In this document: positions 1-64,000 of the stretch, one piece after another
Layout of the letters: every line of letters begins with the position of its first letter
How positions within the stretch are numbered: the stretch's first letter is position 1
Source: Candidatus Poribacteria bacterium
GTDB taxonomy: Bacteria > Poribacteria > WGA-4E > WGA-3G
Direction of reading: 5' to 3'
DNA length: 64,000 nucleotides
NCBI GenBank assembly: GCA_022824265.1
Contig: JAJEAG010000014.1
Span: forward strand, 62,001-126,000
Notes under the pieces: generated by a model
Databases searched by the model: none
Seen by the model: the letters and a program-made list of their open reading frames with translations, nothing else
What the model was told of the DNA's origin: nothing
Position numbers and translations under genes: made by a program

Positions 1-341
1 GCAGGTTTTTCAAGAAAGATTGCTTTGATGTCTGCTCGCAAGACATTTTGCATTACCTGAAAATGATGAGGACCACGCACACAGACTGCGACTATATCCA
101 ACTTTTCACTTTCAAGCATTTGTGTATCAGATTCGTAGTAATTGATGGAATTATCTGGGAATCCAGGTCCCCAAGTGCTTTTAAAGTCTGCTTGCCGTTC
201 TGGTGACATATCTGCTACAGCGACCAATTGGGTGGTGTCACATAGACGAATACCACCTGCATGGCAGTAGGGATAAGCATCATCTGGTGTTGAATATCTG
301 GAAGCGATGCTGCCTAAACCGATTATACCGACACGATACAT
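1..341 (-). CDS. Gfo/Idh/MocA family oxidoreductase, N-terminal part
   Basis: Partial gene: 113 codons are visible before it leaves the window at base 1. The protein starts MYRVGIIGLGSIASRY, a Rossmann NAD(P)-binding beta-alpha-beta with the glycine motif G-x-G-x-x-A. It ends at the window edge in FLEKP, the EKP motif that marks the catalytic-domain border in this family. These enzymes oxidise or reduce sugars, inositols and related compounds; the substrate cannot be read from this part. The ATG at 341 is preceded by AAGGAG at good spacing. A promoter-like pair lies at 375-403 and the gene is divergent from recJ. Confidence 0.88.
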   Translation of the reverse strand, partial: MYRVGIIGLGSIASRYSTPDDAYPYCHAGGIRLCDTTQLVAVADMSPERQADFKSTWGPGFPDNSINYYESDTQMLESEKLDIVAVCVRGPHHFQVMQNVLRADIKAIFLEKP

Positions 342-374
342 TAGTATTACTCCTTATTTCAATGATTGGCAAAA

Positions 375-403
375 AGCATAGCATATATATGTGAAATTGG
401 CAA
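375..403 (-). promoter_or_regulatory. Putative sigma-70 promoter for the oxidoreductase gene
   Basis: On the minus strand TTGCCA (398-403) and TATGCT (375-380) are separated by 17 bases, about 35 bases upstream of the ATG at 341. Confidence 0.5.
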
Positions 404-412
404 GGGAATAGT

Positions 413-424
413 AGGGTTAACCCT
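413..424. promoter_or_regulatory. Palindrome between divergent promoters
   Basis: AGGGTTAACCCT is a perfect 12-bp palindrome. It sits between the leftward promoter at 375-403 and the rightward promoter at 444-472. This is a usual place for an operator, but no cognate regulator is identified. Confidence 0.35.
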
Positions 425-443
425 GTTTACATTTTATAAGGTA

Positions 444-472
444 TTGACACATGAACAATTTCATGTTATATT
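444..472 (+). promoter_or_regulatory. Sigma-70 promoter of recJ-rel with palindromic spacer
   Basis: TTGACA (444-449) and TATATT (467-472) are 17 bases apart. The spacer contains ACATGAA (449-455) and its inverted copy TTCATGT (460-466) around a 4-base loop. It reads as a good promoter with a possible operator lying between its two boxes. Confidence 0.55.
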
Positions 473-559
473 TATATGAAAGTATGCGTTTGCAATATAA
501 ACTGACAAACATTATCCGTATGTATGTTACAAATTGCAAATTATAGAGATTTGGATATA

Positions 560-3118
560 ATGAATAACCTACCATCCAAGATATGGCAATATCAAGACCC
601 AGATATAGAATTGAGTCTTACCTTCGCGGCTGAACTCAATATCCCATCCCTAATTGCGCGTCTTATTGTAAATCGCGGCATAAAATCCGTTGATGAGGCG
701 AAAACTTATTTATATCCGACGTACGCTGACCTTCATTCTCCATTTAAAATGGCAGATATGGAGAAAGCAGTTGAACGCATTCAACAAGCAATAAGAATAG
801 GTGAGAAAATATGCATTTATGGGGATTATGATGCTGACGGTACAACATCTACAGCACTATTGGTAAATGCATTTCGTCATATTGATTATCCTGTAGAATA
901 CTACATTCCGCATCGCTATGATGAAGGTTATGGTCTCAATATGGATGCAATAAAAGAGATTGCATCCAATGGATGTACTTTGATGATCACTGTTGATTGT
1001 GGTATTACTTCCATCAATGAGGTTAAACTGGCAAATGACTTGAGTATGGATGTAATCCTTACCGATCACCATCAACCTCCAGAAACTGATCCGCCTCCTG
1101 CTTATGCTATCATTTCTCCTAAAGTTGCTGGGAATGAATATCCGTATCCTGAATTGGCAGGTGTAGGATTAGCATTCAAATTAGCACAGGGTTTGATTGA
1201 CGATAAGACATTTTTGACATCGCTGCTTGATCTCGTCGTGTTAGGTACAGTTGTAGACATTGCACCACTTACTGGTGAAAATCGAACGTTAAGCAGACTT
1301 GGTCTGGCAGAAATCAACAAAAAACAACGTATCGGCATACAGAAATTGTGTGAAGTGGCAGGTTACAATGGTAAGCCATTGATGGGACATACTTTATCAT
1401 TCGTTTTGGGACCTCGTTTAAATGCAGCTGGACGTATGGACACCGCAAAAATAGTTGTTGAACTCCTAACAACTGACTCATCTGATTTTGCAATGAAACT
1501 TGCACAGAATTTAGATGCATTTAATCAAGAACGAAAAGACATTGAGAATAAAATACAAGAAAAAGCGATAGAACTTCTCAACAAAGATGATAACTTTGAA
1601 CAAACTAAGGGATTGGTGGTAGCAAGTAGTTCTTGGGGTGAACACGCTAAAGGTATTGTTGGGATTGTTGCTTCACGTTTGAAGGAGCAGTTTTACCGTC
1701 CGGTTTTTGTGCTAACAATTGATGGTGACGAAGCATCAGGTTCGGGTAGAAGTATTGATGGAATGAATCTTGCTGATAGTTTAAACAGTTGTTCCAATCT
1801 TCTTATCAAACATGGCGGACATAAGGCTGCAGCAGGAGTCACGCTAAAGACTGAGAATCTCACTAAATTTAAGAACGCCTTCAATAAATTTGCTTGCGAA
1901 CACCTTACTGAAACTGACTTGATACCTAAACTTGACTTTGATTTTGAAACAAATTTATCATCCCTAACGTTAGAAACTTTAGAACAGTTCAAACTACTTG
2001 AACCTTATGGAATGTCAAATCCACCACCTTGTTTTGTTAGTAAAAATTTGACCATTAATACACCCCCGACTTTGATGGGAAAAGATCAGCAACACATATC
2101 AATGTCAATCGGTGATGGAACTACATCGCTACGCACAGTTGGATGGCGGAAAGCACAACACATTACAACATTTAAGCGGCAAAACATCTCGTTAGACATA
2201 GCGTTCTCACCAGCTATCAATGATTTTCAGGGTAGGAAATCAGTTCAGTTGACTCTTGAAGAATTTCGTGTAAATGACCGAGAACCAAATCTCTTTGTAT
2301 TTCCACCAATTGATACACCATCTATTGGTAAAGTTGTAGATTATCGTAATCAAAATAAAAAAGACATCCTTTTAGGTTTGCTCAACAAAAACAAAGGTTG
2401 TATAATATATGTACAGAACACTCAGAAGATAAACCAATTGCTAACAAGTGTAATTGCTGATAAAGTATCCCTTTTCGGTAGGCATGATGATACAACAACA
2501 CAAGCAGAGGAGATTGAGTTATTAAAGAAAGTTAAGAATGGTGAATACATAGGAATTGTTTCTTCCGACAAGTTTTCTGAGACTGCATTAGAATCTGTTC
2601 CAGTAATCAATCATGTTGTATTTTGCCACCTCTCGGTTCAATCAGATATATTTTTTACCCGATGTAAACCAATAGCTTATACACAAAATTCTACTTTAAT
2701 TCATCTTTTATACAACACAGAATCTGATGTGCAGCTGTTGCGAGAATGTATAGATAATATGTATCCTGATAGAGATTCACTCGCATTGTTTTACAAAAAA
2801 CTGAATGAAAACAAAAACAACAATTTTATAAATCTTGACAGATTAAATGATAGGCTTAAGGATTATTCCGTTGAAGAGATAGACACACGACTAACCATAT
2901 TTGAAGAATTAGGTTTTATCCAAAGAAAATCAGACAATGAAGGTCAACATATAAAGCTGATACAGCCCGAAAAACAAGATTTAAAAATGTCAAAAACCTA
3001 TCAGAGATGTGAATGGTTAAAACTGGAAAGTCAGGAGTTTATGAATTTTCAACTTGTAAGTAACAGCAAACAAATCTGGGAGCGCATAATAAATGAGTGT
3101 GGAATCCCTAATCAATAA
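560..3118 (+). CDS. recJ: Single-stranded-DNA-specific exonuclease RecJ
   Basis: RecJ is a 5'-to-3' single-strand DNA exonuclease of recombination and mismatch/base-excision repair. The DHH-family motifs are in order: DYDADGTTS (89-97), VDCG (near 145), DHH (169-171), GPRLNAAGR (284-292), and the DHHA1 signature GGHKAAAG (419-426). At 852 residues it is longer than the roughly 575 of proteobacterial RecJ and has a C-terminal extension with a winged-helix-like end, as in Firmicutes. An in-frame ATG at 524 would add 12 residues; the one at 560 is preferred because RecJ homology begins just after it (SKIWQY). Neither start has a strong ribosome site. The 3' end overlaps rel by 26 bases, suggesting coupled translation. 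Confidence 0.93.
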   Translation: MNNLPSKIWQYQDPDIELSLTFAAELNIPSLIARLIVNRGIKSVDEAKTYLYPTYADLHSPFKMADMEKAVERIQQAIRIGEKICIYGDYDADGTTSTALLVNAFRHIDYPVEYYIPHRYDEGYGLNMDAIKEIASNGCTLMITVDCGITSINEVKLANDLSMDVILTDHHQPPETDPPPAYAIISPKVAGNEYPYPELAGVGLAFKLAQGLIDDKTFLTSLLDLVVLGTVVDIAPLTGENRTLSRLGLAEINKKQRIGIQKLCEVAGYNGKPLMGHTLSFVLGPRLNAAGRMDTAKIVVELLTTDSSDFAMKLAQNLDAFNQERKDIENKIQEKAIELLNKDDNFEQTKGLVVASSSWGEHAKGIVGIVASRLKEQFYRPVFVLTIDGDEASGSGRSIDGMNLADSLNSCSNLLIKHGGHKAAAGVTLKTENLTKFKNAFNKFACEHLTETDLIPKLDFDFETNLSSLTLETLEQFKLLEPYGMSNPPPCFVSKNLTINTPPTLMGKDQQHISMSIGDGTTSLRTVGWRKAQHITTFKRQNISLDIAFSPAINDFQGRKSVQLTLEEFRVNDREPNLFVFPPIDTPSIGKVVDYRNQNKKDILLGLLNKNKGCIIYVQNTQKINQLLTSVIADKVSLFGRHDDTTTQAEEIELLKKVKNGEYIGIVSSDKFSETALESVPVINHVVFCHLSVQSDIFFTRCKPIAYTQNSTLIHLLYNTESDVQLLRECIDNMYPDRDSLALFYKKLNENKNNNFINLDRLNDRLKDYSVEEIDTRLTIFEELGFIQRKSDNEGQHIKLIQPEKQDLKMSKTYQRCEWLKLESQEFMNFQLVSNSKQIWERIINECGIPNQ

Positions 3119-5225
3119 AATTCAGAAGAATATTCCTGAGGAAGAAACCGATTTTGATTTTCTCAGAACCTGTTACAGTTTTGCTGAGAACGCACATAGG
3201 AAACAGCTGCGGAAATCCGGTGACCCCTATTTCATGCATTGTGTAAGGACAGCAGAAATACTTGCACAACTGCGTTTAGATATGGATACGATCTGTGCGG
3301 GGTTGATGCACGATGTATTAGAAGATACTGGAATTACACGCGATGAGATGCAGCAAAAGTTCGGTGATAACATCGCTTACTTAGTTGAAGGTGTGACAAA
3401 AATTGGGAGATATAAATTTAGCGGCGGTCATCGTAAACGACAAGCTGAAACATACAGAAAGTTGTTATTAGCCACCGCTGAAGATATGCGTGTCATCCTG
3501 ATTAAACTTGCAGACCGTTTACATAATATGGAGACTCTTGATTATTTATCCACTGAACAGCAACAACGGATATCCAAAGAAACTCTGGAAATTTACGCTC
3601 CTATCGCTCACCGACTTGGTATATGGTCAATGATGAGTCGTTTAGAAGACTTGTCCTTCAAATACCTCTTTCCTGAAGCATATAGAGAAATCGCTGACCT
3701 ACTCAACGAAAAACTTGAAGAACGACAAGCATACTGCAAAAAAATGGAAGCTATCATACAGGCTGAGTTTAAAAAGCATGGTATCAGAGCAGTCGTTAGA
3801 GGTAGAACCAAACATATTTATAGTATCTACCAGAAAATGCATCAGAAAGGAACTCCATTCAAAGATATATGTGATTTAGTTGGACTACGTGTGCTTGTTG
3901 AAGATGATTGGAGTTGCTACAATGCACTTGGGGTATTACATCTACGATGGAGTTATCTACCTGACCGTGTACGCGATTGGATTGGACAACCAAAAAAGAA
4001 TGGATATCAATCTCTCCATACTACTATTTTAGATGACGGTAAACCGATTGAGATTCAGATTAGAAGCAATGAGATGCATCAGGTTGCCGAAAACGGTATT
4101 GCAGCACATTGGAGCTATAAGGAAGGCATTCCAACAACTAAAGAAGCACTATCCATCTATGCAAATTACAAAGAGATGCTTAACGACATTCAGGATACAC
4201 CTGATGTTCCAGGTAGATTCATTGAATCTATGAAATTGGAACTATTTCAGGATGAAGTCTACGTATTTACCCCGAAAGGTGATATACATGCCCTACCTGT
4301 AGGTTCAACTGCGATTGACTTTGCATACAAAATCCATACCGACATTGGTAATACATGTTGTGGTGCAGAAGTTAACAATGCTCTTACACCTATACGAGAA
4401 CCCCTCCAGAACGGTGACCGTGTGCGTATTTTAACCAACCCTAAAAGCACACCAAGTAGAGGATGGTTGCGTATAGTGAAAACTGCCAACGCACGGAGCA
4501 AAATACGACACTGGTTCCGGGATAAAGACAGAGCGGATGCACTTGAACTGGGTAAAACATTCCTCAAGGCAGAACTACAGCTTTCCTATTTGAATGCAAG
4601 CGATTATTTGAAATCACCGAAACTTCTTGATATAGCTAAACAACTCGGTCTTGACAGTGTTGACGAACTTTTTATTAGAATTGGGAATGGGAACGAATCT
4701 GCTACACAGATCGTAAACCGATTGAAACCAGAAAAAGTCAAAGTTGAGGAGGAAAAGCCAAAACCTGAACGCACAGATTCTGCAATACAACTTGAAAATG
4801 GAATTGACTTAGGTATAGTGCGGGTTATGAAATGTTGTAATCCTATACCTGGCGATGACATTGTGGGATATTTGACACGGGGACGTGGTGTTTCTGTACA
4901 TAGAACTGGTTGTGTACGATTACTTGATGAACCGGAAAGATTCGTTTCATTGAATATGGTTGCAGAAGAAAGTGTTATCTATCCTGCACAAATATTTGTT
5001 GAATGCCATGACAAACCTGGGATGCTTGGGGAAATAACAACTGCAATCGCAAAATTCCAAGTCAATATTCGAGAGGGAAATTTCAAGGCTTCAACAGTTA
5101 CAAGAATTGACGATACTGCTGCTGATTATTTCACATTGGATGTGACGGGGATAGAACAATTGAGAGAAGTAATGGAGGCTATCAGAGAATTGAAAGGGGT
5201 TGAGAGAGTCGTCCGAAAAATGTAA
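3093..5225 (+). CDS. rel: Bifunctional (p)ppGpp synthetase/hydrolase, RelA/SpoT family
   Basis: Makes and degrades the stringent-response alarmone (p)ppGpp. The 710 residues show the full long-RSH layout. The HD hydrolase domain has H49, HD at 73-74 in LMHDVLEDT and a later D141 in LADRLHN, so it looks active. The synthetase domain follows, with the RTKHIYSIYQKM substrate loop and GYQSLHTT. Then come a TGS domain (VYVFTPKGD), a Cys-rich region (MKCCNPIPGD, HRTGC) and a C-terminal ACT domain (CHDKPGMLGEITTAI). As the only long RSH seen here it is probably the bifunctional Rel. It overlaps recJ and ends 3 bases from the convergent rpmB. Confidence 0.95.
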   Translation: MSVESLINKIQKNIPEEETDFDFLRTCYSFAENAHRKQLRKSGDPYFMHCVRTAEILAQLRLDMDTICAGLMHDVLEDTGITRDEMQQKFGDNIAYLVEGVTKIGRYKFSGGHRKRQAETYRKLLLATAEDMRVILIKLADRLHNMETLDYLSTEQQQRISKETLEIYAPIAHRLGIWSMMSRLEDLSFKYLFPEAYREIADLLNEKLEERQAYCKKMEAIIQAEFKKHGIRAVVRGRTKHIYSIYQKMHQKGTPFKDICDLVGLRVLVEDDWSCYNALGVLHLRWSYLPDRVRDWIGQPKKNGYQSLHTTILDDGKPIEIQIRSNEMHQVAENGIAAHWSYKEGIPTTKEALSIYANYKEMLNDIQDTPDVPGRFIESMKLELFQDEVYVFTPKGDIHALPVGSTAIDFAYKIHTDIGNTCCGAEVNNALTPIREPLQNGDRVRILTNPKSTPSRGWLRIVKTANARSKIRHWFRDKDRADALELGKTFLKAELQLSYLNASDYLKSPKLLDIAKQLGLDSVDELFIRIGNGNESATQIVNRLKPEKVKVEEEKPKPERTDSAIQLENGIDLGIVRVMKCCNPIPGDDIVGYLTRGRGVSVHRTGCVRLLDEPERFVSLNMVAEESVIYPAQIFVECHDKPGMLGEITTAIAKFQVNIREGNFKASTVTRIDDTAADYFTLDVTGIEQLREVMEAIRELKGVERVVRKM

Positions 5226-5228
5226 GTT

Positions 5229-5441
5229 TTACACCACGGACGACATACCTGAAATGACTTTATTAACTTTTCCGCTACGGATACACGATGTGCAAACACG
5301 AATTCGTCTTGGACCTTCTTCTGTCATTGCTCTAACACGTTGAAGATTTGGTAGCCAACGACGTTTTGTATGACGGAATGATGGACTTATTTGATTACCT
5401 GTTCTCGGTTTCTTACCACATAGGGTACACATACGAGCCAT
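5229..5441 (-). CDS. rpmB: 50S ribosomal protein L28
   Basis: Short basic protein (70 residues from MARMCTLCGKK) with the L28 core RHTKRRWLPNLQRV and RRIRVCTSC. The ATG at 5441 has GAGGAGG just upstream; an in-frame GTG nine bases earlier would sit almost on that site and is rejected. Two CxxC pairs (C5/C8 and the pair in VCTSC) mark the zinc-binding 'C+' form of L28, which suggests that zinc limitation could involve a C- paralogue elsewhere. It converges on rel. Confidence 0.95.
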   Translation of the reverse strand: MARMCTLCGKKPRTGNQISPSFRHTKRRWLPNLQRVRAMTEEGPRRIRVCTSCIRSGKVNKVISGMSSVV

Positions 5442-5517
5442 AATTAACACCTCCTCAAATACGAATAGATTTGGATGTTCAGTCTTAACTTATTATTTAA
5501 ATAATACTACATTTGGA

Positions 5518-6564
5518 ATGCAAATGCAAATATTTCTATCTAATTACCGTTTCCTTTGTTTAGTTGTCGGATTAGTAGTATTGATTGGTTGTGGAGCAGG
5601 TGACGAACTTGACGATAAAGACCCTTCACAACCTGTTATGCCAGGGTCCGACCAATCTGGTACAGTGTCAGGTACGCTTATAGATTCTATTTCAAATAAA
5701 CCAATTCCTGATGCCGTAGTTACCTTATTGGATATGGAATACACAACAGGAGCGGATGGAACTTACACTTTTACCAATGTTCCGTATGCAGAATCACATA
5801 CAATTACTGTTGAAGACCCGCGATATGAAAATTATTCTAATACATTTTTACTAAACAAAGACGAAGTGATCGTTAATGTATCTTTGTCCCCACTTACCGG
5901 GACCGTTTCAGGTTCCGTTACTGATGCAAATACGAATAAACCAATTCCTGGTGCTGTGGTAAGTCTATTAGGGACTGAAGTCAAAACAGAAGTGGATGGT
6001 ATCTTCACATTCTTAGATATACCTTATGTTGAAGAACATGAACTCACAGTTGAAGATTCTTTGTATCAAACCTATACAGATACTTTCACACTTGATAAAG
6101 AAAGGTTGGTTTTAAATATAGAAATAATACCGCTTAATGATTCTGAGGAAGAACTCAACTCGCTTCTTGAGAACTTTTCTGATCTTATTGAGTCATTAGA
6201 TTTTGAGAACCTACCTGCAATTCAATCACTCTTTTCTGAAACCTATGCTGCATCAAACGATCCCGTTACATTACTCGGTATTCTATCAGGAGACGTACCC
6301 CTAAACTATGATGAAATACTCCCAACATTTACAAATGTATTTGAGACTTATTCCTGGTTACAGTTCGCCTTTAAGGATAGAAATTGGGACATCACACATG
6401 CCAGAAAAGCATCAATTGAGTTACTACTGGATGTAGACTCAGAAAGGGTAGATGACAAAGCCTTGAGACAAATTGAAGCAAAGTGTATTTTTGAATTTCG
6501 TCGTGAAGAAACCGACTGGAAAATTGTCTACTGGCAGCTGTTGCATTTAGACATCCGTTTGTAA
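5518..6564 (+). CDS. Lipoprotein with two carboxypeptidase-regulatory-like domains
   Basis: The N-terminus is a lipoprotein signal peptide with lipobox LIGC (Cys at residue 25), so the product should be membrane-anchored and face the periplasm. Two similar beta-sandwich domains follow at about 48-115 and 118-190, each starting GTVSG and containing NKPIP-x-AVV-LL. This is the CarboxypepD_reg/CNA-B-like pattern. An acidic linker then leads to a C-terminal domain of about 150 residues that ends like an NTF2-type domain (FRREETDWKIVYWQL). The function is unknown. A second ATG six bases on is an alternative start. The 3' end overlaps convergent ksgA by 18 bases. Confidence 0.75.
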   Translation: MQMQIFLSNYRFLCLVVGLVVLIGCGAGDELDDKDPSQPVMPGSDQSGTVSGTLIDSISNKPIPDAVVTLLDMEYTTGADGTYTFTNVPYAESHTITVEDPRYENYSNTFLLNKDEVIVNVSLSPLTGTVSGSVTDANTNKPIPGAVVSLLGTEVKTEVDGIFTFLDIPYVEEHELTVEDSLYQTYTDTFTLDKERLVLNIEIIPLNDSEEELNSLLENFSDLIESLDFENLPAIQSLFSETYAASNDPVTLLGILSGDVPLNYDEILPTFTNVFETYSWLQFAFKDRNWDITHARKASIELLLDVDSERVDDKALRQIEAKCIFEFRREETDWKIVYWQLLHLDIRL

Positions 6565-7407
6565 TAGGTTTGCTAAGGCAGCAAATTCTTCAATATCTAA
6601 AGTTTCTGCACGTCTTTGTGGTGCAATATTCAATTCACTGAGTGCATCAGAAAGTATATCTGATGATGCAAATCTACTTAACGAATTTTTTAGCATTTTC
6701 CGCCTACCCCGAAACGCTTCCTTAACAACTCTGAAAAAGTGGTCTTCATCGTTTACTTCAACCTTTGGATGATCTCGTATCGTTAACTTCAGTATAGCGG
6801 AATCAACTTTTGGAGATGGATAAAAGTTCTCTGGAGATAGTCTCGCTATTAGACTTGAATCCGCATAGTAAGATATACCTATTGTCAATGCTCCGTATTC
6901 CTTCCCACCAGGTTCAGCCACAATACGTTCCGCTACCTCCCACTGCATCATTAATATACATTGACTAAGTTGACCACTGCATTTTAGTAGTTTCCACAAT
7001 ATTGGAGTTGTAATACCGTAAGGAAGATTCGCAATTACCTTTGGAGTTGTCCCGTGCGGAATGAGAGAAGAGAATTCCAATTCAAGAATATCAGCATGAA
7101 GAATCTCTATATTATCATTATTACCAAAAATGTTTTCCAACTCTTTATATAAAATTTGATCCACTTCCACGGCTATGGTTGTGTTAGCATGTTCAGCAAG
7201 TGCATCTGTAAGGCAACCGAGACCAGCACCGATTTCAATGACTGTATCACTTTTTGTTACTTCTCCTGCTTCAACAATCAAATTCAATACATCAGGATTG
7301 ACGAGGAAGTGTTGACCTAACTGTTTTTTGGGATGTATGCGGTTTTCTCTAAGGAATGTTTTTGCTTGTTGCAGAAGTGTCATTCGTTCACGGCTTATAT
7401 TGTTCAT
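6547..7407 (-). CDS. rsmA: 16S rRNA (adenine1518/1519-N6)-dimethyltransferase
   Basis: KsgA/RsmA dimethylates the two adjacent adenines in the 3'-terminal hairpin of 16S rRNA during late 30S assembly. In 286 residues it shows the entry motif KKQLGQHFLV, the SAM site VIEIGAGLG (56-64), EVD at 81-83, HADIL, and the catalytic NLPY (127-130), followed by MMQWEVAERI and FYPSPKVDSAIL. All are standard for the family. It is the last gene of a leftward cluster after coaBC (83-base gap). Confidence 0.95.
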   Translation of the reverse strand: MNNISRERMTLLQQAKTFLRENRIHPKKQLGQHFLVNPDVLNLIVEAGEVTKSDTVIEIGAGLGCLTDALAEHANTTIAVEVDQILYKELENIFGNNDNIEILHADILELEFSSLIPHGTTPKVIANLPYGITTPILWKLLKCSGQLSQCILMMQWEVAERIVAEPGGKEYGALTIGISYYADSSLIARLSPENFYPSPKVDSAILKLTIRDHPKVEVNDEDHFFRVVKEAFRGRRKMLKNSLSRFASSDILSDALSELNIAPQRRAETLDIEEFAALANLLQTDV

Positions 7408-7490
7408 ATAACTCTACATAGGATGACAAACTATCAAACAGATACCCGTAGGTGAATTGGATCGGCTATATACTGTGTTTTAGGTAGGTA

Positions 7491-8690
7491 CTATTTCTTG
7501 ATTAACTTCACAACCTGGTCGAAGATTGCATTTGCTACTTCATACTTGGATAAGAGAGGGAGTTGCTGACAATTTCCGGCTTTATCTAATATTGTAACAA
7601 TATTTGTATCTTCCGAAAATCCAGCACCTTCAGCAAGTAGGTCATTTGCAACTATTAGGTCACAGTTTTTCCGAATTAGTTTCTCTTTAGCGTTTTCAAG
7701 CACATCGTTTGTTTCTGCAGCGAAACAAACAGTTATCTGATCCGTTTTTGTTTCACCAAGTATTTGTGCTGTGTCCGGGGTCTTTTCTAAAGCGAGTGTC
7801 AACTTATCTTTTTGCTTCTTGATTTTATGATGTGTATATTCAGCAGGGCGAAAATCGGTTGGTGCAGCAGCCATCACAGCGATGTCGGTATCCTTGAACT
7901 TACCTAATACCATCTCATGCATTTCCTGTGTTGTGTCAACATGATATATATCAATACCTTGTGGGGAAGGAACAGATGTATGACCACTGATTAAATGGAC
8001 AGTGGCTCCTCTACGTGCAGCTGCTTCTGCAATCGCATAACCCATCTTCCCGCTTGAACCGTTTGTAATGAACCTGACTGGATCAATGTATTCTCGTGTT
8101 GCTCCTGCAGTAACGAGTATCCGTTTTCCTTGCAAGTCTTGGTTATTTGAAAGGATCTGTCTGGTGCGTTGAAGGATAGTCTCAACCGGACTCAACCGAC
8201 CTATACCTTCATATCCACATGCCAGATCACCACTTGCAGGTTCAACGAATCCAATTCCAGCCTTACTGAGTTTTGCTATATTCTGTTGAACAAAAGGGTT
8301 TTTATACATGTGTCCATTCATCGCGGGTGCTACGAGAATGGGACAATGAACGGAAACTGCGACTGTAGAAAGTGCGTCATCGGCAATACCGTTTGCTATC
8401 TTTCCAAGTATGTTAGCGGTGGCAGGAACAATGCTTAGAAGGTCGGCTTGATCAGCCAAATCAATATGTGGAGGTTTCCAATGTCCTCCTGTCTCAAACA
8501 GGTCAAGAAGCACGGGATTCCGTGATAGGACTTGAAATTGCAACGGATTAATCAACCGAGTGGCGTTTTTTGTCATAATGACATGAACAGACACACCTAA
8601 TTTAACAAGTTGGCTAACATAATCCAAAGATTTATGTATGGCAATTCCGCCAGTAACACCTAATAGAATGGTTCGGTTCTTGAGTTCCAT
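7491..8690 (-). CDS. coaBC: Bifunctional phosphopantothenoylcysteine decarboxylase/phosphopantothenate-cysteine ligase
   Basis: Carries out two consecutive steps of coenzyme A synthesis. The N-terminal CoaC flavoprotein domain has GVTGGIAIHK, the active-site His75 in PPHIDL, PAMNGHM (122-128) and the redox Cys158 in ACGYEGIGRL. The C-terminal CoaB domain has VTAGATREYIDPVRFITN with SSGKMG. The length of 399 is normal. It lies 20 bases after gmk. In many bacteria rpoZ sits between these two genes; here there is no room for it. Confidence 0.95.
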   Translation of the reverse strand: MELKNRTILLGVTGGIAIHKSLDYVSQLVKLGVSVHVIMTKNATRLINPLQFQVLSRNPVLLDLFETGGHWKPPHIDLADQADLLSIVPATANILGKIANGIADDALSTVAVSVHCPILVAPAMNGHMYKNPFVQQNIAKLSKAGIGFVEPASGDLACGYEGIGRLSPVETILQRTRQILSNNQDLQGKRILVTAGATREYIDPVRFITNGSSGKMGYAIAEAAARRGATVHLISGHTSVPSPQGIDIYHVDTTQEMHEMVLGKFKDTDIAVMAAAPTDFRPAEYTHHKIKKQKDKLTLALEKTPDTAQILGETKTDQITVCFAAETNDVLENAKEKLIRKNCDLIVANDLLAEGAGFSEDTNIVTILDKAGNCQQLPLLSKYEVANAIFDQVVKLIKK

Positions 8691-8710
8691 TGTATAAAAG
8701 TAAAACCCTA

Positions 8711-9358
8711 TTAATTGTGGATACCAAAGGATTTCACAAAAGCTGGAGTCAGCTCAGGATTGATACGGGCGCGTTCCGCAGTGATTATTGACAGAATCTG
8801 ATGAGCAGCTTTCTTATGTTGATTTTGTGGATTGATGACACAGTAATCGTAATGTTTTATCTGTTTCAATTCTGTTTTAGCGATTTCTAATCTATTTGTG
8901 AGTTCTATCTCTGACTCGGTTTTTCTGCTGCGTAATCTTTTTTCTAATATTGCGAACGATGCTGGAATCAAGAAAATCAATATGCATCTGGCGGGAGTAA
9001 GGTCTTGCTTTTTTATCTGTAACGCACCATTCACCTCAATTTCCAAAATAGTGTCTTTGCCTTCTTGTTGCGATGTATCGATTTCAGATTTAAGAGTCCC
9101 ATAGTAATTATCACGGTATTTTGCCCATTCTAAGAATACATTCCCATCAATCTGATCCTCAAATTGCGTGTGTGTCATAAAATGGTAGTTTTTCCCATCT
9201 ACTTCACCAGGACGCGGTGTGCGTGTAGTTGCTGATATTGAGAGTCGCAGCGTTTCATCTAACTTACACAATGTTTTTACAACAGTGCTTTTTCCACATC
9301 CGGATGGACCGGATATGACAACGACTAAATTGTGGTTATTGAACGGAGTGGAAACCAT
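8711..9358 (-). CDS. gmk: Guanylate kinase
   Basis: Phosphorylates GMP to GDP with ATP. The P-loop GPSGCGKST lies at 17-25, followed by the GMP-binding SISATTRTPRPGE and the conserved FLEWAKYRDNYYGT. The 215-residue length fits. It is 18 bases downstream of the ferredoxin gene and 20 bases upstream of coaBC, so it probably shares their transcript. Confidence 0.95.
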   Translation of the reverse strand: MVSTPFNNHNLVVVISGPSGCGKSTVVKTLCKLDETLRLSISATTRTPRPGEVDGKNYHFMTHTQFEDQIDGNVFLEWAKYRDNYYGTLKSEIDTSQQEGKDTILEIEVNGALQIKKQDLTPARCILIFLIPASFAILEKRLRSRKTESEIELTNRLEIAKTELKQIKHYDYCVINPQNQHKKAAHQILSIITAERARINPELTPAFVKSFGIHN

Positions 9359-9376
9359 TTTTGTAAAGAATATAAA

Positions 9377-9835
9377 TTAATCAGCGGCTTCAGCGAGTTC
9401 TAATAACACAGGGGATTCAACTCGGATAGCATCCTTGATGCATACCTCTTCACACAATTTGCAGCCGACACAATCCTTAGGTTTGACCAATTCACAGATA
9501 CCGAAGAAACTTTCAGCGTGTTCGCCCGTTTCGGGGTCTAATAGTTCCAAACAATCCCATGGACATATATGGACGCAGAAATCGCAGCCTGAACACAACT
9601 CTTCATATATAACTGCAATAGGTCTATGTGTTGGACGACGAATGAATTTACACACCTTACCAAACTGGTCTCGTATTGCTTCCACCGGACACACCATACC
9701 GCACGCAGTACAATCAATACAGATATTTGGGTCAATGATGTGTAGCATATTGCGGTCACCAGTAATCGCATTCACGGGACAGTTGGTTAAACATGCCATA
9801 CATCCGATGCATTCTTCTGTTATAAAATAAGCCAT
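9377..9835 (-). CDS. Ferredoxin-type protein with four 4Fe-4S cluster motifs
   Basis: A 152-residue electron carrier with four Cx2Cx2Cx3C motifs: CIGCMACLTNCP, CIDCTACGMVCP, CSGCDFCVHICP, and CVGCKLCEEVC, where the usual final proline is isoleucine. It appears to be two 2[4Fe-4S] ferredoxin units in tandem. The redox partner is not evident nearby; the KorAB oxidoreductase at 27-30 kb is a possible user (inference). AGGAGGAG lies seven bases before the ATG and a promoter at 9860-9888, so this gene probably leads the gmk-coaBC-ksgA cluster. Confidence 0.88.
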   Translation of the reverse strand: MAYFITEECIGCMACLTNCPVNAITGDRNMLHIIDPNICIDCTACGMVCPVEAIRDQFGKVCKFIRRPTHRPIAVIYEELCSGCDFCVHICPWDCLELLDPETGEHAESFFGICELVKPKDCVGCKLCEEVCIKDAIRVESPVLLELAEAAD

Positions 9836-9859
9836 AGCAACTACTCCTCCTGATATATT

Positions 9860-9888
9860 ATTGTATCATACCGTTGCTATAATGTCAA
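9860..9888 (-). promoter_or_regulatory. Sigma-70 promoter of the ferredoxin-gmk-coaBC-ksgA cluster
   Basis: On the minus strand TTGACA (9883-9888) and TACAAT (9860-9865) are 17 bases apart, about 25 bases from the ATG at 9835. Confidence 0.6.
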
Positions 9889-10036
9889 ATTGTTATCAGG
9901 GTTATTTAGTTTTCGGTTTTTCTGATATATTTTTCACAATTCAATAGATACTTTATATGTCGTGTAAAACGTTTGCGAAACCCGACAAGGCTTATACGTG
10001 TTGGGTTTCCTCACCACATTCTCACATAGAGTCCTC

Positions 10037-10063
10037 GTCGGTGCGAGTGTAGCAACCTCCGAC
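10037..10063 (-). repeat. 27-bp hairpin repeat, copy A
   Basis: Read on the minus strand it begins GTCGGAGGTTGCTACA and ends CACCGAC. It aligns without gaps to the copies at 36815-36841 and 51918-51944 (pattern GTCGRAGGTYG...CYGAC). Its ends are complementary. Confidence 0.6.
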
Positions 10064-10243
10064 ATGTCTATCTGATTCACAGAACGCCATACACAAAAAT
10101 CAGCGCAATCTGTCAGAATCGCAGCTTAACGCAGTTGGGTTCAGACACTACAAAGAAACATAAACACACCAAAACCCACTTTCTTCAGCATCTGCGGCAT
10201 GTTCCGCGCTTTCTATGATTCAGACTATCTCGCGTTTTCCGAT

Positions 10244-10269
10244 ATTCAGACAGAAAATCGACAATTGAA
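10244..10269 (-). repeat. TTCAATTGTCG module, copy 1
   Basis: On the minus strand it reads TTCAATTGTCG, five bases, then TCTGTCTGAAT. The same order and near-identical sequence recur at 40124-40150, and the first half recurs at 51703-51713. Confidence 0.55.
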
Positions 10270-10332
10270 GACCTCTGACATGTTATCAAATTCCACTTGA
10301 TACACTACTCTCTACGTGGTATCATTTAACCA

Positions 10333-10962
10333 ATGAAACACAAAGGTTTATTCATCACACTTGAAGGCGTTGAAGGTGCTGGTAAAACAATACAAGTCCA
10401 ACGTTTAGCAGATGCAATCGGTGAAAATGTACTTGTTACACGAGAGCCGGGTGGCACGCCGATTTCAGAACAGATACGTAACATATTTTTAGCTGACGCT
10501 GATATGTCTCCATCAACCGAATTGTTGTTGATTGCCGCCGCACGTGCACAACACGTCACCCAACGTATATTACCCGCATTAAATGCCGGACAAATTGTTA
10601 TCTGTGATAGGTTTAGCGATGCAACCATAGCGTATCAAGGATATCGAAAAGGAATTGACCTGCAGCAAATTGAAAAGGTAAATCACATTGCAACAGGAGG
10701 ATTAGTTCCTGATGTAACATTTCTTCTTGATCTGCCTCCGGAAATAGGAATTCAACGTAAACGGAATTCAGGTGAACCGTTAACCCGTCTTGAACATGAA
10801 AAACTAACCTTACATCAAAAAGTCCGGGAAGGTTATTTAGCAGTCGCAAATGCTGAACCAGATAGAGTGGTATTAATTGACGCAATGCTTGACGAAGACA
10901 CTATTCATCAACTACTCGTGTCCGAAACCAAAAAAAGAATGCAGTTAACGAATTTACGCTGA
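10333..10962 (+). CDS. tmk: Thymidylate kinase
   Basis: Phosphorylates dTMP to dTDP. The P-loop GVEGAGKT is at 12-19, followed by REPGGTPISEQIR and DRFSDATIAYQGYRKG, the dTMP-binding signature. The length of 209 fits. It opens a rightward cluster, 32 bases before holB, an arrangement common in bacteria. Confidence 0.95.
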   Translation: MKHKGLFITLEGVEGAGKTIQVQRLADAIGENVLVTREPGGTPISEQIRNIFLADADMSPSTELLLIAAARAQHVTQRILPALNAGQIVICDRFSDATIAYQGYRKGIDLQQIEKVNHIATGGLVPDVTFLLDLPPEIGIQRKRNSGEPLTRLEHEKLTLHQKVREGYLAVANAEPDRVVLIDAMLDEDTIHQLLVSETKKRMQLTNLR

Positions 10963-10994
10963 CATAGTAACATGCTGTAATTTATACTTATAAA

Positions 10995-11957
10995 ATGCAG
11001 AAGAAAATAATTGGTCATCAAAACATAATCACACAACTCCAAAATGCTGTCACATCTGAACGTGTTGCAGGTGCATACCTTTTCTCCGGTGAACAAGGGA
11101 TTGGTAAAGAGACTGTCGCGTTATACTTTGCTAATCTTATTTTATGTGAGAATACTACTGATAAAGTTTCCCCTTGTGGTGAATGCCGCGCTTGCCGAAA
11201 GATAAAAAACGGTAACCATCCAGACCTACGCATTATACGTCCAGATGGTGCACAGATAAAGATTGACCAAATGCGTGAACTTCAACAGCAAATCGTATAT
11301 CAACCGCTTGAAGGTGAAAGAAAAATATTTATAATTGCAAACACCGAGAAGATGAACGACTCCGCCGCAAATTCTTTACTCAAAACTCTTGAAGAACCCC
11401 CTGCTGCGTCAACGATAATCCTTTTGACAGAAAATCTTAAAACCATGCTTCCTACGATTCGGTCACGTTGTCAGATTCTCACATTTTATCCAATGCCGAC
11501 AGATGAGTTATCTAAAGCATTAATGGATTCCCTTTCCATTGATACGGAAGCAGCCTCTGCAGCCGCAATACTTTCACGAGGTGTCATAGGAAAAGCAATT
11601 ACACTTATTGAGAAAGGTATCACCGAAAGTGGTACAGTCCCAGCAATTATGATGGAAACAGACCTATTAGCTGCATTCCGTTTAGCAGAGGAATTTGAAA
11701 ATGAACAAGAAAGTTTAGATGACTTAATTACGTGGTATCGTGATTTAATGTTGCTACAACAGGATGCACCTAAAGAATATATTACACATACAGATGCAAT
11801 AGAACAACTCCAAACGCTTGTACCACGTTATTCCGATAACCGACTGGAACGAGCAATCAAGAATATATTTCAAACTAAGATGTTAATACAAAAGACGAAT
11901 GTTCCCAAAATGTTAGCACTTGAAGTAATGTGCCTAAAGTTGATCCAAGGCAGGTGA
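10995..11957 (+). CDS. holB: DNA polymerase III delta' subunit
   Basis: Clamp-loader subunit. The 320-residue protein has the AAA+ entry YLFSGEQGIGKE, which lacks the Thr/Ser of an active Walker A, as expected for delta'. A Cys cluster CGECRAC suggests the zinc module. Then come KIDQMRELQ, IIANTEKMNDSAANSLLKTLEEPP and the sensor/arginine region PTIRSRCQ. The stop TGA overlaps the ATG at 11957 of the next gene. Confidence 0.93.
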   Translation: MQKKIIGHQNIITQLQNAVTSERVAGAYLFSGEQGIGKETVALYFANLILCENTTDKVSPCGECRACRKIKNGNHPDLRIIRPDGAQIKIDQMRELQQQIVYQPLEGERKIFIIANTEKMNDSAANSLLKTLEEPPAASTIILLTENLKTMLPTIRSRCQILTFYPMPTDELSKALMDSLSIDTEAASAAAILSRGVIGKAITLIEKGITESGTVPAIMMETDLLAAFRLAEEFENEQESLDDLITWYRDLMLLQQDAPKEYITHTDAIEQLQTLVPRYSDNRLERAIKNIFQTKMLIQKTNVPKMLALEVMCLKLIQGR

Positions 11958-12910
11958 TGAGAGTAATGAACCTTCTTGAACGCGCACAAAAACTGGAAAG
12001 TGATAAAAATATAGCCGCAGCTATTCAAGCATACGAAGATGTGATCCGATCTGGAAACGATTCAAAATCACTTGGTTATGCACACTATCGTCTTGGTAAA
12101 ATTTATCTGGATTGGAGTGAACTCTTTGCTGCACAACGATTCTTATCACAAGCACACCAACTTGATCCGGAACATTCGGAGATACGACAAGCAGTTGATA
12201 ATCTAAATCAACACTTTTCTCAAAATAGAGAAGAGATTGCAGACCAAATGTCACGTCAAAACAGCGACCAAATCGTATCACTCTTTCGCATAGCAACTGG
12301 TATCAAACTGATTGCGATGGATAAATCTGTGCAAGCATATCCGTTAATGGCAAGCCGAACTAAGATATTTCCAAATGCTGCTGTAGCAAAACATCTGCTG
12401 ACCGACATCAGCATTACAGAAGAGGAACGGAATTCGGCAATAGATTATCTAATTGAAAGAGACTGGTTGATTAACAACAGTGCTGAACTTTACTCCATTT
12501 CAGATGGCGGGTTATACACATTTTATATAGCATTAGCACAACTGCATATTGATAACGATGTGCACTCAGATGCCATTTCTTGTTATGAACAAGCATATTG
12601 GCTTAATAATACGCAGTTGACACCGTTATTTCAGAAGGTAATCTGTTATGCTGAACTTGGGACTTGGCATAATGCAATCCAAACTATAAAAGAACTCCCT
12701 ACTGATCTTCCAACAGATATTGATGGAATTGCATATTATACCGCGATTGCAAATAGTTACCATCACACATACCAAGAAACTGGACTTGATGAAGACAAAC
12801 AGAAGGTTATTGATGCATGTGAAGCCGTGTTGCGTTTTGACAATAAAGACAAAACAATTTCAAAACTCCTTACGTCGTATCAAGAGAAAAGGAGTTGGTG
12901 GAGGAAATAA
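11957..12910 (+). CDS. TPR-repeat protein
   Basis: Soluble helical-repeat protein of about 317 residues. TPR-like units include LGYAHYRLGKIYLDWSELFA and YIALAQLHIDNDVHSDAISC with following YEQAYWLN. No signal peptide or catalytic motif is seen. The start is the ATG overlapping the holB stop (TGATG), with AAGGCAGG just upstream; the frame stays open 27 bases further up. Probably a scaffold. Overlap with holB implies coupled translation, but a role in replication would be speculation. Confidence 0.75.
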   Translation: MRVMNLLERAQKLESDKNIAAAIQAYEDVIRSGNDSKSLGYAHYRLGKIYLDWSELFAAQRFLSQAHQLDPEHSEIRQAVDNLNQHFSQNREEIADQMSRQNSDQIVSLFRIATGIKLIAMDKSVQAYPLMASRTKIFPNAAVAKHLLTDISITEEERNSAIDYLIERDWLINNSAELYSISDGGLYTFYIALAQLHIDNDVHSDAISCYEQAYWLNNTQLTPLFQKVICYAELGTWHNAIQTIKELPTDLPTDIDGIAYYTAIANSYHHTYQETGLDEDKQKVIDACEAVLRFDNKDKTISKLLTSYQEKRSWWRK

Positions 12911-12912
12911 AA

Positions 12913-15309
12913 ATGCGGACTAAACTTTGTACGGTATTATTGACACTACTTCTTTCAGTGCAATTGTTTCCGATTTCCTTTGCACAAGACAATAACCGAT
13001 GGAGTCTTCCTGATGGAGCGAAAGCTCGTTTGGGTAAAGGTAAAATAATCAATATGCAACTATCACCTGATGGGAGTCGGTTAGCCGTAGCAAGTACAAT
13101 TGGTGTCAATATTTACGATATTAACACTGGGGAAGAAACTGTACTGCTAACAAAAGACACAGATTTGGTGGGACTGCTTGCAATTTCCCAAGATGGATCT
13201 AAGCTTGCTTATACCAGTGGAGAGAAGAAATGTTATATCTGGAACGTTGAAAACAGTAAACTCCTCTTTACATTCAATACAAGCGAGACATCATACAAGT
13301 CCATATTGTTTCTATCAGATGGAAAAACCTTGGTGAGCCGTAATTGGGAAAACACATTTTCGTACTGGGACATCACAACCGGTGAACTATTAGATACGTT
13401 TAGTCCGAAGGCATCCCAAATAAAAATAAAAGGTAGGGTTTGGTCTCGTGCTGTAGATGGAGTTGTAACTAACAACAATTCTTTAATTTATGTGATTGGA
13501 AATCATGACGGTACAATTAGCATACAAAATGGAAAGACCAATCAACACATTCGGACACTTGTTCCCAAAACAAATAATGCCCTTTTCTATAAAGTGGGTA
13601 AGAAGGAACTTGTAAGAGGAAAAGTAGAAATAGTCCAATTTCCTCCTGATGCCAAAGTAAAATTAGTTGAAAAACCACATCTTCTTAACATTAGAGATGA
13701 TGGAACACCGTTTCCTATTCAGTATAAGATGGACCAAATGAGATTTTCTCCAGAACAATTATCTAAAGACCCTATAAAATGGGTGACAAATCTGAAATTT
13801 TCACCGGATGGTAAATTCCTTGTCAGTAAATGTAGTTACAAGACTCCAAGATGGGATGGAACAAGTGGTACAGGTGGTCCAACTGAGTTATGGGATATTG
13901 AAACAGGTGAACAACTCGCTGCACTACCTTGGTGGACAGATGTAGAGTTTTCCAGTGATAGCAAAACACTTACAGTTATATCAGATCGCGGATTCGACAA
14001 AGGTAAATGCCATATTTGGGATTTGGTTGATAGACATCAAATCGCAAGTTTCGAATCAATATCGACAGTAAAATATTCTGGAGATGGCAAGAAACTGTTT
14101 GTTAGAAAAGGTGGAAGCTATGATCGCACCGGTAAGGTAAAAGAAAAGGGGAATTATACGATATGGGATACTGTCTCTCATAGTGAAGTTGCCTCACATA
14201 TTCCGAGCGAAGGTGAGATGCAAGTTCCGGCACAACACCAAATGATTTCACATAATGGGAAGGTTCTTGTATCTATGACAGTTAATGGCTCTGTATATGT
14301 ATGGGATACAAGCAAGGAAACACAATCTAATGAATTCAAGACAGGATATATTTGGGAGTTCACTGCGTTAGCATTCACACCTGACGGTAAGATATTAGCC
14401 AGTGGAGGTGCAGGTAATATACATCTTTGGGATACAGACAATCTTGCTAAACGAGAAAACAATATAAAAAGGAAAGAGGGCATTGACAGAATAACTTTTG
14501 ACAATAATAATATCCTAACTGCTGTGAATCCAATTTCCACTGTTCAGTACGATGTCACTACTGGTCAACAAATTGCTGCAAACGCAAATCCAATTAACTT
14601 CGGTTCATTAGGAGGACCGTCAGTTGGTTTTGATGATGGAACAACAATCATCTTTTCTGGATTAACATATTCACCAAAATACAGGACATTGGCTTCGATT
14701 GATAAAAAAGAAAATAAGATTGAGATATGGAATACAGAAACCAGAAAGAAAATTGGGGTGCTAACAGGTAAAGCACCCCATTTAGCAAAAGGAGCAATGG
14801 CACTCACACCTAAAGGTGATATTCTTGCAACAAGTGATGTATTCGGTCGAAAGTATGAAGTGTTATTATGGGACACGGACACAGACAAACGAATTGCTGC
14901 ACTTGATCTATCTAAGAATTATTTCGATAATCTGATAAGTCGATTAACACAACCTAATATTAACGCTCTGGAATTTGACAATGATGGAAAAATGTTGGCA
15001 GTTGGCACTGAAAAAGAAGAAATCCAATTGTGGAACGCTACTACAAAAAAACAAGTGAGAATCCTCAAAACCAAGCATGAGTATGCAATCTGTAAATTGG
15101 CTTTTTCACCAGATGGATCCATACTTGCCAGTGGAGATACATGGGGAGAAATTAACTTATGGGAAACTACTACAGGTAAACATATCACAACCTACAAAGG
15201 ACATAAAAGGAATATAAACGTTTTGGCATTTGCACAAAATAATAAACTTCTCGCCAGTACGGGATTGTATGATGGAACTATCATGCTATGGGATGTCCCC
15301 ACAAAATAG
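12913..15309 (+). CDS. Exported WD40-repeat protein
   Basis: A 798-residue protein with an N-terminal signal peptide (MRTKLCTVLLTLLLS... ending at FA-QDN). It is followed by many WD40-like blades with the recurring pattern 'FSPDGK-LAS...I-LWD', for example AFSPDGSILASGD and GHKRNINVLAFAQNNKLLAS. The number of blades suggests two beta-propellers (inference). The ATG at 12913 has GGAGG nine bases upstream; an in-frame TTG at 12895 is rejected for lack of a site. It sits 2 bases after the TPR gene. Likely a periplasmic or surface protein-interaction platform. Confidence 0.82.
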   Translation: MRTKLCTVLLTLLLSVQLFPISFAQDNNRWSLPDGAKARLGKGKIINMQLSPDGSRLAVASTIGVNIYDINTGEETVLLTKDTDLVGLLAISQDGSKLAYTSGEKKCYIWNVENSKLLFTFNTSETSYKSILFLSDGKTLVSRNWENTFSYWDITTGELLDTFSPKASQIKIKGRVWSRAVDGVVTNNNSLIYVIGNHDGTISIQNGKTNQHIRTLVPKTNNALFYKVGKKELVRGKVEIVQFPPDAKVKLVEKPHLLNIRDDGTPFPIQYKMDQMRFSPEQLSKDPIKWVTNLKFSPDGKFLVSKCSYKTPRWDGTSGTGGPTELWDIETGEQLAALPWWTDVEFSSDSKTLTVISDRGFDKGKCHIWDLVDRHQIASFESISTVKYSGDGKKLFVRKGGSYDRTGKVKEKGNYTIWDTVSHSEVASHIPSEGEMQVPAQHQMISHNGKVLVSMTVNGSVYVWDTSKETQSNEFKTGYIWEFTALAFTPDGKILASGGAGNIHLWDTDNLAKRENNIKRKEGIDRITFDNNNILTAVNPISTVQYDVTTGQQIAANANPINFGSLGGPSVGFDDGTTIIFSGLTYSPKYRTLASIDKKENKIEIWNTETRKKIGVLTGKAPHLAKGAMALTPKGDILATSDVFGRKYEVLLWDTDTDKRIAALDLSKNYFDNLISRLTQPNINALEFDNDGKMLAVGTEKEEIQLWNATTKKQVRILKTKHEYAICKLAFSPDGSILASGDTWGEINLWETTTGKHITTYKGHKRNINVLAFAQNNKLLASTGLYDGTIMLWDVPTK

Positions 15310-15365
15310 AGAATGGTCGCACTAAGATTCTGTGATATGGTGCATCAATAAATATGAGGTGTAAT

Positions 15366-15902
15366 ATGAGATATATTTTGTTACCTTGTTTCGTTATACT
15401 TTTTATAGGGTGCGGACCGAAGAGTATTCCTTATTCACAAAAAACTAATGTTTCTGAACCCAGTGAAGCAGCAAGAGCACATTATCAATGGGGAATAGAT
15501 TATGCCAAGAATGGTGATCTTCACAGAGCTGTAACAGAATTCAATATGGCAATTCTCCTTGAGCCGAGATGGGCAATTCCCTATTACAATCTTGGATCAG
15601 TTTATGGGAATATGGGGGAACTGAATGAGGCAATTCTTGCTTGGGAACGAGCAACTCAACTTGACACGAATTTTGCAAAAGCACATTATAACCTCGCAGT
15701 TGCTTATGCTGTGAAGGCAGATGAAGTAAATATATTCCCCTCAAAAATGACTTATATCAAAAAAACTTTAACCCATCTCCGAGAAGCAATTCGTTCTGAC
15801 AAATCAGCACAAAACGCAGCAAAAATGGAAGAAGCGTTTGACAATATACGAGAACTACCTGAATATAAATCGTTGATCCAATCTACTGAACCAAACAAGT
15901 GA
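15366..15902 (+). CDS. TPR lipoprotein
   Basis: A 178-residue lipoprotein with signal MRYILLPCFVILFIGC (lipobox FIGC, lipidated Cys at 16). It carries two to three TPR units: HYQWGIDYAKNGDLHRAVTE, YYNLGSVYGNMGELNEAILA and AHYNLAVAYAV. The start at 15366 follows GAGGTG; an in-frame ATG at 15354 overlaps that site and is less likely. Probably an outer-membrane or periplasmic adaptor in the same transcript as the WD40 gene. Confidence 0.82.
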   Translation: MRYILLPCFVILFIGCGPKSIPYSQKTNVSEPSEAARAHYQWGIDYAKNGDLHRAVTEFNMAILLEPRWAIPYYNLGSVYGNMGELNEAILAWERATQLDTNFAKAHYNLAVAYAVKADEVNIFPSKMTYIKKTLTHLREAIRSDKSAQNAAKMEEAFDNIRELPEYKSLIQSTEPNK

Positions 15903-15920
15903 TATAATCCCAAATACTAT

Positions 15921-16841
15921 ATGGCACGATACACTACACTCTCACCAGATGAACTTTCAGATATTGTGTCACATTATGCAATTGGTAACGCACTATTATT
16001 AGAAGATATTCCAGGTGGATTTGGAAACAGCAACTTCAAACTGACTACAACAGAGGGTGTGTATCTACTAAAAATATGTGATGAGAAAAATATAGAAGAA
16101 CTCCGAACACAGATTAAACTGTTGAAACATCTTCAGCAGCATTCATACCCAACCGTTTATCCAATCTCACAGAAAAGTGGCGATGTACTCCACGTCACCC
16201 CAGACTACAATGTGATGATTTATCCGTTTTTAGAGGGTAAAACGCCAAACCCGTCGCAAAGTGTGCTTGAACAAATTGGTGATAAGTTAGCGAGGTTGCA
16301 CAGTATTTCACCACTGACAGGGCTGCCACGTTTTCCTATGGGGTTGGCACAAATAACACCTTTTCTGGAAGAAGTGAAAGAGACAAAATTCCACTCACAT
16401 CCATTTATCACATGGCTAAAATCAGAACTTGAATGGATTAGACATGGGTTGAATAAAACGTTACCTAAAGGACTTTTACACGGAGACCTTTTTTTGGATA
16501 ACACCCTATTTGACGGTGGTAAAATGGTGGCAATCTTGGATTTTGAGGAAGCATGTCACGATACATTACTAATTGATGTTGCGATGACTATCATAGGGTG
16601 CTGTTATACAAATCAGCATCAGTTGGATATTGCTTCTTTACAAAGTTTCTTAAATTCATATAATGCATCGCGTCCCCTAACCGACGAGGAATGGGACAGT
16701 TTAGATTGTTTTGTTCATTTTGCTGGTTTGTCAATTGCATTTTGGCGATTTAGACAATATAATATACGTCATCCTAATGTACAGCTTGCGGATATTTACC
16801 AAGAGATGATTACCCGCAGCGCAAATTGGCAATCAATTTAG
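15921..16841 (+). CDS. APH-family phosphotransferase, homoserine kinase type II-like
   Basis: A 306-residue kinase-like fold. The N-lobe has GGFGNSNFKL and VYLLKI (Lys51). The C-lobe has LLHGDLFLDN (187-194, catalytic Asp189, Asn194) and ILDFEEA (metal-binding Asp207) followed by LIDVAMTI. The order and spacing match ThrB type II homoserine kinases, but choline, fructosamine or aminoglycoside kinases share this fold. It could supply the threonine branch; no other thr gene is near. It starts 18 bases after the TPR lipoprotein gene. A MITE-like repeat begins exactly at its stop codon. Confidence 0.75.
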   Translation: MARYTTLSPDELSDIVSHYAIGNALLLEDIPGGFGNSNFKLTTTEGVYLLKICDEKNIEELRTQIKLLKHLQQHSYPTVYPISQKSGDVLHVTPDYNVMIYPFLEGKTPNPSQSVLEQIGDKLARLHSISPLTGLPRFPMGLAQITPFLEEVKETKFHSHPFITWLKSELEWIRHGLNKTLPKGLLHGDLFLDNTLFDGGKMVAILDFEEACHDTLLIDVAMTIIGCCYTNQHQLDIASLQSFLNSYNASRPLTDEEWDSLDCFVHFAGLSIAFWRFRQYNIRHPNVQLADIYQEMITRSANWQSI

Positions 16842-16966
16842 TCAGGACTTACGCAAAAGTGGTAGGCGCTTTGTAAGCGCGCTGGAAAATCAGAATTCTG
16901 TTTAGAAACACACCGTTTTAGTCATACATTATTGAAGAATCGTGAAAAGTACGTACGTAAGTCCCA
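16841..16966 (+). repeat. MITE-like element, copy 1
   Basis: About 125 bp. The left end GTCAGGACTTACG and right end CGTAAGTCCCA contain a perfect 9-bp inverted repeat GGACTTACG/CGTAAGTCC (16845-16853 and 16956-16964). An inner stem GCGC-TTTGTAA-GCGC follows the left end. The interior shares blocks with copy 2 at 62829-62953, including TTTTAG-CATA and AATCGTGA. It encodes nothing and could be a non-autonomous transposon remnant. Confidence 0.75.
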
Positions 16967-16999
16967 ATAATTTGTTCACTACTCACTCACATTAATACT

Positions 17000-18736
17000 A
17001 TGTCTTTAGTCACATTAACAAACATTACAAAACGATATGATCCCGATGTAATTCTTGATGATATATCTGTTGCAATTGCCCCTGGAGATAGAATTGGGTT
17101 AATTGGTCGTAACGGATGTGGAAAAACTACGTTATTAAAAGTGATAAGTTGTATCCTCACCGATATTAAAGGGAATGTAGCATTAGCTAAAGGCAAACGG
17201 ATCGGATACCTAAGCCAAGAACCTGACTTAGAACGCGATTGTACATTACGTCAGGAAATGCTAAAGGTATTTCATGAACAGTCTGCACTTGAAGACAAAA
17301 TGCTCATGCTTGCTGAGGAGATGGAAACCGATGAAACTCCTCAGTTATTACAAGAATATGCGCGTATACAGGAACAGCATGATAGACTCGGTGGGTACGA
17401 TTATGAGCACAAGATCAATCGAGTCCTCGGTGGATTAGGTTTTAGCGAACCGGATTTCAACTTACCTATCAACGTTCTCAGTGGAGGACAAAAGAGTCGA
17501 GCAACTTTGGCAAAGTTACTCTTAGAAGAACCTGATTTATTACTCTTTGATGAACCGACGAACCATCTTGACATTAACGGGATAGAGTGGTTAGAGAATT
17601 ATCTCAATACCGAATTCAAAGGTGGTGTTCTTGTCGTATCTCATGATAGGTATTTCTTAGATAAAGTCGTCCATAAAATATGGGAACTCGAATCAAGTAA
17701 GATAAACATCTATCGTGGGAACTATTCAAAATACTTAGAGACCAAGAACATTGAACGTATCGTTGACCAGCGCGCATTCAAAATGCAGCAAGCATTCGTT
17801 GAACAGGAAAAGGAGTTCATAGAACGGAATATAGCTGGACAACGTACTCGCGAGGCACAAGGAAGACGAAAAAAACTGGAACGAATGGAGATTGTTGAAA
17901 AACCGAAACAAGATGCCCCGACTGTCAAACTCAACTTCACACAAGAGACGCGTGGTGGAAATGACATATTACGATGTCATAAGGTTAGCAAACAATTTGA
18001 CGAAAAAGTCTTATTTACAGATCTTACTTTTGAGGTCGACCGCGGAGATGTTATCGGAATACTGGGAGCAAATGGCACGGGTAAGACCACGCTCTTCAGA
18101 ATGATATTAGGACAGGAACAACCAACAAAAGGTGAACTTTGGGTGGGTCCAACGCTCAAATTCGGGTATTATACACAGGAATTAGAAGGTCTCAATCAAG
18201 ATAATGAAGTCCTTGAGGAGGTATGGGAACTTTGTCCACAGAAGACACAACAGGAAATTAGAAGTTACTTAGCAAAGTTTCTATTTTCTGGTGATGATGT
18301 TTTCAAACAAATTGGAAACTTAAGCGGTGGAGAACAGAGTCGCGTTCAACTCGCGAAATTATTATTAGAAAACGCTAATGTCCTATTACTTGACGAACCT
18401 ACGAACCATCTTGACATTCCAGCGCGTGAGGCACTTGAGAAAGCACTTGAACAGTATCCCGCAACGATATTTATTATTTCTCATGATAGATTCCTATTGA
18501 ACAGTTTAGCAACCAAAATGTTGATCTTTGAAGTTACAAAAGAAGGTACAAATACCCACTTTTTTAATGGGACTTATGCGGAATACGAAGCAGAACAGCA
18601 GAGACAAGTTTTTGAGGAAATGCAGAGTCAACAGCAACAGGAAGTTGTTCAAACTAAAAAAACACAAAAATCGACTAAGTCGAAATCGAAAAGAAAACGG
18701 AAAATGAAGGCACAACGTCTCGTTGGAAGTAATTAA
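17000..18736 (+). CDS. ABC-F family ATPase
   Basis: A 578-residue soluble protein with two ABC domains and no membrane segment. Domain 1 has Walker A GRNGCGKT (36-43), signature LSGGQKSR (160-167) and FDEPTNHLD. The linker (about 240-310) is rich in charged residues. Domain 2 has GANGTGKT (356-363), LSGGEQSRVQLAK and LDEPTNHLD. It ends in a Gln-rich then very basic tail (TKSKSKRKRKMK). ABC-F proteins act on the ribosome; the basic tail fits RNA binding. The exact subfamily (Uup, EttA, YdiF-like) is not decided. Confidence 0.9.
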   Translation: MSLVTLTNITKRYDPDVILDDISVAIAPGDRIGLIGRNGCGKTTLLKVISCILTDIKGNVALAKGKRIGYLSQEPDLERDCTLRQEMLKVFHEQSALEDKMLMLAEEMETDETPQLLQEYARIQEQHDRLGGYDYEHKINRVLGGLGFSEPDFNLPINVLSGGQKSRATLAKLLLEEPDLLLFDEPTNHLDINGIEWLENYLNTEFKGGVLVVSHDRYFLDKVVHKIWELESSKINIYRGNYSKYLETKNIERIVDQRAFKMQQAFVEQEKEFIERNIAGQRTREAQGRRKKLERMEIVEKPKQDAPTVKLNFTQETRGGNDILRCHKVSKQFDEKVLFTDLTFEVDRGDVIGILGANGTGKTTLFRMILGQEQPTKGELWVGPTLKFGYYTQELEGLNQDNEVLEEVWELCPQKTQQEIRSYLAKFLFSGDDVFKQIGNLSGGEQSRVQLAKLLLENANVLLLDEPTNHLDIPAREALEKALEQYPATIFIISHDRFLLNSLATKMLIFEVTKEGTNTHFFNGTYAEYEAEQQRQVFEEMQSQQQQEVVQTKKTQKSTKSKSKRKRKMKAQRLVGSN

Positions 18737-18782
18737 AGACACAATAAATTGTTGGAGAAATACACGCTTACTACATTTTAAT

Positions 18783-18811
18783 TTGACAACTCCCAATTAT
18801 TAATATATAAT
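18783..18811 (+). promoter_or_regulatory. Consensus sigma-70 promoter of the marR-ferritin gene
   Basis: TTGACA (18783-18788) and TATAAT (18806-18811), both perfect, are separated by exactly 17 bases. They lie about 50 bases before the ATG at 18860. Confidence 0.75.
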
Positions 18812-18815
18812 TTAT

Positions 18816-18827
18816 GTCGTATACGAC
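18816..18827. promoter_or_regulatory. Candidate MarR operator
   Basis: GTCGTATACGAC is a perfect 12-bp palindrome. It starts 5 bases after the -10 box, covering the expected transcription start. The next gene is a MarR regulator, so autorepression is plausible. Confidence 0.55.
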
Positions 18828-18859
18828 GGAATATATCTCTCATATAGGACGTATTTGTA

Positions 18860-19738
18860 ATGTCGAAAAACCGAGAATTTAACCAGGAAATTGATATCGT
18901 GATGCGTGTGATGCGACATGCACAGGCAGCAGTCAAATCCAGGTTTATTCAGGATGTCGTCCCCAATCGTTTGACAATTGTTCAGTTCAATGCACTGCAA
19001 CATCTTCATTGGTACGGTCGTGAAAATGGCATGTATGTCAATGAATTAGGCGAGCATTTAGGTCTTGCACATAATACTGTCTCAGGTTTGGTCAATCGGC
19101 TTGAGAAGCACGGTTGGGTTGTCCGTCGGAAATGTGAAGAGGATCGGAGGCGTGCACGCATTCAACTTACTCCACAATCCGTTGCATTGTTTAAGGAACG
19201 AATTGATTATGCAGTAGATTTTTGGGATCATACTTTTGGTCAACTTTCTCCTGTGGAACAAGAGAATCTGATTGATAGTTTGAACAAGTTGAAACAGGTA
19301 ATGGCAAAGCCGGTGTGGCCAAGTTATGCACAGTTACATCCACGTGATGACGATAGCTTACGAGAAAAGTTTGAAACAGATCTTGACGAACTTGCACAAG
19401 CAAAACTGAAACTCGTTGGGATTCGTCTTATTCTCGCACAAATCGCCGAAGACCGTAATGAACATGAACTTGCCGCATACCTTAACCAAGCTGCCTCAGA
19501 GGAAATCCGACATACAAATCAGATATTCTCATTACTCGGACATGGAGAACATTTTGAAAATCTACTCTCATCCCTTATAGATGAAGACAAAGTAGTCTAC
19601 GAAGAATTGTTAGCATTACTTGATAATGCACCATGTGAAGATGAGGATGAGGAATTAACCCTACTTCGACAAATGCTTGAAGATAGTGACAGATATAAAC
19701 GTTGGTTTCGTAATGTCAAAAAACAAAAGAATCGGTGA
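18860..19738 (+). CDS. MarR-family regulator fused to a ferritin-like domain
   Basis: Residues 1-150 form a MarR winged helix: LGEHLGLAHNTVSGLVNRLE is the recognition region and EEDRRRARIQLT the wing. Residues about 165-290 are a helical extension with EEIRH (E214, E215, H218) preceded by acidic helices (DLDELAQAKLKL, ILAQIAEDRNEHE). This resembles a rubrerythrin/ferritin-like di-iron bundle, though the ligand set cannot be proved by eye. Ordinary MarR proteins are about 140-160 residues, so this 292-residue form is a fusion. It has a consensus promoter and a palindrome at its start. It might sense iron or oxidants through the bundle (inference). Confidence 0.75.
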   Translation: MSKNREFNQEIDIVMRVMRHAQAAVKSRFIQDVVPNRLTIVQFNALQHLHWYGRENGMYVNELGEHLGLAHNTVSGLVNRLEKHGWVVRRKCEEDRRRARIQLTPQSVALFKERIDYAVDFWDHTFGQLSPVEQENLIDSLNKLKQVMAKPVWPSYAQLHPRDDDSLREKFETDLDELAQAKLKLVGIRLILAQIAEDRNEHELAAYLNQAASEEIRHTNQIFSLLGHGEHFENLLSSLIDEDKVVYEELLALLDNAPCEDEDEELTLLRQMLEDSDRYKRWFRNVKKQKNR

Positions 19739-19800
19739 CTTCTATTCTATCAACGGTTAACTGGTTTCAGTTGCCAACCATTGACACAAAAGAGGAGAAC

Positions 19801-20418
19801 ATGCAGTCCCAAAGCCACGAAAGTATTCCTCCTGCTTGTAATTATGATGATGCACAATTGATTGAACAGTTTCAGCAGGGTGACACAGAAGTGTTTGATA
19901 CTCTATTTACACGTTATCAGAAACGTACCTACCGGTTAGTTCAACGTTTTGTTCCTAACCATGAAGATGCCCTTGATATAACTCAAGACGCATTCATACG
20001 GGCATACCAAGGTTTGGGTGATTTCAAGGGGCAGTGCCAGTTTTATAGTTGGCTATACCGCATCACATTCAACCTATGTATTGATTTCCTGAGAAAAAAA
20101 TCGCGATCAGAAGTGATGGTTTATGAATCTGAAGAAGGTGATGAGTTACCTATGGCAAATTTCCCTGATTTACGTTCAGATTCTCCCGCCAAAGCTGCTG
20201 TAAATAAGGAACTTAGAGTTCAGATTCGGAAGGCGATACGTCAATTACCACCGAAGCAACGACAAATCTTCATCCTACGACATTGGGATGGATTATCACT
20301 TAAAGATATCGCTGCTGTGGTCGGTAGATCTGATGGAACGGTCAAGGCACACCTATTCCATGCACATCGAAATCTACGCAAACATCTACAACCTTATTTG
20401 AAGGAGTCGGATGTATAG
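19801..20418 (+). CDS. ECF-type RNA polymerase sigma factor
   Basis: A 205-residue sigma-70 family protein. Region 2 includes DALDITQDAFIRAYQGL and FYSWLYRITFNLCIDFLRKK; region 4 includes LPPKQRQIFILRHWDGLSLKDIA and GTVKAHLFHAHRNLRKHL. There is no region 1 or 3, as in ECF sigmas. The ATG at 19801 has GAGGAG six bases upstream; the frame is open back to 19735, overlapping the marR stop. No anti-sigma gene follows: the next gene is the convergent ftsY. Co-transcription with the marR-ferritin gene suggests joint regulation. Confidence 0.88.
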   Translation: MQSQSHESIPPACNYDDAQLIEQFQQGDTEVFDTLFTRYQKRTYRLVQRFVPNHEDALDITQDAFIRAYQGLGDFKGQCQFYSWLYRITFNLCIDFLRKKSRSEVMVYESEEGDELPMANFPDLRSDSPAKAAVNKELRVQIRKAIRQLPPKQRQIFILRHWDGLSLKDIAAVVGRSDGTVKAHLFHAHRNLRKHLQPYLKESDV

Positions 20419-20485
20419 CATATATATAATTTTCCAATCGTAATTTACTTTTCTACAACTAATTTCAATCTGTGGTTTTCGTGTT

Positions 20486-20517
20486 GTAACCCACGGCAAA
20501 TCTATGCTGTGGGTTAC
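20486..20517. repeat. Hairpin between sigma factor gene and ftsY
   Basis: GTAACCCAC and GTGGGTTAC form a perfect 9-bp stem around a 14-base loop. The right arm includes the ftsY stop codon. Neither side has a T-run, so it is not a classic terminator. Confidence 0.45.
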
Positions 20518-21512
20518 ATCTCTGCGGTAGGTTCTTCTGTTGCAAAAAGTGCCTCAACAAAATCTGCCCCTTTAAAATCCCGTAAATCTTCAAGCTTCTC
20601 ACCAATTCCGATCAATTTGACTGGGGCACCAAGTTCGGCCTTTACTGCTAACACAATCCCACCTTTAGCTGTACCATCCAGTTTTGTAACGGCGACTCCG
20701 GTAATCGGCACTGCTTCATTGAATATCTTTGCCTGCATCAATGCATTCTGTCCCACAGTCCCGTCAATTACAAGTAGTACTTCATGTGGCGCACCTGTTT
20801 GTGCCTGTCCCATTACCCTTCCTATTTTTGATAGCTCGTCCATCAATGGTTTTTTGGTATGGAGTCTTCCTGCTGTATCCACAATTAGCACATCTGCTTC
20901 ACGATGCTTCGCTGCCTGAATTGCATCGTATACCACAGATGCAGGTTCCGCACTTTCTCCACCTCGTATTAGTTCTGCCTTCGCACGTTCACACCATATT
21001 GCCAATTGATCTTCTGCAGCCGCACGAAATGTATCTCCTGCAGCAACAAGAACTCGGTTTCCATTAGAATTAAATCGGCTTGCGAGTTTTCCGATTGTGG
21101 TAGTTTTACCAGCACCGTTCACACCGAGAACTAATATGGTATAAGGGGTTTCACCTTCCAAATTCAATGGAACATCTTCACCAAGTAGATTCAGAATCTC
21201 ATCTTTTATGACTGTTCCTAATTCTGAAGAATCACCCAATCCTTTTTCTTTCACGGTTTCCCTGACGTTATCCATTAATGTAAGGGTTGTGTCAACTCCT
21301 ACGTCCGCTTGAATTAGTAATTCTTCTATCTCCTCCATGAGATCTTCATCAATTTTTCTACCCGTCCGAAGCAAACTTGACAGTTCTGAGATAAAACGGT
21401 TTCGTGTCTTAGCTAAACCAGATTTTAGTCGGTTGAACCAACTATCTTTTTCACTTTCTACATCTGGTGTAACTGGTGTTTTATCACCACTTTTAAATAA
21501 GTTTCTTAGCAT
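20514..21512 (-). CDS. ftsY: Signal recognition particle receptor FtsY
   Basis: Docks SRP-ribosome complexes at the membrane. The 332-residue protein has a short charged N-terminus, the helical N domain and the NG GTPase: GVNGAGKTTT (130-139), AAGDTFRAAA, DTAGRLH (212-218), TKLDGTAKGG (276-285) and GIGEKLEDLRDF. All GTPase motifs are intact. It is convergent with the sigma factor gene, with an overlapping hairpin at its stop codon. Confidence 0.95.
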   Translation of the reverse strand: MLRNLFKSGDKTPVTPDVESEKDSWFNRLKSGLAKTRNRFISELSSLLRTGRKIDEDLMEEIEELLIQADVGVDTTLTLMDNVRETVKEKGLGDSSELGTVIKDEILNLLGEDVPLNLEGETPYTILVLGVNGAGKTTTIGKLASRFNSNGNRVLVAAGDTFRAAAEDQLAIWCERAKAELIRGGESAEPASVVYDAIQAAKHREADVLIVDTAGRLHTKKPLMDELSKIGRVMGQAQTGAPHEVLLVIDGTVGQNALMQAKIFNEAVPITGVAVTKLDGTAKGGIVLAVKAELGAPVKLIGIGEKLEDLRDFKGADFVEALFATEEPTAEM

Positions 21513-21584
21513 TCATTTCTCCTTAATTCTATAGTCAAAATAGATTCTATAACAACTTCTCTAACGCAATACCCAAACTATAAA

Positions 21585-23009
21585 CTAATCATAATCAAAA
21601 TTTGTCCGATATTCTCCTAAAACAACGATTCCACCAACATAAAATAGAATTGACAGAGGTATTAAAATCCAAATTGTCAATAATCCTTTCAACGATACCA
21701 AACCGATCCCCATTACAGTGGACAGTAGAATAGATTTGAAAACAAAAGCTATTTCTGTGAGTTTGGTTATGTGTTTTGATATATAGACAAATCCAGTGAT
21801 TAATAGAAACACTTCACTTATAGCCATTGCAACGGCTGCTCCGACATGACTGAAGCGCGGTATTAGGATCAGGTTCAAACCGATATTTAGAAGCATTGTC
21901 GTTCCCATTAGAATAGTAAATACACGGCGTTTATCTGCAGCACGTAGCATTGTCAAGACAACGGTAGTTAAGAAAATCATACCTCCTGATACGCTCAACC
22001 ATTGCATTGCATCAGCAATCTTTTCAATGGTATCTGACGTATATGTAGTAGAGAACAACAAGTGTGTAATCTCGTGGGAAAGGGTCGCAAGTCCAACTGT
22101 CAAGGGCACCGAACATATTACCATCCATCTCATTCCAAATGTATATGTTGAGGATAATCTATCACGTTCATTTTCATAGGCACGAGAAAGCACTGGAAAC
22201 ATTGCCCCCATCATAAATGCCCCGGGTAATGTCGTGAAGGCATTGACAAATGTATACGGTAAACCATACCACGTATTTGCAACGACACCATACGGACTAA
22301 GTTTTGACAACATAATGGCATCAACTCGAAAATAGACGAGGTGGAATAGGTTGCCTACTGCGAACGGAAGTGCCTGTTGCATAAGTACTTTGATCACTTC
22401 ACGACTGGGTTTAAAACGAAGCGATGTGAAACGGAATTTAGTGAATGCAATATTCAACAACAGGTTTATCCCACTTGCAATGAGTGCCACTTGACATACG
22501 TTTACAAGGTCATAGCCATGTAAAATTGCAACTCCCCCGACAATACAAAATATTGCTCGTTCTATTACTACCGTCAATGCCTCATATTTCATATCTTCGT
22601 GTGCGCGGAAGACACATCTGTATAGTTGTGCAATAGAATTGACAATTTCTGATAATCCTAAATACACTATCATTGTCACGATTATTGCGGTATATCCAAG
22701 GAATATTCCACTCATAATCATGAGCGCGTAAGCCACAACCGACATAATCAGACGGACAAGAAGCGCATTGCCAAGATAGTGGCGCGTTTGTTGCAACTGT
22801 AGTGTCATTTCCCGAATCAACGGGTTCTGTATTCCAAGTTCGGTCAGACTTGCAATGAGATTTGTCAAAGCGATTGCAACAAAATAACCTCCTAAGTCGT
22901 TTTCCGTAAAAAACTTGGGCATTAGCCAGAGAGTTACTACAAGTGAACCGAGGCGACCAATAAGGTGTGCACTAAACAGTGTAGATGTGTTTTCAAAGAT
23001 ACGGTTCAT
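21585..23009 (-). CDS. Oligosaccharide flippase (MOP superfamily, Wzx-like)
   Basis: A 474-residue integral membrane protein with about 12-14 hydrophobic segments. Its N-terminus TLFSAHLIGRLGSLVVTLWL, the GIQNPLIREM stretch and the AHEDMKYEAL segment are typical of polysaccharide/lipid-linked-sugar flippases. It would move a lipid-linked glycan across the inner membrane. No glycosyltransferases are adjacent, so the substrate is open. It follows tsaB on the same strand after 67 bases. Confidence 0.8.
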   Translation of the reverse strand: MNRIFENTSTLFSAHLIGRLGSLVVTLWLMPKFFTENDLGGYFVAIALTNLIASLTELGIQNPLIREMTLQLQQTRHYLGNALLVRLIMSVVAYALMIMSGIFLGYTAIIVTMIVYLGLSEIVNSIAQLYRCVFRAHEDMKYEALTVVIERAIFCIVGGVAILHGYDLVNVCQVALIASGINLLLNIAFTKFRFTSLRFKPSREVIKVLMQQALPFAVGNLFHLVYFRVDAIMLSKLSPYGVVANTWYGLPYTFVNAFTTLPGAFMMGAMFPVLSRAYENERDRLSSTYTFGMRWMVICSVPLTVGLATLSHEITHLLFSTTYTSDTIEKIADAMQWLSVSGGMIFLTTVVLTMLRAADKRRVFTILMGTTMLLNIGLNLILIPRFSHVGAAVAMAISEVFLLITGFVYISKHITKLTEIAFVFKSILLSTVMGIGLVSLKGLLTIWILIPLSILFYVGGIVVLGEYRTNFDYD

Positions 23010-23076
23010 TTCATGGAAGGTAAATAGAAGGTTGGTAAGTCATAGAATTCAGTTTTGTGTGACCAGATGTCATAAG

Positions 23077-23757
23077 TTAGTACAATCCAATTCTAACATA
23101 GTTCGGCACTAAATTCCAATAACTATCGGTATCACCTTGTTTCATACGTTGCGCGCCGAGTCTCGCAATTGAGGCACCACGCGGAACATTGAAGATAGCA
23201 TCCGCGAAGTTGACTGTTTCACCAAGTTGGTTACGAACTGTATGTCCGTAGGTCGCGAGACCATCCCCAACGAAGATGGTTGTTGGATTCTGAGATATAT
23301 GTTTATTGAGTTCGTTAAGGAAAGCGTCAATAGGTAAGCAGAGATCATCAGTAAGACGATGCCATTCAGTACCACCATGGAAAACACTTCCATAAATTTC
23401 ACTACGCCGCGCGTCAAGGATAGGACAGACAATGCCATCTGTCCACCGTAGATTATATGCGATCGCTTCTAAGGTTGAAATGCCTACGATTGGTTTATCA
23501 ACTGCGTAGCACAGAGACTTCGCTGTTGCGATACCTATACGGATACCCGTGAACGACCCAGGTCCGATTCCGATAGCACATCCATCCAAGGTATCAGGTG
23601 TAATATCACCCCATTTTAGGACGGTGTCAATTGCTGGCATGAGTCTGGAGGAGTGTGCTTGGACTATATTAAGGGTATGTTCTGCAACAATGTTCTCGCC
23701 ATCTATCAGGGCTACACTACCGATGGGAGTTGAGGTGTCAATTCCTAAGATTTTCAT
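23077..23757 (-). CDS. tsaB: tRNA threonylcarbamoyladenosine synthesis protein TsaB
   Basis: Partner of TsaD in the t6A modification of ANN-decoding tRNAs. In 226 residues it shows ILGIDTSTPIGSVAL, the conserved HSSRLMPAID and the family hallmark IGIGPGSFTGIRIGIATAK, then GISTLEAIA. Its ATG overlaps the stop of the restriction-enzyme gene (ATGA), so this widely essential gene lies translationally coupled behind a restriction-modification pair, an odd context. Confidence 0.93.
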   Translation of the reverse strand: MKILGIDTSTPIGSVALIDGENIVAEHTLNIVQAHSSRLMPAIDTVLKWGDITPDTLDGCAIGIGPGSFTGIRIGIATAKSLCYAVDKPIVGISTLEAIAYNLRWTDGIVCPILDARRSEIYGSVFHGGTEWHRLTDDLCLPIDAFLNELNKHISQNPTTIFVGDGLATYGHTVRNQLGETVNFADAIFNVPRGASIARLGAQRMKQGDTDSYWNLVPNYVRIGLY

Positions 23758-24746
23758 TCAAGGTCAAGTAGTAATTCTGAGTCGGATTTGTCATTAAACA
23801 TAGTCTCTTGCAATACTATCTCTGGGGTTACAGAATCTTGAACATCATCAGAAAGAATGATTGATAATATTTTCTCTAACGTTTTTTCAAGGTCACCGGC
23901 AAAAGGTTTACAAGGAATTGATAATGTCTTTAATACATGTTCAAACCTCTTGTATCCGTCTTTAGTTTGTAATTCAACCCAGAGGATACCATCTTTTTCC
24001 ATCTGTTGTTTGTTAGTTTCAGAAAGTTTGTTAGCAACAAGAACACGACTTCCACGAGCAAACACTGCATCTGCACTTTCAGGATTGCCCTTTCCCATCA
24101 ATTTTACTTCGCAAGGATAATCCTTGCCGGTTTCGTCAAACAGATAAAAATCAGATTCACGTTCAGATTCCGGAAGATTCCTCTGATCAAAGCACTTTTT
24201 CGGTACTTGAAAAAGTGCACAAAGCGTTATCATCAAAGGTTTTTCTACTTGTTTCCCAGACGTACTCCATAACGCTCCCCGGAGGGCAGATCGTTTGACA
24301 GCGAGGGTATTGATGACAATTAAACTCTCATTGATATTTAAAGCAACACTGACATCTCTAAATTTTATTGTGAGTGCTACATCAAGATCGTCTTGGTCAG
24401 TCAAACCGTTAATGGCATTATATAGTGTATTATAATGTTCAAGTGAGGCTTCCAATACGATTTGCTTCCTTGCGGAATTGTATGTATTTGTAATCGTTTT
24501 CTTATTCAGTCCTGAGTGAATGGCAATTTCTTCAGGTCTATATAAATCCGAATTGAGAAATTCCTTTTTGTACCAGTCAACCGTTACAGATTTATTATCC
24601 AACTTTGCACAAGCAACACGTTTGAAAAAGTCAACGGCATATTGCAAGAACTCAGCGTTAATCAATGCCAGAACTTCGGAACGATAATCCTCTCCTGCAA
24701 AAAGTTTACGAATGATGTTTTTTATAACTGCACCAGTAACAGTCAT
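23754..24746 (-). CDS. Type II restriction endonuclease, CfrBI-like
   Basis: A 330-residue protein with a helical N-terminal part and a C-terminal PD-(D/E)xK-like core. The block SDFYLFDETGKDYPCEVKLM (around 198-217) supplies D199 or D204, E213 and K215. The following GKGNPESADAVFARGSRVLV fits the RE_CfrBI family, whose prototype is reported to cut CCWWGG. It overlaps the upstream methyltransferase gene by ATGA, as expected for a type II pair. The family call is from remembered motifs; the site specificity is not derived from this sequence. Confidence 0.75.
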   Translation of the reverse strand: MTVTGAVIKNIIRKLFAGEDYRSEVLALINAEFLQYAVDFFKRVACAKLDNKSVTVDWYKKEFLNSDLYRPEEIAIHSGLNKKTITNTYNSARKQIVLEASLEHYNTLYNAINGLTDQDDLDVALTIKFRDVSVALNINESLIVINTLAVKRSALRGALWSTSGKQVEKPLMITLCALFQVPKKCFDQRNLPESERESDFYLFDETGKDYPCEVKLMGKGNPESADAVFARGSRVLVANKLSETNKQQMEKDGILWVELQTKDGYKRFEHVLKTLSIPCKPFAGDLEKTLEKILSIILSDDVQDSVTPEIVLQETMFNDKSDSELLLDLE

Positions 24747-26143
24747 AGTTTTTGGGACTCCTCCACTATGTTTGACTTCAATTCAGAAAGCGAAAGGATC
24801 CGAGGGTTTATACCAGAAAATAGCGAAGTATCGAGCATTTGTCTTGCACGTTCGACGTATTCTGCTTCTTTTTCACATAAGAAAAAGTATCTCTCATGCA
24901 GTAGAGCGACGTGTCCGACTGTTCCGCTACCACCAAACGGATCAAAAACAAGGTCACCTATGAAAGAATAATATTGAATAACGCGCGCAGCTAATTCAGG
25001 CGGAAAAACCGCTGGATGCACTTTGTCTGTTGCTGGATTGATTTGCCAAATATTAGTTTTTTCGTACTCACCCAGAACTTTGCTTGCAGCAATAGTTTCA
25101 TTATCATACTGTCGAAGATTCCAATCGATCAACTTGTCTGATTTTTTACGATAAACCATTACACTTTCAGTAACTGAATTTGCTTTATATCCGAGGGGTT
25201 TACGATGTTGGAAAAAACCGCCATTTCTGTTTTTCGCGGCGTATTCTGGTTTCATCCAAACGATGTCGTCAATAAACTCCCATCCAATTTTAGTCAGGCG
25301 AGGATGAATATCGTAAGGAATTGCATACCTTTTGCTGGAATGCGCGCGACTAATTCGCGGAACGATAACAGGTGACGTATTTAGTACAAAGAACCTTCCC
25401 TCTTTGGTAATTCTGTGTGTTTCTGTGAAAACATCTGTTAGAAAGTCAAGATATGCCTTATAGCTTGGGAAAATTGTATAGTCGCGTGCATTGTAATAAG
25501 GTGGTGAAGTAAAAGTCAAATGTATGGATTCATCCGGAATAACTTTTAACACATCTTGGACATCTGCACATACCATTACATTTTTAAGTGTGTCAGGACT
25601 AGTTGGATGATTTAGTGTTTTAGAAGTATCCGTGTGGTTATGTTGCTGTAGTTCTCTTGCTATTTGTTCCTGAATCAATTCATTGGGATGTTCTGCCAGC
25701 GATGCTAATGCTGTTTTCACTTCTCGGTGTTCTTTGAAATAAAGCAAACCTCGCACCGCCTGCAATACAACTTTTGGATCAGTGTCAGTTGTAAATCGTG
25801 TCAAAATTGAGATTGCATTTTCGGTTTTGAGTCTACCGATTGCAGAAACTGCTTCACGGCGAGCAAGGGAATTTTTCTCAGTTTCGGCAAATTTGATGAG
25901 TTTCTTTAAATAACGTTCATCTTTTAACTTTCCGACGTTTTTTATAGCGAGGCATCGAATTTTTGGATTGGAGTGATTAAGTAGTGGGACAAACAAATTC
26001 CCTTCAAAATTATCCGGTAATTTGCCGATGTTTTTAAGTGTAAACAGCAACTGTTGTTCCTCGTTAGTCGGAGCAAGAGCAGTCTTAAAAAACGGAGAAT
26101 TGTGTTTTAATTTTTCATGTTCAATATCGGTTTTGGTTAACAT
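24743..26143 (-). CDS. DNA methyltransferase with N-terminal HEAT repeats
   Basis: A 466-residue protein. The C-terminal two-thirds is a beta-class DNA methyltransferase: catalytic TSPPY (212-216) comes before the SAM-binding DPFGGSGT (401-408), and TSPPY is typical of N4-cytosine enzymes. Residues about 45-165 are HEAT-like helical repeats (PLLNHSNPKIRCLAIKNVGK, then SLARREAVSAIGRL, DPKVVLQAVRGLL). Usual type II methyltransferases of this class lack such a domain. It should protect host DNA from the overlapping CfrBI-like enzyme. The leader has its own promoter (26188-26215) and an inverted repeat at 26169-26185. Confidence 0.82.
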   Translation of the reverse strand: MLTKTDIEHEKLKHNSPFFKTALAPTNEEQQLLFTLKNIGKLPDNFEGNLFVPLLNHSNPKIRCLAIKNVGKLKDERYLKKLIKFAETEKNSLARREAVSAIGRLKTENAISILTRFTTDTDPKVVLQAVRGLLYFKEHREVKTALASLAEHPNELIQEQIARELQQHNHTDTSKTLNHPTSPDTLKNVMVCADVQDVLKVIPDESIHLTFTSPPYYNARDYTIFPSYKAYLDFLTDVFTETHRITKEGRFFVLNTSPVIVPRISRAHSSKRYAIPYDIHPRLTKIGWEFIDDIVWMKPEYAAKNRNGGFFQHRKPLGYKANSVTESVMVYRKKSDKLIDWNLRQYDNETIAASKVLGEYEKTNIWQINPATDKVHPAVFPPELAARVIQYYSFIGDLVFDPFGGSGTVGHVALLHERYFFLCEKEAEYVERARQMLDTSLFSGINPRILSLSELKSNIVEESQKL

Positions 26144-26168
26144 TTTTTAGGAAAACTCCTTATGTAGA

Positions 26169-26185
26169 AAAAGTTCACAACTTTT
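26169..26185. promoter_or_regulatory. Inverted repeat in the restriction-modification leader
   Basis: AAAAGTT-CAC-AACTTTT is a perfect 7-bp inverted repeat just downstream of the leftward -10 box, near the expected transcription start. It may be an operator for the R-M genes; no C-protein gene is seen. Confidence 0.4.
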
Positions 26186-26187
26186 CT

Positions 26188-26215
26188 ATAATAAGAATTT
26201 ACATACATGTGACAA
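26188..26215 (-). promoter_or_regulatory. Promoter of the restriction-modification genes
   Basis: On the minus strand TTGTCA (26210-26215) and TATTAT (26188-26193) lie 16 bases apart, about 45 bases before the methyltransferase ATG at 26143. Confidence 0.5.
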
Positions 26216-26233
26216 GGGGAGTTAGAATTATAT

Positions 26234-26262
26234 TTGCAAAAAAAATAGAGATGTGTTATCAT
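26234..26262 (+). promoter_or_regulatory. Promoter of the tRNA-Ala gene
   Basis: TTGCAA (26234-26239) and TATCAT (26257-26262) are 17 bases apart, ending 9 bases before the tRNA. Confidence 0.5.
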
Positions 26263-26271
26263 TAAGAAAGT

Positions 26272-26347
<76 letters not shown>

Positions 26348-26350
26348 TTT

Positions 26351-26851
26351 TTATTGCGGTGTCCGATCCGATTGTTCTTCAGTAGGAATTGGGATGTCGC
26401 TCTTCTTTTGTTTAGTTGCTTTGTCATTCTGCGTTTTTGCTATTCTCCGCGGTAAACCGTTATCCAAAATACCTAAAACCGTCAAATGTAATTGTGCTCG
26501 GGGAGATATCGTCTGTATTAATGCTTCTTCAGCTTTATCTATCTGAGTCTGTATTGCTTTCCTTTTCAAACGACTTTTCTTCAACTTTTCCCGAATCTCA
26601 TTATCTCCAATAAGCGAATCTTTAACAAGCCGATTAAATGTCTTCAAGTCATTGATTGCTTGTGAATGTTTTTGACGTTTTAGTTTCCACATTGCATCAA
26701 TTTGGACTTTCTGTTCCTTTGTTACACCAAGATCAGATAATGTGATTCCTTCTTTAATTCCATCATCGTTTTTCTGTGCCGATACCAATATACTACAGAG
26801 TGCAACGCAACCACATATCTGTATTAAACGGATTATCCACTTCTTCTTCAT
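26351..26851 (-). CDS. Exported Spy/CpxP-like helical protein
   Basis: About 166 residues starting MKKKWIIRLIQICGCVALCS with cleavage expected near VSA-QKN. The mature part is charged and helical: LTxxQ-like VTKEQKVQIDAM and a later ISPRAQLHLTVL match the two half-motifs of the Spy/CpxP/heavy-metal-resistance fold. Likely a periplasmic chaperone-like protein. The start at 26851 follows GAAGGTGG; the frame is open upstream into korB but without a site. It is last in the kor cluster. Confidence 0.65.
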   Translation of the reverse strand: MKKKWIIRLIQICGCVALCSILVSAQKNDDGIKEGITLSDLGVTKEQKVQIDAMWKLKRQKHSQAINDLKTFNRLVKDSLIGDNEIREKLKKSRLKRKAIQTQIDKAEEALIQTISPRAQLHLTVLGILDNGLPRRIAKTQNDKATKQKKSDIPIPTEEQSDRTPQ

Positions 26852-26889
26852 CGTTTCCACCTTCGTTAAAGAAAGCAATACAGTTTTAG

Positions 26890-27927
26890 TTACTCCACCA
26901 CCCATGTATCGCCAGCATTAAGGAGTTCTTCAAGGTTACCTTCTCCTCTCTGCTGTTTAGCGAACGCAATTTGGTCAGTCATCATATCCTCGTAACAATT
27001 TTGCTGAACGCTTCTGAAAATACCGATAGGGTGAGGCATTTCAGGCATATCGCTCATACGAGCAAGGAAGTTTGCCAAAGTGGTGTTCTCGGCATATTGA
27101 TCGTGGACGATGAGTTCATCAGAATCGTTAGTTACAGTTGTGACTTCAGGTTGGAAGTTATTCAATTTAATCCCTTTTTCATCTTCTTTTCCAAAGACCA
27201 AAGGTTCACCATGTTCAAGAAATACTGTGTTATCAGCTTTTGTCTCTTTTTCAGTATACTGAAAGAAGGCACCATCATTGAAAATGTTACAGTTTTGATA
27301 TATTTCAATAAAAGATGTACCTTTATGTTCAAACGCGTATTTAATAATTGATCGCAAGTGTTCAGGATCTCTGTCAAGTGAACGTGCTACAAATGTTGCA
27401 CCGGCAGCAAGTGCAAGACTTATTGGATTAAAAGGGGATTCAAGTGAACCGAATGGACTTGATTTTGTGTTTTTCCCTTGTTCTGAAGTAGGGGAGTATT
27501 GACCTTTAGTGAGTCCATAGATTTGGTTGTTGAAGAGAAGCACGTTGATATCAAAGTTCCGTCGCAGAAGATGAATAAAGTGATTACCACCAATGGATAG
27601 TGCGTCACCATCACCAGTAATAACCCAAACAGATAGATCAGGATTTGCCATCTTCAAACCGGATGCAATAGTTGGTGCTCTACCATGAATCGTATGAAAT
27701 CCATACGTGTTCATATAATAAGGGAAACGACTTGAACATCCGATTCCAGATATAAAAACGATGTTCTCTTGAGGGATGCCTAATTCAGGCATGATACGTC
27801 TTGTTTGTGCAAGAATTGAGTAATCACCGCAACCGGGACACCACCGTACATCCTGATCGGACATAAAATCTTTTTGTGTTAGTGTAGGTACTCCAAGCGG
27901 AATACCTGAAGACTTTTTATTTTTCAT
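26890..27927 (-). CDS. korB: 2-oxoacid:ferredoxin oxidoreductase, beta subunit
   Basis: Thiamine-diphosphate subunit of a 2-oxoacid (probably 2-oxoglutarate) ferredoxin oxidoreductase. In 345 residues it has WCPGCGDYSIL (29-39), FISGIGCSSRFPYYM, the TPP/Mg motif GDGDALSIGGNH and NNQIYGLTKGQYSPT. A C-terminal tail of about 100 residues is typical of KorB. The ATG at 27927 has AGGCAGG upstream; an earlier in-frame start at 27951 is less likely. It follows korA after 83 bases. Confidence 0.9.
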   Translation of the reverse strand: MKNKKSSGIPLGVPTLTQKDFMSDQDVRWCPGCGDYSILAQTRRIMPELGIPQENIVFISGIGCSSRFPYYMNTYGFHTIHGRAPTIASGLKMANPDLSVWVITGDGDALSIGGNHFIHLLRRNFDINVLLFNNQIYGLTKGQYSPTSEQGKNTKSSPFGSLESPFNPISLALAAGATFVARSLDRDPEHLRSIIKYAFEHKGTSFIEIYQNCNIFNDGAFFQYTEKETKADNTVFLEHGEPLVFGKEDEKGIKLNNFQPEVTTVTNDSDELIVHDQYAENTTLANFLARMSDMPEMPHPIGIFRSVQQNCYEDMMTDQIAFAKQQRGEGNLEELLNAGDTWVVE

Positions 27928-28010
27928 AAGTGTGCCTGCCTTTTTGCACAATAATTAGAAATGTGGTGAATTTTGAAATAATTGATCATCTAAGCAATAC
28001 CTTTACTATC

Positions 28011-29840
28011 CTAAAGGTATTTACTAATTTTAGACTCCAGTTCATAAACATGGAATGGTTGACCTTGTACCTTGTTGACTCCAATTGCCTCAATAAGATA
28101 TTCGCTACGGACTAATTGGAGAAGATGCCCTGTGTTTAATTCAGGTATTAAGACTTGTTTGAATCGTTTTAGTACTTCTCCTAAGTCACTTGGAAATGGA
28201 TTGAGATAGCGTAAATGGACATGACCGATAGCACAACCTTCTTCAAATTTAGTTTCAACAACAGTTCGAATGACACCGAAAGTTCCACCCCATCCAAGCA
28301 CAAGTAGATCTCCTTCTTGTGCACCATACACTTCGGTTGGAGGAATTTCATTTGCTATACGTTGAACTTTTTCTGCTCTGATATTTACCATTTTCTCGTG
28401 GTTTTCTGCATCGTAACTCACGTTACCTGTAATATCCGATTTCTCTAAACCACCGATACGGTGTTCAAGACCGGGAGTACCGGGTTTTGCCCAAGGTCTT
28501 GCGAGAGTATCTGCATCTCTTAGGTAAGGTTCAAAGCCGTTTATCTCTGTTTGGAAATTCGGTTCAATTTTTGGAAGAGTATCCACATCTGGAATCAACC
28601 AAGGTTCTGCACCGAGTGCAATATAAAGTTCGGAAAGGAATATGACTGGAGTCCGATATTTCACTGCAATTCTGCATGCTTCATAAACAGTATCAAAACA
28701 ATCGGTGGGACGACATGCGGCTAAGATTGGAACAGGAGATTCTCCATTCCTACCGTAAAACATCTGTAATAGGTCTGCTTGCTCAGTTTTTGTTGGCATA
28801 CCAGTAGAGGGTCCTGCTCTTTGGATATTGCATACAACGAGGGGTAATTCGGCAATCATAGCGAGATTAATTGCCTCAGATTTTAGTGCGAGACCAGGAC
28901 CGCTACTACCGGTTACACCAAGTGAACCACTAAAAGCAGCACCGATAGCTACCCCAACTGCCGCAATTTCATCCTCCATCTGCATTGTCACAATCCCAAA
29001 GTTACGATAATTAGCCAAACCGTGAAGGATGTCACTTGCAGGTGTAATCGGATAGCTACCGTAAACCAATTGTAATCCAGATTGATGGGATGCGGCTACG
29101 AGCCCTAAAACTGTTGATGTATTCCCAGCAATATTTCTATATTTACCTGGTGTGAATTCTGCTGGCTTCACTTCGTAAGAGATAGCAAATTGTTCAGTTG
29201 CTTCGCAATATGTGTTCCCAGCTCGAAGTGCTAAGATGTTTGGTTCAATAAGGTGCGGATTTTTTGTTGAAAATTTTGTTTTAACCCATCTTATCGTGTA
29301 ATCCATTGGACGGTTGTATAACCACAAAATCATACCGAGGGCAAAAAAGTTTTTACATAGGTCACGCTTACTCATATCAAGGTCGGTATCTTCAAGTGCC
29401 CTGCGAGTAAGTGTTGTCAATTCAACAGGAAAAACTTGATATTTTGTGAGTGTATCGTCCTCTAATGGATTGTCTGCATAGCCCGCGAGTCGTAAATTTT
29501 TGCGAGCAAAATTGTCTGAATTGACAATCAGTATTCCGTTATCTTTTAATTTATGGAGATTGACTTTTAATGCAGCGGGATTCATCGCAACAAGTACATC
29601 ACAAGAATCACCGGGAGTGTGGATAGTTTCACTTGAGAAGTGTAATTGGAATCCGGAAACACCAGCGAGTGATCCGGCTGGTGCTTTGATTTCAGCGGGA
29701 TAATCGGGCAAGGTAGCGACATCATTACCGACAATAGCGGAGGTTTCTGTCATCTGCGTTCCAATTGTTTGGGAACCGTCGCCAGAGTCCCCAGCAAACA
29801 GAACTGTCGCCGCTTGAATTTGCTCTACTTGCTTACGCAT
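28011..29840 (-). CDS. korA: 2-oxoacid:ferredoxin oxidoreductase, fused gamma-alpha subunit
   Basis: A 609-residue subunit. The N-terminal gamma domain (about 1-190) has LFAGDSGDGSQTIG and PDYPAEIKAPAGSLAGVSGF. The alpha domain starts near 225 with GNTSTVLGLVAA, then YGSYPITPASDIL, MQMEDEIAAVGVAIGA and TGSSGPGLALKSEA. With KorB it would decarboxylate a 2-oxoacid, making acyl-CoA and reduced ferredoxin. The gamma-alpha fusion favours the 2-oxoglutarate type. The four-cluster ferredoxin at 9.4-9.8 kb is a possible acceptor (inference). Confidence 0.9.
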   Translation of the reverse strand: MRKQVEQIQAATVLFAGDSGDGSQTIGTQMTETSAIVGNDVATLPDYPAEIKAPAGSLAGVSGFQLHFSSETIHTPGDSCDVLVAMNPAALKVNLHKLKDNGILIVNSDNFARKNLRLAGYADNPLEDDTLTKYQVFPVELTTLTRRALEDTDLDMSKRDLCKNFFALGMILWLYNRPMDYTIRWVKTKFSTKNPHLIEPNILALRAGNTYCEATEQFAISYEVKPAEFTPGKYRNIAGNTSTVLGLVAASHQSGLQLVYGSYPITPASDILHGLANYRNFGIVTMQMEDEIAAVGVAIGAAFSGSLGVTGSSGPGLALKSEAINLAMIAELPLVVCNIQRAGPSTGMPTKTEQADLLQMFYGRNGESPVPILAACRPTDCFDTVYEACRIAVKYRTPVIFLSELYIALGAEPWLIPDVDTLPKIEPNFQTEINGFEPYLRDADTLARPWAKPGTPGLEHRIGGLEKSDITGNVSYDAENHEKMVNIRAEKVQRIANEIPPTEVYGAQEGDLLVLGWGGTFGVIRTVVETKFEEGCAIGHVHLRYLNPFPSDLGEVLKRFKQVLIPELNTGHLLQLVRSEYLIEAIGVNKVQGQPFHVYELESKISKYL

Positions 29841-29914
29841 CAGTGTTTAGCCTTTTGTTATCAATAGGTTGGAGGGCACCGTAGAGTCCACTTGTAAAAG
29901 ACCTCGTCCATTTG

Positions 29915-30454
29915 TTATGCTCCTTCACGTGCTTTCAACGCATCTCGTATTGGGTTGGGTGGTAAAGTCAGCACCTCTTGAGGGAAATATTCAACGAGAT
30001 AAGAGATTACATCTCGAATTGAAACCATGCCGATAGGACGTGTTTGTTCATCAACAATTGGCAAGTGTCGAAAACCACCTTGTGCCATATATAATATCGC
30101 AGTATCTAACATATCATCAGGATTAGCTGTTTGTGGGTCAACTTTCATGAATTGTGTCACAGGAATTTGCGTCAAATCACCTACCTGTTTGTTTAAAACC
30201 TTACGCAATACGTCGCGTTCTCCAAATATGCCACGCAACACACCATCTTCTACTACAGAGGCAGCACCGATATGATGTTCAATTAGTAAATCAATAGCGT
30301 CCTGTGTGGTAGCGGTCATCTCAATCGTTATACAAGTACGCATCAAGTGACGAAGTGGCACTTGTATTTCCTTCACTTCCAACACTTTCTTGGATGCCTC
30401 AGCATCTTGTTCCATTTGTGCTAATTCTTCATCAATTGCCTGGTCATATAACAT
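29915..30454 (-). CDS. Tandem CBS-domain protein
   Basis: A 179-residue protein with an acidic N-terminal helix (1-30) and two CBS domains: DAIDLLIEHHIGAASVVEDG with FGERDVLRKV, and DTAILYMAQGGFRHLPIVDE with SIRDVISYLV. CBS pairs bind adenosyl nucleotides and regulate partner proteins. It lies 2 bases after a second CBS gene and 74 bases before korA, so the pair may sense energy charge for the oxidoreductase (inference). Confidence 0.85.
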   Translation of the reverse strand: MLYDQAIDEELAQMEQDAEASKKVLEVKEIQVPLRHLMRTCITIEMTATTQDAIDLLIEHHIGAASVVEDGVLRGIFGERDVLRKVLNKQVGDLTQIPVTQFMKVDPQTANPDDMLDTAILYMAQGGFRHLPIVDEQTRPIGMVSIRDVISYLVEYFPQEVLTLPPNPIRDALKAREGA

Positions 30455-30456
30455 GA

Positions 30457-30891
30457 TTATACTCTCCCCTGATTCTCAATGAATATAGCGACGTGGTCCA
30501 ATATGTCTCGAGTTGAAATTATTCCAACAGGAAATGCTTGTTGTTGGTCATCCCATATACAGAGCGGTACATGCCGAAAATGTCCGAGATGCATAAGATT
30601 CAATGCGAAGGCAATTGGATCACTTGCACGCAATGATTCAGGGTTTTCAGACATTATTTCTTCCACGAGAACATTTGAGGGGTCTAACCTTTTTCCACAT
30701 ACGTGACCAAGTAAGTCACGATCTGTTACAATTCCGACTAACCTTTGTTCATCATCAACAACAAGGATGCAACCAAAACCTTCAACTTGCATGATGTCAA
30801 TTACATCAGATACTGTAGAACCCACTTGGACGGTGGCAGGTTGTTTGTAATCAAGTGTGCTAATTGGCAAAGATAATGTTCTCGCGTCCAA
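30457..30891 (-). CDS. Tandem CBS-domain protein
   Basis: A 144-residue protein of two CBS domains: VIDIMQVEGFGCILVVDDEQ with GIVTDRDLLG, and ALNLMHLGHFRHVPLCIWDD with GIISTRDILDHV. No other domain is present. It is the first gene of the leftward CBS-CBS-korA-korB-spy-like run. It is only moderately similar to its neighbour, so the two probably form a heteromer or respond to different ligands (inference). Confidence 0.85.
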   Translation of the reverse strand: MDARTLSLPISTLDYKQPATVQVGSTVSDVIDIMQVEGFGCILVVDDEQRLVGIVTDRDLLGHVCGKRLDPSNVLVEEIMSENPESLRASDPIAFALNLMHLGHFRHVPLCIWDDQQQAFPVGIISTRDILDHVAIFIENQGRV

Positions 30892-31096
30892 AGTTACGAC
30901 CCCTTGTTATTAACGTTAAAAAATAGTGCTCGGTTTCCTACTATATTACATTATAGGATACAATATTTGGTATGAATATGCAAGTATAATTTTGGTGTTA
31001 TTTGGACATTTCGTACCAAATACACGTATAGTTTCTTGCAGATGTTGTTTTGCTTTATTCATAACTATCAATTATAAGAGGTTTGAATAAAATTTG

Positions 31097-31126
31097 TTGC
31101 TTTTTTTGATTTGTATTTGTTATAAT
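31097..31126 (+). promoter_or_regulatory. Putative promoter of the LamG gene
   Basis: TTGCTT (31097-31102) and TATAAT (31121-31126) are 18 bases apart in the 300-base AT-rich gap between the divergent CBS and LamG genes. The rest of that gap holds nothing recognisable. Confidence 0.45.
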
Positions 31127-31193
31127 GTTCCTACTACATGATTATGTTTGAATTAAGGTTACCATTTACTGATTGAATAAAGGAGATTTGGAG

Positions 31194-31976
31194 ATGAAAG
31201 TCTATAACATTTGTGCTTTATTTATTGTGTTGTTGATGTTGACCGTGTCAATGTCAACCTTTGCAGTAGTCCAAGAAAAGAACCTTGTGGGTTGGTGGCT
31301 TTTTGATGAAGTAACAGACGAAACCGGTAATTGGGGTGATATTGCTTTTCAAGGTGGCAAGATTGACGGTGGCCAATTGGTCGTTGAATCTGGAAAATGG
31401 GCACATGCTTTGGATTATGATGGTCCAGACATAACTGAGTTGAGTTTAGTGACGTGGGTTAGTTTGGATAGTTACGCGAAGACGAACGGTTCTGCTCTCA
31501 CTCTGGATAAAGTGGATGCAGACCAGTTTTGTGCTATTGTCTGGGCTGAAAGGAAAGACAGACAGTGGATGTCTGGTAGTAGCCATTTTCGCCGCACAGC
31601 CGATTTCCCTAAAGCAGTAACAGAAAAAGATACTGGAGAGATGCTGTTCTTAGTTATTACGTACAAGGATATTGGTGGTCGGTACGAGGTCACCGGTTAC
31701 CGAAATGGAGAGAGCCTTGGGGGTTACGAGGTTAATCATGGTGGTGCTAATATGGATCTTAGAACATGGCCTGCTGGGAATGCTGAAGCGATTTGGGGTA
31801 GGAGACATGTAAATGGACTCAATGGTCCTGGTGATCTCAATGCACATATTGAAGAATCTCGAATCTATAATATAGCATTAACAGAAAACGAGGTCCAGAC
31901 TATTGGCAAAGGTGACCTTCCCGTTGAACCCCGTGATAAACTTGCTACTCGCTGGGCAAAGATGAAAAGACAATAA
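31194..31976 (+). CDS. Exported LamG-domain protein with shared C-terminal tail (1)
   Basis: A 260-residue protein with a signal peptide ending near STFA-VVQ. A single concanavalin-like LamG/LamGL domain follows (NLVGWWLFDE... HIEESRIYNIALTENEV). LamG folds bind glycans or proteins. It ends in VEPRDKLATRWAKMKRQ, a tail also seen in three other exported proteins here. The ATG at 31194 has AAAGGAG eight bases upstream; an in-frame TTG at 31173 is rejected. It is a close paralogue of the next gene. Confidence 0.85.
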   Translation: MKVYNICALFIVLLMLTVSMSTFAVVQEKNLVGWWLFDEVTDETGNWGDIAFQGGKIDGGQLVVESGKWAHALDYDGPDITELSLVTWVSLDSYAKTNGSALTLDKVDADQFCAIVWAERKDRQWMSGSSHFRRTADFPKAVTEKDTGEMLFLVITYKDIGGRYEVTGYRNGESLGGYEVNHGGANMDLRTWPAGNAEAIWGRRHVNGLNGPGDLNAHIEESRIYNIALTENEVQTIGKGDLPVEPRDKLATRWAKMKRQ

Positions 31977-32109
31977 TATTATATGAATAGGCGTGCTTTG
32001 TTAGTGCGCTTATTCAACTTGGTTGAAAATTACTATAAGTACATTAATAATTGATGTTGAGTAAATACACAGAATCATTAAATCCGAATAATTAAAAGGA
32101 GTTGTTTCC

Positions 32110-32874
32110 ATGAGAATAAAAATGTACTGTCTATGTGCAGTGATATTAATGCTTGGTATGCCGATGTTAGTGTTGGCACAGGTGCAAGAAGATAACCTTG
32201 TTGGTTGGTGGCGATTTGATAGTGCAGAAGAAGAAACAGGTAACTTTGGGGATGTTGTCCTTCATGGTGCCACGATAGAAGATGGACAGTTGGTTGTTTC
32301 AACGGATAAATGGGCACATTCCTTGGAATACACAGGACCCGACATTACCGAACTCACCTTGGTTTCTTGGGTCAGTTTGGATAGTCTCGCGAGAACAAGC
32401 GGTTCTGCACTCACGTTGGATGAGTTAACAACAGATCAATTTTGCGGGATCGTTTGGGCGGAAAGAGTGGAAAGACAGTGGATGTCGGGAAGTAGTCATT
32501 TCCGTCGTACAGATGATTTCCCACAAGTTGTCACTGAGAGTGAAACTGAAGTACTTCATATGGTTGCTATAACTTATGAACTTGTCAACAATCAATATGA
32601 AATAACTGGCTATCGTAATGGTGATAGTATGGGTGGCTATACTAAAGGTGATAGTAGAACATGGGAAGCTGGCGATTCAGAGGCGATTTGGGGTAGGCGA
32701 CATGTGAATGGACTTAACGGTCCTGGTAATCTCAGTGCACATATTGAAGAATCCCGACTTTACAACGTTGCGCTGTCAGCTGACGAAGTGATGTCTTTGC
32801 ATGAAGGTGGACTCACACCCGTTGAACCACAAAGTAAACTTGCAACACAGTGGGGCGCGCTCAAGTCAAAATAA
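32110..32874 (+). CDS. Exported LamG-domain protein with shared C-terminal tail (2)
   Basis: A 254-residue paralogue of the preceding gene; long stretches such as RQWMSGSSHFRRT and IWGRRHVNGLNGPG are identical. It has a signal peptide (cleavage near VLA-QVQ), a LamG domain and the tail VEPQSKLATQWGALKSK. The ATG follows AAAAGGAG. The two genes are a tandem duplication separated by 133 bases. It is followed by a terminator and converges on the DUF6785 gene. Confidence 0.87.
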   Translation: MRIKMYCLCAVILMLGMPMLVLAQVQEDNLVGWWRFDSAEEETGNFGDVVLHGATIEDGQLVVSTDKWAHSLEYTGPDITELTLVSWVSLDSLARTSGSALTLDELTTDQFCGIVWAERVERQWMSGSSHFRRTDDFPQVVTESETEVLHMVAITYELVNNQYEITGYRNGDSMGGYTKGDSRTWEAGDSEAIWGRRHVNGLNGPGNLSAHIEESRLYNVALSADEVMSLHEGGLTPVEPQSKLATQWGALKSK

Positions 32875-32891
32875 TCTCTTGAACATTATTT

Positions 32892-32926
32892 AAAGACCAG
32901 CAGTTCTATACTGTTGGTCTTTATTT
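32892..32926. terminator. Terminator after the second LamG gene
   Basis: AAAGACCAGCAG (32892-32903) pairs with CTGTTGGTCTTT (32911-32922, one G-U), followed by a T-rich run. The A-rich left flank could let it also serve the convergent membrane-protein gene. Confidence 0.7.
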
Positions 32927-32936
32927 ATATTGTCTA

Positions 32937-34853
32937 TCAATCGGGTAGAATCCTATATCCGCTGCTAATTCCTGTAGTCATCCCTACTATTGCCCACAAT
33001 CCCGCACATAACATTTCTCCGATAACCAAACCGAGAAACACAGGACGTGCTTGTCGATATGCCTTCAATCCTCCGTATTTCACGATTGCAAATTTCATTC
33101 CCCATCCCAAAAAGATTGAGAACCAAAGTTTGAAAGTTGCCCATGAACTTAACATCGTATAACCGATTGGATGTAGGGGCCACCAAACAAAGGTTTGCCG
33201 CATCCACATCAACCAACCTGTAAACCCTCCACCGAATAGAATAAATCCCGTATTTGTCCAATTTGTGCTGGTTTTCGGACTTGTGAGTAAACCCTCCAGT
33301 TGTCGCATAAACCAACTACCACCCATATATGGTGCACCGTGTGCATAGCCAACTTTGAGTGCAGAGTAATAGGAAACTACAAGACCGATCACCATGGCAG
33401 CCGCCATTGCCATGAGCAGTTGTCGTCGCTTGACACGTGCCTCGTCTGCTGCCTTCAATCCGTTCATGATGTTCGGCATCATAAATTCTCGTAGATCAAG
33501 CGTTAGACACACCGGATGCATCATTAACGATGTCAATGATGATGGATGTATCTTTGATGTACCGAGAGTAGTAAGAAAGAAACTTTGTGGAGAAAATGAT
33601 GGATTGATGAACGGGATACCGCCGTTGATTACCTGCCATGTCAAGACGATATACATTGCAAGTAGAAACAATACAAACCCTAATGCGAATAGGATAGACA
33701 TACCCATGAGGTGATTGAAAAATACGAGCACACAGATACCACCGATAAGTCCAAAGACCGTAACCCCATAAGGTAATGCCTCATCAGAGGAGCGAGTCTG
33801 GAACATGTTTTTTATGTGATGCCTTGTTTTCCATAAGGCAATACCTACAAACACCAGACAAGCACCAGCCTCCTGTGAAGCACTAAACGACTTTCCAGTC
33901 CATTGTACACCGGGTCCAGATGTCAGTTGAAAACCGAGTAGGACACCGATAAGGCATTGTAGCTTGTAAAATATAAAGAAAAACCAGATACTGAATGATA
34001 CCTCTAATGTGAGCAGATAACTGAATCCGACCATTGACCAAAAGATGACTACTTGAAATGGACGTAACGCGCTCCACGGTCTTTCTGTGAGATATGAATT
34101 GAGCCAAAAGTCGCGTGGAATATGTGGGATGGTTGGGAAAAATGTATGGAGTCCGTTCATTGTGTGGAGAAAAACTGGGAATGCGAAACCGAACCAGAAT
34201 AGGCTGTTTTTAAAGAGCGGTCCGAGTCGTCCACTGCCTTGAACTGACATTTCAACAGGAAGTTTTACAAGTGGAAATGCACAACGTTCATATTCTACCC
34301 ACTGTTTACGGAGTAATGACGAAAGACAAATCATTACAAAATAGACAACGAGCACATAAATACTCCAGATGAATATCGGTGTGATCCATGCACCCCACGG
34401 TACGGTTTCGCCCGCGAAAAGACCTTCGAAGAATGAACTGATTGCAGATTCATCTTGTACTACCCGCCAGTGCGGGATGTAGTGGTAGAACAGTGATTCC
34501 CAATCGTTTTCTGGTGTGGCAAAATATTTGTAAGCGATCATTGGGCTGATCGCATATCGCATCATACCTGATGACGGGATTCCTGCGGGGGCAAGCATGA
34601 TGCACCAGATCGTGATGAGTTCACCGGGTGAAAAGGCTGAAGGAGGATGAATCTGTTTTAAGGCAACATTGATACCCAACACGAACAATGTGAGTACAAA
34701 AAACGGAGCGACAGGAAAATGTCCACCTGCAAGGAAAATGTTTCGGATCACATAATCATTATATGGTGCAAGGAGACATTCAATTGTAGCACAAACCAAC
34801 CCAATAATGACTGCGCGCCAAGATAGACTTGTCCGTGTCCGTTGCTGAATCAA
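32937..34853 (-). CDS. Polytopic membrane protein, DUF6785/DUF6784 type
   Basis: A 638-residue protein with about 12-14 hydrophobic helices. Markers include LLAPYNDYVIRNIFLAGGHF, the PGELITIWCIMLAPAGIPSSG region, ERCAFPLVKLPVEM and a C-terminal FTGWLMWMRQTFVWWPLHPI with GYTMLS. The order fits the DUF6785 and DUF6784 domains found in Planctomycetes and Poribacteria, distantly like oligopeptide transporters. The substrate is unknown. It converges on the LamG pair. Confidence 0.75.
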   Translation of the reverse strand: MIQQRTRTSLSWRAVIIGLVCATIECLLAPYNDYVIRNIFLAGGHFPVAPFFVLTLFVLGINVALKQIHPPSAFSPGELITIWCIMLAPAGIPSSGMMRYAISPMIAYKYFATPENDWESLFYHYIPHWRVVQDESAISSFFEGLFAGETVPWGAWITPIFIWSIYVLVVYFVMICLSSLLRKQWVEYERCAFPLVKLPVEMSVQGSGRLGPLFKNSLFWFGFAFPVFLHTMNGLHTFFPTIPHIPRDFWLNSYLTERPWSALRPFQVVIFWSMVGFSYLLTLEVSFSIWFFFIFYKLQCLIGVLLGFQLTSGPGVQWTGKSFSASQEAGACLVFVGIALWKTRHHIKNMFQTRSSDEALPYGVTVFGLIGGICVLVFFNHLMGMSILFALGFVLFLLAMYIVLTWQVINGGIPFINPSFSPQSFFLTTLGTSKIHPSSLTSLMMHPVCLTLDLREFMMPNIMNGLKAADEARVKRRQLLMAMAAAMVIGLVVSYYSALKVGYAHGAPYMGGSWFMRQLEGLLTSPKTSTNWTNTGFILFGGGFTGWLMWMRQTFVWWPLHPIGYTMLSSWATFKLWFSIFLGWGMKFAIVKYGGLKAYRQARPVFLGLVIGEMLCAGLWAIVGMTTGISSGYRILPD

Positions 34854-35229
34854 TATGTACTCACTTTTTAAGAAGAGGTTCTGGTATAGTGTTGTTTTCG
34901 TTGCATGAGCAATGATTTTCTAACATAAGGATACATCTCAAACACAAAGATAAAACATATAATTTTCACTATCCCTTTAAGTCAAGTATCCAAACCATTG
35001 AAATGTTTATGGATTCTATATACTAATTCTACTTCTATCATACACAATAAATGCGATTCTGTAAACTGTGTTGAGGTTTTTGAAATAATTTCCATTTAAT
35101 AACAAAAATATTATATGACAAATAACGATAAGTTGGGTAAAATAGTAATAGAATGTTAAAGCACTCGACCGAAACTTATGATAATTGTTGTTTAATTGTC
35201 TTATATTTTATAGAAACGGAGATATGATG
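34854..35229. other. AT-rich gap, no gene seen
   Basis: Divergent upstream region of the membrane-protein and PhyH genes. It contains no convincing ORF or clear repeat and presumably holds both promoters. Confidence 0.5.
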
Positions 35230-36777
35230 ATGCAAACACATTCAAACCTAATTGAATCTGATAATGTTCAAAACCCTCCATCTACTTCACTTTTCAGTGA
35301 TAAACAGGTGCAGGACTTTATCGTAAATGGTTATATTACGGTTAAAACGGATTTGCCACGTAGTGTTCATGAGACGATATATCGCAAAACACAGGAATTC
35401 ACCGAGAAGGAGGGGAACTTAGGTAATAACATCTTACCACGAGTTCCAGAGTTGCAGGCTGTTTTTGATGATCCCACTGTCCGTGGTGCCTTTACGAGCA
35501 TTTTGGGACAGAATTACGTGATGCACTCACATCGACATCCGCATCGGAATGGTCCTCACAGCGGAGGGCAGGGATTTCATAAGGATAGTTATTGGGGGCA
35601 TCAGAAAGTCCGTCAACACCGACCTCGTTGGGCAATGGCATTCTATTACCCTCAAGATACTCCACTTGAAATGGGTCCCTCATCAATCCTGTCAGGAACG
35701 CAATATTATGATCATAGGTTAACGGAGGATAACAATGGAGAAGTGGCACTGAGCGGTGAAGCGGGTACGCTCACACTTATCCATTTTGACCTATGGCATC
35801 GTGCTATGGCAAACCAGACCGACAAAACCCGTTATATGATGAAGTTTCAGTTTATCCGAATGGATGAACCCCAAGAACCAGAATGGAACTCGGAGGATTC
35901 CTCGTGGAACACTGATGGTCTTGATATAAACGGTAACCCTGCAGCACAGCGTCATGAAACCGCATGGCGACATGTATGGAATTGGATGGTTGGTGGAACA
36001 AACGGACATTCAGCAGAGGAAGCCAATGGAAAATTGTCAACCTACATTGAAGCATTAAGCGATGAAGATCCTATCGTTCGCTCAGAAGCAGTAGATGCAC
36101 TGGGATTGTTAGGCGAATCTGCCGCCGATGCTGTCCCGATGCTGAATAATGCCTTAGGTGATGACTATGAACCTGTCCGACTGAATGCTGCTTATGCATT
36201 GGGTGAAATTGGTGAATCTGCAGTATCAGCATTAATAGAGAAACTTGAAGATGAAAATGGTTCTGCTCGACGAATGGCAGCCTATGGATTAGCTGCTGTT
36301 GGTGCTCCAGCAGTATCAGCACTTTGTGATGCAATGGAACACGAAAATGATGAGGTGCGACATCAAGCCTCTTATGCTTTGGCACAGATTGGGAGTTCTG
36401 CGGAACCAGCAGTTTCAACGCTGATGGCTCATTCAAAAGATAGCAAAGTTGAGGTGCGTAGATATATACCAGAGGCATTCGGAGCAATTGGGGCACCTGC
36501 TGCATCTGCTGTGCCAACGTTAATTGACATGTTGGCTAACGATGAGGATGTGCAAGTTCGTTTTGAGTCTGCTTTGGCGTTAGGTCAGATTGGTCCTGCA
36601 TCCAGTGATGCAATTCCGGTTTTGAAGGAATCGCTTTCTGATAATAATCGTTATGTCCGTGACAATTCTATCCATGCCCTAAAACGAATTGGGACTCCAG
36701 AAGCGGAAACCGCCCTCTTCGATTATCTGCTTATGGCGCGATGGTGTGCTATTACTAATAGCGAAAGCACATTCTAA
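35230..36777 (+). CDS. Phytanoyl-CoA dioxygenase family protein fused to HEAT repeats
   Basis: About 515 residues. The N-terminal Fe(II)/2-oxoglutarate dioxygenase (about 20-215) has the facial triad H117-x-D119 in GFHKDSYWG and H190 in FDLWHRAMAN, with R201 for 2-oxoglutarate. It is therefore likely an active hydroxylase of unknown substrate. From about 255 to 505 there are seven or so PBS-lyase/HEAT repeats (SEAVDALGLLGESA, VRLNAAYALGEIGESA and others). Three ATGs in a row (35224-35232) follow ACGGAG; the third has the best spacing. Confidence 0.85.
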   Translation: MQTHSNLIESDNVQNPPSTSLFSDKQVQDFIVNGYITVKTDLPRSVHETIYRKTQEFTEKEGNLGNNILPRVPELQAVFDDPTVRGAFTSILGQNYVMHSHRHPHRNGPHSGGQGFHKDSYWGHQKVRQHRPRWAMAFYYPQDTPLEMGPSSILSGTQYYDHRLTEDNNGEVALSGEAGTLTLIHFDLWHRAMANQTDKTRYMMKFQFIRMDEPQEPEWNSEDSSWNTDGLDINGNPAAQRHETAWRHVWNWMVGGTNGHSAEEANGKLSTYIEALSDEDPIVRSEAVDALGLLGESAADAVPMLNNALGDDYEPVRLNAAYALGEIGESAVSALIEKLEDENGSARRMAAYGLAAVGAPAVSALCDAMEHENDEVRHQASYALAQIGSSAEPAVSTLMAHSKDSKVEVRRYIPEAFGAIGAPAASAVPTLIDMLANDEDVQVRFESALALGQIGPASSDAIPVLKESLSDNNRYVRDNSIHALKRIGTPEAETALFDYLLMARWCAITNSESTF

Positions 36778-36808
36778 TGTAGTTGTACTTACTAATTTTA
36801 GAAAAAAT

Positions 36809-36847
36809 CTGTAGGTCGGAGGTCGCTATTTTCCCTCTGACCTACAG
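36809..36847. repeat. Hairpin containing 27-bp repeat copy C
   Basis: CTGTAGGTCGGAGG (36809-36822) pairs with CCTCTGACCTACAG (36834-36847, one G-U). Its core, 36815-36841, is a member of the repeat family at 10.04 and 51.9 kb. No T-run follows, but it could end PhyH transcription. Confidence 0.6.
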
Positions 36848-36877
36848 TATATTATAAAAATTTTGGAGGAATATAAA

Positions 36878-37831
36878 ATGAGTATATTAGAACACGCTGA
36901 AGAACTTATTAACGAAATTCAAAATCGATTAGAAGAATTTGAGCGATCAAATGAAGAATCAGTTGAAAGAATACACAATCAATTAGAGGAACAAAGGAAT
37001 AAATCTGAAGAACAGATTGAGAGAATACAGAGTGAAATTGAGAAAGAAACTGAATCGGCTGAGGAACAGATCCGTAGAATGCAAGAGGGTTTAGAAGAAT
37101 ACCATAGGAAGGTTGAAGAACAGATACATAAGCTACAGGAAGAATCCGAAGAATATGGACGCAGAATTGAGGAGGATATTGAAAGGATTCAAGAACGAAT
37201 TGAACAGTCCAGAGAAAAGGCAGAAGAACAGATGGAGCGAATACATGAACAGATGGAACACAACCATGAGATAGCAGAAGAAAAAATTGAAAGAATCCGT
37301 GAAAAAACGGAAGAATATAAAGAAAATTCCGATGAACGTGTTGATAGAATTCGTGAACAAATGGATGAAATCAGAGATAGTACAGAGAACCGACACTCTG
37401 AAAGTTTACATTTTGAAACGGATACACGTGTTGAAGATCACCCCGTTGAAGATAAAGTGCAGATGCTGATGGAACGTTATAATGCTGAGTACAACCAGCG
37501 GCATGATATGTCAACAATCAGCAATACCTACGTTCTCAATGGCGTTGAAATATTGAAATACAGTGGTAAATATCTTCCGTTAGACGAATTGGATAAGCAC
37601 TATCCACGCAATGAATGGCTGCAAACATTGATAGATAATAACATCTCAATAGAGAATCTTCATGATTATTGTCGCTATCTTAATGCTCGCGATATGTTGA
37701 TGCGGATTCAAAAGAGACCTAAAGTTTGGACTTCAGGTCTGTTCAATATTACGCCAACAGAGAATTGGGAAATATATCAGGATGCGTACATTAATCAGTT
37801 AGTAAATCCAGAAAAGGCACCGCATGCTTAA
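36878..37831 (+). CDS. Coiled-coil protein with eight 18-residue repeats
   Basis: A 317-residue protein. Residues 26-165 hold eight tandem 18-residue repeats that start E-E-x-I-E-R-I at 26, 44, 62, 80, 98, 116, 134 and 152 with no indels. The region is rich in Glu, Arg and Gln and must be one long helix. Residues about 195-317 form a globular domain (HPVEDKVQMLMERYNAEYNQ, NGVEILKYSGKYLPLDELD, WTSGLFNITPTENW) that I do not recognise. There is no signal peptide. The ATG at 36878 follows TTGGAGG; an earlier in-frame start at 36863 overlaps that site. Confidence 0.75.
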   Translation: MSILEHAEELINEIQNRLEEFERSNEESVERIHNQLEEQRNKSEEQIERIQSEIEKETESAEEQIRRMQEGLEEYHRKVEEQIHKLQEESEEYGRRIEEDIERIQERIEQSREKAEEQMERIHEQMEHNHEIAEEKIERIREKTEEYKENSDERVDRIREQMDEIRDSTENRHSESLHFETDTRVEDHPVEDKVQMLMERYNAEYNQRHDMSTISNTYVLNGVEILKYSGKYLPLDELDKHYPRNEWLQTLIDNNISIENLHDYCRYLNARDMLMRIQKRPKVWTSGLFNITPTENWEIYQDAYINQLVNPEKAPHA

Positions 37832-37861
37832 GCAATAATATTCTGCGAATCCATATATACG

Positions 37862-37911
37862 AAAGGATGACTAAGTGTTGATTCACTGCTGAAGGTCATC
37901 CTTTTATTTTT
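37862..37911. terminator. Bidirectional terminator
   Basis: AAAGGATGAC (37862-37871) pairs with GTCATCCTTT (37895-37904), followed on the plus strand by a T-rich run. It lies between the coiled-coil gene and the convergent propeller gene, whose stop codon starts at its right arm. Confidence 0.7.
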
Positions 37912-38938
37912 GTTCCTTCAATTTACCCCAGGTAGTTACAAAAGAATCTGCTGGTTCAACTGGATATGCTTTATTATCCCAATCAAGTGAAGACACAGTG
38001 TATTTCATTGTAATTAGAATTGGTTCTGGTTCACCACCTGTAGCGGGTATGATAAAATTTCCCATTGATCTAAATTGTTCAAGATTTGTAACTTTGTTGG
38101 GGTGGATATATGACGTGTATGCAATATATTTTCCATCAGGTGACCAAGTGTTAACGTTATAACTATAATTCTCTTTTGCTTGTAGTAGTACCGGATCAGC
38201 GTCAGGTTGCACAGGAACGACTACTATACCTCTTGCACGCTTATTTCCATTTAATGGAACTGTGGTTTCATAAGCAATCTGTTTTCCATTCGGTGAAAAC
38301 ACCGGGGAATATACCTCTCCTTCAGTTATTTGGAAGACATCATTTGTTGCAACATCTAATAGAAAAAGACCATCAGGTTTTGTAAAAGCAATTTGCTTAC
38401 CATCAGGTGACCATTCTATATCAAATAAATTCGAATTCCATACCATTGCATCAAAGAGGAGTTCAATTTTGGGTTCATGTTCAGTAAGTTCTTCATATCG
38501 AATAAGTCTTATTCCTGGACGTCTTATAAAGACGACATCACCGTTTTTAGATATATCAGCGTCTACAAAATCTGTAATTCTCTCAAGCGTAAGATTTTTT
38601 GTTTTTCTTCCTGGGTTTTTACGATCTAATAGAAATAGTTCAGATCCGGAAAATGCTTGAATATTCTGCCCTTCAAAGACCATTCTGTCGGCAACAACAA
38701 GCACATAATCACCATCATCCTGCAATTCAATTTTTTCAATACTGTTAAACTTCTGGTTAAAGTATTTACGAGCAGTAGTTCCTTCCATATTGGATATCCA
38801 TATTTCGCTCTGTGATACTGGGTGAACAAAGATTATTTCCCCTGTCGGAGCAGCACTTGAATGTGTAGGTGTTAGCATGAGAAACATGCCAATCCAGAAA
38901 AAACATAGATGACCGTAGAATTGAATTTTATTATTCAT
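37904..38938 (-). CDS. Exported TolB-like beta-propeller protein with shared C-terminal tail (1)
   Basis: A 344-residue protein with a signal peptide (cleavage near SSA-APT). It has PD40/TolB-type blades: SPDGKQIAFTKPDGLFLLD, SPNGKQIAYE and SPDGKYIAYTS, each a WSPDGK-IA pattern. It ends YPVEPADSFVTTWGKLKEQK, matching the tail on the LamG proteins. Likely a periplasmic or surface protein. It overlaps the upstream paralogue by 8 bases. Confidence 0.82.
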   Translation of the reverse strand: MNNKIQFYGHLCFFWIGMFLMLTPTHSSAAPTGEIIFVHPVSQSEIWISNMEGTTARKYFNQKFNSIEKIELQDDGDYVLVVADRMVFEGQNIQAFSGSELFLLDRKNPGRKTKNLTLERITDFVDADISKNGDVVFIRRPGIRLIRYEELTEHEPKIELLFDAMVWNSNLFDIEWSPDGKQIAFTKPDGLFLLDVATNDVFQITEGEVYSPVFSPNGKQIAYETTVPLNGNKRARGIVVVPVQPDADPVLLQAKENYSYNVNTWSPDGKYIAYTSYIHPNKVTNLEQFRSMGNFIIPATGGEPEPILITMKYTVSSLDWDNKAYPVEPADSFVTTWGKLKEQK

Positions 38939-39959
38939 TTTTGCCTCCTCTCCTTATGTCACGTTTTAATTTGCCCCATGTAGTAGTAAGTTTTGCCACT
39001 GGTGTAAGTGGGAATGATTCTTTTGTCCATTCCCAAACTCGGATGCCACCTTCAAAATCATCAAAAATAGTTTGTGTTCTTCCATCTTCAATCGACACAG
39101 CCAAATTTAGATATTCCCAAACACTTTTTCGGTCAACCAGTTGATGCTTAATTAACACATAAGCAATAGACTTCCCATCAGGTGTCCACGTAAGGTAGTC
39201 AAGAAATAAATCAGTTTTTGTCTTTTCAAACATTTTTACATTTTTGGGTTCCATTAGAGAAATAACCCCAACTTCTTTAAACCCTATCTGATTATTTTGT
39301 TTTGGTGTATATGTGTAAAATGCTAACTTTGTTCCATCAGGAGAGAAAACAGGACGAAACCCATAATCAAGTATCTGTGACACCTCTTTTGTAAATGTAT
39401 CAAGCAAAAAAATCCCTTCCATATTCGAAAACACAACATCTTTTCCATTTGGCGACCAGTCTATATATCCAGCGGGTCCATCATAAATTTTTTCTGCTTT
39501 TGGAATTGTCTCATGAATTTCATAATTTGGAATGAGATAGATCCCGTCAGGATAATCAAAATCAATGGAATTTGCAAAGATAATATCTCCTTTAGATGAA
39601 ATCGATGCGTCTAAAACAACACTAAACTGTCCGTAGGTTAAATCCTTTCTACCCTTCTTCAATTCTTTTGTATCAAAAAGATATGCATCAAATCCAGTTT
39701 CATTTCCTATACCCTCACCAACACAAAGAATGTACCTATCTCCTTTCAGTATTGAAATCTCTTGGATTATAAGTGGCGGAGAAAAAAGTTTTCGAGGTTT
39801 GGAACCATTGACATCACTAATCCATAACCCTATTTGTTTCTGATGATTTTGGGCATATATAATCTCTTCAGCGGGGAAAGCATTATCAATAAAAATATAA
39901 CATAAGGAGAAAAGACATAAACAGATTATACGCAGTTGAAATTGAAAAAATTGTTTCAT
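38931..39959 (-). CDS. Exported TolB-like beta-propeller protein with shared C-terminal tail (2)
   Basis: A 342-residue paralogue of the next gene, with a signal peptide (LCYIFIDNAFPAEE region) and propeller blades (DWSPNGKDVVFSNMEGIFLLD, FSPDGTKLAFYT, WTPDGKSIAYVL). Near the C-terminus it has FPLTPVAKLTTTWGKLKRD, the shared tail with eight extra basic residues. It is the first gene of a two-gene transcript, overlapping its partner. Confidence 0.82.
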   Translation of the reverse strand: MKQFFQFQLRIICLCLFSLCYIFIDNAFPAEEIIYAQNHQKQIGLWISDVNGSKPRKLFSPPLIIQEISILKGDRYILCVGEGIGNETGFDAYLFDTKELKKGRKDLTYGQFSVVLDASISSKGDIIFANSIDFDYPDGIYLIPNYEIHETIPKAEKIYDGPAGYIDWSPNGKDVVFSNMEGIFLLDTFTKEVSQILDYGFRPVFSPDGTKLAFYTYTPKQNNQIGFKEVGVISLMEPKNVKMFEKTKTDLFLDYLTWTPDGKSIAYVLIKHQLVDRKSVWEYLNLAVSIEDGRTQTIFDDFEGGIRVWEWTKESFPLTPVAKLTTTWGKLKRDIRRGGKNE

Positions 39960-40123
39960 AATGTATCTCCATTATATTGTTGCATTTGTAAACAAGAGAT
40001 GTTGTCAACATTATTTCTACCGAAGAATTGGAAGTCTTTTGGAATGCATCCTGAAATAAGGATGTAATTTACAGAATAACATAAACATCAACATAAAATC
40101 AACATATACATCATTCAAAGGCA

Positions 40124-40150
40124 TTCAATTGTCGGTTATTCTGTCTGAAT
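40124..40150 (+). repeat. TTCAATTGTCG module, copy 2
   Basis: TTCAATTGTCG then, after five bases, TCTGTCTGAAT, almost identical to the minus-strand copy at 10244-10269. Confidence 0.55.
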
Positions 40151-40246
40151 TGCTGAAGGTGCTGAAAACACTGAAAATCGTCTGAATCACTGAAGGCACG
40201 GAAGACGCTGAAGACGCTGAAAATACATCGGTTTTTGCTCCTTCTA

Positions 40247-40290
40247 AAAACGTACACAAAAAGGGCGTTTTTCGTTTCTGTGTACGTTTT
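40247..40290. repeat. 12-bp inverted repeat
   Basis: AAAACGTACACA and TGTGTACGTTTT form a perfect 12-bp stem with a 20-base loop; TGTGTACGTTTT recurs at 40359-40370. Confidence 0.6.
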
Positions 40291-40677
40291 GACTATTGGG
40301 GTTATGCCAGTCTGGGACTGAGTTTATAGGGTATTTCGAAAATTTTGATTTTTTCATTTGTGTACGTTTTTTATTTGTTTGGTTGTAGTCGGTTTTTCGG
40401 TGGATATTTTTTGGGTAACTGGTGTCGGTTTTTGTTGTGAATGTGGGTGTAAGCGGTTTTTGTTTTTCATAGTGGTAGTATTATAACAGGTGTTAAGAGG
40501 GTATGGAAGGGTTTATGGGGATTGGAACAATATGTTTCATGTATGTTTCGGGTGGTTTTCGGTTTTCAGTGGTCAGTTTTCAGTATTGTCTGAACCAAGG
40601 GTTTTCAGGAATGGGAGTTCTGTGTATTGTAGTCCGTTTCACAAGATGACAATATTTCGCGACGTTGGTGCTGAAAT

Positions 40678-40699
40678 GCACAAACTCGAAAGTTTGTGC
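40678..40699. repeat. Hairpin GCACAAACT/AGTTTGTGC
   Basis: Perfect 9-bp stem with tetraloop CGAA. No T-run. It lies about 165 bases upstream of the MNT-HEPN gene and is probably an interspersed repeat or RNA element. Confidence 0.5.
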
Positions 40700-40865
40700 T
40701 ACAAAAGAGAACAACGTTATGAGGACTGACATAAGGTGCTCATTGGTAAAATTGTCTTGCAAGGATGATGAATATATAGCATAATTAATGCATGTAGATG
40801 ATAGGTTCTCTATTGCAAATACCAAACAAATCACCTTCTCACACCCCTTACCATAGGAGTGTAAA

Positions 40866-41618
40866 ATGATAACCCGTAAAGACATAGAAGCCACATGTGA
40901 TGATATTGTGCGTGAGTTCTCACCGTTACAAGTTATTCTCTTTGGATCACATGCGTATGGCACACCCAAGGAACATTCTGATGTTGATCTGTTAGTGGTA
41001 ATGCCTGTAACGAATTCGGAGGCACGTCAGCAAGCATCAGAGATTCGTGAAAGGATTCCGCGACGATTCAGCATGGATCTGATTGTTCGTTCTCCAGAAG
41101 ACATAGCATATCGTTTGTCATACAATGACTGGTTCTTACGCGAAGTCACAGAAAAAGGTGAAGTATTATATGAATCTGAAAATTATTATATCATACCACA
41201 CAAAAAAGAGTATACCCAGATGAACCCATTAACTTTGGAATGGATAGAAAAAGCAGAAGGTGATTATAGTGCAGCAAGGCAAGTCTATCTTGGATCCGAT
41301 CCAGTATACCATGTGATCTGTTTTCTTGCTCAACAGTGTACTGAAAAATATCTAAAAGCATACCTACAAGAGATGAATATACCTATCATAAGAACACATA
41401 ATTTGTCGCAACTGTTGGATTTAATTTTACCTACTATACCAGAATGGAGCGTTTGGAAGTCTGAATTGTCAAAACTATCAGAATTTGCTGTGGATACGCG
41501 ATATCCTGCTCAAACACCTTCTCAAAGTGACGTAGAGGATGCGATGGAAACTTGTGAAAAGATTAGGGATACAGTACGTGAATATTTTAAACTTAATGAT
41601 GAGAATGAAATCAAATGA
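40866..41618 (+). CDS. Fused MNT nucleotidyltransferase-HEPN protein
   Basis: A 250-residue fusion. The N-terminal minimal nucleotidyltransferase (about 1-110) has ILFGSHAYGTPKEHSDVDLLV with GS at 27-28 and D39, D41, so its catalytic set looks complete. The HEPN domain (about 122-245) has WIEKAEGDYSAARQ, FLAQQCTEKYLKAYL and IIRTHNLSQLL. MNT and HEPN are usually separate antitoxin and toxin genes in which MNT modifies HEPN; fusions also occur. Its stop overlaps the amidohydrolase start by ATGA, linking it to metabolism rather than to an obvious defence island. Confidence 0.85.
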   Translation: MITRKDIEATCDDIVREFSPLQVILFGSHAYGTPKEHSDVDLLVVMPVTNSEARQQASEIRERIPRRFSMDLIVRSPEDIAYRLSYNDWFLREVTEKGEVLYESENYYIIPHKKEYTQMNPLTLEWIEKAEGDYSAARQVYLGSDPVYHVICFLAQQCTEKYLKAYLQEMNIPIIRTHNLSQLLDLILPTIPEWSVWKSELSKLSEFAVDTRYPAQTPSQSDVEDAMETCEKIRDTVREYFKLNDENEIK

Positions 41619-42766
41619 TGTATGATCTGATTATAAAAAATGGAACTTTGATTGACCCTGCACAAGGTATTCATGCTCAAAGAGATATAGCATTCGTTGA
41701 TGGTTGTGTTTCAATTGTCAGCGATGATATTTCATCATCTGATGCACGGGAGGTATTGAAAGCGGATGGGTGCTATGTCACGCCGGGATTAATTGATCTC
41801 CATGTGCATGTTTTTCACGGTGTTAGCCACTTCGGTATTGAACCCGATCCAACATGTTTAGCACGCGGTGCAACTACAGTCGTTGATGCGGGGTCAGCAG
41901 GGGCAGACACTTTCCCCGGATTTCGTAAATACGTTATTAATGTCAGCGACACTCGAATTCTGGCACAATTGAACATATCTTCTCAAGGTATGCTCACCCG
42001 TGAAATTGGGGAATTAGAGATTCCTGACTATGCTGATGTTGACAAAGCGTGCAGAATGATAGAACAGCATCGTGACATTATTCTTGGTGTTAAGGTGCGA
42101 TTGACCCGCGAATCAATTGTTGGGGAACGCGCAGGCATGCAACCACTACATAAGGCACGCGAGGCAGCAGATGCTGTAGGACTTCCGTTAATGGTACACC
42201 CTCAAGATGCTTGGTGTGAATCCATAGATGATATATTAGCGGTAATGGGTAAGCGGGATATTCTAACCCACTGCTTCCATGATATGACGTGTGGTATATT
42301 AGACGAAAATGGTAAGATACGGGATTCTGTACACGCTGCAATTGAGCGTGGTGTCATCTTTGATGTTGGACACGGTGCAGGATCATTCAGTTGGGACGTT
42401 GTTGAAAAAGCAATGGCACAAGGTGTTGAACCAACGACGATTTCATCGGATTTGCATGTCTACAATATAGAAGGTCCTGTCTACGACCTTGTCAATGTTG
42501 TCAATAAGTTTCTTTATCTCGGCATGTCTCTTGATAATGCGTTGGCGAAAGTCACAAGTGTTCCCGCAGACACGATATTAATGCCTGGTCAAGTTGGTAC
42601 ATTAGCGGAAGGTGCTTGGGGTGATGCTGTTATATTTGAAATGCGTGAGGGTGAATTCCAATTAGTAGATGCACGCGGTCAAGTTAAAACCAGTAGACAG
42701 AAACTGGAACCTGTCGTTGTTATTAAAGGGGGAAAGGTATATCGGCAGAGGCATACTGAGAATTAG
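41615..42766 (+). CDS. Amidohydrolase/deacetylase family metallohydrolase
   Basis: A 383-residue amidohydrolase-superfamily enzyme. The metal-binding H-x-H is H63/H65 in PGLIDLHVHVF. Then come GATTVVDAGSAGADTFPGFR, LNISSQG, GVKVRLTRE (candidate carboxylated Lys), MVHPQD, ILTHCFH and ISSDLHVYN (metal Asp). This set fits the EF0837/Atu3266-type deacetylases and dihydroorotase-like enzymes. The substrate is unknown. It is coupled to the MNT-HEPN gene by a 4-base overlap. Confidence 0.88.
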   Translation: MMYDLIIKNGTLIDPAQGIHAQRDIAFVDGCVSIVSDDISSSDAREVLKADGCYVTPGLIDLHVHVFHGVSHFGIEPDPTCLARGATTVVDAGSAGADTFPGFRKYVINVSDTRILAQLNISSQGMLTREIGELEIPDYADVDKACRMIEQHRDIILGVKVRLTRESIVGERAGMQPLHKAREAADAVGLPLMVHPQDAWCESIDDILAVMGKRDILTHCFHDMTCGILDENGKIRDSVHAAIERGVIFDVGHGAGSFSWDVVEKAMAQGVEPTTISSDLHVYNIEGPVYDLVNVVNKFLYLGMSLDNALAKVTSVPADTILMPGQVGTLAEGAWGDAVIFEMREGEFQLVDARGQVKTSRQKLEPVVVIKGGKVYRQRHTEN

Positions 42767-42855
42767 TATTTGGAAAATGAGATGTTTATAAAATCTGTTA
42801 AATATCGTAATTTCTTGATAGAAAATGGATATTATATTGATAGGAGAAATTGCTG

Positions 42856-44730
42856 ATGAAATCACAAGATGTTGTTGAACAACAGTATTTTGAGGCAGTA
42901 GATTCGCTTGTGGAGAGGGTAGAGAAAGATCCGTATATTCTCGCTGCGATTGTTGCTGGAAGTTTCTCTTATGCACAAGTATGGGAAAAATCGGATCTGG
43001 ATGTAGAAATCATTGGGAAAGATGGTATTCGTCCCACACAGTCATTCTTCTCGCTTGTTGAAAATGGTGTTAACATCCATGCGGGTATTTCGCCGCGTAG
43101 TTCCTTCAAGAGATCAATTGAGAGTGCGCAACAAGGTTCCTTCATGCATTCCTACTTTTCTCATAGTACGCTCTTATTCTCAAAAGATGATTCTATTAAG
43201 GAATGGTATGACAAGAACGCAAGTCGTGATAGTATCGGTGAACGCGACAAGCAGCTTCAAGTGTTGAACGTTATTGCTGATGTCCTGCCAACGCTTATCT
43301 ACGCGGAAAAGCAGTTTTATGTTAACAACGATCTCGTAACCTGTTTTATAACACTATTGCCAGTTGTAGAAGGATTAGCACGTATAGAGGTGTTATTGAA
43401 CAACGAAATTCCTGTTCGCGAAGTTATACAACCCGCCCTAAATTACAACCCAGATTTCTTTAAACATGTTTATACTGATCTGATTAATTGTGAAAAGAAT
43501 GAGACAGTTATCCAAGATGCACTTGATGCAATCAATTCATATATTGATGAACGTCAGTTTATTTTTCAACCGATTTTGGATTATCTTACAGAACAGAAAG
43601 CTGCAAGATCAAACTCTGAGATGAACACCTATTTTCATTCAAAATTCCGCGATGCTTCTGTTGATATTATATGTCAATGGCTGACTTGGAAAGGAATTAT
43701 TCAGCAGGTGTCTGTTCCAATTAAACTTACAGTCAAAAGCCAAATTGCTTTAGAAGAACCAGCGTATTATTACGATAAATCAAAACCAGAAGTGCATTCT
43801 CCTCGTCTGAAATCAGAGATTTATCCCGACATTGAAGATGCAGTAGAAAGATTCACAGATACGATTGCAGAGGATCGGTATATAGTTGCTGCTATTCTTA
43901 CCAGTAATTTGGCAGAAGAAAATGTATGGGAAAAGACAAATGTACATATAACAATTATTATGAGAGATGGCACAAAATACCAACATAAAGAGTGTCAATT
44001 AATTGAAGATGAGGTTCTTATCCGAGTCAACCATTATACACGTGGTCAGTTTAAAAATTTGTTGGAAAGGAATTTACAAGGAAGCAGCCTTCATTCTATA
44101 TTCTCTCAAAGTAAAATACTGTTTTCTAAAGATCCTACACTTGCTGATCTATTCAAAGAGATTGATGTTGTCAATGAACGTGATAAACAATCTCAATTAT
44201 TTAACATCGCAAGTAGTGTAACTACGATACTCGCGAAAGCAGAAAAATGGTATTATATTAAGAAGGATTACGATTATACATTTTACTACTTGATGTATGC
44301 TGTGAGAGAGTTAGCTCGGATTGAAACTATTATGCACGGTGAAACCCCTAAACGAAAAGTAATCTATCAGGCACTCAAACATAATCCCAAGTTCTTTAAT
44401 GCAATTTTTACTGATATTCTTGATATTCCAAAAGATGAGGAAACTCTTGGTAGAGTGTTAGAACAGATTGATGAATACTTAGAAGATAACGTGCAGACGT
44501 TTTTTAAGCCTTTACTGGATTTTTTAGAGGAATCGGGAGGAGAACGTTCCTTATCTGACATCCATGATCACTTCGGTAGTCGGCAATTGTGGATTAATAT
44601 GGCATGTGAATGGCTTGTGCAGAAGGAAATCTTGGAGCAATTCTCTTCACCAATTCGTTTAACAATGGACAGTAAGGTTTCTGTAGAAGAGCCTGCATAC
44701 TTCTACGATGTTGAAAATCCGTTCTTGTAA
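42856..44730 (+). CDS. Internally duplicated nucleotidyltransferase-like protein
   Basis: A 624-residue protein of two homologous halves offset by 315 residues. Half 1 has a Pol-beta-type site: AAIVAGSFSYAQVWEKSDLDVEI with G35-S36 and D47, D49. Half 2 aligns over its whole length, but the site reads AAILTSNLAEENVWEKTNVHITI, so GS is lost and the two Asp are N362 and H364. Both halves share LHS/HSYFSxS, LLFSKD, NERDKQ and the end motif EEPAYxYD, with a winged-helix-like segment before it. Half 1 may be catalytic and half 2 structural. AGGAG precedes the ATG at 42856; an in-frame TTG at 42850 is rejected. No known family name is assigned. Confidence 0.72.
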   Translation: MKSQDVVEQQYFEAVDSLVERVEKDPYILAAIVAGSFSYAQVWEKSDLDVEIIGKDGIRPTQSFFSLVENGVNIHAGISPRSSFKRSIESAQQGSFMHSYFSHSTLLFSKDDSIKEWYDKNASRDSIGERDKQLQVLNVIADVLPTLIYAEKQFYVNNDLVTCFITLLPVVEGLARIEVLLNNEIPVREVIQPALNYNPDFFKHVYTDLINCEKNETVIQDALDAINSYIDERQFIFQPILDYLTEQKAARSNSEMNTYFHSKFRDASVDIICQWLTWKGIIQQVSVPIKLTVKSQIALEEPAYYYDKSKPEVHSPRLKSEIYPDIEDAVERFTDTIAEDRYIVAAILTSNLAEENVWEKTNVHITIIMRDGTKYQHKECQLIEDEVLIRVNHYTRGQFKNLLERNLQGSSLHSIFSQSKILFSKDPTLADLFKEIDVVNERDKQSQLFNIASSVTTILAKAEKWYYIKKDYDYTFYYLMYAVRELARIETIMHGETPKRKVIYQALKHNPKFFNAIFTDILDIPKDEETLGRVLEQIDEYLEDNVQTFFKPLLDFLEESGGERSLSDIHDHFGSRQLWINMACEWLVQKEILEQFSSPIRLTMDSKVSVEEPAYFYDVENPFL

Positions 44731-44929
44731 GTTAGAGTGAACGAAGTGAAAACATTGGATTTATAGTGCTATTGACTTTAGCATTTTGAGATTCAAGCAA
44801 CGAACTACTACGTAACTATAGCAGTAATTATAGCGTAATTTTCATGATAAAGAAAAGACCAATCATAAAACTATAGATGAATACCAATTCTAAGGAAAGT
44901 GTATATATTGAAAAGTAAGGAGGAAACGC

Positions 44930-47800
44930 ATGAGACAAGAGGTCTCAATCAAAGGAGCGAGAGAAAATAATCTACAAAATATAGAATTAGAAATTCCACG
45001 CGATCAACTTGTCGTTGTTACTGGTATTAGTGGTTCTGGTAAATCCTCATTAGCATTTGATACTGTCTATGCTGAAGGACAACGTAGATTTCTTGAATCG
45101 ATGTCTACTTATGCGAAACGGTTTATTACACAGTTGAAAAAACCGGATGTAGATTTTATTGATGGGTTGTCGCCTGTTGTTTCAATTGAACAGAAAACTG
45201 TCACAGCAAACCCCCGTTCTACCGTTGGAACAATGACTGATCTGCAGGACTACCTGCGGATGCTATTCTCGACTATCGGTATTGCCCATTGCCCTTATTG
45301 TGAAACGGAGATCCCTATCCGTTCTCACTATCAAATATTGGAGCGGCTGCTTTCCTTCCCTGACGACACCGAAGTAGAAATCCATGCCCCTGTCTTCAAA
45401 ATCTATGGTGAAGATTACGAATATCTTTTTGACGATATACGCACAAAAGGCTGCAGACATGTCCGTATTGACGGGGTTGAGCACGACATCAGTGAGGAAA
45501 TAGAATTAGACCAAGATAAGATATACGACATTCAGGTTGTTGTTGATAAATTCTTTGTCAAAAAGGATATTGACAAACAAGTCCTTGCCGCGTTAGAACA
45601 TGCGATGATCGTCGGTGAAGGTTTTATGCGTTTTCAAGTTGTTTTGCCTGATGATGAAGATGAGGACCTTGATGAATTACTGGATGATTTCGGATGTGCT
45701 GAACACGGTGTGTTGATGTGCCAATTGGGACCACACCACTTTACATTTAATGAACCGACGGGTGCTTGTGTAACCTGCTCTGGATTAGGAACTTACCTAC
45801 AGGTACATCCTAATCTACTTGTTCCTGATAAATCAAGAAGCATCGCAGATGGCGCGTTTGTCAAGCAAGCCTTCATCTATGAACCTGACCGGTGGGATGG
45901 TCGGATGATGTATAGTCTTGCACAGCACTATAACATTGACTTGGATATACCATTTGGTGATCTTCCCGAAGAGGTCGTGGATGTAGTTTTTTATGGTACG
46001 CGTGGGGAGGAATTTCCGCTCTGTCAAGCACCAGATGCAAAACCTATGCAGGAAAGACACATCGGCATGCCTGTACGATTTGATGGAATCATCACTCGTA
46101 TTGACAGACGGTATAGACGTTATAGAAAGCAGGGAGAAGCACATTCTGGGATGGAAGACTACCTCAGAAAAGTGATGGTTGAACATACATGTCCTGATTG
46201 TCATGGCATGAAACTTAAGCGGCAACGTCTTCTTGTTACCATTGATGATAGGACTATCCATGATGTGGGTGAATTGCATCTTGAACAGTTACGTGATTTC
46301 TTATCTGCAATAAAGAGCATACCTGAAAAACAACGTGAAGCTGGTGAACGGGTTATTAGAGAATTGGTCACCCGTATTGAATTACTGCTCGGTATTGGTC
46401 TTGATTACCTCAATCTCAATCGTCGTTCCGCTACGCTTTCTGGTGGTGAATCGCAACGTATCCGACTCTCAACGCAAATCGGTTCTGGATTAATGGGTAT
46501 GCTTTATGTGCTCGATGAACCGAGTATCGGTCTACATCCGAAAGACAATGAGAAGATGATCGAGACTTTACGCAAACTACGTGACATCGGCAATACTGTG
46601 ATTGTCGTTGAACATGATGAAAGCACGATCCGTTCAGCAGATCATATTATTGAGATGGGACCAGGTCCGGGTGTACACGGTGGACAGGTTGTGGTTCAGG
46701 GTCCATTTGATAAGATTATCAAGAGTGATGATTCTTTGACGGGTCTGTATATGAGTGGCAAACGCGAGATCCCGATGCCAGTAGAACGTCGTCCATTGAA
46801 CGGCAATTACTTGAGCGTAACTGGAGCAAGAGAAAACAATCTACAGGATATTAGTGTAGATATTCCACTGGGTGTGTTTATTTGCATCACCGGTGCATCA
46901 GGATCCGGAAAAAGCACGCTCATCAACGAGATTATCTATAAGAGACTATATTCCATATATCATGATAGCCGAACATTATACGGTGATCACGATGAACTTG
47001 AAGGACACGAAAACATCAGTGATGTAATCAACATTGACCAATCCCCAATTGGTCGTTCCCCACGGTCAAATCCCGCCACATATATCGGCTTTTACGATAA
47101 TATCCGCAAACTCTTTGCGAGTACACCTGCAGCAGAAGTCCGTGGGTTTACTGCATCTCGCTTTAGTTTCAATGTTAAGGGTGGTCGCTGCGAGGAATGC
47201 CGCGGTGAAGGCACTATTACAACACAACTGCACTTTATGCCAGACGTTGAGGTTATGTGTCCAACTTGTAAAGGGGCACGCTATAATGAAGATACGCTTG
47301 AAGTTACCTATAACGGCAAGAATATATCAGAAATCCTTGATATGTCTATTGAGGAAGGGGTTGAGTTCTTTATTGACCAACGTCTCATTCACCACAAATT
47401 AGGTGTGCTTAACGAACTTGGTCTCGGTTATCTTAAGATTGGACATCCTGCACCTATTCTGTCCGGTGGTGAAGCACAACGTGTTAAGCTTGCAAACGAA
47501 CTTAGTAAACTCAAACGCGGGAAACATAATCTCTATATCCTTGATGAACCGACGACAGGTCTACATCTTGCAGATATCCAGAAACTTTTGGATAGTATTG
47601 GGCGTTTGGTGGATTCTGGTCATACGGTGATAGTGATTGAGCATCATCTTGATGTTATCAAAACTGCTGATTATGTGATTGACCTTGGTCCAGAAGGTGG
47701 ACATAAGGGAGGACAGGTCTTAGCACAAGGCACACCAGAGGAAATTGCAAAGGTGCGGAAATCTTTTACTGGTAGGTTTTTGAAAGAGCATTTGGCATAG
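44930..47800 (+). CDS. uvrA: UvrA-family excinuclease ATPase (divergent paralogue type)
   Basis: A 956-residue damage-recognition ATPase of nucleotide excision repair, or a close paralogue. Two ABC modules are present: GISGSGKSS (32-40) and GASGSGKST (655-663), with [11 protein letters not shown] and [12 protein letters not shown]. Zinc modules are CPYC, CVTC...CPDC and CEEC...CPTC. The segment [20 protein letters not shown] with SIEQKT and [11 protein letters not shown] differs from classical UvrA (usually SAYARQF). It resembles the second UvrA type found beside a normal one in Bacteroidetes. AAGGAGG precedes the ATG. A terminator follows, and a scrap of its 3' end is repeated at 48866-48930. 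Confidence 0.88.
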
Positions 47801-47833
47801 ACTAATCTAATATACAATATATGATAACTTTAG

Positions 47834-47861
47834 GGCGAAGTATTTGTACTTCGCCTTTTTT
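47834..47861 (+). terminator. Rho-independent terminator of uvrA
   Basis: GGCGAAGTA-TTTG-TACTTCGCC, a perfect 9-bp stem followed by six T. Confidence 0.9.
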
Positions 47862-47930
47862 CGTACATCTTTTGATTGAAAATAGATGTATATTTTGTTA
47901 AAATAATTAATTAAATCTAACGGAAAAACC

Positions 47931-48839
47931 ATGGATACACTAAACAATCTGATGGAGAAAACCATGGACACAGTAAATGATTTCATAATAAAACAAAATA
48001 AATATATACCGACCTTTCCAAAAGCGAGTGGACGACCAACTATTTTTATTGAAGGTTATCCATTTGAGGACGACGAACCTATGGGAGCTACCCAATTTCA
48101 CACCGAACAAATCACCATTTTTTCTGACCAACTTTCACGATATTTCGCAATTAATGAACACATACATATTGGTGTTGATAACTTCATCTATTACCATGAA
48201 GGGGATACTTCAAGGGTAGTTGCTCCTGATATATTCGTTGTGTTTGGCGTTGATAAATACCCGCTGCGACGCAGTTTTTATACGTGGGCGGAAGGTGCGG
48301 TACCAGTTACTGTTATTGAATTCCTATCTGATTCGACAGCGAATCAGGATCAACATGATAAAGTCGGTTTGTATCTTTCAGATATTGGTGTGCAGGAATA
48401 CTTTATCCATCAACCTGAAATGAAGAAACCCTCAGAATTTCGTGGTTGGCAGCGCAGTTCAGCCGGTAATATTATTGAGATTGAACCAGATGCGGCGGGT
48501 GGTTTGTTCAGTGAAGCGTTAAATCTCTGGCTTCGGTGGAAGGACGATCAGACGACACATGTAAGACTATTACGTCCATATCTTCCTGATGGTACTCCGA
48601 TTACAACATCACGGGAAGAAGCGCAACTCAGGGAAGAAGAAAAACAACTGAGAGAGGAAGAACAGCAACTCAGAGAGGATGCCGAAGCGAAGGCAGCAAA
48701 AGAAACCGAAAGACGACAAGAAGCAGAAGTACTTGCTAAAGAAGCGAACCAACGACATGCAGAAGAAGTTAAGCGGAATCGCGAATTAGAAGCTGAGTTA
48801 GAAGGGCTGCGGGGCCAACTCAATGAGAGCAAAGATTGA
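47931..48839 (+). CDS. Uma2-family (DUF820) nuclease-like protein with coiled-coil tail
   Basis: A 302-residue protein. Residues about 35-205 are a Uma2-type PD-(D/E)xK fold: VVAPDIFVVFG (D100), VTVIEFLSDST (E130) and the DKVGLYLSDIGVQEYFI block. From about 225 to the end it is a charged coiled coil (EEAQLREEEKQLREEEQQLR). Uma2 proteins are abundant in Cyanobacteria and Poribacteria and are of unclear function. The first 22 codons hold a near-duplicate (AAAACCATGGAYACA), giving two possible starts, 47931 and 47964; the second has GGAG at good spacing. Confidence 0.8.
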   Translation: MDTLNNLMEKTMDTVNDFIIKQNKYIPTFPKASGRPTIFIEGYPFEDDEPMGATQFHTEQITIFSDQLSRYFAINEHIHIGVDNFIYYHEGDTSRVVAPDIFVVFGVDKYPLRRSFYTWAEGAVPVTVIEFLSDSTANQDQHDKVGLYLSDIGVQEYFIHQPEMKKPSEFRGWQRSSAGNIIEIEPDAAGGLFSEALNLWLRWKDDQTTHVRLLRPYLPDGTPITTSREEAQLREEEKQLREEEQQLREDAEAKAAKETERRQEAEVLAKEANQRHAEEVKRNRELEAELEGLRGQLNESKD

Positions 48840-48865
48840 CTTCCTTGACATATCCATTAAACACA

Positions 48866-48930
48866 GCACCCCAAAGGAAATTGCAATTGTACGTAAGTCT
48901 TTTACCGATAGGTTTTTGAAAGAGCATCTG
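48866..48930 (+). pseudogene. Fragment of uvrA 3' end
   Basis: About 65 bases that translate to TPKEIAIVRKSFTDRFLKEHL, against [21 protein letters not shown] at the end of the UvrA ORF above. Only the tail is present, just after the Uma2 gene, as a relic of duplication. Confidence 0.75.
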
Positions 48931-49062
48931 ATGAAATTATATCTTAAGGTAATTTATGAAGTCAGTTTACATAATTAATCTCAATGCAAAGTAATGATAG
49001 GACTAAATACATGTCAATTCACTATGAATAATTTCGGACGTTCGATATTATTCATATAGATA

Positions 49063-51423
49063 TTATTGTATTTCTAAAAATGAGCGGAAGGCTTTATGAA
49101 TTTGGTACCGTACCTCTTTTCCTGTCTCTTGTGCATATCTCTCTGCTAATTTTTCCTTTTTGCGAGATTCCTCAGGTGTATCTGGATATACAAATTGGTT
49201 TTCATCTACTTCATAACCAAGGAATGATAAATCAAACAAAACGTCAAGTGTAGGAATTAACATATCCTCTGAAATCTCAGCTGTCTGTATTTTATCTTCT
49301 ACCACACTTTTTGATAAAATAGCAGGCATTCCAACAAATTCATAAAGGACATTTTCAATATTAATTTCAGGTAGAGTGTTTTCTACATTAGCAATTTCAA
49401 GTGCATACTGAGAATACTGCCTTTCTGCAGCTTTTATATCTTCCTCTTCAATTTGGGGGTGTGAATTATTAATAGCGGTAGTGACTGCTGCATTTACAAG
49501 ATAAATAATATCTCTTGGTCTTTTCAAAACAACTCTGGTAATATATTCTTTAGTGGAAATACCATCCACAGATGGACAAAAATAATCCTGCCACAATACT
49601 TCTGGATTTAAAGGTGGTTGAAAAGAAGAACGAAAACGCTCTTCTATTATACGACTCAATAAATCGTCATTCCATCTTAGGAATGTACGAGGGATTTTAT
49701 CAGGTTCAGGTGAAACTTGACTAATTTTATAATAAATATCAGAACGCAGGAAAATAGCAAGACTGAGTTGTATACTATGTCTTCTACTGTCCTGTCTCTG
49801 GAGTTCATCAGGGAGTTTTCTTGCAACTTCCAATAAACCCCACAGTATCTCAGACAAATCGTGTATATTATTTTGTCTTTCCCAAGCTTGATCAAGATTA
49901 TCAACTAGAATAACGACCTTCTGTTTTTTTGATAGGAATAGTTCTCCAAGTTGTACTCGCAATTGCTTCAATATTCCACTATGTAGCTCTTCAGAGACAG
50001 GTAAGTAGGAATTTATATCGTGATTTGATTCTTTTAATGTTTGAGTGCAATTCTCAAGTCTTGTTGAAAAATCCGTACGAATTATATCTTCATTTTTGTT
50101 GACGAACTGTTGAAAACTATTACCAACAGTATCAATCTGTCCAGGTAGAGGATTATCTAGATTTTTATAGGTTTCGTTAGCAATTTCAGTGAGAAGCAAA
50201 AATTTCCAAAGACTCTCTATTGTATATCCCTTAACTTTTCGATTTTGATAGTGTCGCAAAAGATCTACTATTCCTTGAATTTGATACCGTTCAGGTTTTA
50301 TTACACAGACAATATTATGAATACTATTACTGAGTTCATTTTCTAACTTTAGTAAATTTGCGGTTTTACCAGACCCCTTACGTCCAACAAAGACGATTTG
50401 ATTGCCTCTGAGAGCATCATTGTAAGCAGCTGTTGGAATAAAAAAATCGTTTATTAAGTCTCTCTCTTCATTTTCTGCTATGTGCTCACCAAAACGCAGG
50501 TTTTCAAGGTCTGCTGCTAATTTTGTGACAGGTTGTACCTCAGCGGCTTCCTGCTTAACCTTTATTGTATCTTCAACAGGTGGTAACCAATCCTCCAAGA
50601 AAGCACATGCTGTGGATGCGTCATTGTAATGTTTGACTATATCACGGTAATCAATTGGTGTACTAAAATCATTATCAGCAAACATCAATAAAGGCTTATC
50701 CCAGCCATAAGCCATGCCGCAAACCAAAGCATGTCGGGCAGTTTGTAGGTCCGCCCCTTCTCTGTTTGGACTCATTAAATGGCAAACCACTCCACTACAG
50801 TTAAATACATTGCTCCCATACCAGGCCAGTGATTGAACAGTAGATTCTCGCGGATCGTCAATAGTTATACTCTTTGTAAATTTTTTCTGAAGTAGATTGG
50901 ACACAACAACCGCTGCCTGATCTTGATAATCACTTTTCAGGTGCATGATATTTGGATTGCTGCTTGGTTTTATGTTACGCTTTATTTCAGTTTGAAAAAT
51001 TGTCTCTTTAATGCTCGCATAAGGCTTATCTCTATAGAAACCTGCAACAATTTGTTCATCATTACTGCATGAAACATATCCAATCGTAGTTAACACTCTT
51101 AATTGCTCAAACTCTTTCTTTGCCCCCTTAATTGAATCATCAAAAATTAACCAGATTCGCTTGTCACGTGCTATAGCATATCCAAGTTCAAACATAACGT
51201 TATGGTTTAAACCTGTCAAGTCGGCAAAAAAGAGTTTGGATCCATCAATGGCTTGACAGATTGTATTGATGATTAATTTTCCTCCCGTTGCATATTCTTC
51301 CCATGCCTTAATATTTATTAATCCACTGGCATTTAGTTTTGGAATAGCAAACCGAATCGCTTCCTGCAAGGATTGTCTATGTGAGGGATAAGCAAAAAAT
51401 GCCCGTGGGATTGTGTTATTCAT
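49063..51423 (-). CDS. TIR/NDT-like domain fused to STAND P-loop ATPase, putative defence protein
   Basis: A 786-residue protein in three parts. Residues 1-145 have a nucleoside deoxyribosyltransferase/TIR-like fold: RAFFAYPSHR, then SKLFFADLTGLNHNVMFELG with the conserved N75 and E79. A second, weaker related domain is at about 160-280 (FNCSGVVCHLMSPNREGADL). A P-loop ATPase follows: FGEHIAENEERDLINDFF, Walker A GRKGSGKT (347-354) and Walker B VVILVDNLDQAW (503-514). The arrangement fits the Sll1717-type ATPases. It ends in a likely winged-helix region. NAD-consuming or nucleotide-cleaving effectors joined to STAND sensors are known in antiphage defence; that role here is inference. It is a single-gene unit. 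Confidence 0.75.
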   Translation of the reverse strand: MNNTIPRAFFAYPSHRQSLQEAIRFAIPKLNASGLINIKAWEEYATGGKLIINTICQAIDGSKLFFADLTGLNHNVMFELGYAIARDKRIWLIFDDSIKGAKKEFEQLRVLTTIGYVSCSNDEQIVAGFYRDKPYASIKETIFQTEIKRNIKPSSNPNIMHLKSDYQDQAAVVVSNLLQKKFTKSITIDDPRESTVQSLAWYGSNVFNCSGVVCHLMSPNREGADLQTARHALVCGMAYGWDKPLLMFADNDFSTPIDYRDIVKHYNDASTACAFLEDWLPPVEDTIKVKQEAAEVQPVTKLAADLENLRFGEHIAENEERDLINDFFIPTAAYNDALRGNQIVFVGRKGSGKTANLLKLENELSNSIHNIVCVIKPERYQIQGIVDLLRHYQNRKVKGYTIESLWKFLLLTEIANETYKNLDNPLPGQIDTVGNSFQQFVNKNEDIIRTDFSTRLENCTQTLKESNHDINSYLPVSEELHSGILKQLRVQLGELFLSKKQKVVILVDNLDQAWERQNNIHDLSEILWGLLEVARKLPDELQRQDSRRHSIQLSLAIFLRSDIYYKISQVSPEPDKIPRTFLRWNDDLLSRIIEERFRSSFQPPLNPEVLWQDYFCPSVDGISTKEYITRVVLKRPRDIIYLVNAAVTTAINNSHPQIEEEDIKAAERQYSQYALEIANVENTLPEINIENVLYEFVGMPAILSKSVVEDKIQTAEISEDMLIPTLDVLFDLSFLGYEVDENQFVYPDTPEESRKKEKLAERYAQETGKEVRYQIHKAFRSFLEIQ

Positions 51424-51702
51424 TCATATTTCTCACTTTCCTGTAATAGTAGTAATCTAATTGTTTTACAACTATAATGCCTGTCTGAGATAATTATATA
51501 GTAGTTTCAAGGTCAAAAGTATATAATATTGATTTAGAAACCTATAAGAGAAGCATAATACCCAACAATACAGTCTACACAAATGTTGTGATTTAGTTTG
51601 TTAAACATCACCGTTAACTGTCCATTGGCAGGGTAAATTATATCAATAGTATATCATATATTCCAATAGCTTGAAATACTTTTTTGTAGTTGATCAGAGA
51701 CA

Positions 51703-51713
51703 TTCAATTGTCG
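51703..51713 (+). repeat. TTCAATTGTCG module, copy 3 (partial)
   Basis: Same 11 bases as in the gaps at 10.25 and 40.12 kb; the second half of the module is missing. Confidence 0.4.
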
Positions 51714-51917
51714 CGTAGTAAACTTGTAGGATAGTTTTCTAACTCCGATCACTTTGCACCTGAAACACGGATTCCACGGATTCCACGGATTCCTGAGTTT
51801 ATTATTTCATATCACGTTATTTTGTCAATATAGTAATCATGCAAAACGAACTCCAATACATCAAACTAAATACTCCGTGTTCATCCGCGTAATCTGTGTA
51901 ATCTGCGATTCAGACCG

Positions 51918-51944
51918 GTCGAAGGTCGTTGTACTCGCTCTGAC
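51918..51944 (+). repeat. 27-bp hairpin repeat, copy B
   Basis: Begins GTCGAAGGTCGTTGTA and ends GCTCTGAC; gap-free alignment with copies at 10037-10063 and 36815-36841. Confidence 0.6.
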
Positions 51945-52101
51945 CTATGATACTCATTTTTAACATTTACGCTTGTGAAAAAATGTGGAAGAATTATCGA
52001 AGACTAAATAACCCTGACATTCCAACAATTTCCTTGCAAAGAAAACCCAAATTGCGTATACTTTAAGCGATATTATCATTCCACACCAGCGGAGGTGTTC
52101 T

Positions 52102-54255
52102 TTGTCAGATAATCTATTAAGTCCCTTGAACGATGTGCAACGTGAAGCCGTCCAACACACCGAAGGACCACTCCTTATCCTATCTGGAGCGGGTAGCGGC
52201 AAAACGCGCGTGATAACCCATCGCATTGCTTACCTCATCAAACATCACCGAGTTTCCCCTTTTCGTATCCTTGCAGTGACATTCACAAACAAAGCAGCAA
52301 ACGAGATGAAGGAACGGTTGGATACACTCGTTGGTGAAGGAATGAGTAAAAACCTGTGGGTTGCAACATTCCACGCCACGTGTTCCCGTATCCTACGACG
52401 AGATATTGAGCAATTAGAGGGCTTTACACGAAACTTTACAATATATGATAAGGGAGAGCAAGTTACAGTTGTTAAAGAAATTCTCAGAAATTTTGGGTTG
52501 GATGACAAACAGTACAACCCTCGGTCTATCCACGATCTGATTAGTAAAGCAAAAAACAACTCCATAAATCCGGATACTTACGCAGACACAGCTGACGGTT
52601 ACTATGAAAAAATTGTGTCAAAGGTTTATCCCGAATATCAGAATACACTTCGTAAAAACAATGCTTTAGATTTCGATGATTTGCTTAACTTTACTGTCCA
52701 ACTCTTTAGGAAATATCCAGATATTCTTGGACACTATCAAGAGAAGTTCGCACATATTCTTGTGGATGAGTATCAGGATACGAATCGCTGCCAATATAAT
52801 TTAGTGCGGTTTTTGGCTGGTGAAAAAAAGAATGTATGTGTCGTTGGTGATGATGACCAGTCAATATACGGGTTTCGAGGGGCAGACATTCATAACATAA
52901 TAGATTTTGAACACCACTACGCGAATACACGCGTACTACGTTTAGAACAGAACTACCGTTCAACACAAAATATCTTAGATGCAGCATGGAGTGTTGTTCA
53001 AAACAATAAAAAACGTAAAGAGAAAAAGCTCTGGACAGAAAATGATGCGGGTGAACTTATAACCTGTTATGAAGCAATTGATGAACGTGATGAAGCAGGT
53101 TTTGTAGGAACAAAGATAGAGGATTGGAACGCAGAAGGCGTTGATTTTAAGGATTTTGCAATCTTTTATCGGACAAATGCACAGTCTCGTATTTTTGAGG
53201 AAGCACTCCGTTCCGCGAATATACCTTATCAGATTGTTGGTGGACTCGGTTTTTATGACCGTATGGAAATTAAGGATTTGATTGCATACCTACGTGTCAT
53301 GTGCAATCCGTTTGATTCATTGAGTCTTAGACGAATCATCAACGTGCCGACTCGTGGTATCGGTGCAACATCACTTGAGCGATTGATGAATTTTGCAGAA
53401 AGTGAAGAAATACCGTTGATTGAGGCTATTGATCGGGTTGAGGAAATTGATACGATTAACAAAGGTATCAAAGGGAAAATTCGTCGTTTTGCTAAAATAT
53501 TCGAAAAGTTTGACGGAAGTGACCTACCTGCTGATGCGCTTGAACATGTATTAGAAACGACAAGTTACCTTGAAAACTTCAAAGCACAACGTTCAATAGA
53601 AGCACAGAATCGGGTTGAAAATATAGAAGAACTTATGAATGCTGTCTACGAATACGAACTGGTTGCAGAGGAACCGACTCTCGCTGATTATTTACAGAAT
53701 GTTGCACTTATTGCGGATATTGACATGATGGAAACAGACGATACGGATGATACCAATGTCGTGACGATGATGACTATACATAGTGCAAAAGGTTTAGAGT
53801 TTCCATTTGTTTTTATCGTCGGTATGGAAGAAGGATATATGCCACACCAACGTTCTATCGATTCTGAAGAAGCTGTAGAGGAAGAACGCAGATTGTGCTA
53901 TGTTGGCATAACGCGTGCTGAGGAGCAATTGTTTCTGTTGCATGCAAAGGCACGCAGAACATGGGGTGGTACGGAGTATAGAGTTCCGTCGCGTTTCATT
54001 GAGGAAATTGAACCGCATCTTATCAAGCACGTAGATCGCTATAACTCGGCGTTTTCACAATCAGAAGTTAGTTACGTTCAAGAGGCAGAAGTTATAGAAT
54101 ATAAAATAAACCAAATTGTGCATCATCCAAGTTTTGGACGAGGGAAAGTAACGAAACTAAGTGGATCCGGTATAAATGCATTCGTGACAGTTCGATTTGA
54201 TCGTGCTGGCTCTAAACAATTTGCTGCTGCAATCGCACCACTGCAAACAGTTTAA
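52102..54255 (+). CDS. pcrA: ATP-dependent DNA helicase PcrA/UvrD
   Basis: A 717-residue superfamily 1A 3'-to-5' helicase of repair and replication restart. Motifs in order: LNDVQREAV (Q motif), SGAGSGKTRV (28-37), TFTNKAANEM, the ATFHATCSRILRR block, VDEYQDTN, VGDDDQSIYGFRGAD, LEQNYRST, TIHSAKGLEF and YVGITRAEE. The C-terminal Tudor-like tail VHHPSFGRGKV is typical of PcrA. It starts with TTG at 52102; GGAGGTG six bases upstream and homology from the next residues decide this. Confidence 0.95.
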   Translation: MSDNLLSPLNDVQREAVQHTEGPLLILSGAGSGKTRVITHRIAYLIKHHRVSPFRILAVTFTNKAANEMKERLDTLVGEGMSKNLWVATFHATCSRILRRDIEQLEGFTRNFTIYDKGEQVTVVKEILRNFGLDDKQYNPRSIHDLISKAKNNSINPDTYADTADGYYEKIVSKVYPEYQNTLRKNNALDFDDLLNFTVQLFRKYPDILGHYQEKFAHILVDEYQDTNRCQYNLVRFLAGEKKNVCVVGDDDQSIYGFRGADIHNIIDFEHHYANTRVLRLEQNYRSTQNILDAAWSVVQNNKKRKEKKLWTENDAGELITCYEAIDERDEAGFVGTKIEDWNAEGVDFKDFAIFYRTNAQSRIFEEALRSANIPYQIVGGLGFYDRMEIKDLIAYLRVMCNPFDSLSLRRIINVPTRGIGATSLERLMNFAESEEIPLIEAIDRVEEIDTINKGIKGKIRRFAKIFEKFDGSDLPADALEHVLETTSYLENFKAQRSIEAQNRVENIEELMNAVYEYELVAEEPTLADYLQNVALIADIDMMETDDTDDTNVVTMMTIHSAKGLEFPFVFIVGMEEGYMPHQRSIDSEEAVEEERRLCYVGITRAEEQLFLLHAKARRTWGGTEYRVPSRFIEEIEPHLIKHVDRYNSAFSQSEVSYVQEAEVIEYKINQIVHHPSFGRGKVTKLSGSGINAFVTVRFDRAGSKQFAAAIAPLQTV

Positions 54256-54318
54256 TTTTACTTTGTTCGGAACATCTTGTAAATCAAAGTGTAAATAAGA
54301 GAAAGGTTCTATAAGTAA

Positions 54319-54615
54319 ATGGCAACTATTACAACAGAAGACGTTAGCCATGTTGCAAACTTGGCGCGTCTTGAATTCAACGAGGAAGAAACAAAGGATT
54401 TTACGGAACAACTTTCCCGAATCTTAGACTATATAGGAAAGTTGAATGAATTGGAAACGGATGACGTTCAGCCAACATCACATATACACCCACTTCAAAA
54501 CATCACAAAACCCGATATAGTCAAAACATCGTTGCCTCGCGATCAAGTTCTTGCCAACGCACCAGAGGCAGAAGAAGGGTATTTCGGAGTGCCCAGAGTA
54601 ATTGATACCGATTAA
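54319..54615 (+). CDS. gatC: Asp/Glu-tRNA amidotransferase subunit C
   Basis: A 98-residue helper subunit of GatCAB, which converts Glu-tRNA(Gln) and Asp-tRNA(Asn). It has the standard DVSHVANLARLEFNEEE start and the LETDDVQPTSHIHPL and REDQ-like SLPRDQVLANAPE segments. It is followed by gatA after 13 bases. Confidence 0.95.
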   Translation: MATITTEDVSHVANLARLEFNEEETKDFTEQLSRILDYIGKLNELETDDVQPTSHIHPLQNITKPDIVKTSLPRDQVLANAPEAEEGYFGVPRVIDTD

Positions 54616-54628
54616 GGAGCAGAACTGA

Positions 54629-56107
54629 ATGTCGCTATACCAACTAACGGCACACGAACTACACGATAAACTCAAGGCACGTGAAATCACTGCAGTTGAA
54701 CTAACCGAATCAGTATATGAACGAATTGAGGAGGTAGAACCACAAGTCAAAGGTTATCTGACATTGACGAAAGAGGTTGCGTTGGAGCAAGCAAACGCAG
54801 CAGATGTCGGATTTAAAAATGGCGATGAAATGTCTCCACTTGCTGGTATTCCTATCGCAATAAAAGATGTAATATGCACCAAAGGTGTGCGGACAACGTG
54901 TGCTTCAAAAATTCTCAGCAACTTTGTTCCTCCTTACGATGCGACTATCATGACAAAGTTATACAAACAGGGTGCGGTCATGGTAGGGAAAACAAATATG
55001 GACGAATTTGCGATGGGGTCATCTACTGAAAACTCGGCATACCAGATAACCCATAATCCATGGGATTTGAATACCATTCCCGGCGGGTCAAGTGGTGGTT
55101 CAGCGGCAGTTGTGGCAGCGGATTCGGCAATCTGTTCGTTAGGATCAGACACTGGCGGTTCAATACGACAACCTGCTGCACTGTGCGGTGTTGTTGGAAT
55201 GAAACCGACTTACGGGAGAATTTCACGATATGGACTTATCGCCTTTGCTTCTTCGCTTGACCAAATTGGTCCGTTTACGAAAGACGTAACCGATTGTGCT
55301 TTGGTTCTCAATGCCTTATGTGGTAAAGATGAGATGGACTCCACATCGGTAGATGTTCCCGTTCCAGATTTTACTCAGAGTCTGATTAACGATATACAAG
55401 GGATGAAAATAGGTGTGCCAGATGAATATTTTGCAGAAGGTTTGGACACTGAGGTAGCAGATAAGGTCCATGATGCCATTGCTAAATTGGAATCATTAGG
55501 TGCATCAATTGAGAAAATTATACTGCCACATACCGATTACGCGATAGCAACATATTATATCATCGCACCAGCGGAAGCAAGTGCGAACCTTGCAAGATAT
55601 GATGGTGTGCGTTATGGATATCGAACTGAAGAACCCGAAGACCTGATAAATATGTATAAAAAGACACGCAGTGAAGGTTTTGGAGAAGAGGTAAAAAGAC
55701 GAATTATGCTTGGCACTTTTGCACTCAGTGCAGGATACCAAGATGCATATTACCGGAAAGCACAAAAGGCACGTACGCTAATAAAGTCCGATTTTGATGC
55801 TGCATTTGAGAAGGTTGATGTAATAGCAACACCTACATCCCCCACACCTGCATTTAAAATCGGTGAACGAACTGCGGACCCATTGCAGATGTATCTCTGT
55901 GATGTAATGACAACCCCTGCAAGCCATGCAGGTTTGCCAGGGATTTCTGTTCCGTGTGGTTTAGTAAATAGTGGTCTACCTGTTGGTTTACAATTATTAG
56001 CAGCACCTTTCAATGAAGAAGCATTATTTCGCGTTGCATACACCTATGAACAAAATACAGAACACCACTTACTGAAACCTCAAATCTTTAACGTGAATGA
56101 CAAATGA
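54629..56107 (+). CDS. gatA: Asp/Glu-tRNA amidotransferase subunit A
   Basis: The 492-residue glutaminase subunit of GatCAB. The amidase-signature triad is visible: K79 (GIPIAIKD), S154 in GGSSGGSAA and S178 in DTGGSIRQP. The [17 protein letters not shown] block also fits. gatB is not in the window. The stop overlaps the next start by ATGA. Confidence 0.96.
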
Positions 56108-56595
56108 AAGTAATAATTGCACCTTTTGGAGGACTCATTGGTGCTGTCCTCGGCGGCATTCTCTGGGCAAAAATAATTCAGTGGACTGGCAGCAATTGGG
56201 GTTTTGTTGCTGTCGGAATTGGAGTACTTGCAGGTATCGGAATGCTTATAACTTGTTCGCGTGCTATTGATCCACATGAAACAAGACATTGGATAATGGT
56301 TTCTGTCGGGGCTGCGTTGTTTGCTATTATGGGGATTTTTGTTGGTAAATATCTTGATGTTAGGTGGAATGCAATTACACAAATGACAGAACAAATCATC
56401 GCAGAAGAACCACTTTTATCGGAGACAGCTGCTACATCAATTGCAGAGACTCAATATTCTGGAAGTTCAAAGTGGGATCTTATGAAAGAGAGAATGCATT
56501 GGTTTGATCTGGTCTTTGCTGCTATTGCTGTCTTTGCGGCAATTTACATCACATTAAACACGGGGTTACGCACACTTTTCGCTAAATTGGGTTAA
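56104..56595 (+). CDS. Small membrane protein, unknown
   Basis: A 163-residue protein with about four hydrophobic helices: three in the first 115 residues ([34 protein letters not shown] and the [16 protein letters not shown] segment) and one near the C-terminus ([16 protein letters not shown]). Glycine-rich helices, no catalytic motif. It overlaps gatA by four bases and precedes the protease gene by 43 bases. I do not recognise a family. Confidence 0.7.
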
Positions 56596-56638
56596 TATTG
56601 GGATATAAATTTTACTATACATATAAATGGAGTCAAAA

Positions 56639-58051
56639 ATGAAAAAATATCTGATATGTATCATGGGGTTTGCACTTCTTACCTTAATGATACATCCATT
56701 AAGTGAGGTTTTCGCTGAAGACACTGATACTGATCAAAATATATTATTAGAAAACATCGCACTATTTTCTGAGATATTAGCGATCATTGAACAAGAACAC
56801 ATTGATGATCCAGATAAAAAAGAACAGATAGAAGGTGCAATCAAGGGCATGCTTCGTACTTTAGATCCTTATAGTCAATTTATACCAGATTATATTGCAT
56901 TTCGCACACAGAACCAAGGAAATTACGGTGGTGTTGGTATGACCGTCGGAATACGTGATGAAGGGATTACCGTTATCACCCCATTCAAAGGTAATCCTGC
57001 AGCCAATGCCGGTGTGCAGAGCGGTGATGTTATCAGCCTAATTGACGGAGAATCAACTGCAGTTATGTCCTTAGATGATGCTGTTGAACTGCTACGAGGT
57101 GAACCCGGTACATCTGTCTCAGTTACCTTAAATCGTCCAAAGGTCAGTCGTCCTATAGAAGTTACCATTACGCGTGAAGTCATACGCATACCAAGCGTTG
57201 AAAAGGAAATAATTGGTAATAATATTGGCTATATAAAAATCAATACTTTTCTTCAAACAACTGCCAACGATGTAGACAATGCTTTAGAGGAATTCAATCA
57301 ACACAATATCCGTGGCATCATCCTTGATCTACGTTTTAATCCCGGTGGGTTACTCGGTTCTGCAGTAGATATATCAAGTGACTTTCTTGAACCCGGACAA
57401 CTCGTTGTTTACAGCAAGGGTAAAGGGGGTGAAATTGAACCCTTTAAGGCTGTGGGTCCTGCAAGAGAGAAACTACCTTTGATTGTATTGGTCAACGGTG
57501 GTAGTGCAAGTGCATCGGAAATCGTTGCTGGTGCAATAAAAGACCACGGTAGAGGACTTGTCATGGGGAGTCAAACGTTCGGAAAAGCTTCTGTGCAGAA
57601 GGTATTCTCTCTTAACGATTCAAAAGCTGCAGTAAAACTAACTGTGGCACATTATTTTACACCTAATGATATTAATATTGACGAAATCGGTATCAAACCT
57701 GATGTTGAAACAGCGTATTTTAGTCGTTCTGAAGTACAAATGCAAGTAAAATTGAGAGGTCATCAGAAAATTAAATCCTTTGTTGAAGAAAACGGCGATG
57801 ATGTCTTAGAAAAGCTCTTTGTTGCTGAGCACGCGCCGCGTGAAGACCGTCAATCTTCAAAACTGTTACGGTCGTATAGAAAATTAACTGATTCACTTAC
57901 TGATGATCAAATCATCCTTAGCGATATTGGCGTAAAATACGTTATTGCACTGGAAACGAAAAACATCAAGGATGAAATAATGCATGATCCTCAAGTTAGG
58001 GCTGCTATGGAACAACTGAAAGTCCTTGAACTTTTTGCTAAAAAAAACTAA
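56639..58051 (+). CDS. ctpA: C-terminal processing peptidase, S41 family
   Basis: About 470 residues with a signal peptide (MKKYLICIMGFALLTLM... near FA-EDT). A PDZ domain follows (about 97-170; GGVGMTVGIRDEG, AGVQSGDVI), then the S41 core with LDLRFNPGGLLGSAVD, catalytic Ser in GGSASASEIVAG (288-299) and Lys316 in FGKASVQ. Such proteases trim or degrade proteins from the C-terminus in the periplasm. The ATG at 56639 follows GGAG; an in-frame ATG at 56627 is less likely. A terminator follows. Confidence 0.92.
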   Translation: MKKYLICIMGFALLTLMIHPLSEVFAEDTDTDQNILLENIALFSEILAIIEQEHIDDPDKKEQIEGAIKGMLRTLDPYSQFIPDYIAFRTQNQGNYGGVGMTVGIRDEGITVITPFKGNPAANAGVQSGDVISLIDGESTAVMSLDDAVELLRGEPGTSVSVTLNRPKVSRPIEVTITREVIRIPSVEKEIIGNNIGYIKINTFLQTTANDVDNALEEFNQHNIRGIILDLRFNPGGLLGSAVDISSDFLEPGQLVVYSKGKGGEIEPFKAVGPAREKLPLIVLVNGGSASASEIVAGAIKDHGRGLVMGSQTFGKASVQKVFSLNDSKAAVKLTVAHYFTPNDINIDEIGIKPDVETAYFSRSEVQMQVKLRGHQKIKSFVEENGDDVLEKLFVAEHAPREDRQSSKLLRSYRKLTDSLTDDQIILSDIGVKYVIALETKNIKDEIMHDPQVRAAMEQLKVLELFAKKN

Positions 58052-58053
58052 TA

Positions 58054-58086
58054 CAAGTAGACTGAAATTTGCAGTCTACTTGTTTT
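58054..58086 (+). terminator. Rho-independent terminator of ctpA
   Basis: CAAGTAGACTG-AAATTTG-CAGTCTACTTG, a perfect 11-bp stem followed by four T. Confidence 0.9.
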
Positions 58087-58117
58087 CATAAAGCATGACA
58101 AAATAAGGCACTGTTAT

Positions 58118-59575
58118 ATGAACCTACAGACACCGATTCTGAATTATATTAACAACACATGGCAACAATCTGAAGCATCTGATGTGCTTGATGTAACAAA
58201 TCCAGCAACAGGTGATGTCTTATCACAAGTACCGCTTTCACCTACAGAAGAGGTTAATCAAGCAGCAACTGCCGCATCAAATGCTTACGATGAATGGAGA
58301 CGAACTCCTCCAGTCCAACGTGTGCAATATCTCTTCAAATTGAAAAATCTACTTGAGGAAAATATAGACGATATTGCCCAAACCATCACGATGGAGTGTG
58401 GTAAAACGGTTGCTGAAGCAAAAGGGGAAATGCAACGTGCTATAGAAAACGTAGAAGTAGCGTGTGGTATCCCTACACTCATGCAAGGCACAAATTTAGA
58501 AGACATCGCTACCGGCATAGATGAGTTCATGATTCGTCAACCAGTCGGTGTGTGTGCTGTCATCGCACCTTTCAATTTTCCGGGGATGATAACTTTCTGG
58601 TTTCTACCGTATGCAATCGCCTGTGGAAATACATACATCGTAAAACCATCCGAAAAAGTGCCACTTACCATGCAGAAGATTTTTCAACTACTGGAACAAA
58701 CAGGTTTACCAGAGGGTGTTGTCAACCTCGTTAACGGTGGACAGGAGACAGTGAATACTATTCTGGAACATCCTGAAATCCGCGCAATAAGTTTTGTCGG
58801 TTCAACTGCTACTGCAAAAGCAATTTATGCAAAAGCTGCAGCACATGGTAAAAGGGTTCAGTGCCAAGGTGGTGCAAAAAATCCTCTGATTGTGCTGCCA
58901 GATGCCGATCCACAGTTTACCGTCAATGCTACAGCAGATAGTGCATTCGGATGTGCAGGACAAAGGTGTCTTGCTGCGTCTCTTGCATTTACTGTGGGTG
59001 AATCACAAAACTGGTTTCCAAAAGCTATTACCGATACAGCAACCGATAGGATTGTGGGCAATGGTTTGGATGATAATGTCCAAATGGGTCCTGTCATCAC
59101 ACAGGAAAGTCGTGAACGTATTGAGGGTGTAATTCAGACCGGAATAGAAGCTGGAGCGCGCGTCCTCGTTGATGGACGTTACCCGAAAATAAATGGATGT
59201 GAAAACGGAAATTTTATACGTCCCACTGTTCTCAGTAATATAGACCCACAAGGTGAAATTGCTAAAACAGAAATCTTTGGTCCTGTATTAGGTCTTATCC
59301 ATGTTCAAACGATTGACGATGCGATTAACCTTATCAATAGTGGTAATTATGGAAATATGGCTTGCTTATTTACAAGTAGTGGTGCATCAGCGCGTAAGTT
59401 TCGTTATGAAGCACAGATAGGAAACATTGGTATAAACATCGGTGTTGCCGCACCGATGGCATTCTTCCCGTTTAGCGGTTGGAAAGATAGCTTTTTCGGA
59501 GATTTACACGGACAGAGTTGGGATGCAGTTGATTTCTTTACACAGAAAAAAGTTGTTGTGGAGAGATGGAATTAG
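58118..59575 (+). CDS. CoA-acylating aldehyde dehydrogenase, methylmalonate-semialdehyde dehydrogenase-like
   Basis: A 485-residue aldehyde-dehydrogenase-superfamily enzyme. It has [35 protein letters not shown] and the catalytic Cys284 in [11 protein letters not shown]. In place of the usual general-base ELGGK it has [16 protein letters not shown], the pattern of MmsA enzymes that make acyl-CoA from semialdehydes. The C-terminal [17 protein letters not shown] also fits MmsA. Substrate by homology only. Confidence 0.88.
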
Positions 59576-59588
59576 GATAAAAAGGAAA

Positions 59589-60557
59589 ATGAAATATAGA
59601 TCAAGTGCGGCAATGCTCATTTCAGTTGTATTACATCTCATAGTAGGTGTAATCGGTTTCTTTTACTGGTTTAACGTTATACCAAGCCACCGCGCAGATA
59701 GCATGGATGCAATCTTCACAACAGTGGAAAAACCAAAGACCAAACGGATTACTCCACCCAAACGTCAACAAATACGCAAAGAAACTACACGCAGCACAAA
59801 TCAACCCAATTTGAAAATACTTACCAGCAATCAACCTACATCGCGACAAGGCGTTGTTTCTGCTGCTGAACCGACTGAGTTTAGACCTTTTGAGAAAGTC
59901 AACTTGAATGAAGGTGTAGCACCCGGTCCGACTAATATTGAGTTTAAAGGACCCGCACCGATACGGAGAGGTGTTGAACAACCCATTAAGAAAAAACCCA
60001 AGACACCAGAACGTTTCAAAAGTCGTTTGGTGAAGTTTATTGAAACACAAGAGGGTCCACAACGTATAATCTACTGCATCGACTTATCATCCAGTCTGCA
60101 AGATTTACCTGATTATAAACATAAAAATATAATAGACCTAATGCGAGATTCACTGACTTTCCTTGAGCCACACGATAGTTTCAACATCGTTGCGTTTAGT
60201 GCAGAACTGGAAGCATATAACAAGAATTATGTTCCCGTGATGGAAAAGACAGTAGAAAATGCTTCTGCATATTTAGCAAACATCAAATCACAGATACATA
60301 CAGATGTTAATGAACACGATATGCTCACAACGTTGACAGAAACAGCAAAATTATCCCCGACAATTGTTGTCCTATTTAGCGACGGTATACCGACGAGTAT
60401 TTCAACTCCTGACCTAAAGTTTATAGGTGAACATGCAAAAGGAAATGGACGTATTTTTGCGATGGGAATTGGCATGGCACCGAATTTCCCGGGGGCAGTG
60501 ATGTTAAAGCAACTCAGTATTGTCAGTAAGGGTGATTTCTGGCTCGTTGATAGATAA
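59589..60557 (+). CDS. Membrane-anchored VWA-domain protein with TonB-like N-terminus
   Basis: A 322-residue protein. It has an N-terminal membrane helix (AAMLISVVLHLIVGVIGFFY) and a Pro/Lys-rich linker (about 45-140) like energy-transducer TonB starts. A von Willebrand A domain follows with a MIDAS-like IDLSSSL and LFSDGIPT. There is no C-terminal TonB domain. The ATG at 59589 follows AAAGGAA; the frame is open far upstream inside the dehydrogenase gene, which is not meaningful. It is 9 bases before the SNF2 helicase gene. Confidence 0.8.
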   Translation: MKYRSSAAMLISVVLHLIVGVIGFFYWFNVIPSHRADSMDAIFTTVEKPKTKRITPPKRQQIRKETTRSTNQPNLKILTSNQPTSRQGVVSAAEPTEFRPFEKVNLNEGVAPGPTNIEFKGPAPIRRGVEQPIKKKPKTPERFKSRLVKFIETQEGPQRIIYCIDLSSSLQDLPDYKHKNIIDLMRDSLTFLEPHDSFNIVAFSAELEAYNKNYVPVMEKTVENASAYLANIKSQIHTDVNEHDMLTTLTETAKLSPTIVVLFSDGIPTSISTPDLKFIGEHAKGNGRIFAMGIGMAPNFPGAVMLKQLSIVSKGDFWLVDR

Positions 60558-60566
60558 GGAAATTCC

Positions 60567-62411
60567 ATGCAGCACTCAGGGATAGAACGTGCTGAAGAAA
60601 TCGCACAGAGCTTATTTCCACACCAAGTAGAGGGTGTTGCTTTCTTGTTGGGTCGCCGTCGTGCACTTCTTGCAGACGATATGGGATTGGGTAAAACTCG
60701 TCAATCCATCATCGCAATGGTTGAGGCTGAACCCGTTGGTCCTTACCTCGTAATCTGTCCTGCATCTATCAAACGTAACTGGGCACGCGAAATTGAAATC
60801 GTCCTTCCAAATGCCGAGATTGCTATTGTTGGTCCCACACCTTTACCCGAAACAGATTTCCAAGAATGGATTATTATCAACTATGAAATCCTTGGAAAGA
60901 ACCTTGACCAACTCCTTGAGTTTGACTGGAAAGGTGTGGTTTTTGACGAAGCACATTACCTAAAAAACTACCAAAGTCAGCGAAGCAAAAACGCATCAAA
61001 ATTGGTTCAAGAGATTACTGAGGAATCTGTGGTCCATGCACTTACAGGAACACCGATGACAAATCGTCCTCGCGATCTTTTTCCACTACTACAGATTTTG
61101 GAGCATCCCCTCGGTAAGAGTTTCCTTAGTTTTGCCAAACGTTATTGTGAAGCATATCAGGGAGATTTCGGATTAGTAGCAGATGGAGCAAGTAATCTTG
61201 AAGAATTAACTGTGCAATTACACGGGGTAATGTTACGCCGCACAAAAGATGAAGTGTTAGACCTCCCACCCAAAGTGCGAACATGGATGGATGTTGAACT
61301 ACATCCTTTCTTAATCCAACGATATAACAATTTAGTCCAAAATTTCATTTCTAAATTTGATTCTCCTGATGCCATTGCAGGATTACCCGAATCACTTAAG
61401 TTATCAATAGAAGATAGTGAAGATTTCAATGAGTCAATTGACACAACTGATTTGGGAACTGGTATGGGTAGAATCACCCAAGTGCGAAGAGCCATCGCAT
61501 TTTCCAAATGCCGTCACACCGTAAAATTTGTAGAGAATGCATTGGAACAAGGAGAAAAGGTAATTGTCTTCACATCATTTCTCAACACTATGCAGCGTTT
61601 CCAACAGCATTTCAAAGAAAGAGCAGTTTATGTATCTGGTGCAGTTCCTTCACATCGCAGACAGGACAGAGTTGATCGTTTTCAAAATGATGATAGTATC
61701 AGAATCTTCGTGGCAAATATGCATATTGCAGGAGTAGGTATAAATCTTACTGCTGCACGACAAGTTGTATTCAACGACTTAGATTGGGTTCCCGCAAATC
61801 ATTGGCAGGCGGAGGATCGCGCATATCGTATAGGACAAACTGGTACAGTCAATGTTACCTATATGATCGCTAACGGTACAATAGACTCGTTTGTCAAAAC
61901 AGTATTGGAAACGAAAGCAGCATTGATGGATTCTATCGTTGAGGGTTCAATATTGGTACCTGGCGGTGAGGCAGCGATTAAATTAGATGTTCTCAGCGAA
62001 CTCAAACGTATGATGAATGCACTTTCTGTCAAAACAACCGAACTTAAAGAGGATAATATCCAAGAAGTCCTTCAGAACGCGGGAAATGCCTACATTGAAG
62101 AGAACGCATCCCATCTACAAGAAGCAACCCGTAAACAACTCCGACCCTATTCAGAAGAAGCAATTCGTGTTTTAGCAAATGTCCTCACAGGTCCAAAACG
62201 AACCGTCTACCATGCTGAAAGTTCTTCACAAAAAGGCAAGTTTTACACATTAGAAGTCATTGGTGCAGATATAACATGCGACTGTCCGGGATTTACACAC
62301 CGTGGAAGTTGCAGACATGTACGTCCTTTAAAATCCTCTCTCGTAGCAGGAAAACCATTACCAAAAGGATATACTGAGGTTTCTGAAGAAAACTCCATTG
62401 AAACACCTTAG
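60567..62411 (+). CDS. SNF2-family DNA translocase with C-terminal SWIM zinc finger
   Basis: A 614-residue SMARCAL1/RapA-like superfamily 2 ATPase. Motif I DDMGLGKT (37-44), Ia ICPASIKRNW, II DEAH (127-130), III LTGTPMTNR; C-lobe VFTSFLNTMQRF, ANMHIAGVGINLTAA and AEDRAYRIGQ. It ends in a SWIM finger CDC...CRH (C571, C573, C582, H584). Such proteins move along DNA; SWIM adds DNA or protein binding. The 9-base gap to the VWA gene suggests joint expression. Confidence 0.9.
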   Translation: MQHSGIERAEEIAQSLFPHQVEGVAFLLGRRRALLADDMGLGKTRQSIIAMVEAEPVGPYLVICPASIKRNWAREIEIVLPNAEIAIVGPTPLPETDFQEWIIINYEILGKNLDQLLEFDWKGVVFDEAHYLKNYQSQRSKNASKLVQEITEESVVHALTGTPMTNRPRDLFPLLQILEHPLGKSFLSFAKRYCEAYQGDFGLVADGASNLEELTVQLHGVMLRRTKDEVLDLPPKVRTWMDVELHPFLIQRYNNLVQNFISKFDSPDAIAGLPESLKLSIEDSEDFNESIDTTDLGTGMGRITQVRRAIAFSKCRHTVKFVENALEQGEKVIVFTSFLNTMQRFQQHFKERAVYVSGAVPSHRRQDRVDRFQNDDSIRIFVANMHIAGVGINLTAARQVVFNDLDWVPANHWQAEDRAYRIGQTGTVNVTYMIANGTIDSFVKTVLETKAALMDSIVEGSILVPGGEAAIKLDVLSELKRMMNALSVKTTELKEDNIQEVLQNAGNAYIEENASHLQEATRKQLRPYSEEAIRVLANVLTGPKRTVYHAESSSQKGKFYTLEVIGADITCDCPGFTHRGSCRHVRPLKSSLVAGKPLPKGYTEVSEENSIETP

Positions 62412-62526
62412 GTTTTTCTGTATCTTCTGTGCCTTAATTATTGCTATTTTCTATCACACTTACTTGCCTTCTGTAAACCTAAAATACTAATAAATTGAAT
62501 TAAATAGTATAAATGTAATTTTTAAC

Positions 62527-62556
62527 TTGACATTCGTTATTTATCTATGTTATAAT
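62527..62556 (+). promoter_or_regulatory. Consensus sigma-70 promoter
   Basis: Perfect TTGACA (62527-62532) and perfect TATAAT (62551-62556) with an 18-base spacer. Confidence 0.7.
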
Positions 62557-62562
62557 ATGTGT

Positions 62563-62826
62563 CACATATAATCTTTGATTATGGGTACCCCAATTATGCT
62601 AACATTTTACGATACAAACATTCTTATGAAATTAGAAAAAATATACGAAATGGCAGTCAAAAAACTGGTATTTTTCCAGAGGATGCAAAAGTTACCAAAA
62701 TTAAATTTTTTTCTCATGAAAAAACCGAATCTAATAACCTGTAAATCCAGACAGAGACTATACGCAGACCGATTACACCAAAAGTTACCATTATGTAAAA
62801 AAAGGTTACCGTACGGTAACCTTTTT
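62563..62826 (+). ncRNA. Candidate small RNA between consensus promoter and terminator
   Basis: A predicted transcript of about 264 bases from the promoter at 62527-62556 to the terminator at 62797-62826. Two overlapping short ORFs are present, neither with a good ribosome site. One, starting near 62578, reads MLTFYDTNILMKLEK and vaguely recalls the start of a PIN domain, so a decayed gene is the alternative. Confidence 0.35.
62797..62826. terminator. Perfect palindromic terminator
   Basis: A-run, then GGTTACC-GTAC-GGTAACC (62804-62821), then TTTTT. The whole is self-complementary and can end transcription from both sides. Confidence 0.85.
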
Positions 62827-62828
62827 AA

Positions 62829-62953
62829 GTCAGGACTTACTCACAAACCGGTAGGCGCGCTTTGTAAGCGCGCCAGATACCCACAATTCTCTTGAAAATT
62901 ATGACATTTTAGGCATAATTTTTTGAGAAATCGTGAGAATTACGTAAATCCCA
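62829..62953 (+). repeat. MITE-like element, copy 2
   Basis: Left end GTCAGGACTTAC identical to copy 1 at 16841; right end CGTAAATCCCA with one change in the inverted repeat. The inner stem is longer and perfect here: GGCGCGCTT-TGT-AAGCGCGCC. Confidence 0.75.
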
Positions 62954-63183
62954 TAATGTAGAAAATCCTATGAAATTTCTAATAAAAACTATTCGGCAAA
63001 AAGCAGATTACACACATAAACAGAATTATCGCCTTCAATTTTCCATACAGGAAGGTAGCACGAAAAAAACAGTCAATCATACAAAACCCAAACCGTCCCA
63101 AAAATGCCAAATAATAAAATGCAAAAATCCACACAAAAACCCCAGTAAACCCAGATAGAGACTGGAAAAACACCACCGTCCCA

Positions 63184-63217
63184 AAACCGTCCCAAAAGAC
63201 GAAAACTGGGACGGTTT
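63184..63217. repeat. 11-bp hairpin AAACCGTCCCA/TGGGACGGTTT
   Basis: Perfect stem with a 12-base loop. CCGTCCCAAAA strings also occur upstream of it, at about 63094 and 63177. Confidence 0.55.
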
Positions 63218-63336
63218 GAAAGAAACAAAATTCAGAGAATTGGAGATAAAAAACGAGGTATATTCCAATATCTTACAGCGACAATGAAATGCCTCTGGGA
63301 ACCATTTACTTTCTCTTTTGCTTTACAGAGTATTTA

Positions 63337-63345
63337 TGGTATAAT
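63337..63345 (+). promoter_or_regulatory. Extended -10 promoter of uppS
   Basis: TGGTATAAT, a TGN-extended -10 box (TATAAT at 63340-63345), about 58 bases before the ATG. The -35 is weak. Confidence 0.4.
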
Positions 63346-63402
63346 TCAATTGATGTTGTATATTGACGTTGACTATTCTGAACTACATATATAGAGTACC
63401 GC

Positions 63403-64000
63403 ATGAACCCATTTAGATTTCTTAAACATCAAACTGAAAAAAAGTTTTATAGAGCGTATCAAAAACGACTTGAAGCAGAAGCAGGTACGTGGAAAATTCC
63501 GCGTCACATTGGTGTGATTCTTGATGGAAACCGTCGCTATGCCAAGGCAAGTGGGTTAGACAATATAATAAAAGGACACTACGAAGGTGCTGATAAACTG
63601 GAAGAAGTTCTCCACTGGTGCGATGAACTGGGTGTCGAAATCTTCTCTATTTGGATTTTTTCTCTTGATAATTTCAAGCGTGCAGATGCTGAAGTTGAAG
63701 GAATCTTAGGGCTAATTGAAAGAAAAATGCGGGAATTAGTCACTATTGAAGGACTTCACGCTAATCAGATAAAGGTTCGTGCAATGGGACAAATTGACCG
63801 CTTACCACAAAGTCTTCAAGAGGCAATTCGACAAGCAGAAGAAGCAACAAAACACTATGACAAATTTATTCTAAACGTAGCTGTTGCCTACGGTGGACGC
63901 GAGGAAATAATTGAAGCGTTTAAAGGACACTTAACAGCCGAAATAAAAAATGGGAAAGATGCCAACCAAATCGCTGAAGAATTAAGTGTTGACAAAATAG
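63403..64000 (+). CDS. uppS: Isoprenyl transferase (undecaprenyl diphosphate synthase), N-terminal part
   Basis: Partial: 199 codons before the window ends. It has HIGVILDGNRRYAK, the Mg-binding Asp/phosphate motif, then GHYEGADKLEEVLHWCDELG, SIWIFSLDNFKR and VAVAYGGREEI. Cis-prenyltransferase that makes the lipid carrier for cell-wall and glycan precursors. IFSLDNFKR in place of the commoner FSTENWKR is a mild divergence. The C-terminal RxxR(L)S region is beyond the edge. Confidence 0.9.
   Translation, partial: MNPFRFLKHQTEKKFYRAYQKRLEAEAGTWKIPRHIGVILDGNRRYAKASGLDNIIKGHYEGADKLEEVLHWCDELGVEIFSIWIFSLDNFKRADAEVEGILGLIERKMRELVTIEGLHANQIKVRAMGQIDRLPQSLQEAIRQAEEATKHYDKFILNVAVAYGGREEIIEAFKGHLTAEIKNGKDANQIAEELSVDKI

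Follow-up and report, generated by a model that had tools for sequence, protein, structure and literature searches.

We found that proteins with Sec-type signal peptides in Candidatus Poribacteria carry, at their extreme C-terminus, a non-hydrophobic, fold-independent module of ~17 residues with the consensus V-[DE]-P-x-x-K-L-[TA]-T-x-W-[GA]-x-[LI]-K. This tail very probably serves exported proteins as a signal for sorting, secretion or anchoring. The original prediction had proposed this from four proteins, and the reading is supported by the exclusively C-terminal position of the tail, the export of its carriers, their spread over many sequence clusters, and the absence of a longer shared domain or of a known model that covers it. 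The best single mechanism is recognition by a type IX secretion system (T9SS), to which we give about an even chance.

Four tail carriers and their relatives across the phylum

The window, by which we mean the whole 64,000-nucleotide stretch analysed, comes from a 4.45-Mb draft genome of Candidatus Poribacteria. Four proteins that end in the tail are encoded at 31.2-40.0 kb:

31194..31976, + strand: LamG protein 1, a tail carrier with a signal peptide and Laminin_G_3; ATG at 31194
31920..31973, + strand: C-terminal tail of LamG protein 1, PVEPRDKLATRWAKMKRQ; tail-profile HMM E 1.4e-8
32110..32874, + strand: LamG protein 2, a tail carrier with a signal peptide and Laminin_G_3
32818..32871, + strand: C-terminal tail of LamG protein 2, PVEPQSKLATQWGALKSK; tail-profile match, AlphaFold (AF2) pLDDT <50 at residues 233-250
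37904..38938, - strand: propeller protein 1, a tail carrier with a signal peptide and a TolB/PD40-like beta-propeller
37907..37963, - strand: C-terminal tail of propeller protein 1, PVEPADSFVTTWGKLKEQK; tail-profile match, low AF2 pLDDT
38931..39959, - strand: propeller protein 2, a tail carrier with a signal peptide and a TolB/PD40-like beta-propeller
38934..39011, - strand: C-terminal end of propeller protein 2, PLTPVAKLTTTWGKLKRDIRRGGKNE; tail motif and the residues after it
38964..39011, - strand: tail motif of propeller protein 2, PLTPVAKLTTTWGKLK, followed by the ten residues RDIRRGGKNE; DNA-pattern and profile match

The two propeller genes overlap by 8 bp. All four tails were seen as originally described, and domain-model searches (Laminin_G_3 versus PD40/TolB-like) agreed that they are attached to two unrelated folds. 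The motif first given, P-x-x-K-L-A/T-T-x-W-G-x-L-K, holds as a consensus but not literally. LamG protein 1 has W-A and M instead of W-G and L, and propeller protein 1 has S-F instead of K-L, with a serine at the first lysine position that the other three tails keep. The tryptophan and the final lysine are present in 4/4.

A degenerate DNA pattern that encodes P-x-x-K-[L/F]-x-T-x-W-[G/A] and says nothing about stop codons matched the window's own genome 45 times, compared with 0 matches for the reversed control, and each match that was translated lay at the end of a protein. A tail-profile HMM built from 53 tails gave 127 matches in the same genome (best E 5.7e-11). The tail stood at the extreme C-terminus in 121/121 reconstructed carriers, and all 120 profile matches of >=10 bits in the loci fetched from this genome lay <=13 residues from the stop. 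The same was true of other Poribacteria. There, 33/33 tail-profile matches were C-terminal, and in 97 of the 99 distinct matches listed from named genomes the chain ended 14-25 residues after the proline; one of the two exceptions is cut by the locus end and the other is a chance match in a 36-aa ORF. Thus, the expectation that the motif would be found only at C-termini was borne out. Chance or composition as the origin of the tail is ruled out because the reversed-pattern controls were empty and because the 44 DNA-pattern matches on viral contigs, which serve as a natural control, lie mostly near the N-terminus of a phage protein of 555-585 aa.

The tail extends throughout the phylum. The strict pattern occurred in 85/85 Poribacteria genomes, each of which gave 0 control matches; these genomes represent 22 genera in 10 families. 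The distant Poribacteria genomes tested, which have few strict matches, still gave 34-97 tail-profile matches each. Among the matches listed from the named genome collection, Candidatus Poribacteria account for 79 of the 80 loci. The remaining one, the 36-aa ORF, is the sole match from elsewhere among those listed, and on this basis we reject general use of the tail outside Poribacteria, although rare use elsewhere may occur.

Export, folds and extent of the shared unit

Signal-peptide-like N-termini were found in 119/121 carriers compared with 86/237 background ORFs by the same hydropathy heuristic, in agreement with the claim that carriers are exported; of the two remaining carriers, one is truncated at the edge of its locus and the other lacks a clear start. 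Only one carrier has an internal membrane-like stretch and two have a lipobox-like sequence. The carriers thus resemble unanchored Sec substrates, which would allow the tag to act at the outer membrane.

The carriers form 24 sequence clusters (blastp), and their Pfam assignments span many families, as expected of a signal that is independent of fold. LamG is found in 62 carriers; others contain PD40, LDL-receptor class B, 3-keto-disaccharide hydrolase, CBM9, CBM4_9, HmuY, lamin-tail, NPCBM, DUF4960 or PA14 domains. The original prediction would have fallen had these proteins shared a longer homologous C-terminal domain, and we found none. Cluster-weighted information content is nearly always 1.4 to 4.3 bits at positions -12 to +4 from the tryptophan and <0.9 bits at each of positions -45 to -13, which is background level. 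Because information drops upstream of -12, the shared unit is ~17 residues. In the AlphaFold (AF2) model of propeller protein 1, the core has a pLDDT of ~90, the last 19 residues are <50 and the last 14 are at 33-36; the model of LamG protein 2 is weaker overall, and its last 18 residues have a pLDDT <50. These models place the tail, which is predicted to be flexible, outside the folded domain.

The tail sequences lack a hydrophobic stretch, as first reported, and are covered by no model in Pfam or NCBIfam. As we also found no description in the literature, the view that a signal of this form is undescribed stands.

Known C-terminal signals and type IX-like machinery

PEP-CTERM, GlyGly-CTERM and LPXTG signals likewise tag exported proteins at the C-terminus, are short and do not depend on the fold, but they combine a hydrophobic transmembrane helix with a basic end, and we reject a signal of this type because the tail has no hydrophobic stretch. 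Encapsulin and microcompartment cargo peptides are short docking peptides too and often follow a linker at the C-terminus; however, these act in the cytoplasm, whereas tail carriers have signal peptides. The N-terminal signal peptides also rule out a type I secretion C-terminal signal.

The closest comparison is with the T9SS type A C-terminal domain (CTD; TIGR04183, PF18962), which is read by PorV and SprA. Like the tail, it is C-terminal and found on Sec-exported folded proteins of many folds; Poribacteria have SprA-like, PorV-family and PorU-like proteins, and some domains occur with either signal. However, the type A CTD is an Ig-like beta-sandwich of 70-80 aa with motifs B, D and E, whereas the tail has ~17 aa, is apparently unstructured and has no detectable CTD homology. 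We found no TIGR04183 match among 120 tail carriers, and alignment of the tail and CTD profiles (hhalign) gave a probability of 0.1%, that is, no sequence relation. Thus, the tail is not a type A CTD, and homology to the end of one is unsupported. The short CTDs of Prevotella intermedia (40-55 aa) show that a CTD can be shortened, but these reduced signals keep motifs B, D and E within a three-stranded sheet, and the tail shows none of them (PMC11969387). For Hbp35, work cited in PMC11969387 gives the last 22 residues as the absolutely required part. Type B and type C CTDs are C-terminal T9SS signals as well, and type B cargo has its own shuttles, but these domains have ~100 residues, with several motifs in type B (PMC10202324, PMC12618676). 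Type B genes are often followed by a shuttle gene, whereas tail genes are not.

Poribacteria encode a SprA-like ORF, mostly of 2150-2300 aa, that matched TIGR04189 in 84/85 genomes compared with 0/14 controls; best E values ran from 1e-7 to 1e-65, and the curated cut-off was reached in a single genome. Pfam SprA_N was above cut-off in 2/3 orthologues scanned, mean column identity over 13 orthologues was 50%, and a comparison with PDB sequences gave no match. The PorV family (NF033709) was above cut-off in 85/85 genomes, with 8-24 matches each. PorU-like proteins were found in 13/13 genomes, with E down to 1e-95 but below the cut-off of the PorU model. The model for GldM, a protein of the PorL/M (GldL/M) motor, had no match in 11 genomes, and the controls were equally silent. 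The carriers thus resemble T9SS substrates in the wide sense, in that they have a Sec signal peptide (119/121 by the hydropathy heuristic), a conserved C-terminal signal and a PorV-family shuttle in the same genome (85/85). The original prediction had called for a co-occurring translocon. One of T9SS type does co-occur (SprA-like, PorV, PorU-like, CTDs), but so does the type II secretin GspD.

The window's own genome also contains 35 classical type IX CTDs (TIGR04183). The tail and the CTD were never found on one protein (121 tail proteins, 35 CTD proteins), and a domain was shared with a CTD protein in eight carriers, strongly so in three; the L035 carriers matched a CTD protein with E 3.7e-37 and 2.1e-34. 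This fits a view of tail and CTD as two alternative C-terminal labels, although the two need not be read by one machine. Tails showed no enrichment near CTD genes within 3-5 kb and weak clustering at 10 kb (p 0.02 for tails and 0.10 for arrays, uncorrected). Tail genes are not systematically adjacent to PorV genes. Judged by sequence only, the recurring neighbours of carriers resemble CTD-type proteins, PhyH oxygenases, Gfo/Idh-like oxidoreductases and sulfatases. None has the features of a receptor, and we reject a partner or receptor gene beside the carriers.

How the tail may be read, and what it may mean

We propose that a carrier would be exported by Sec, lose its signal peptide and fold in the periplasm, while its flexible tail would remain exposed outside the folded domain. 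A dedicated outer-membrane receptor may then read the K-L-x-T-x-W-[GA]-x-[LI]-K core and either move the carrier to the cell surface or fix it there. The likeliest receptor would be a PorV-family shuttle together with the divergent SprA-like translocon, and the tail would then be a second, minimal type IX-like signal beside the classical Ig-like CTD. We consider it an even call whether the SprA/PorV system reads the tail. Cargo-specific T9SS shuttles have precedent (PMC12618676).

Other readings of the same evidence are less probable. The tail may be an anchoring or docking peptide rather than a transport signal, with carriers kept at the surface or within the periplasm by a scaffold, for which an outer-membrane protein, the S-layer, peptidoglycan or a surface polysaccharide could be proposed. 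The tail is short, exposed and fold-independent, and retention at a surface would benefit the lectin-like or propeller domains of many carriers. However, surface carriers would need another route across the outer membrane and our analysis identified no scaffold, and we consider docking unlikely. We are somewhat more doubtful that the tail belongs to a wholly undescribed, Poribacteria-specific outer-membrane sorting machine unrelated to T9SS or the type II secretion system (T2SS). The tail is essentially confined to one phylum among the matches listed, Bacteroidota have T9SS-type parts without it, and it has no homology to the CTD, but parsimony argues against a new machine when candidate exporters of folded proteins (SprA-like, PorV, GspD) are already in the genomes.

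T2SS exports folded Sec substrates too, and the GspD model (TIGR02517) was above cut-off in 10/11 genomes, so the tail could address proteins to this system as a linear recognition or surface-retention tag. We think this improbable: no conserved linear peptide at the C-terminus is known to us as a signal of T2SS substrates, and the tail lacks the hydrophobic helix found in the GlyGly-CTERM tags of T2SS clients. Finally, LamG-like proteins make up more than half of the carriers, as might be expected if the tail were a relic inherited with one ancestral LamG family; it could also be a degradation or quality-control tag. Both are highly improbable in view of the 24 sequence clusters and the constant position of the tail, 14-25 residues before the stop in 97/99 matches listed; its conservation across the phylum and in phages argues for an active, selected signal.

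The viral contigs L364 and L388/L408 are phage DNA, with a DNA polymerase and DnaB in both, and L388 also encodes UvsX, a dNMP kinase and a tail-fibre-like protein. The phage LamG proteins of L388 and L364 are 63% identical to each other and end in IEPKNKLVTTWGEMKKWK and VEPKLKLTTTWGEVKK, respectively; a homologue in L409 has the end IKSKLKLTTTWGEVKK directly 5' of the stop. The phage LamG protein matches proteins in 57/60 Poribacteria genomes. We infer that the LamG-encoding phages infect Poribacteria.

Poribacteria, an uncultured phylum, are common partners of marine sponges and figure prominently in sponge symbiosis. The tail allows their probable surface or secreted proteins to be listed from sequence. 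SprA-like, PorV-family, PorU-like and CTD proteins are now seen together in Poribacteria. This stands against Kamke et al. (2014), who observed CTDs in this phylum without finding structural T9SS genes (PMC3909097), and against reviews that confine T9SS and CTDs to Bacteroidota (PMC10202324, PMC4793230). It also raises the question of whether a T9SS-type machine can read a short linear peptide. Tentatively, and with slightly less confidence than in T9SS-type reading itself, we suggest that the tail is a phylum-wide, undescribed, helix-free label of 17 residues on dozens to more than 100 exported proteins per genome, whose reader may be an as yet undescribed machine or a T9SS recognizing a linear peptide, and with which phages may position a protein of their own on the surface of the host. 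The tail is also a possible host marker for phages of Poribacteria.

PorV-family genes and classical C-terminal domains

Classical T9SS type A C-terminal domains (CTDs) occur outside Bacteroidota, at 35 places in G000, the window's own draft genome; the ORFs that carry them range from about 400 to 2160 aa. PorV-family genes adjoin CTD-bearing genes at G000:C36:6530, G000:C5:37338, G000:C41:12647 and G000:C72:38822, an arrangement that resembles type B CTD/shuttle pairs.

The SprA-like gene and its neighbours

A divergent SprA-like protein is conserved across Poribacteria, with orthologues, mostly of 2150-2300 aa, in 84 of the 85 genomes of the phylum; one orthologue contains a LysM domain. ORFs adjoining the SprA-like gene at two loci have a conserved C-terminus in common, PIS[ST]G[IV]PKRVDF[VI]IPxxPPPIxGN, which differs from the tail.

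The SprA-like gene, its adjoining ORFs, and a separate feature of the window
L277:4616-11080 (G000:C14), SprA-like protein
L277:11090-11755, adjoining ORF with the conserved C-terminus
L280:10429-12272, adjoining ORF with the conserved C-terminus
Window 35185-36777, fusion of HEAT repeats with a PhyH (phytanoyl-CoA dioxygenase) domain

The tail on viral contigs

On L391 (IMGVR 2740892559_000001), a tail-bearing LamG protein adjoins LRR-dockerin-FlgD_ig and cohesin proteins; this DNA looks like host rather than viral sequence. A PRDKLxTRWGQLK-like stretch in a phage protein of 555-585 aa (viral contigs L370, L376, L377 and others) lies close to the N-terminus and resembles the tail by chance.

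Phage contigs also encode a LamG protein of ~307 aa that has a hydrophobic segment at its N-terminus; on L388, L364 and L409 its last residues are exactly the Poribacterial tail.

Phage contigs and fragments encoding the LamG protein
L388/L408 (IMGVR 3300032360_000003), exact tail
L364/L410 (IMGVR 3300021791_000527), exact tail
L409 (IMGVR 3300048642_000110), exact tail
L371, fragment, only the tail end visible
L412, fragment, only the N-terminal part visible

These are likely phages of Poribacteria that use their host's label.
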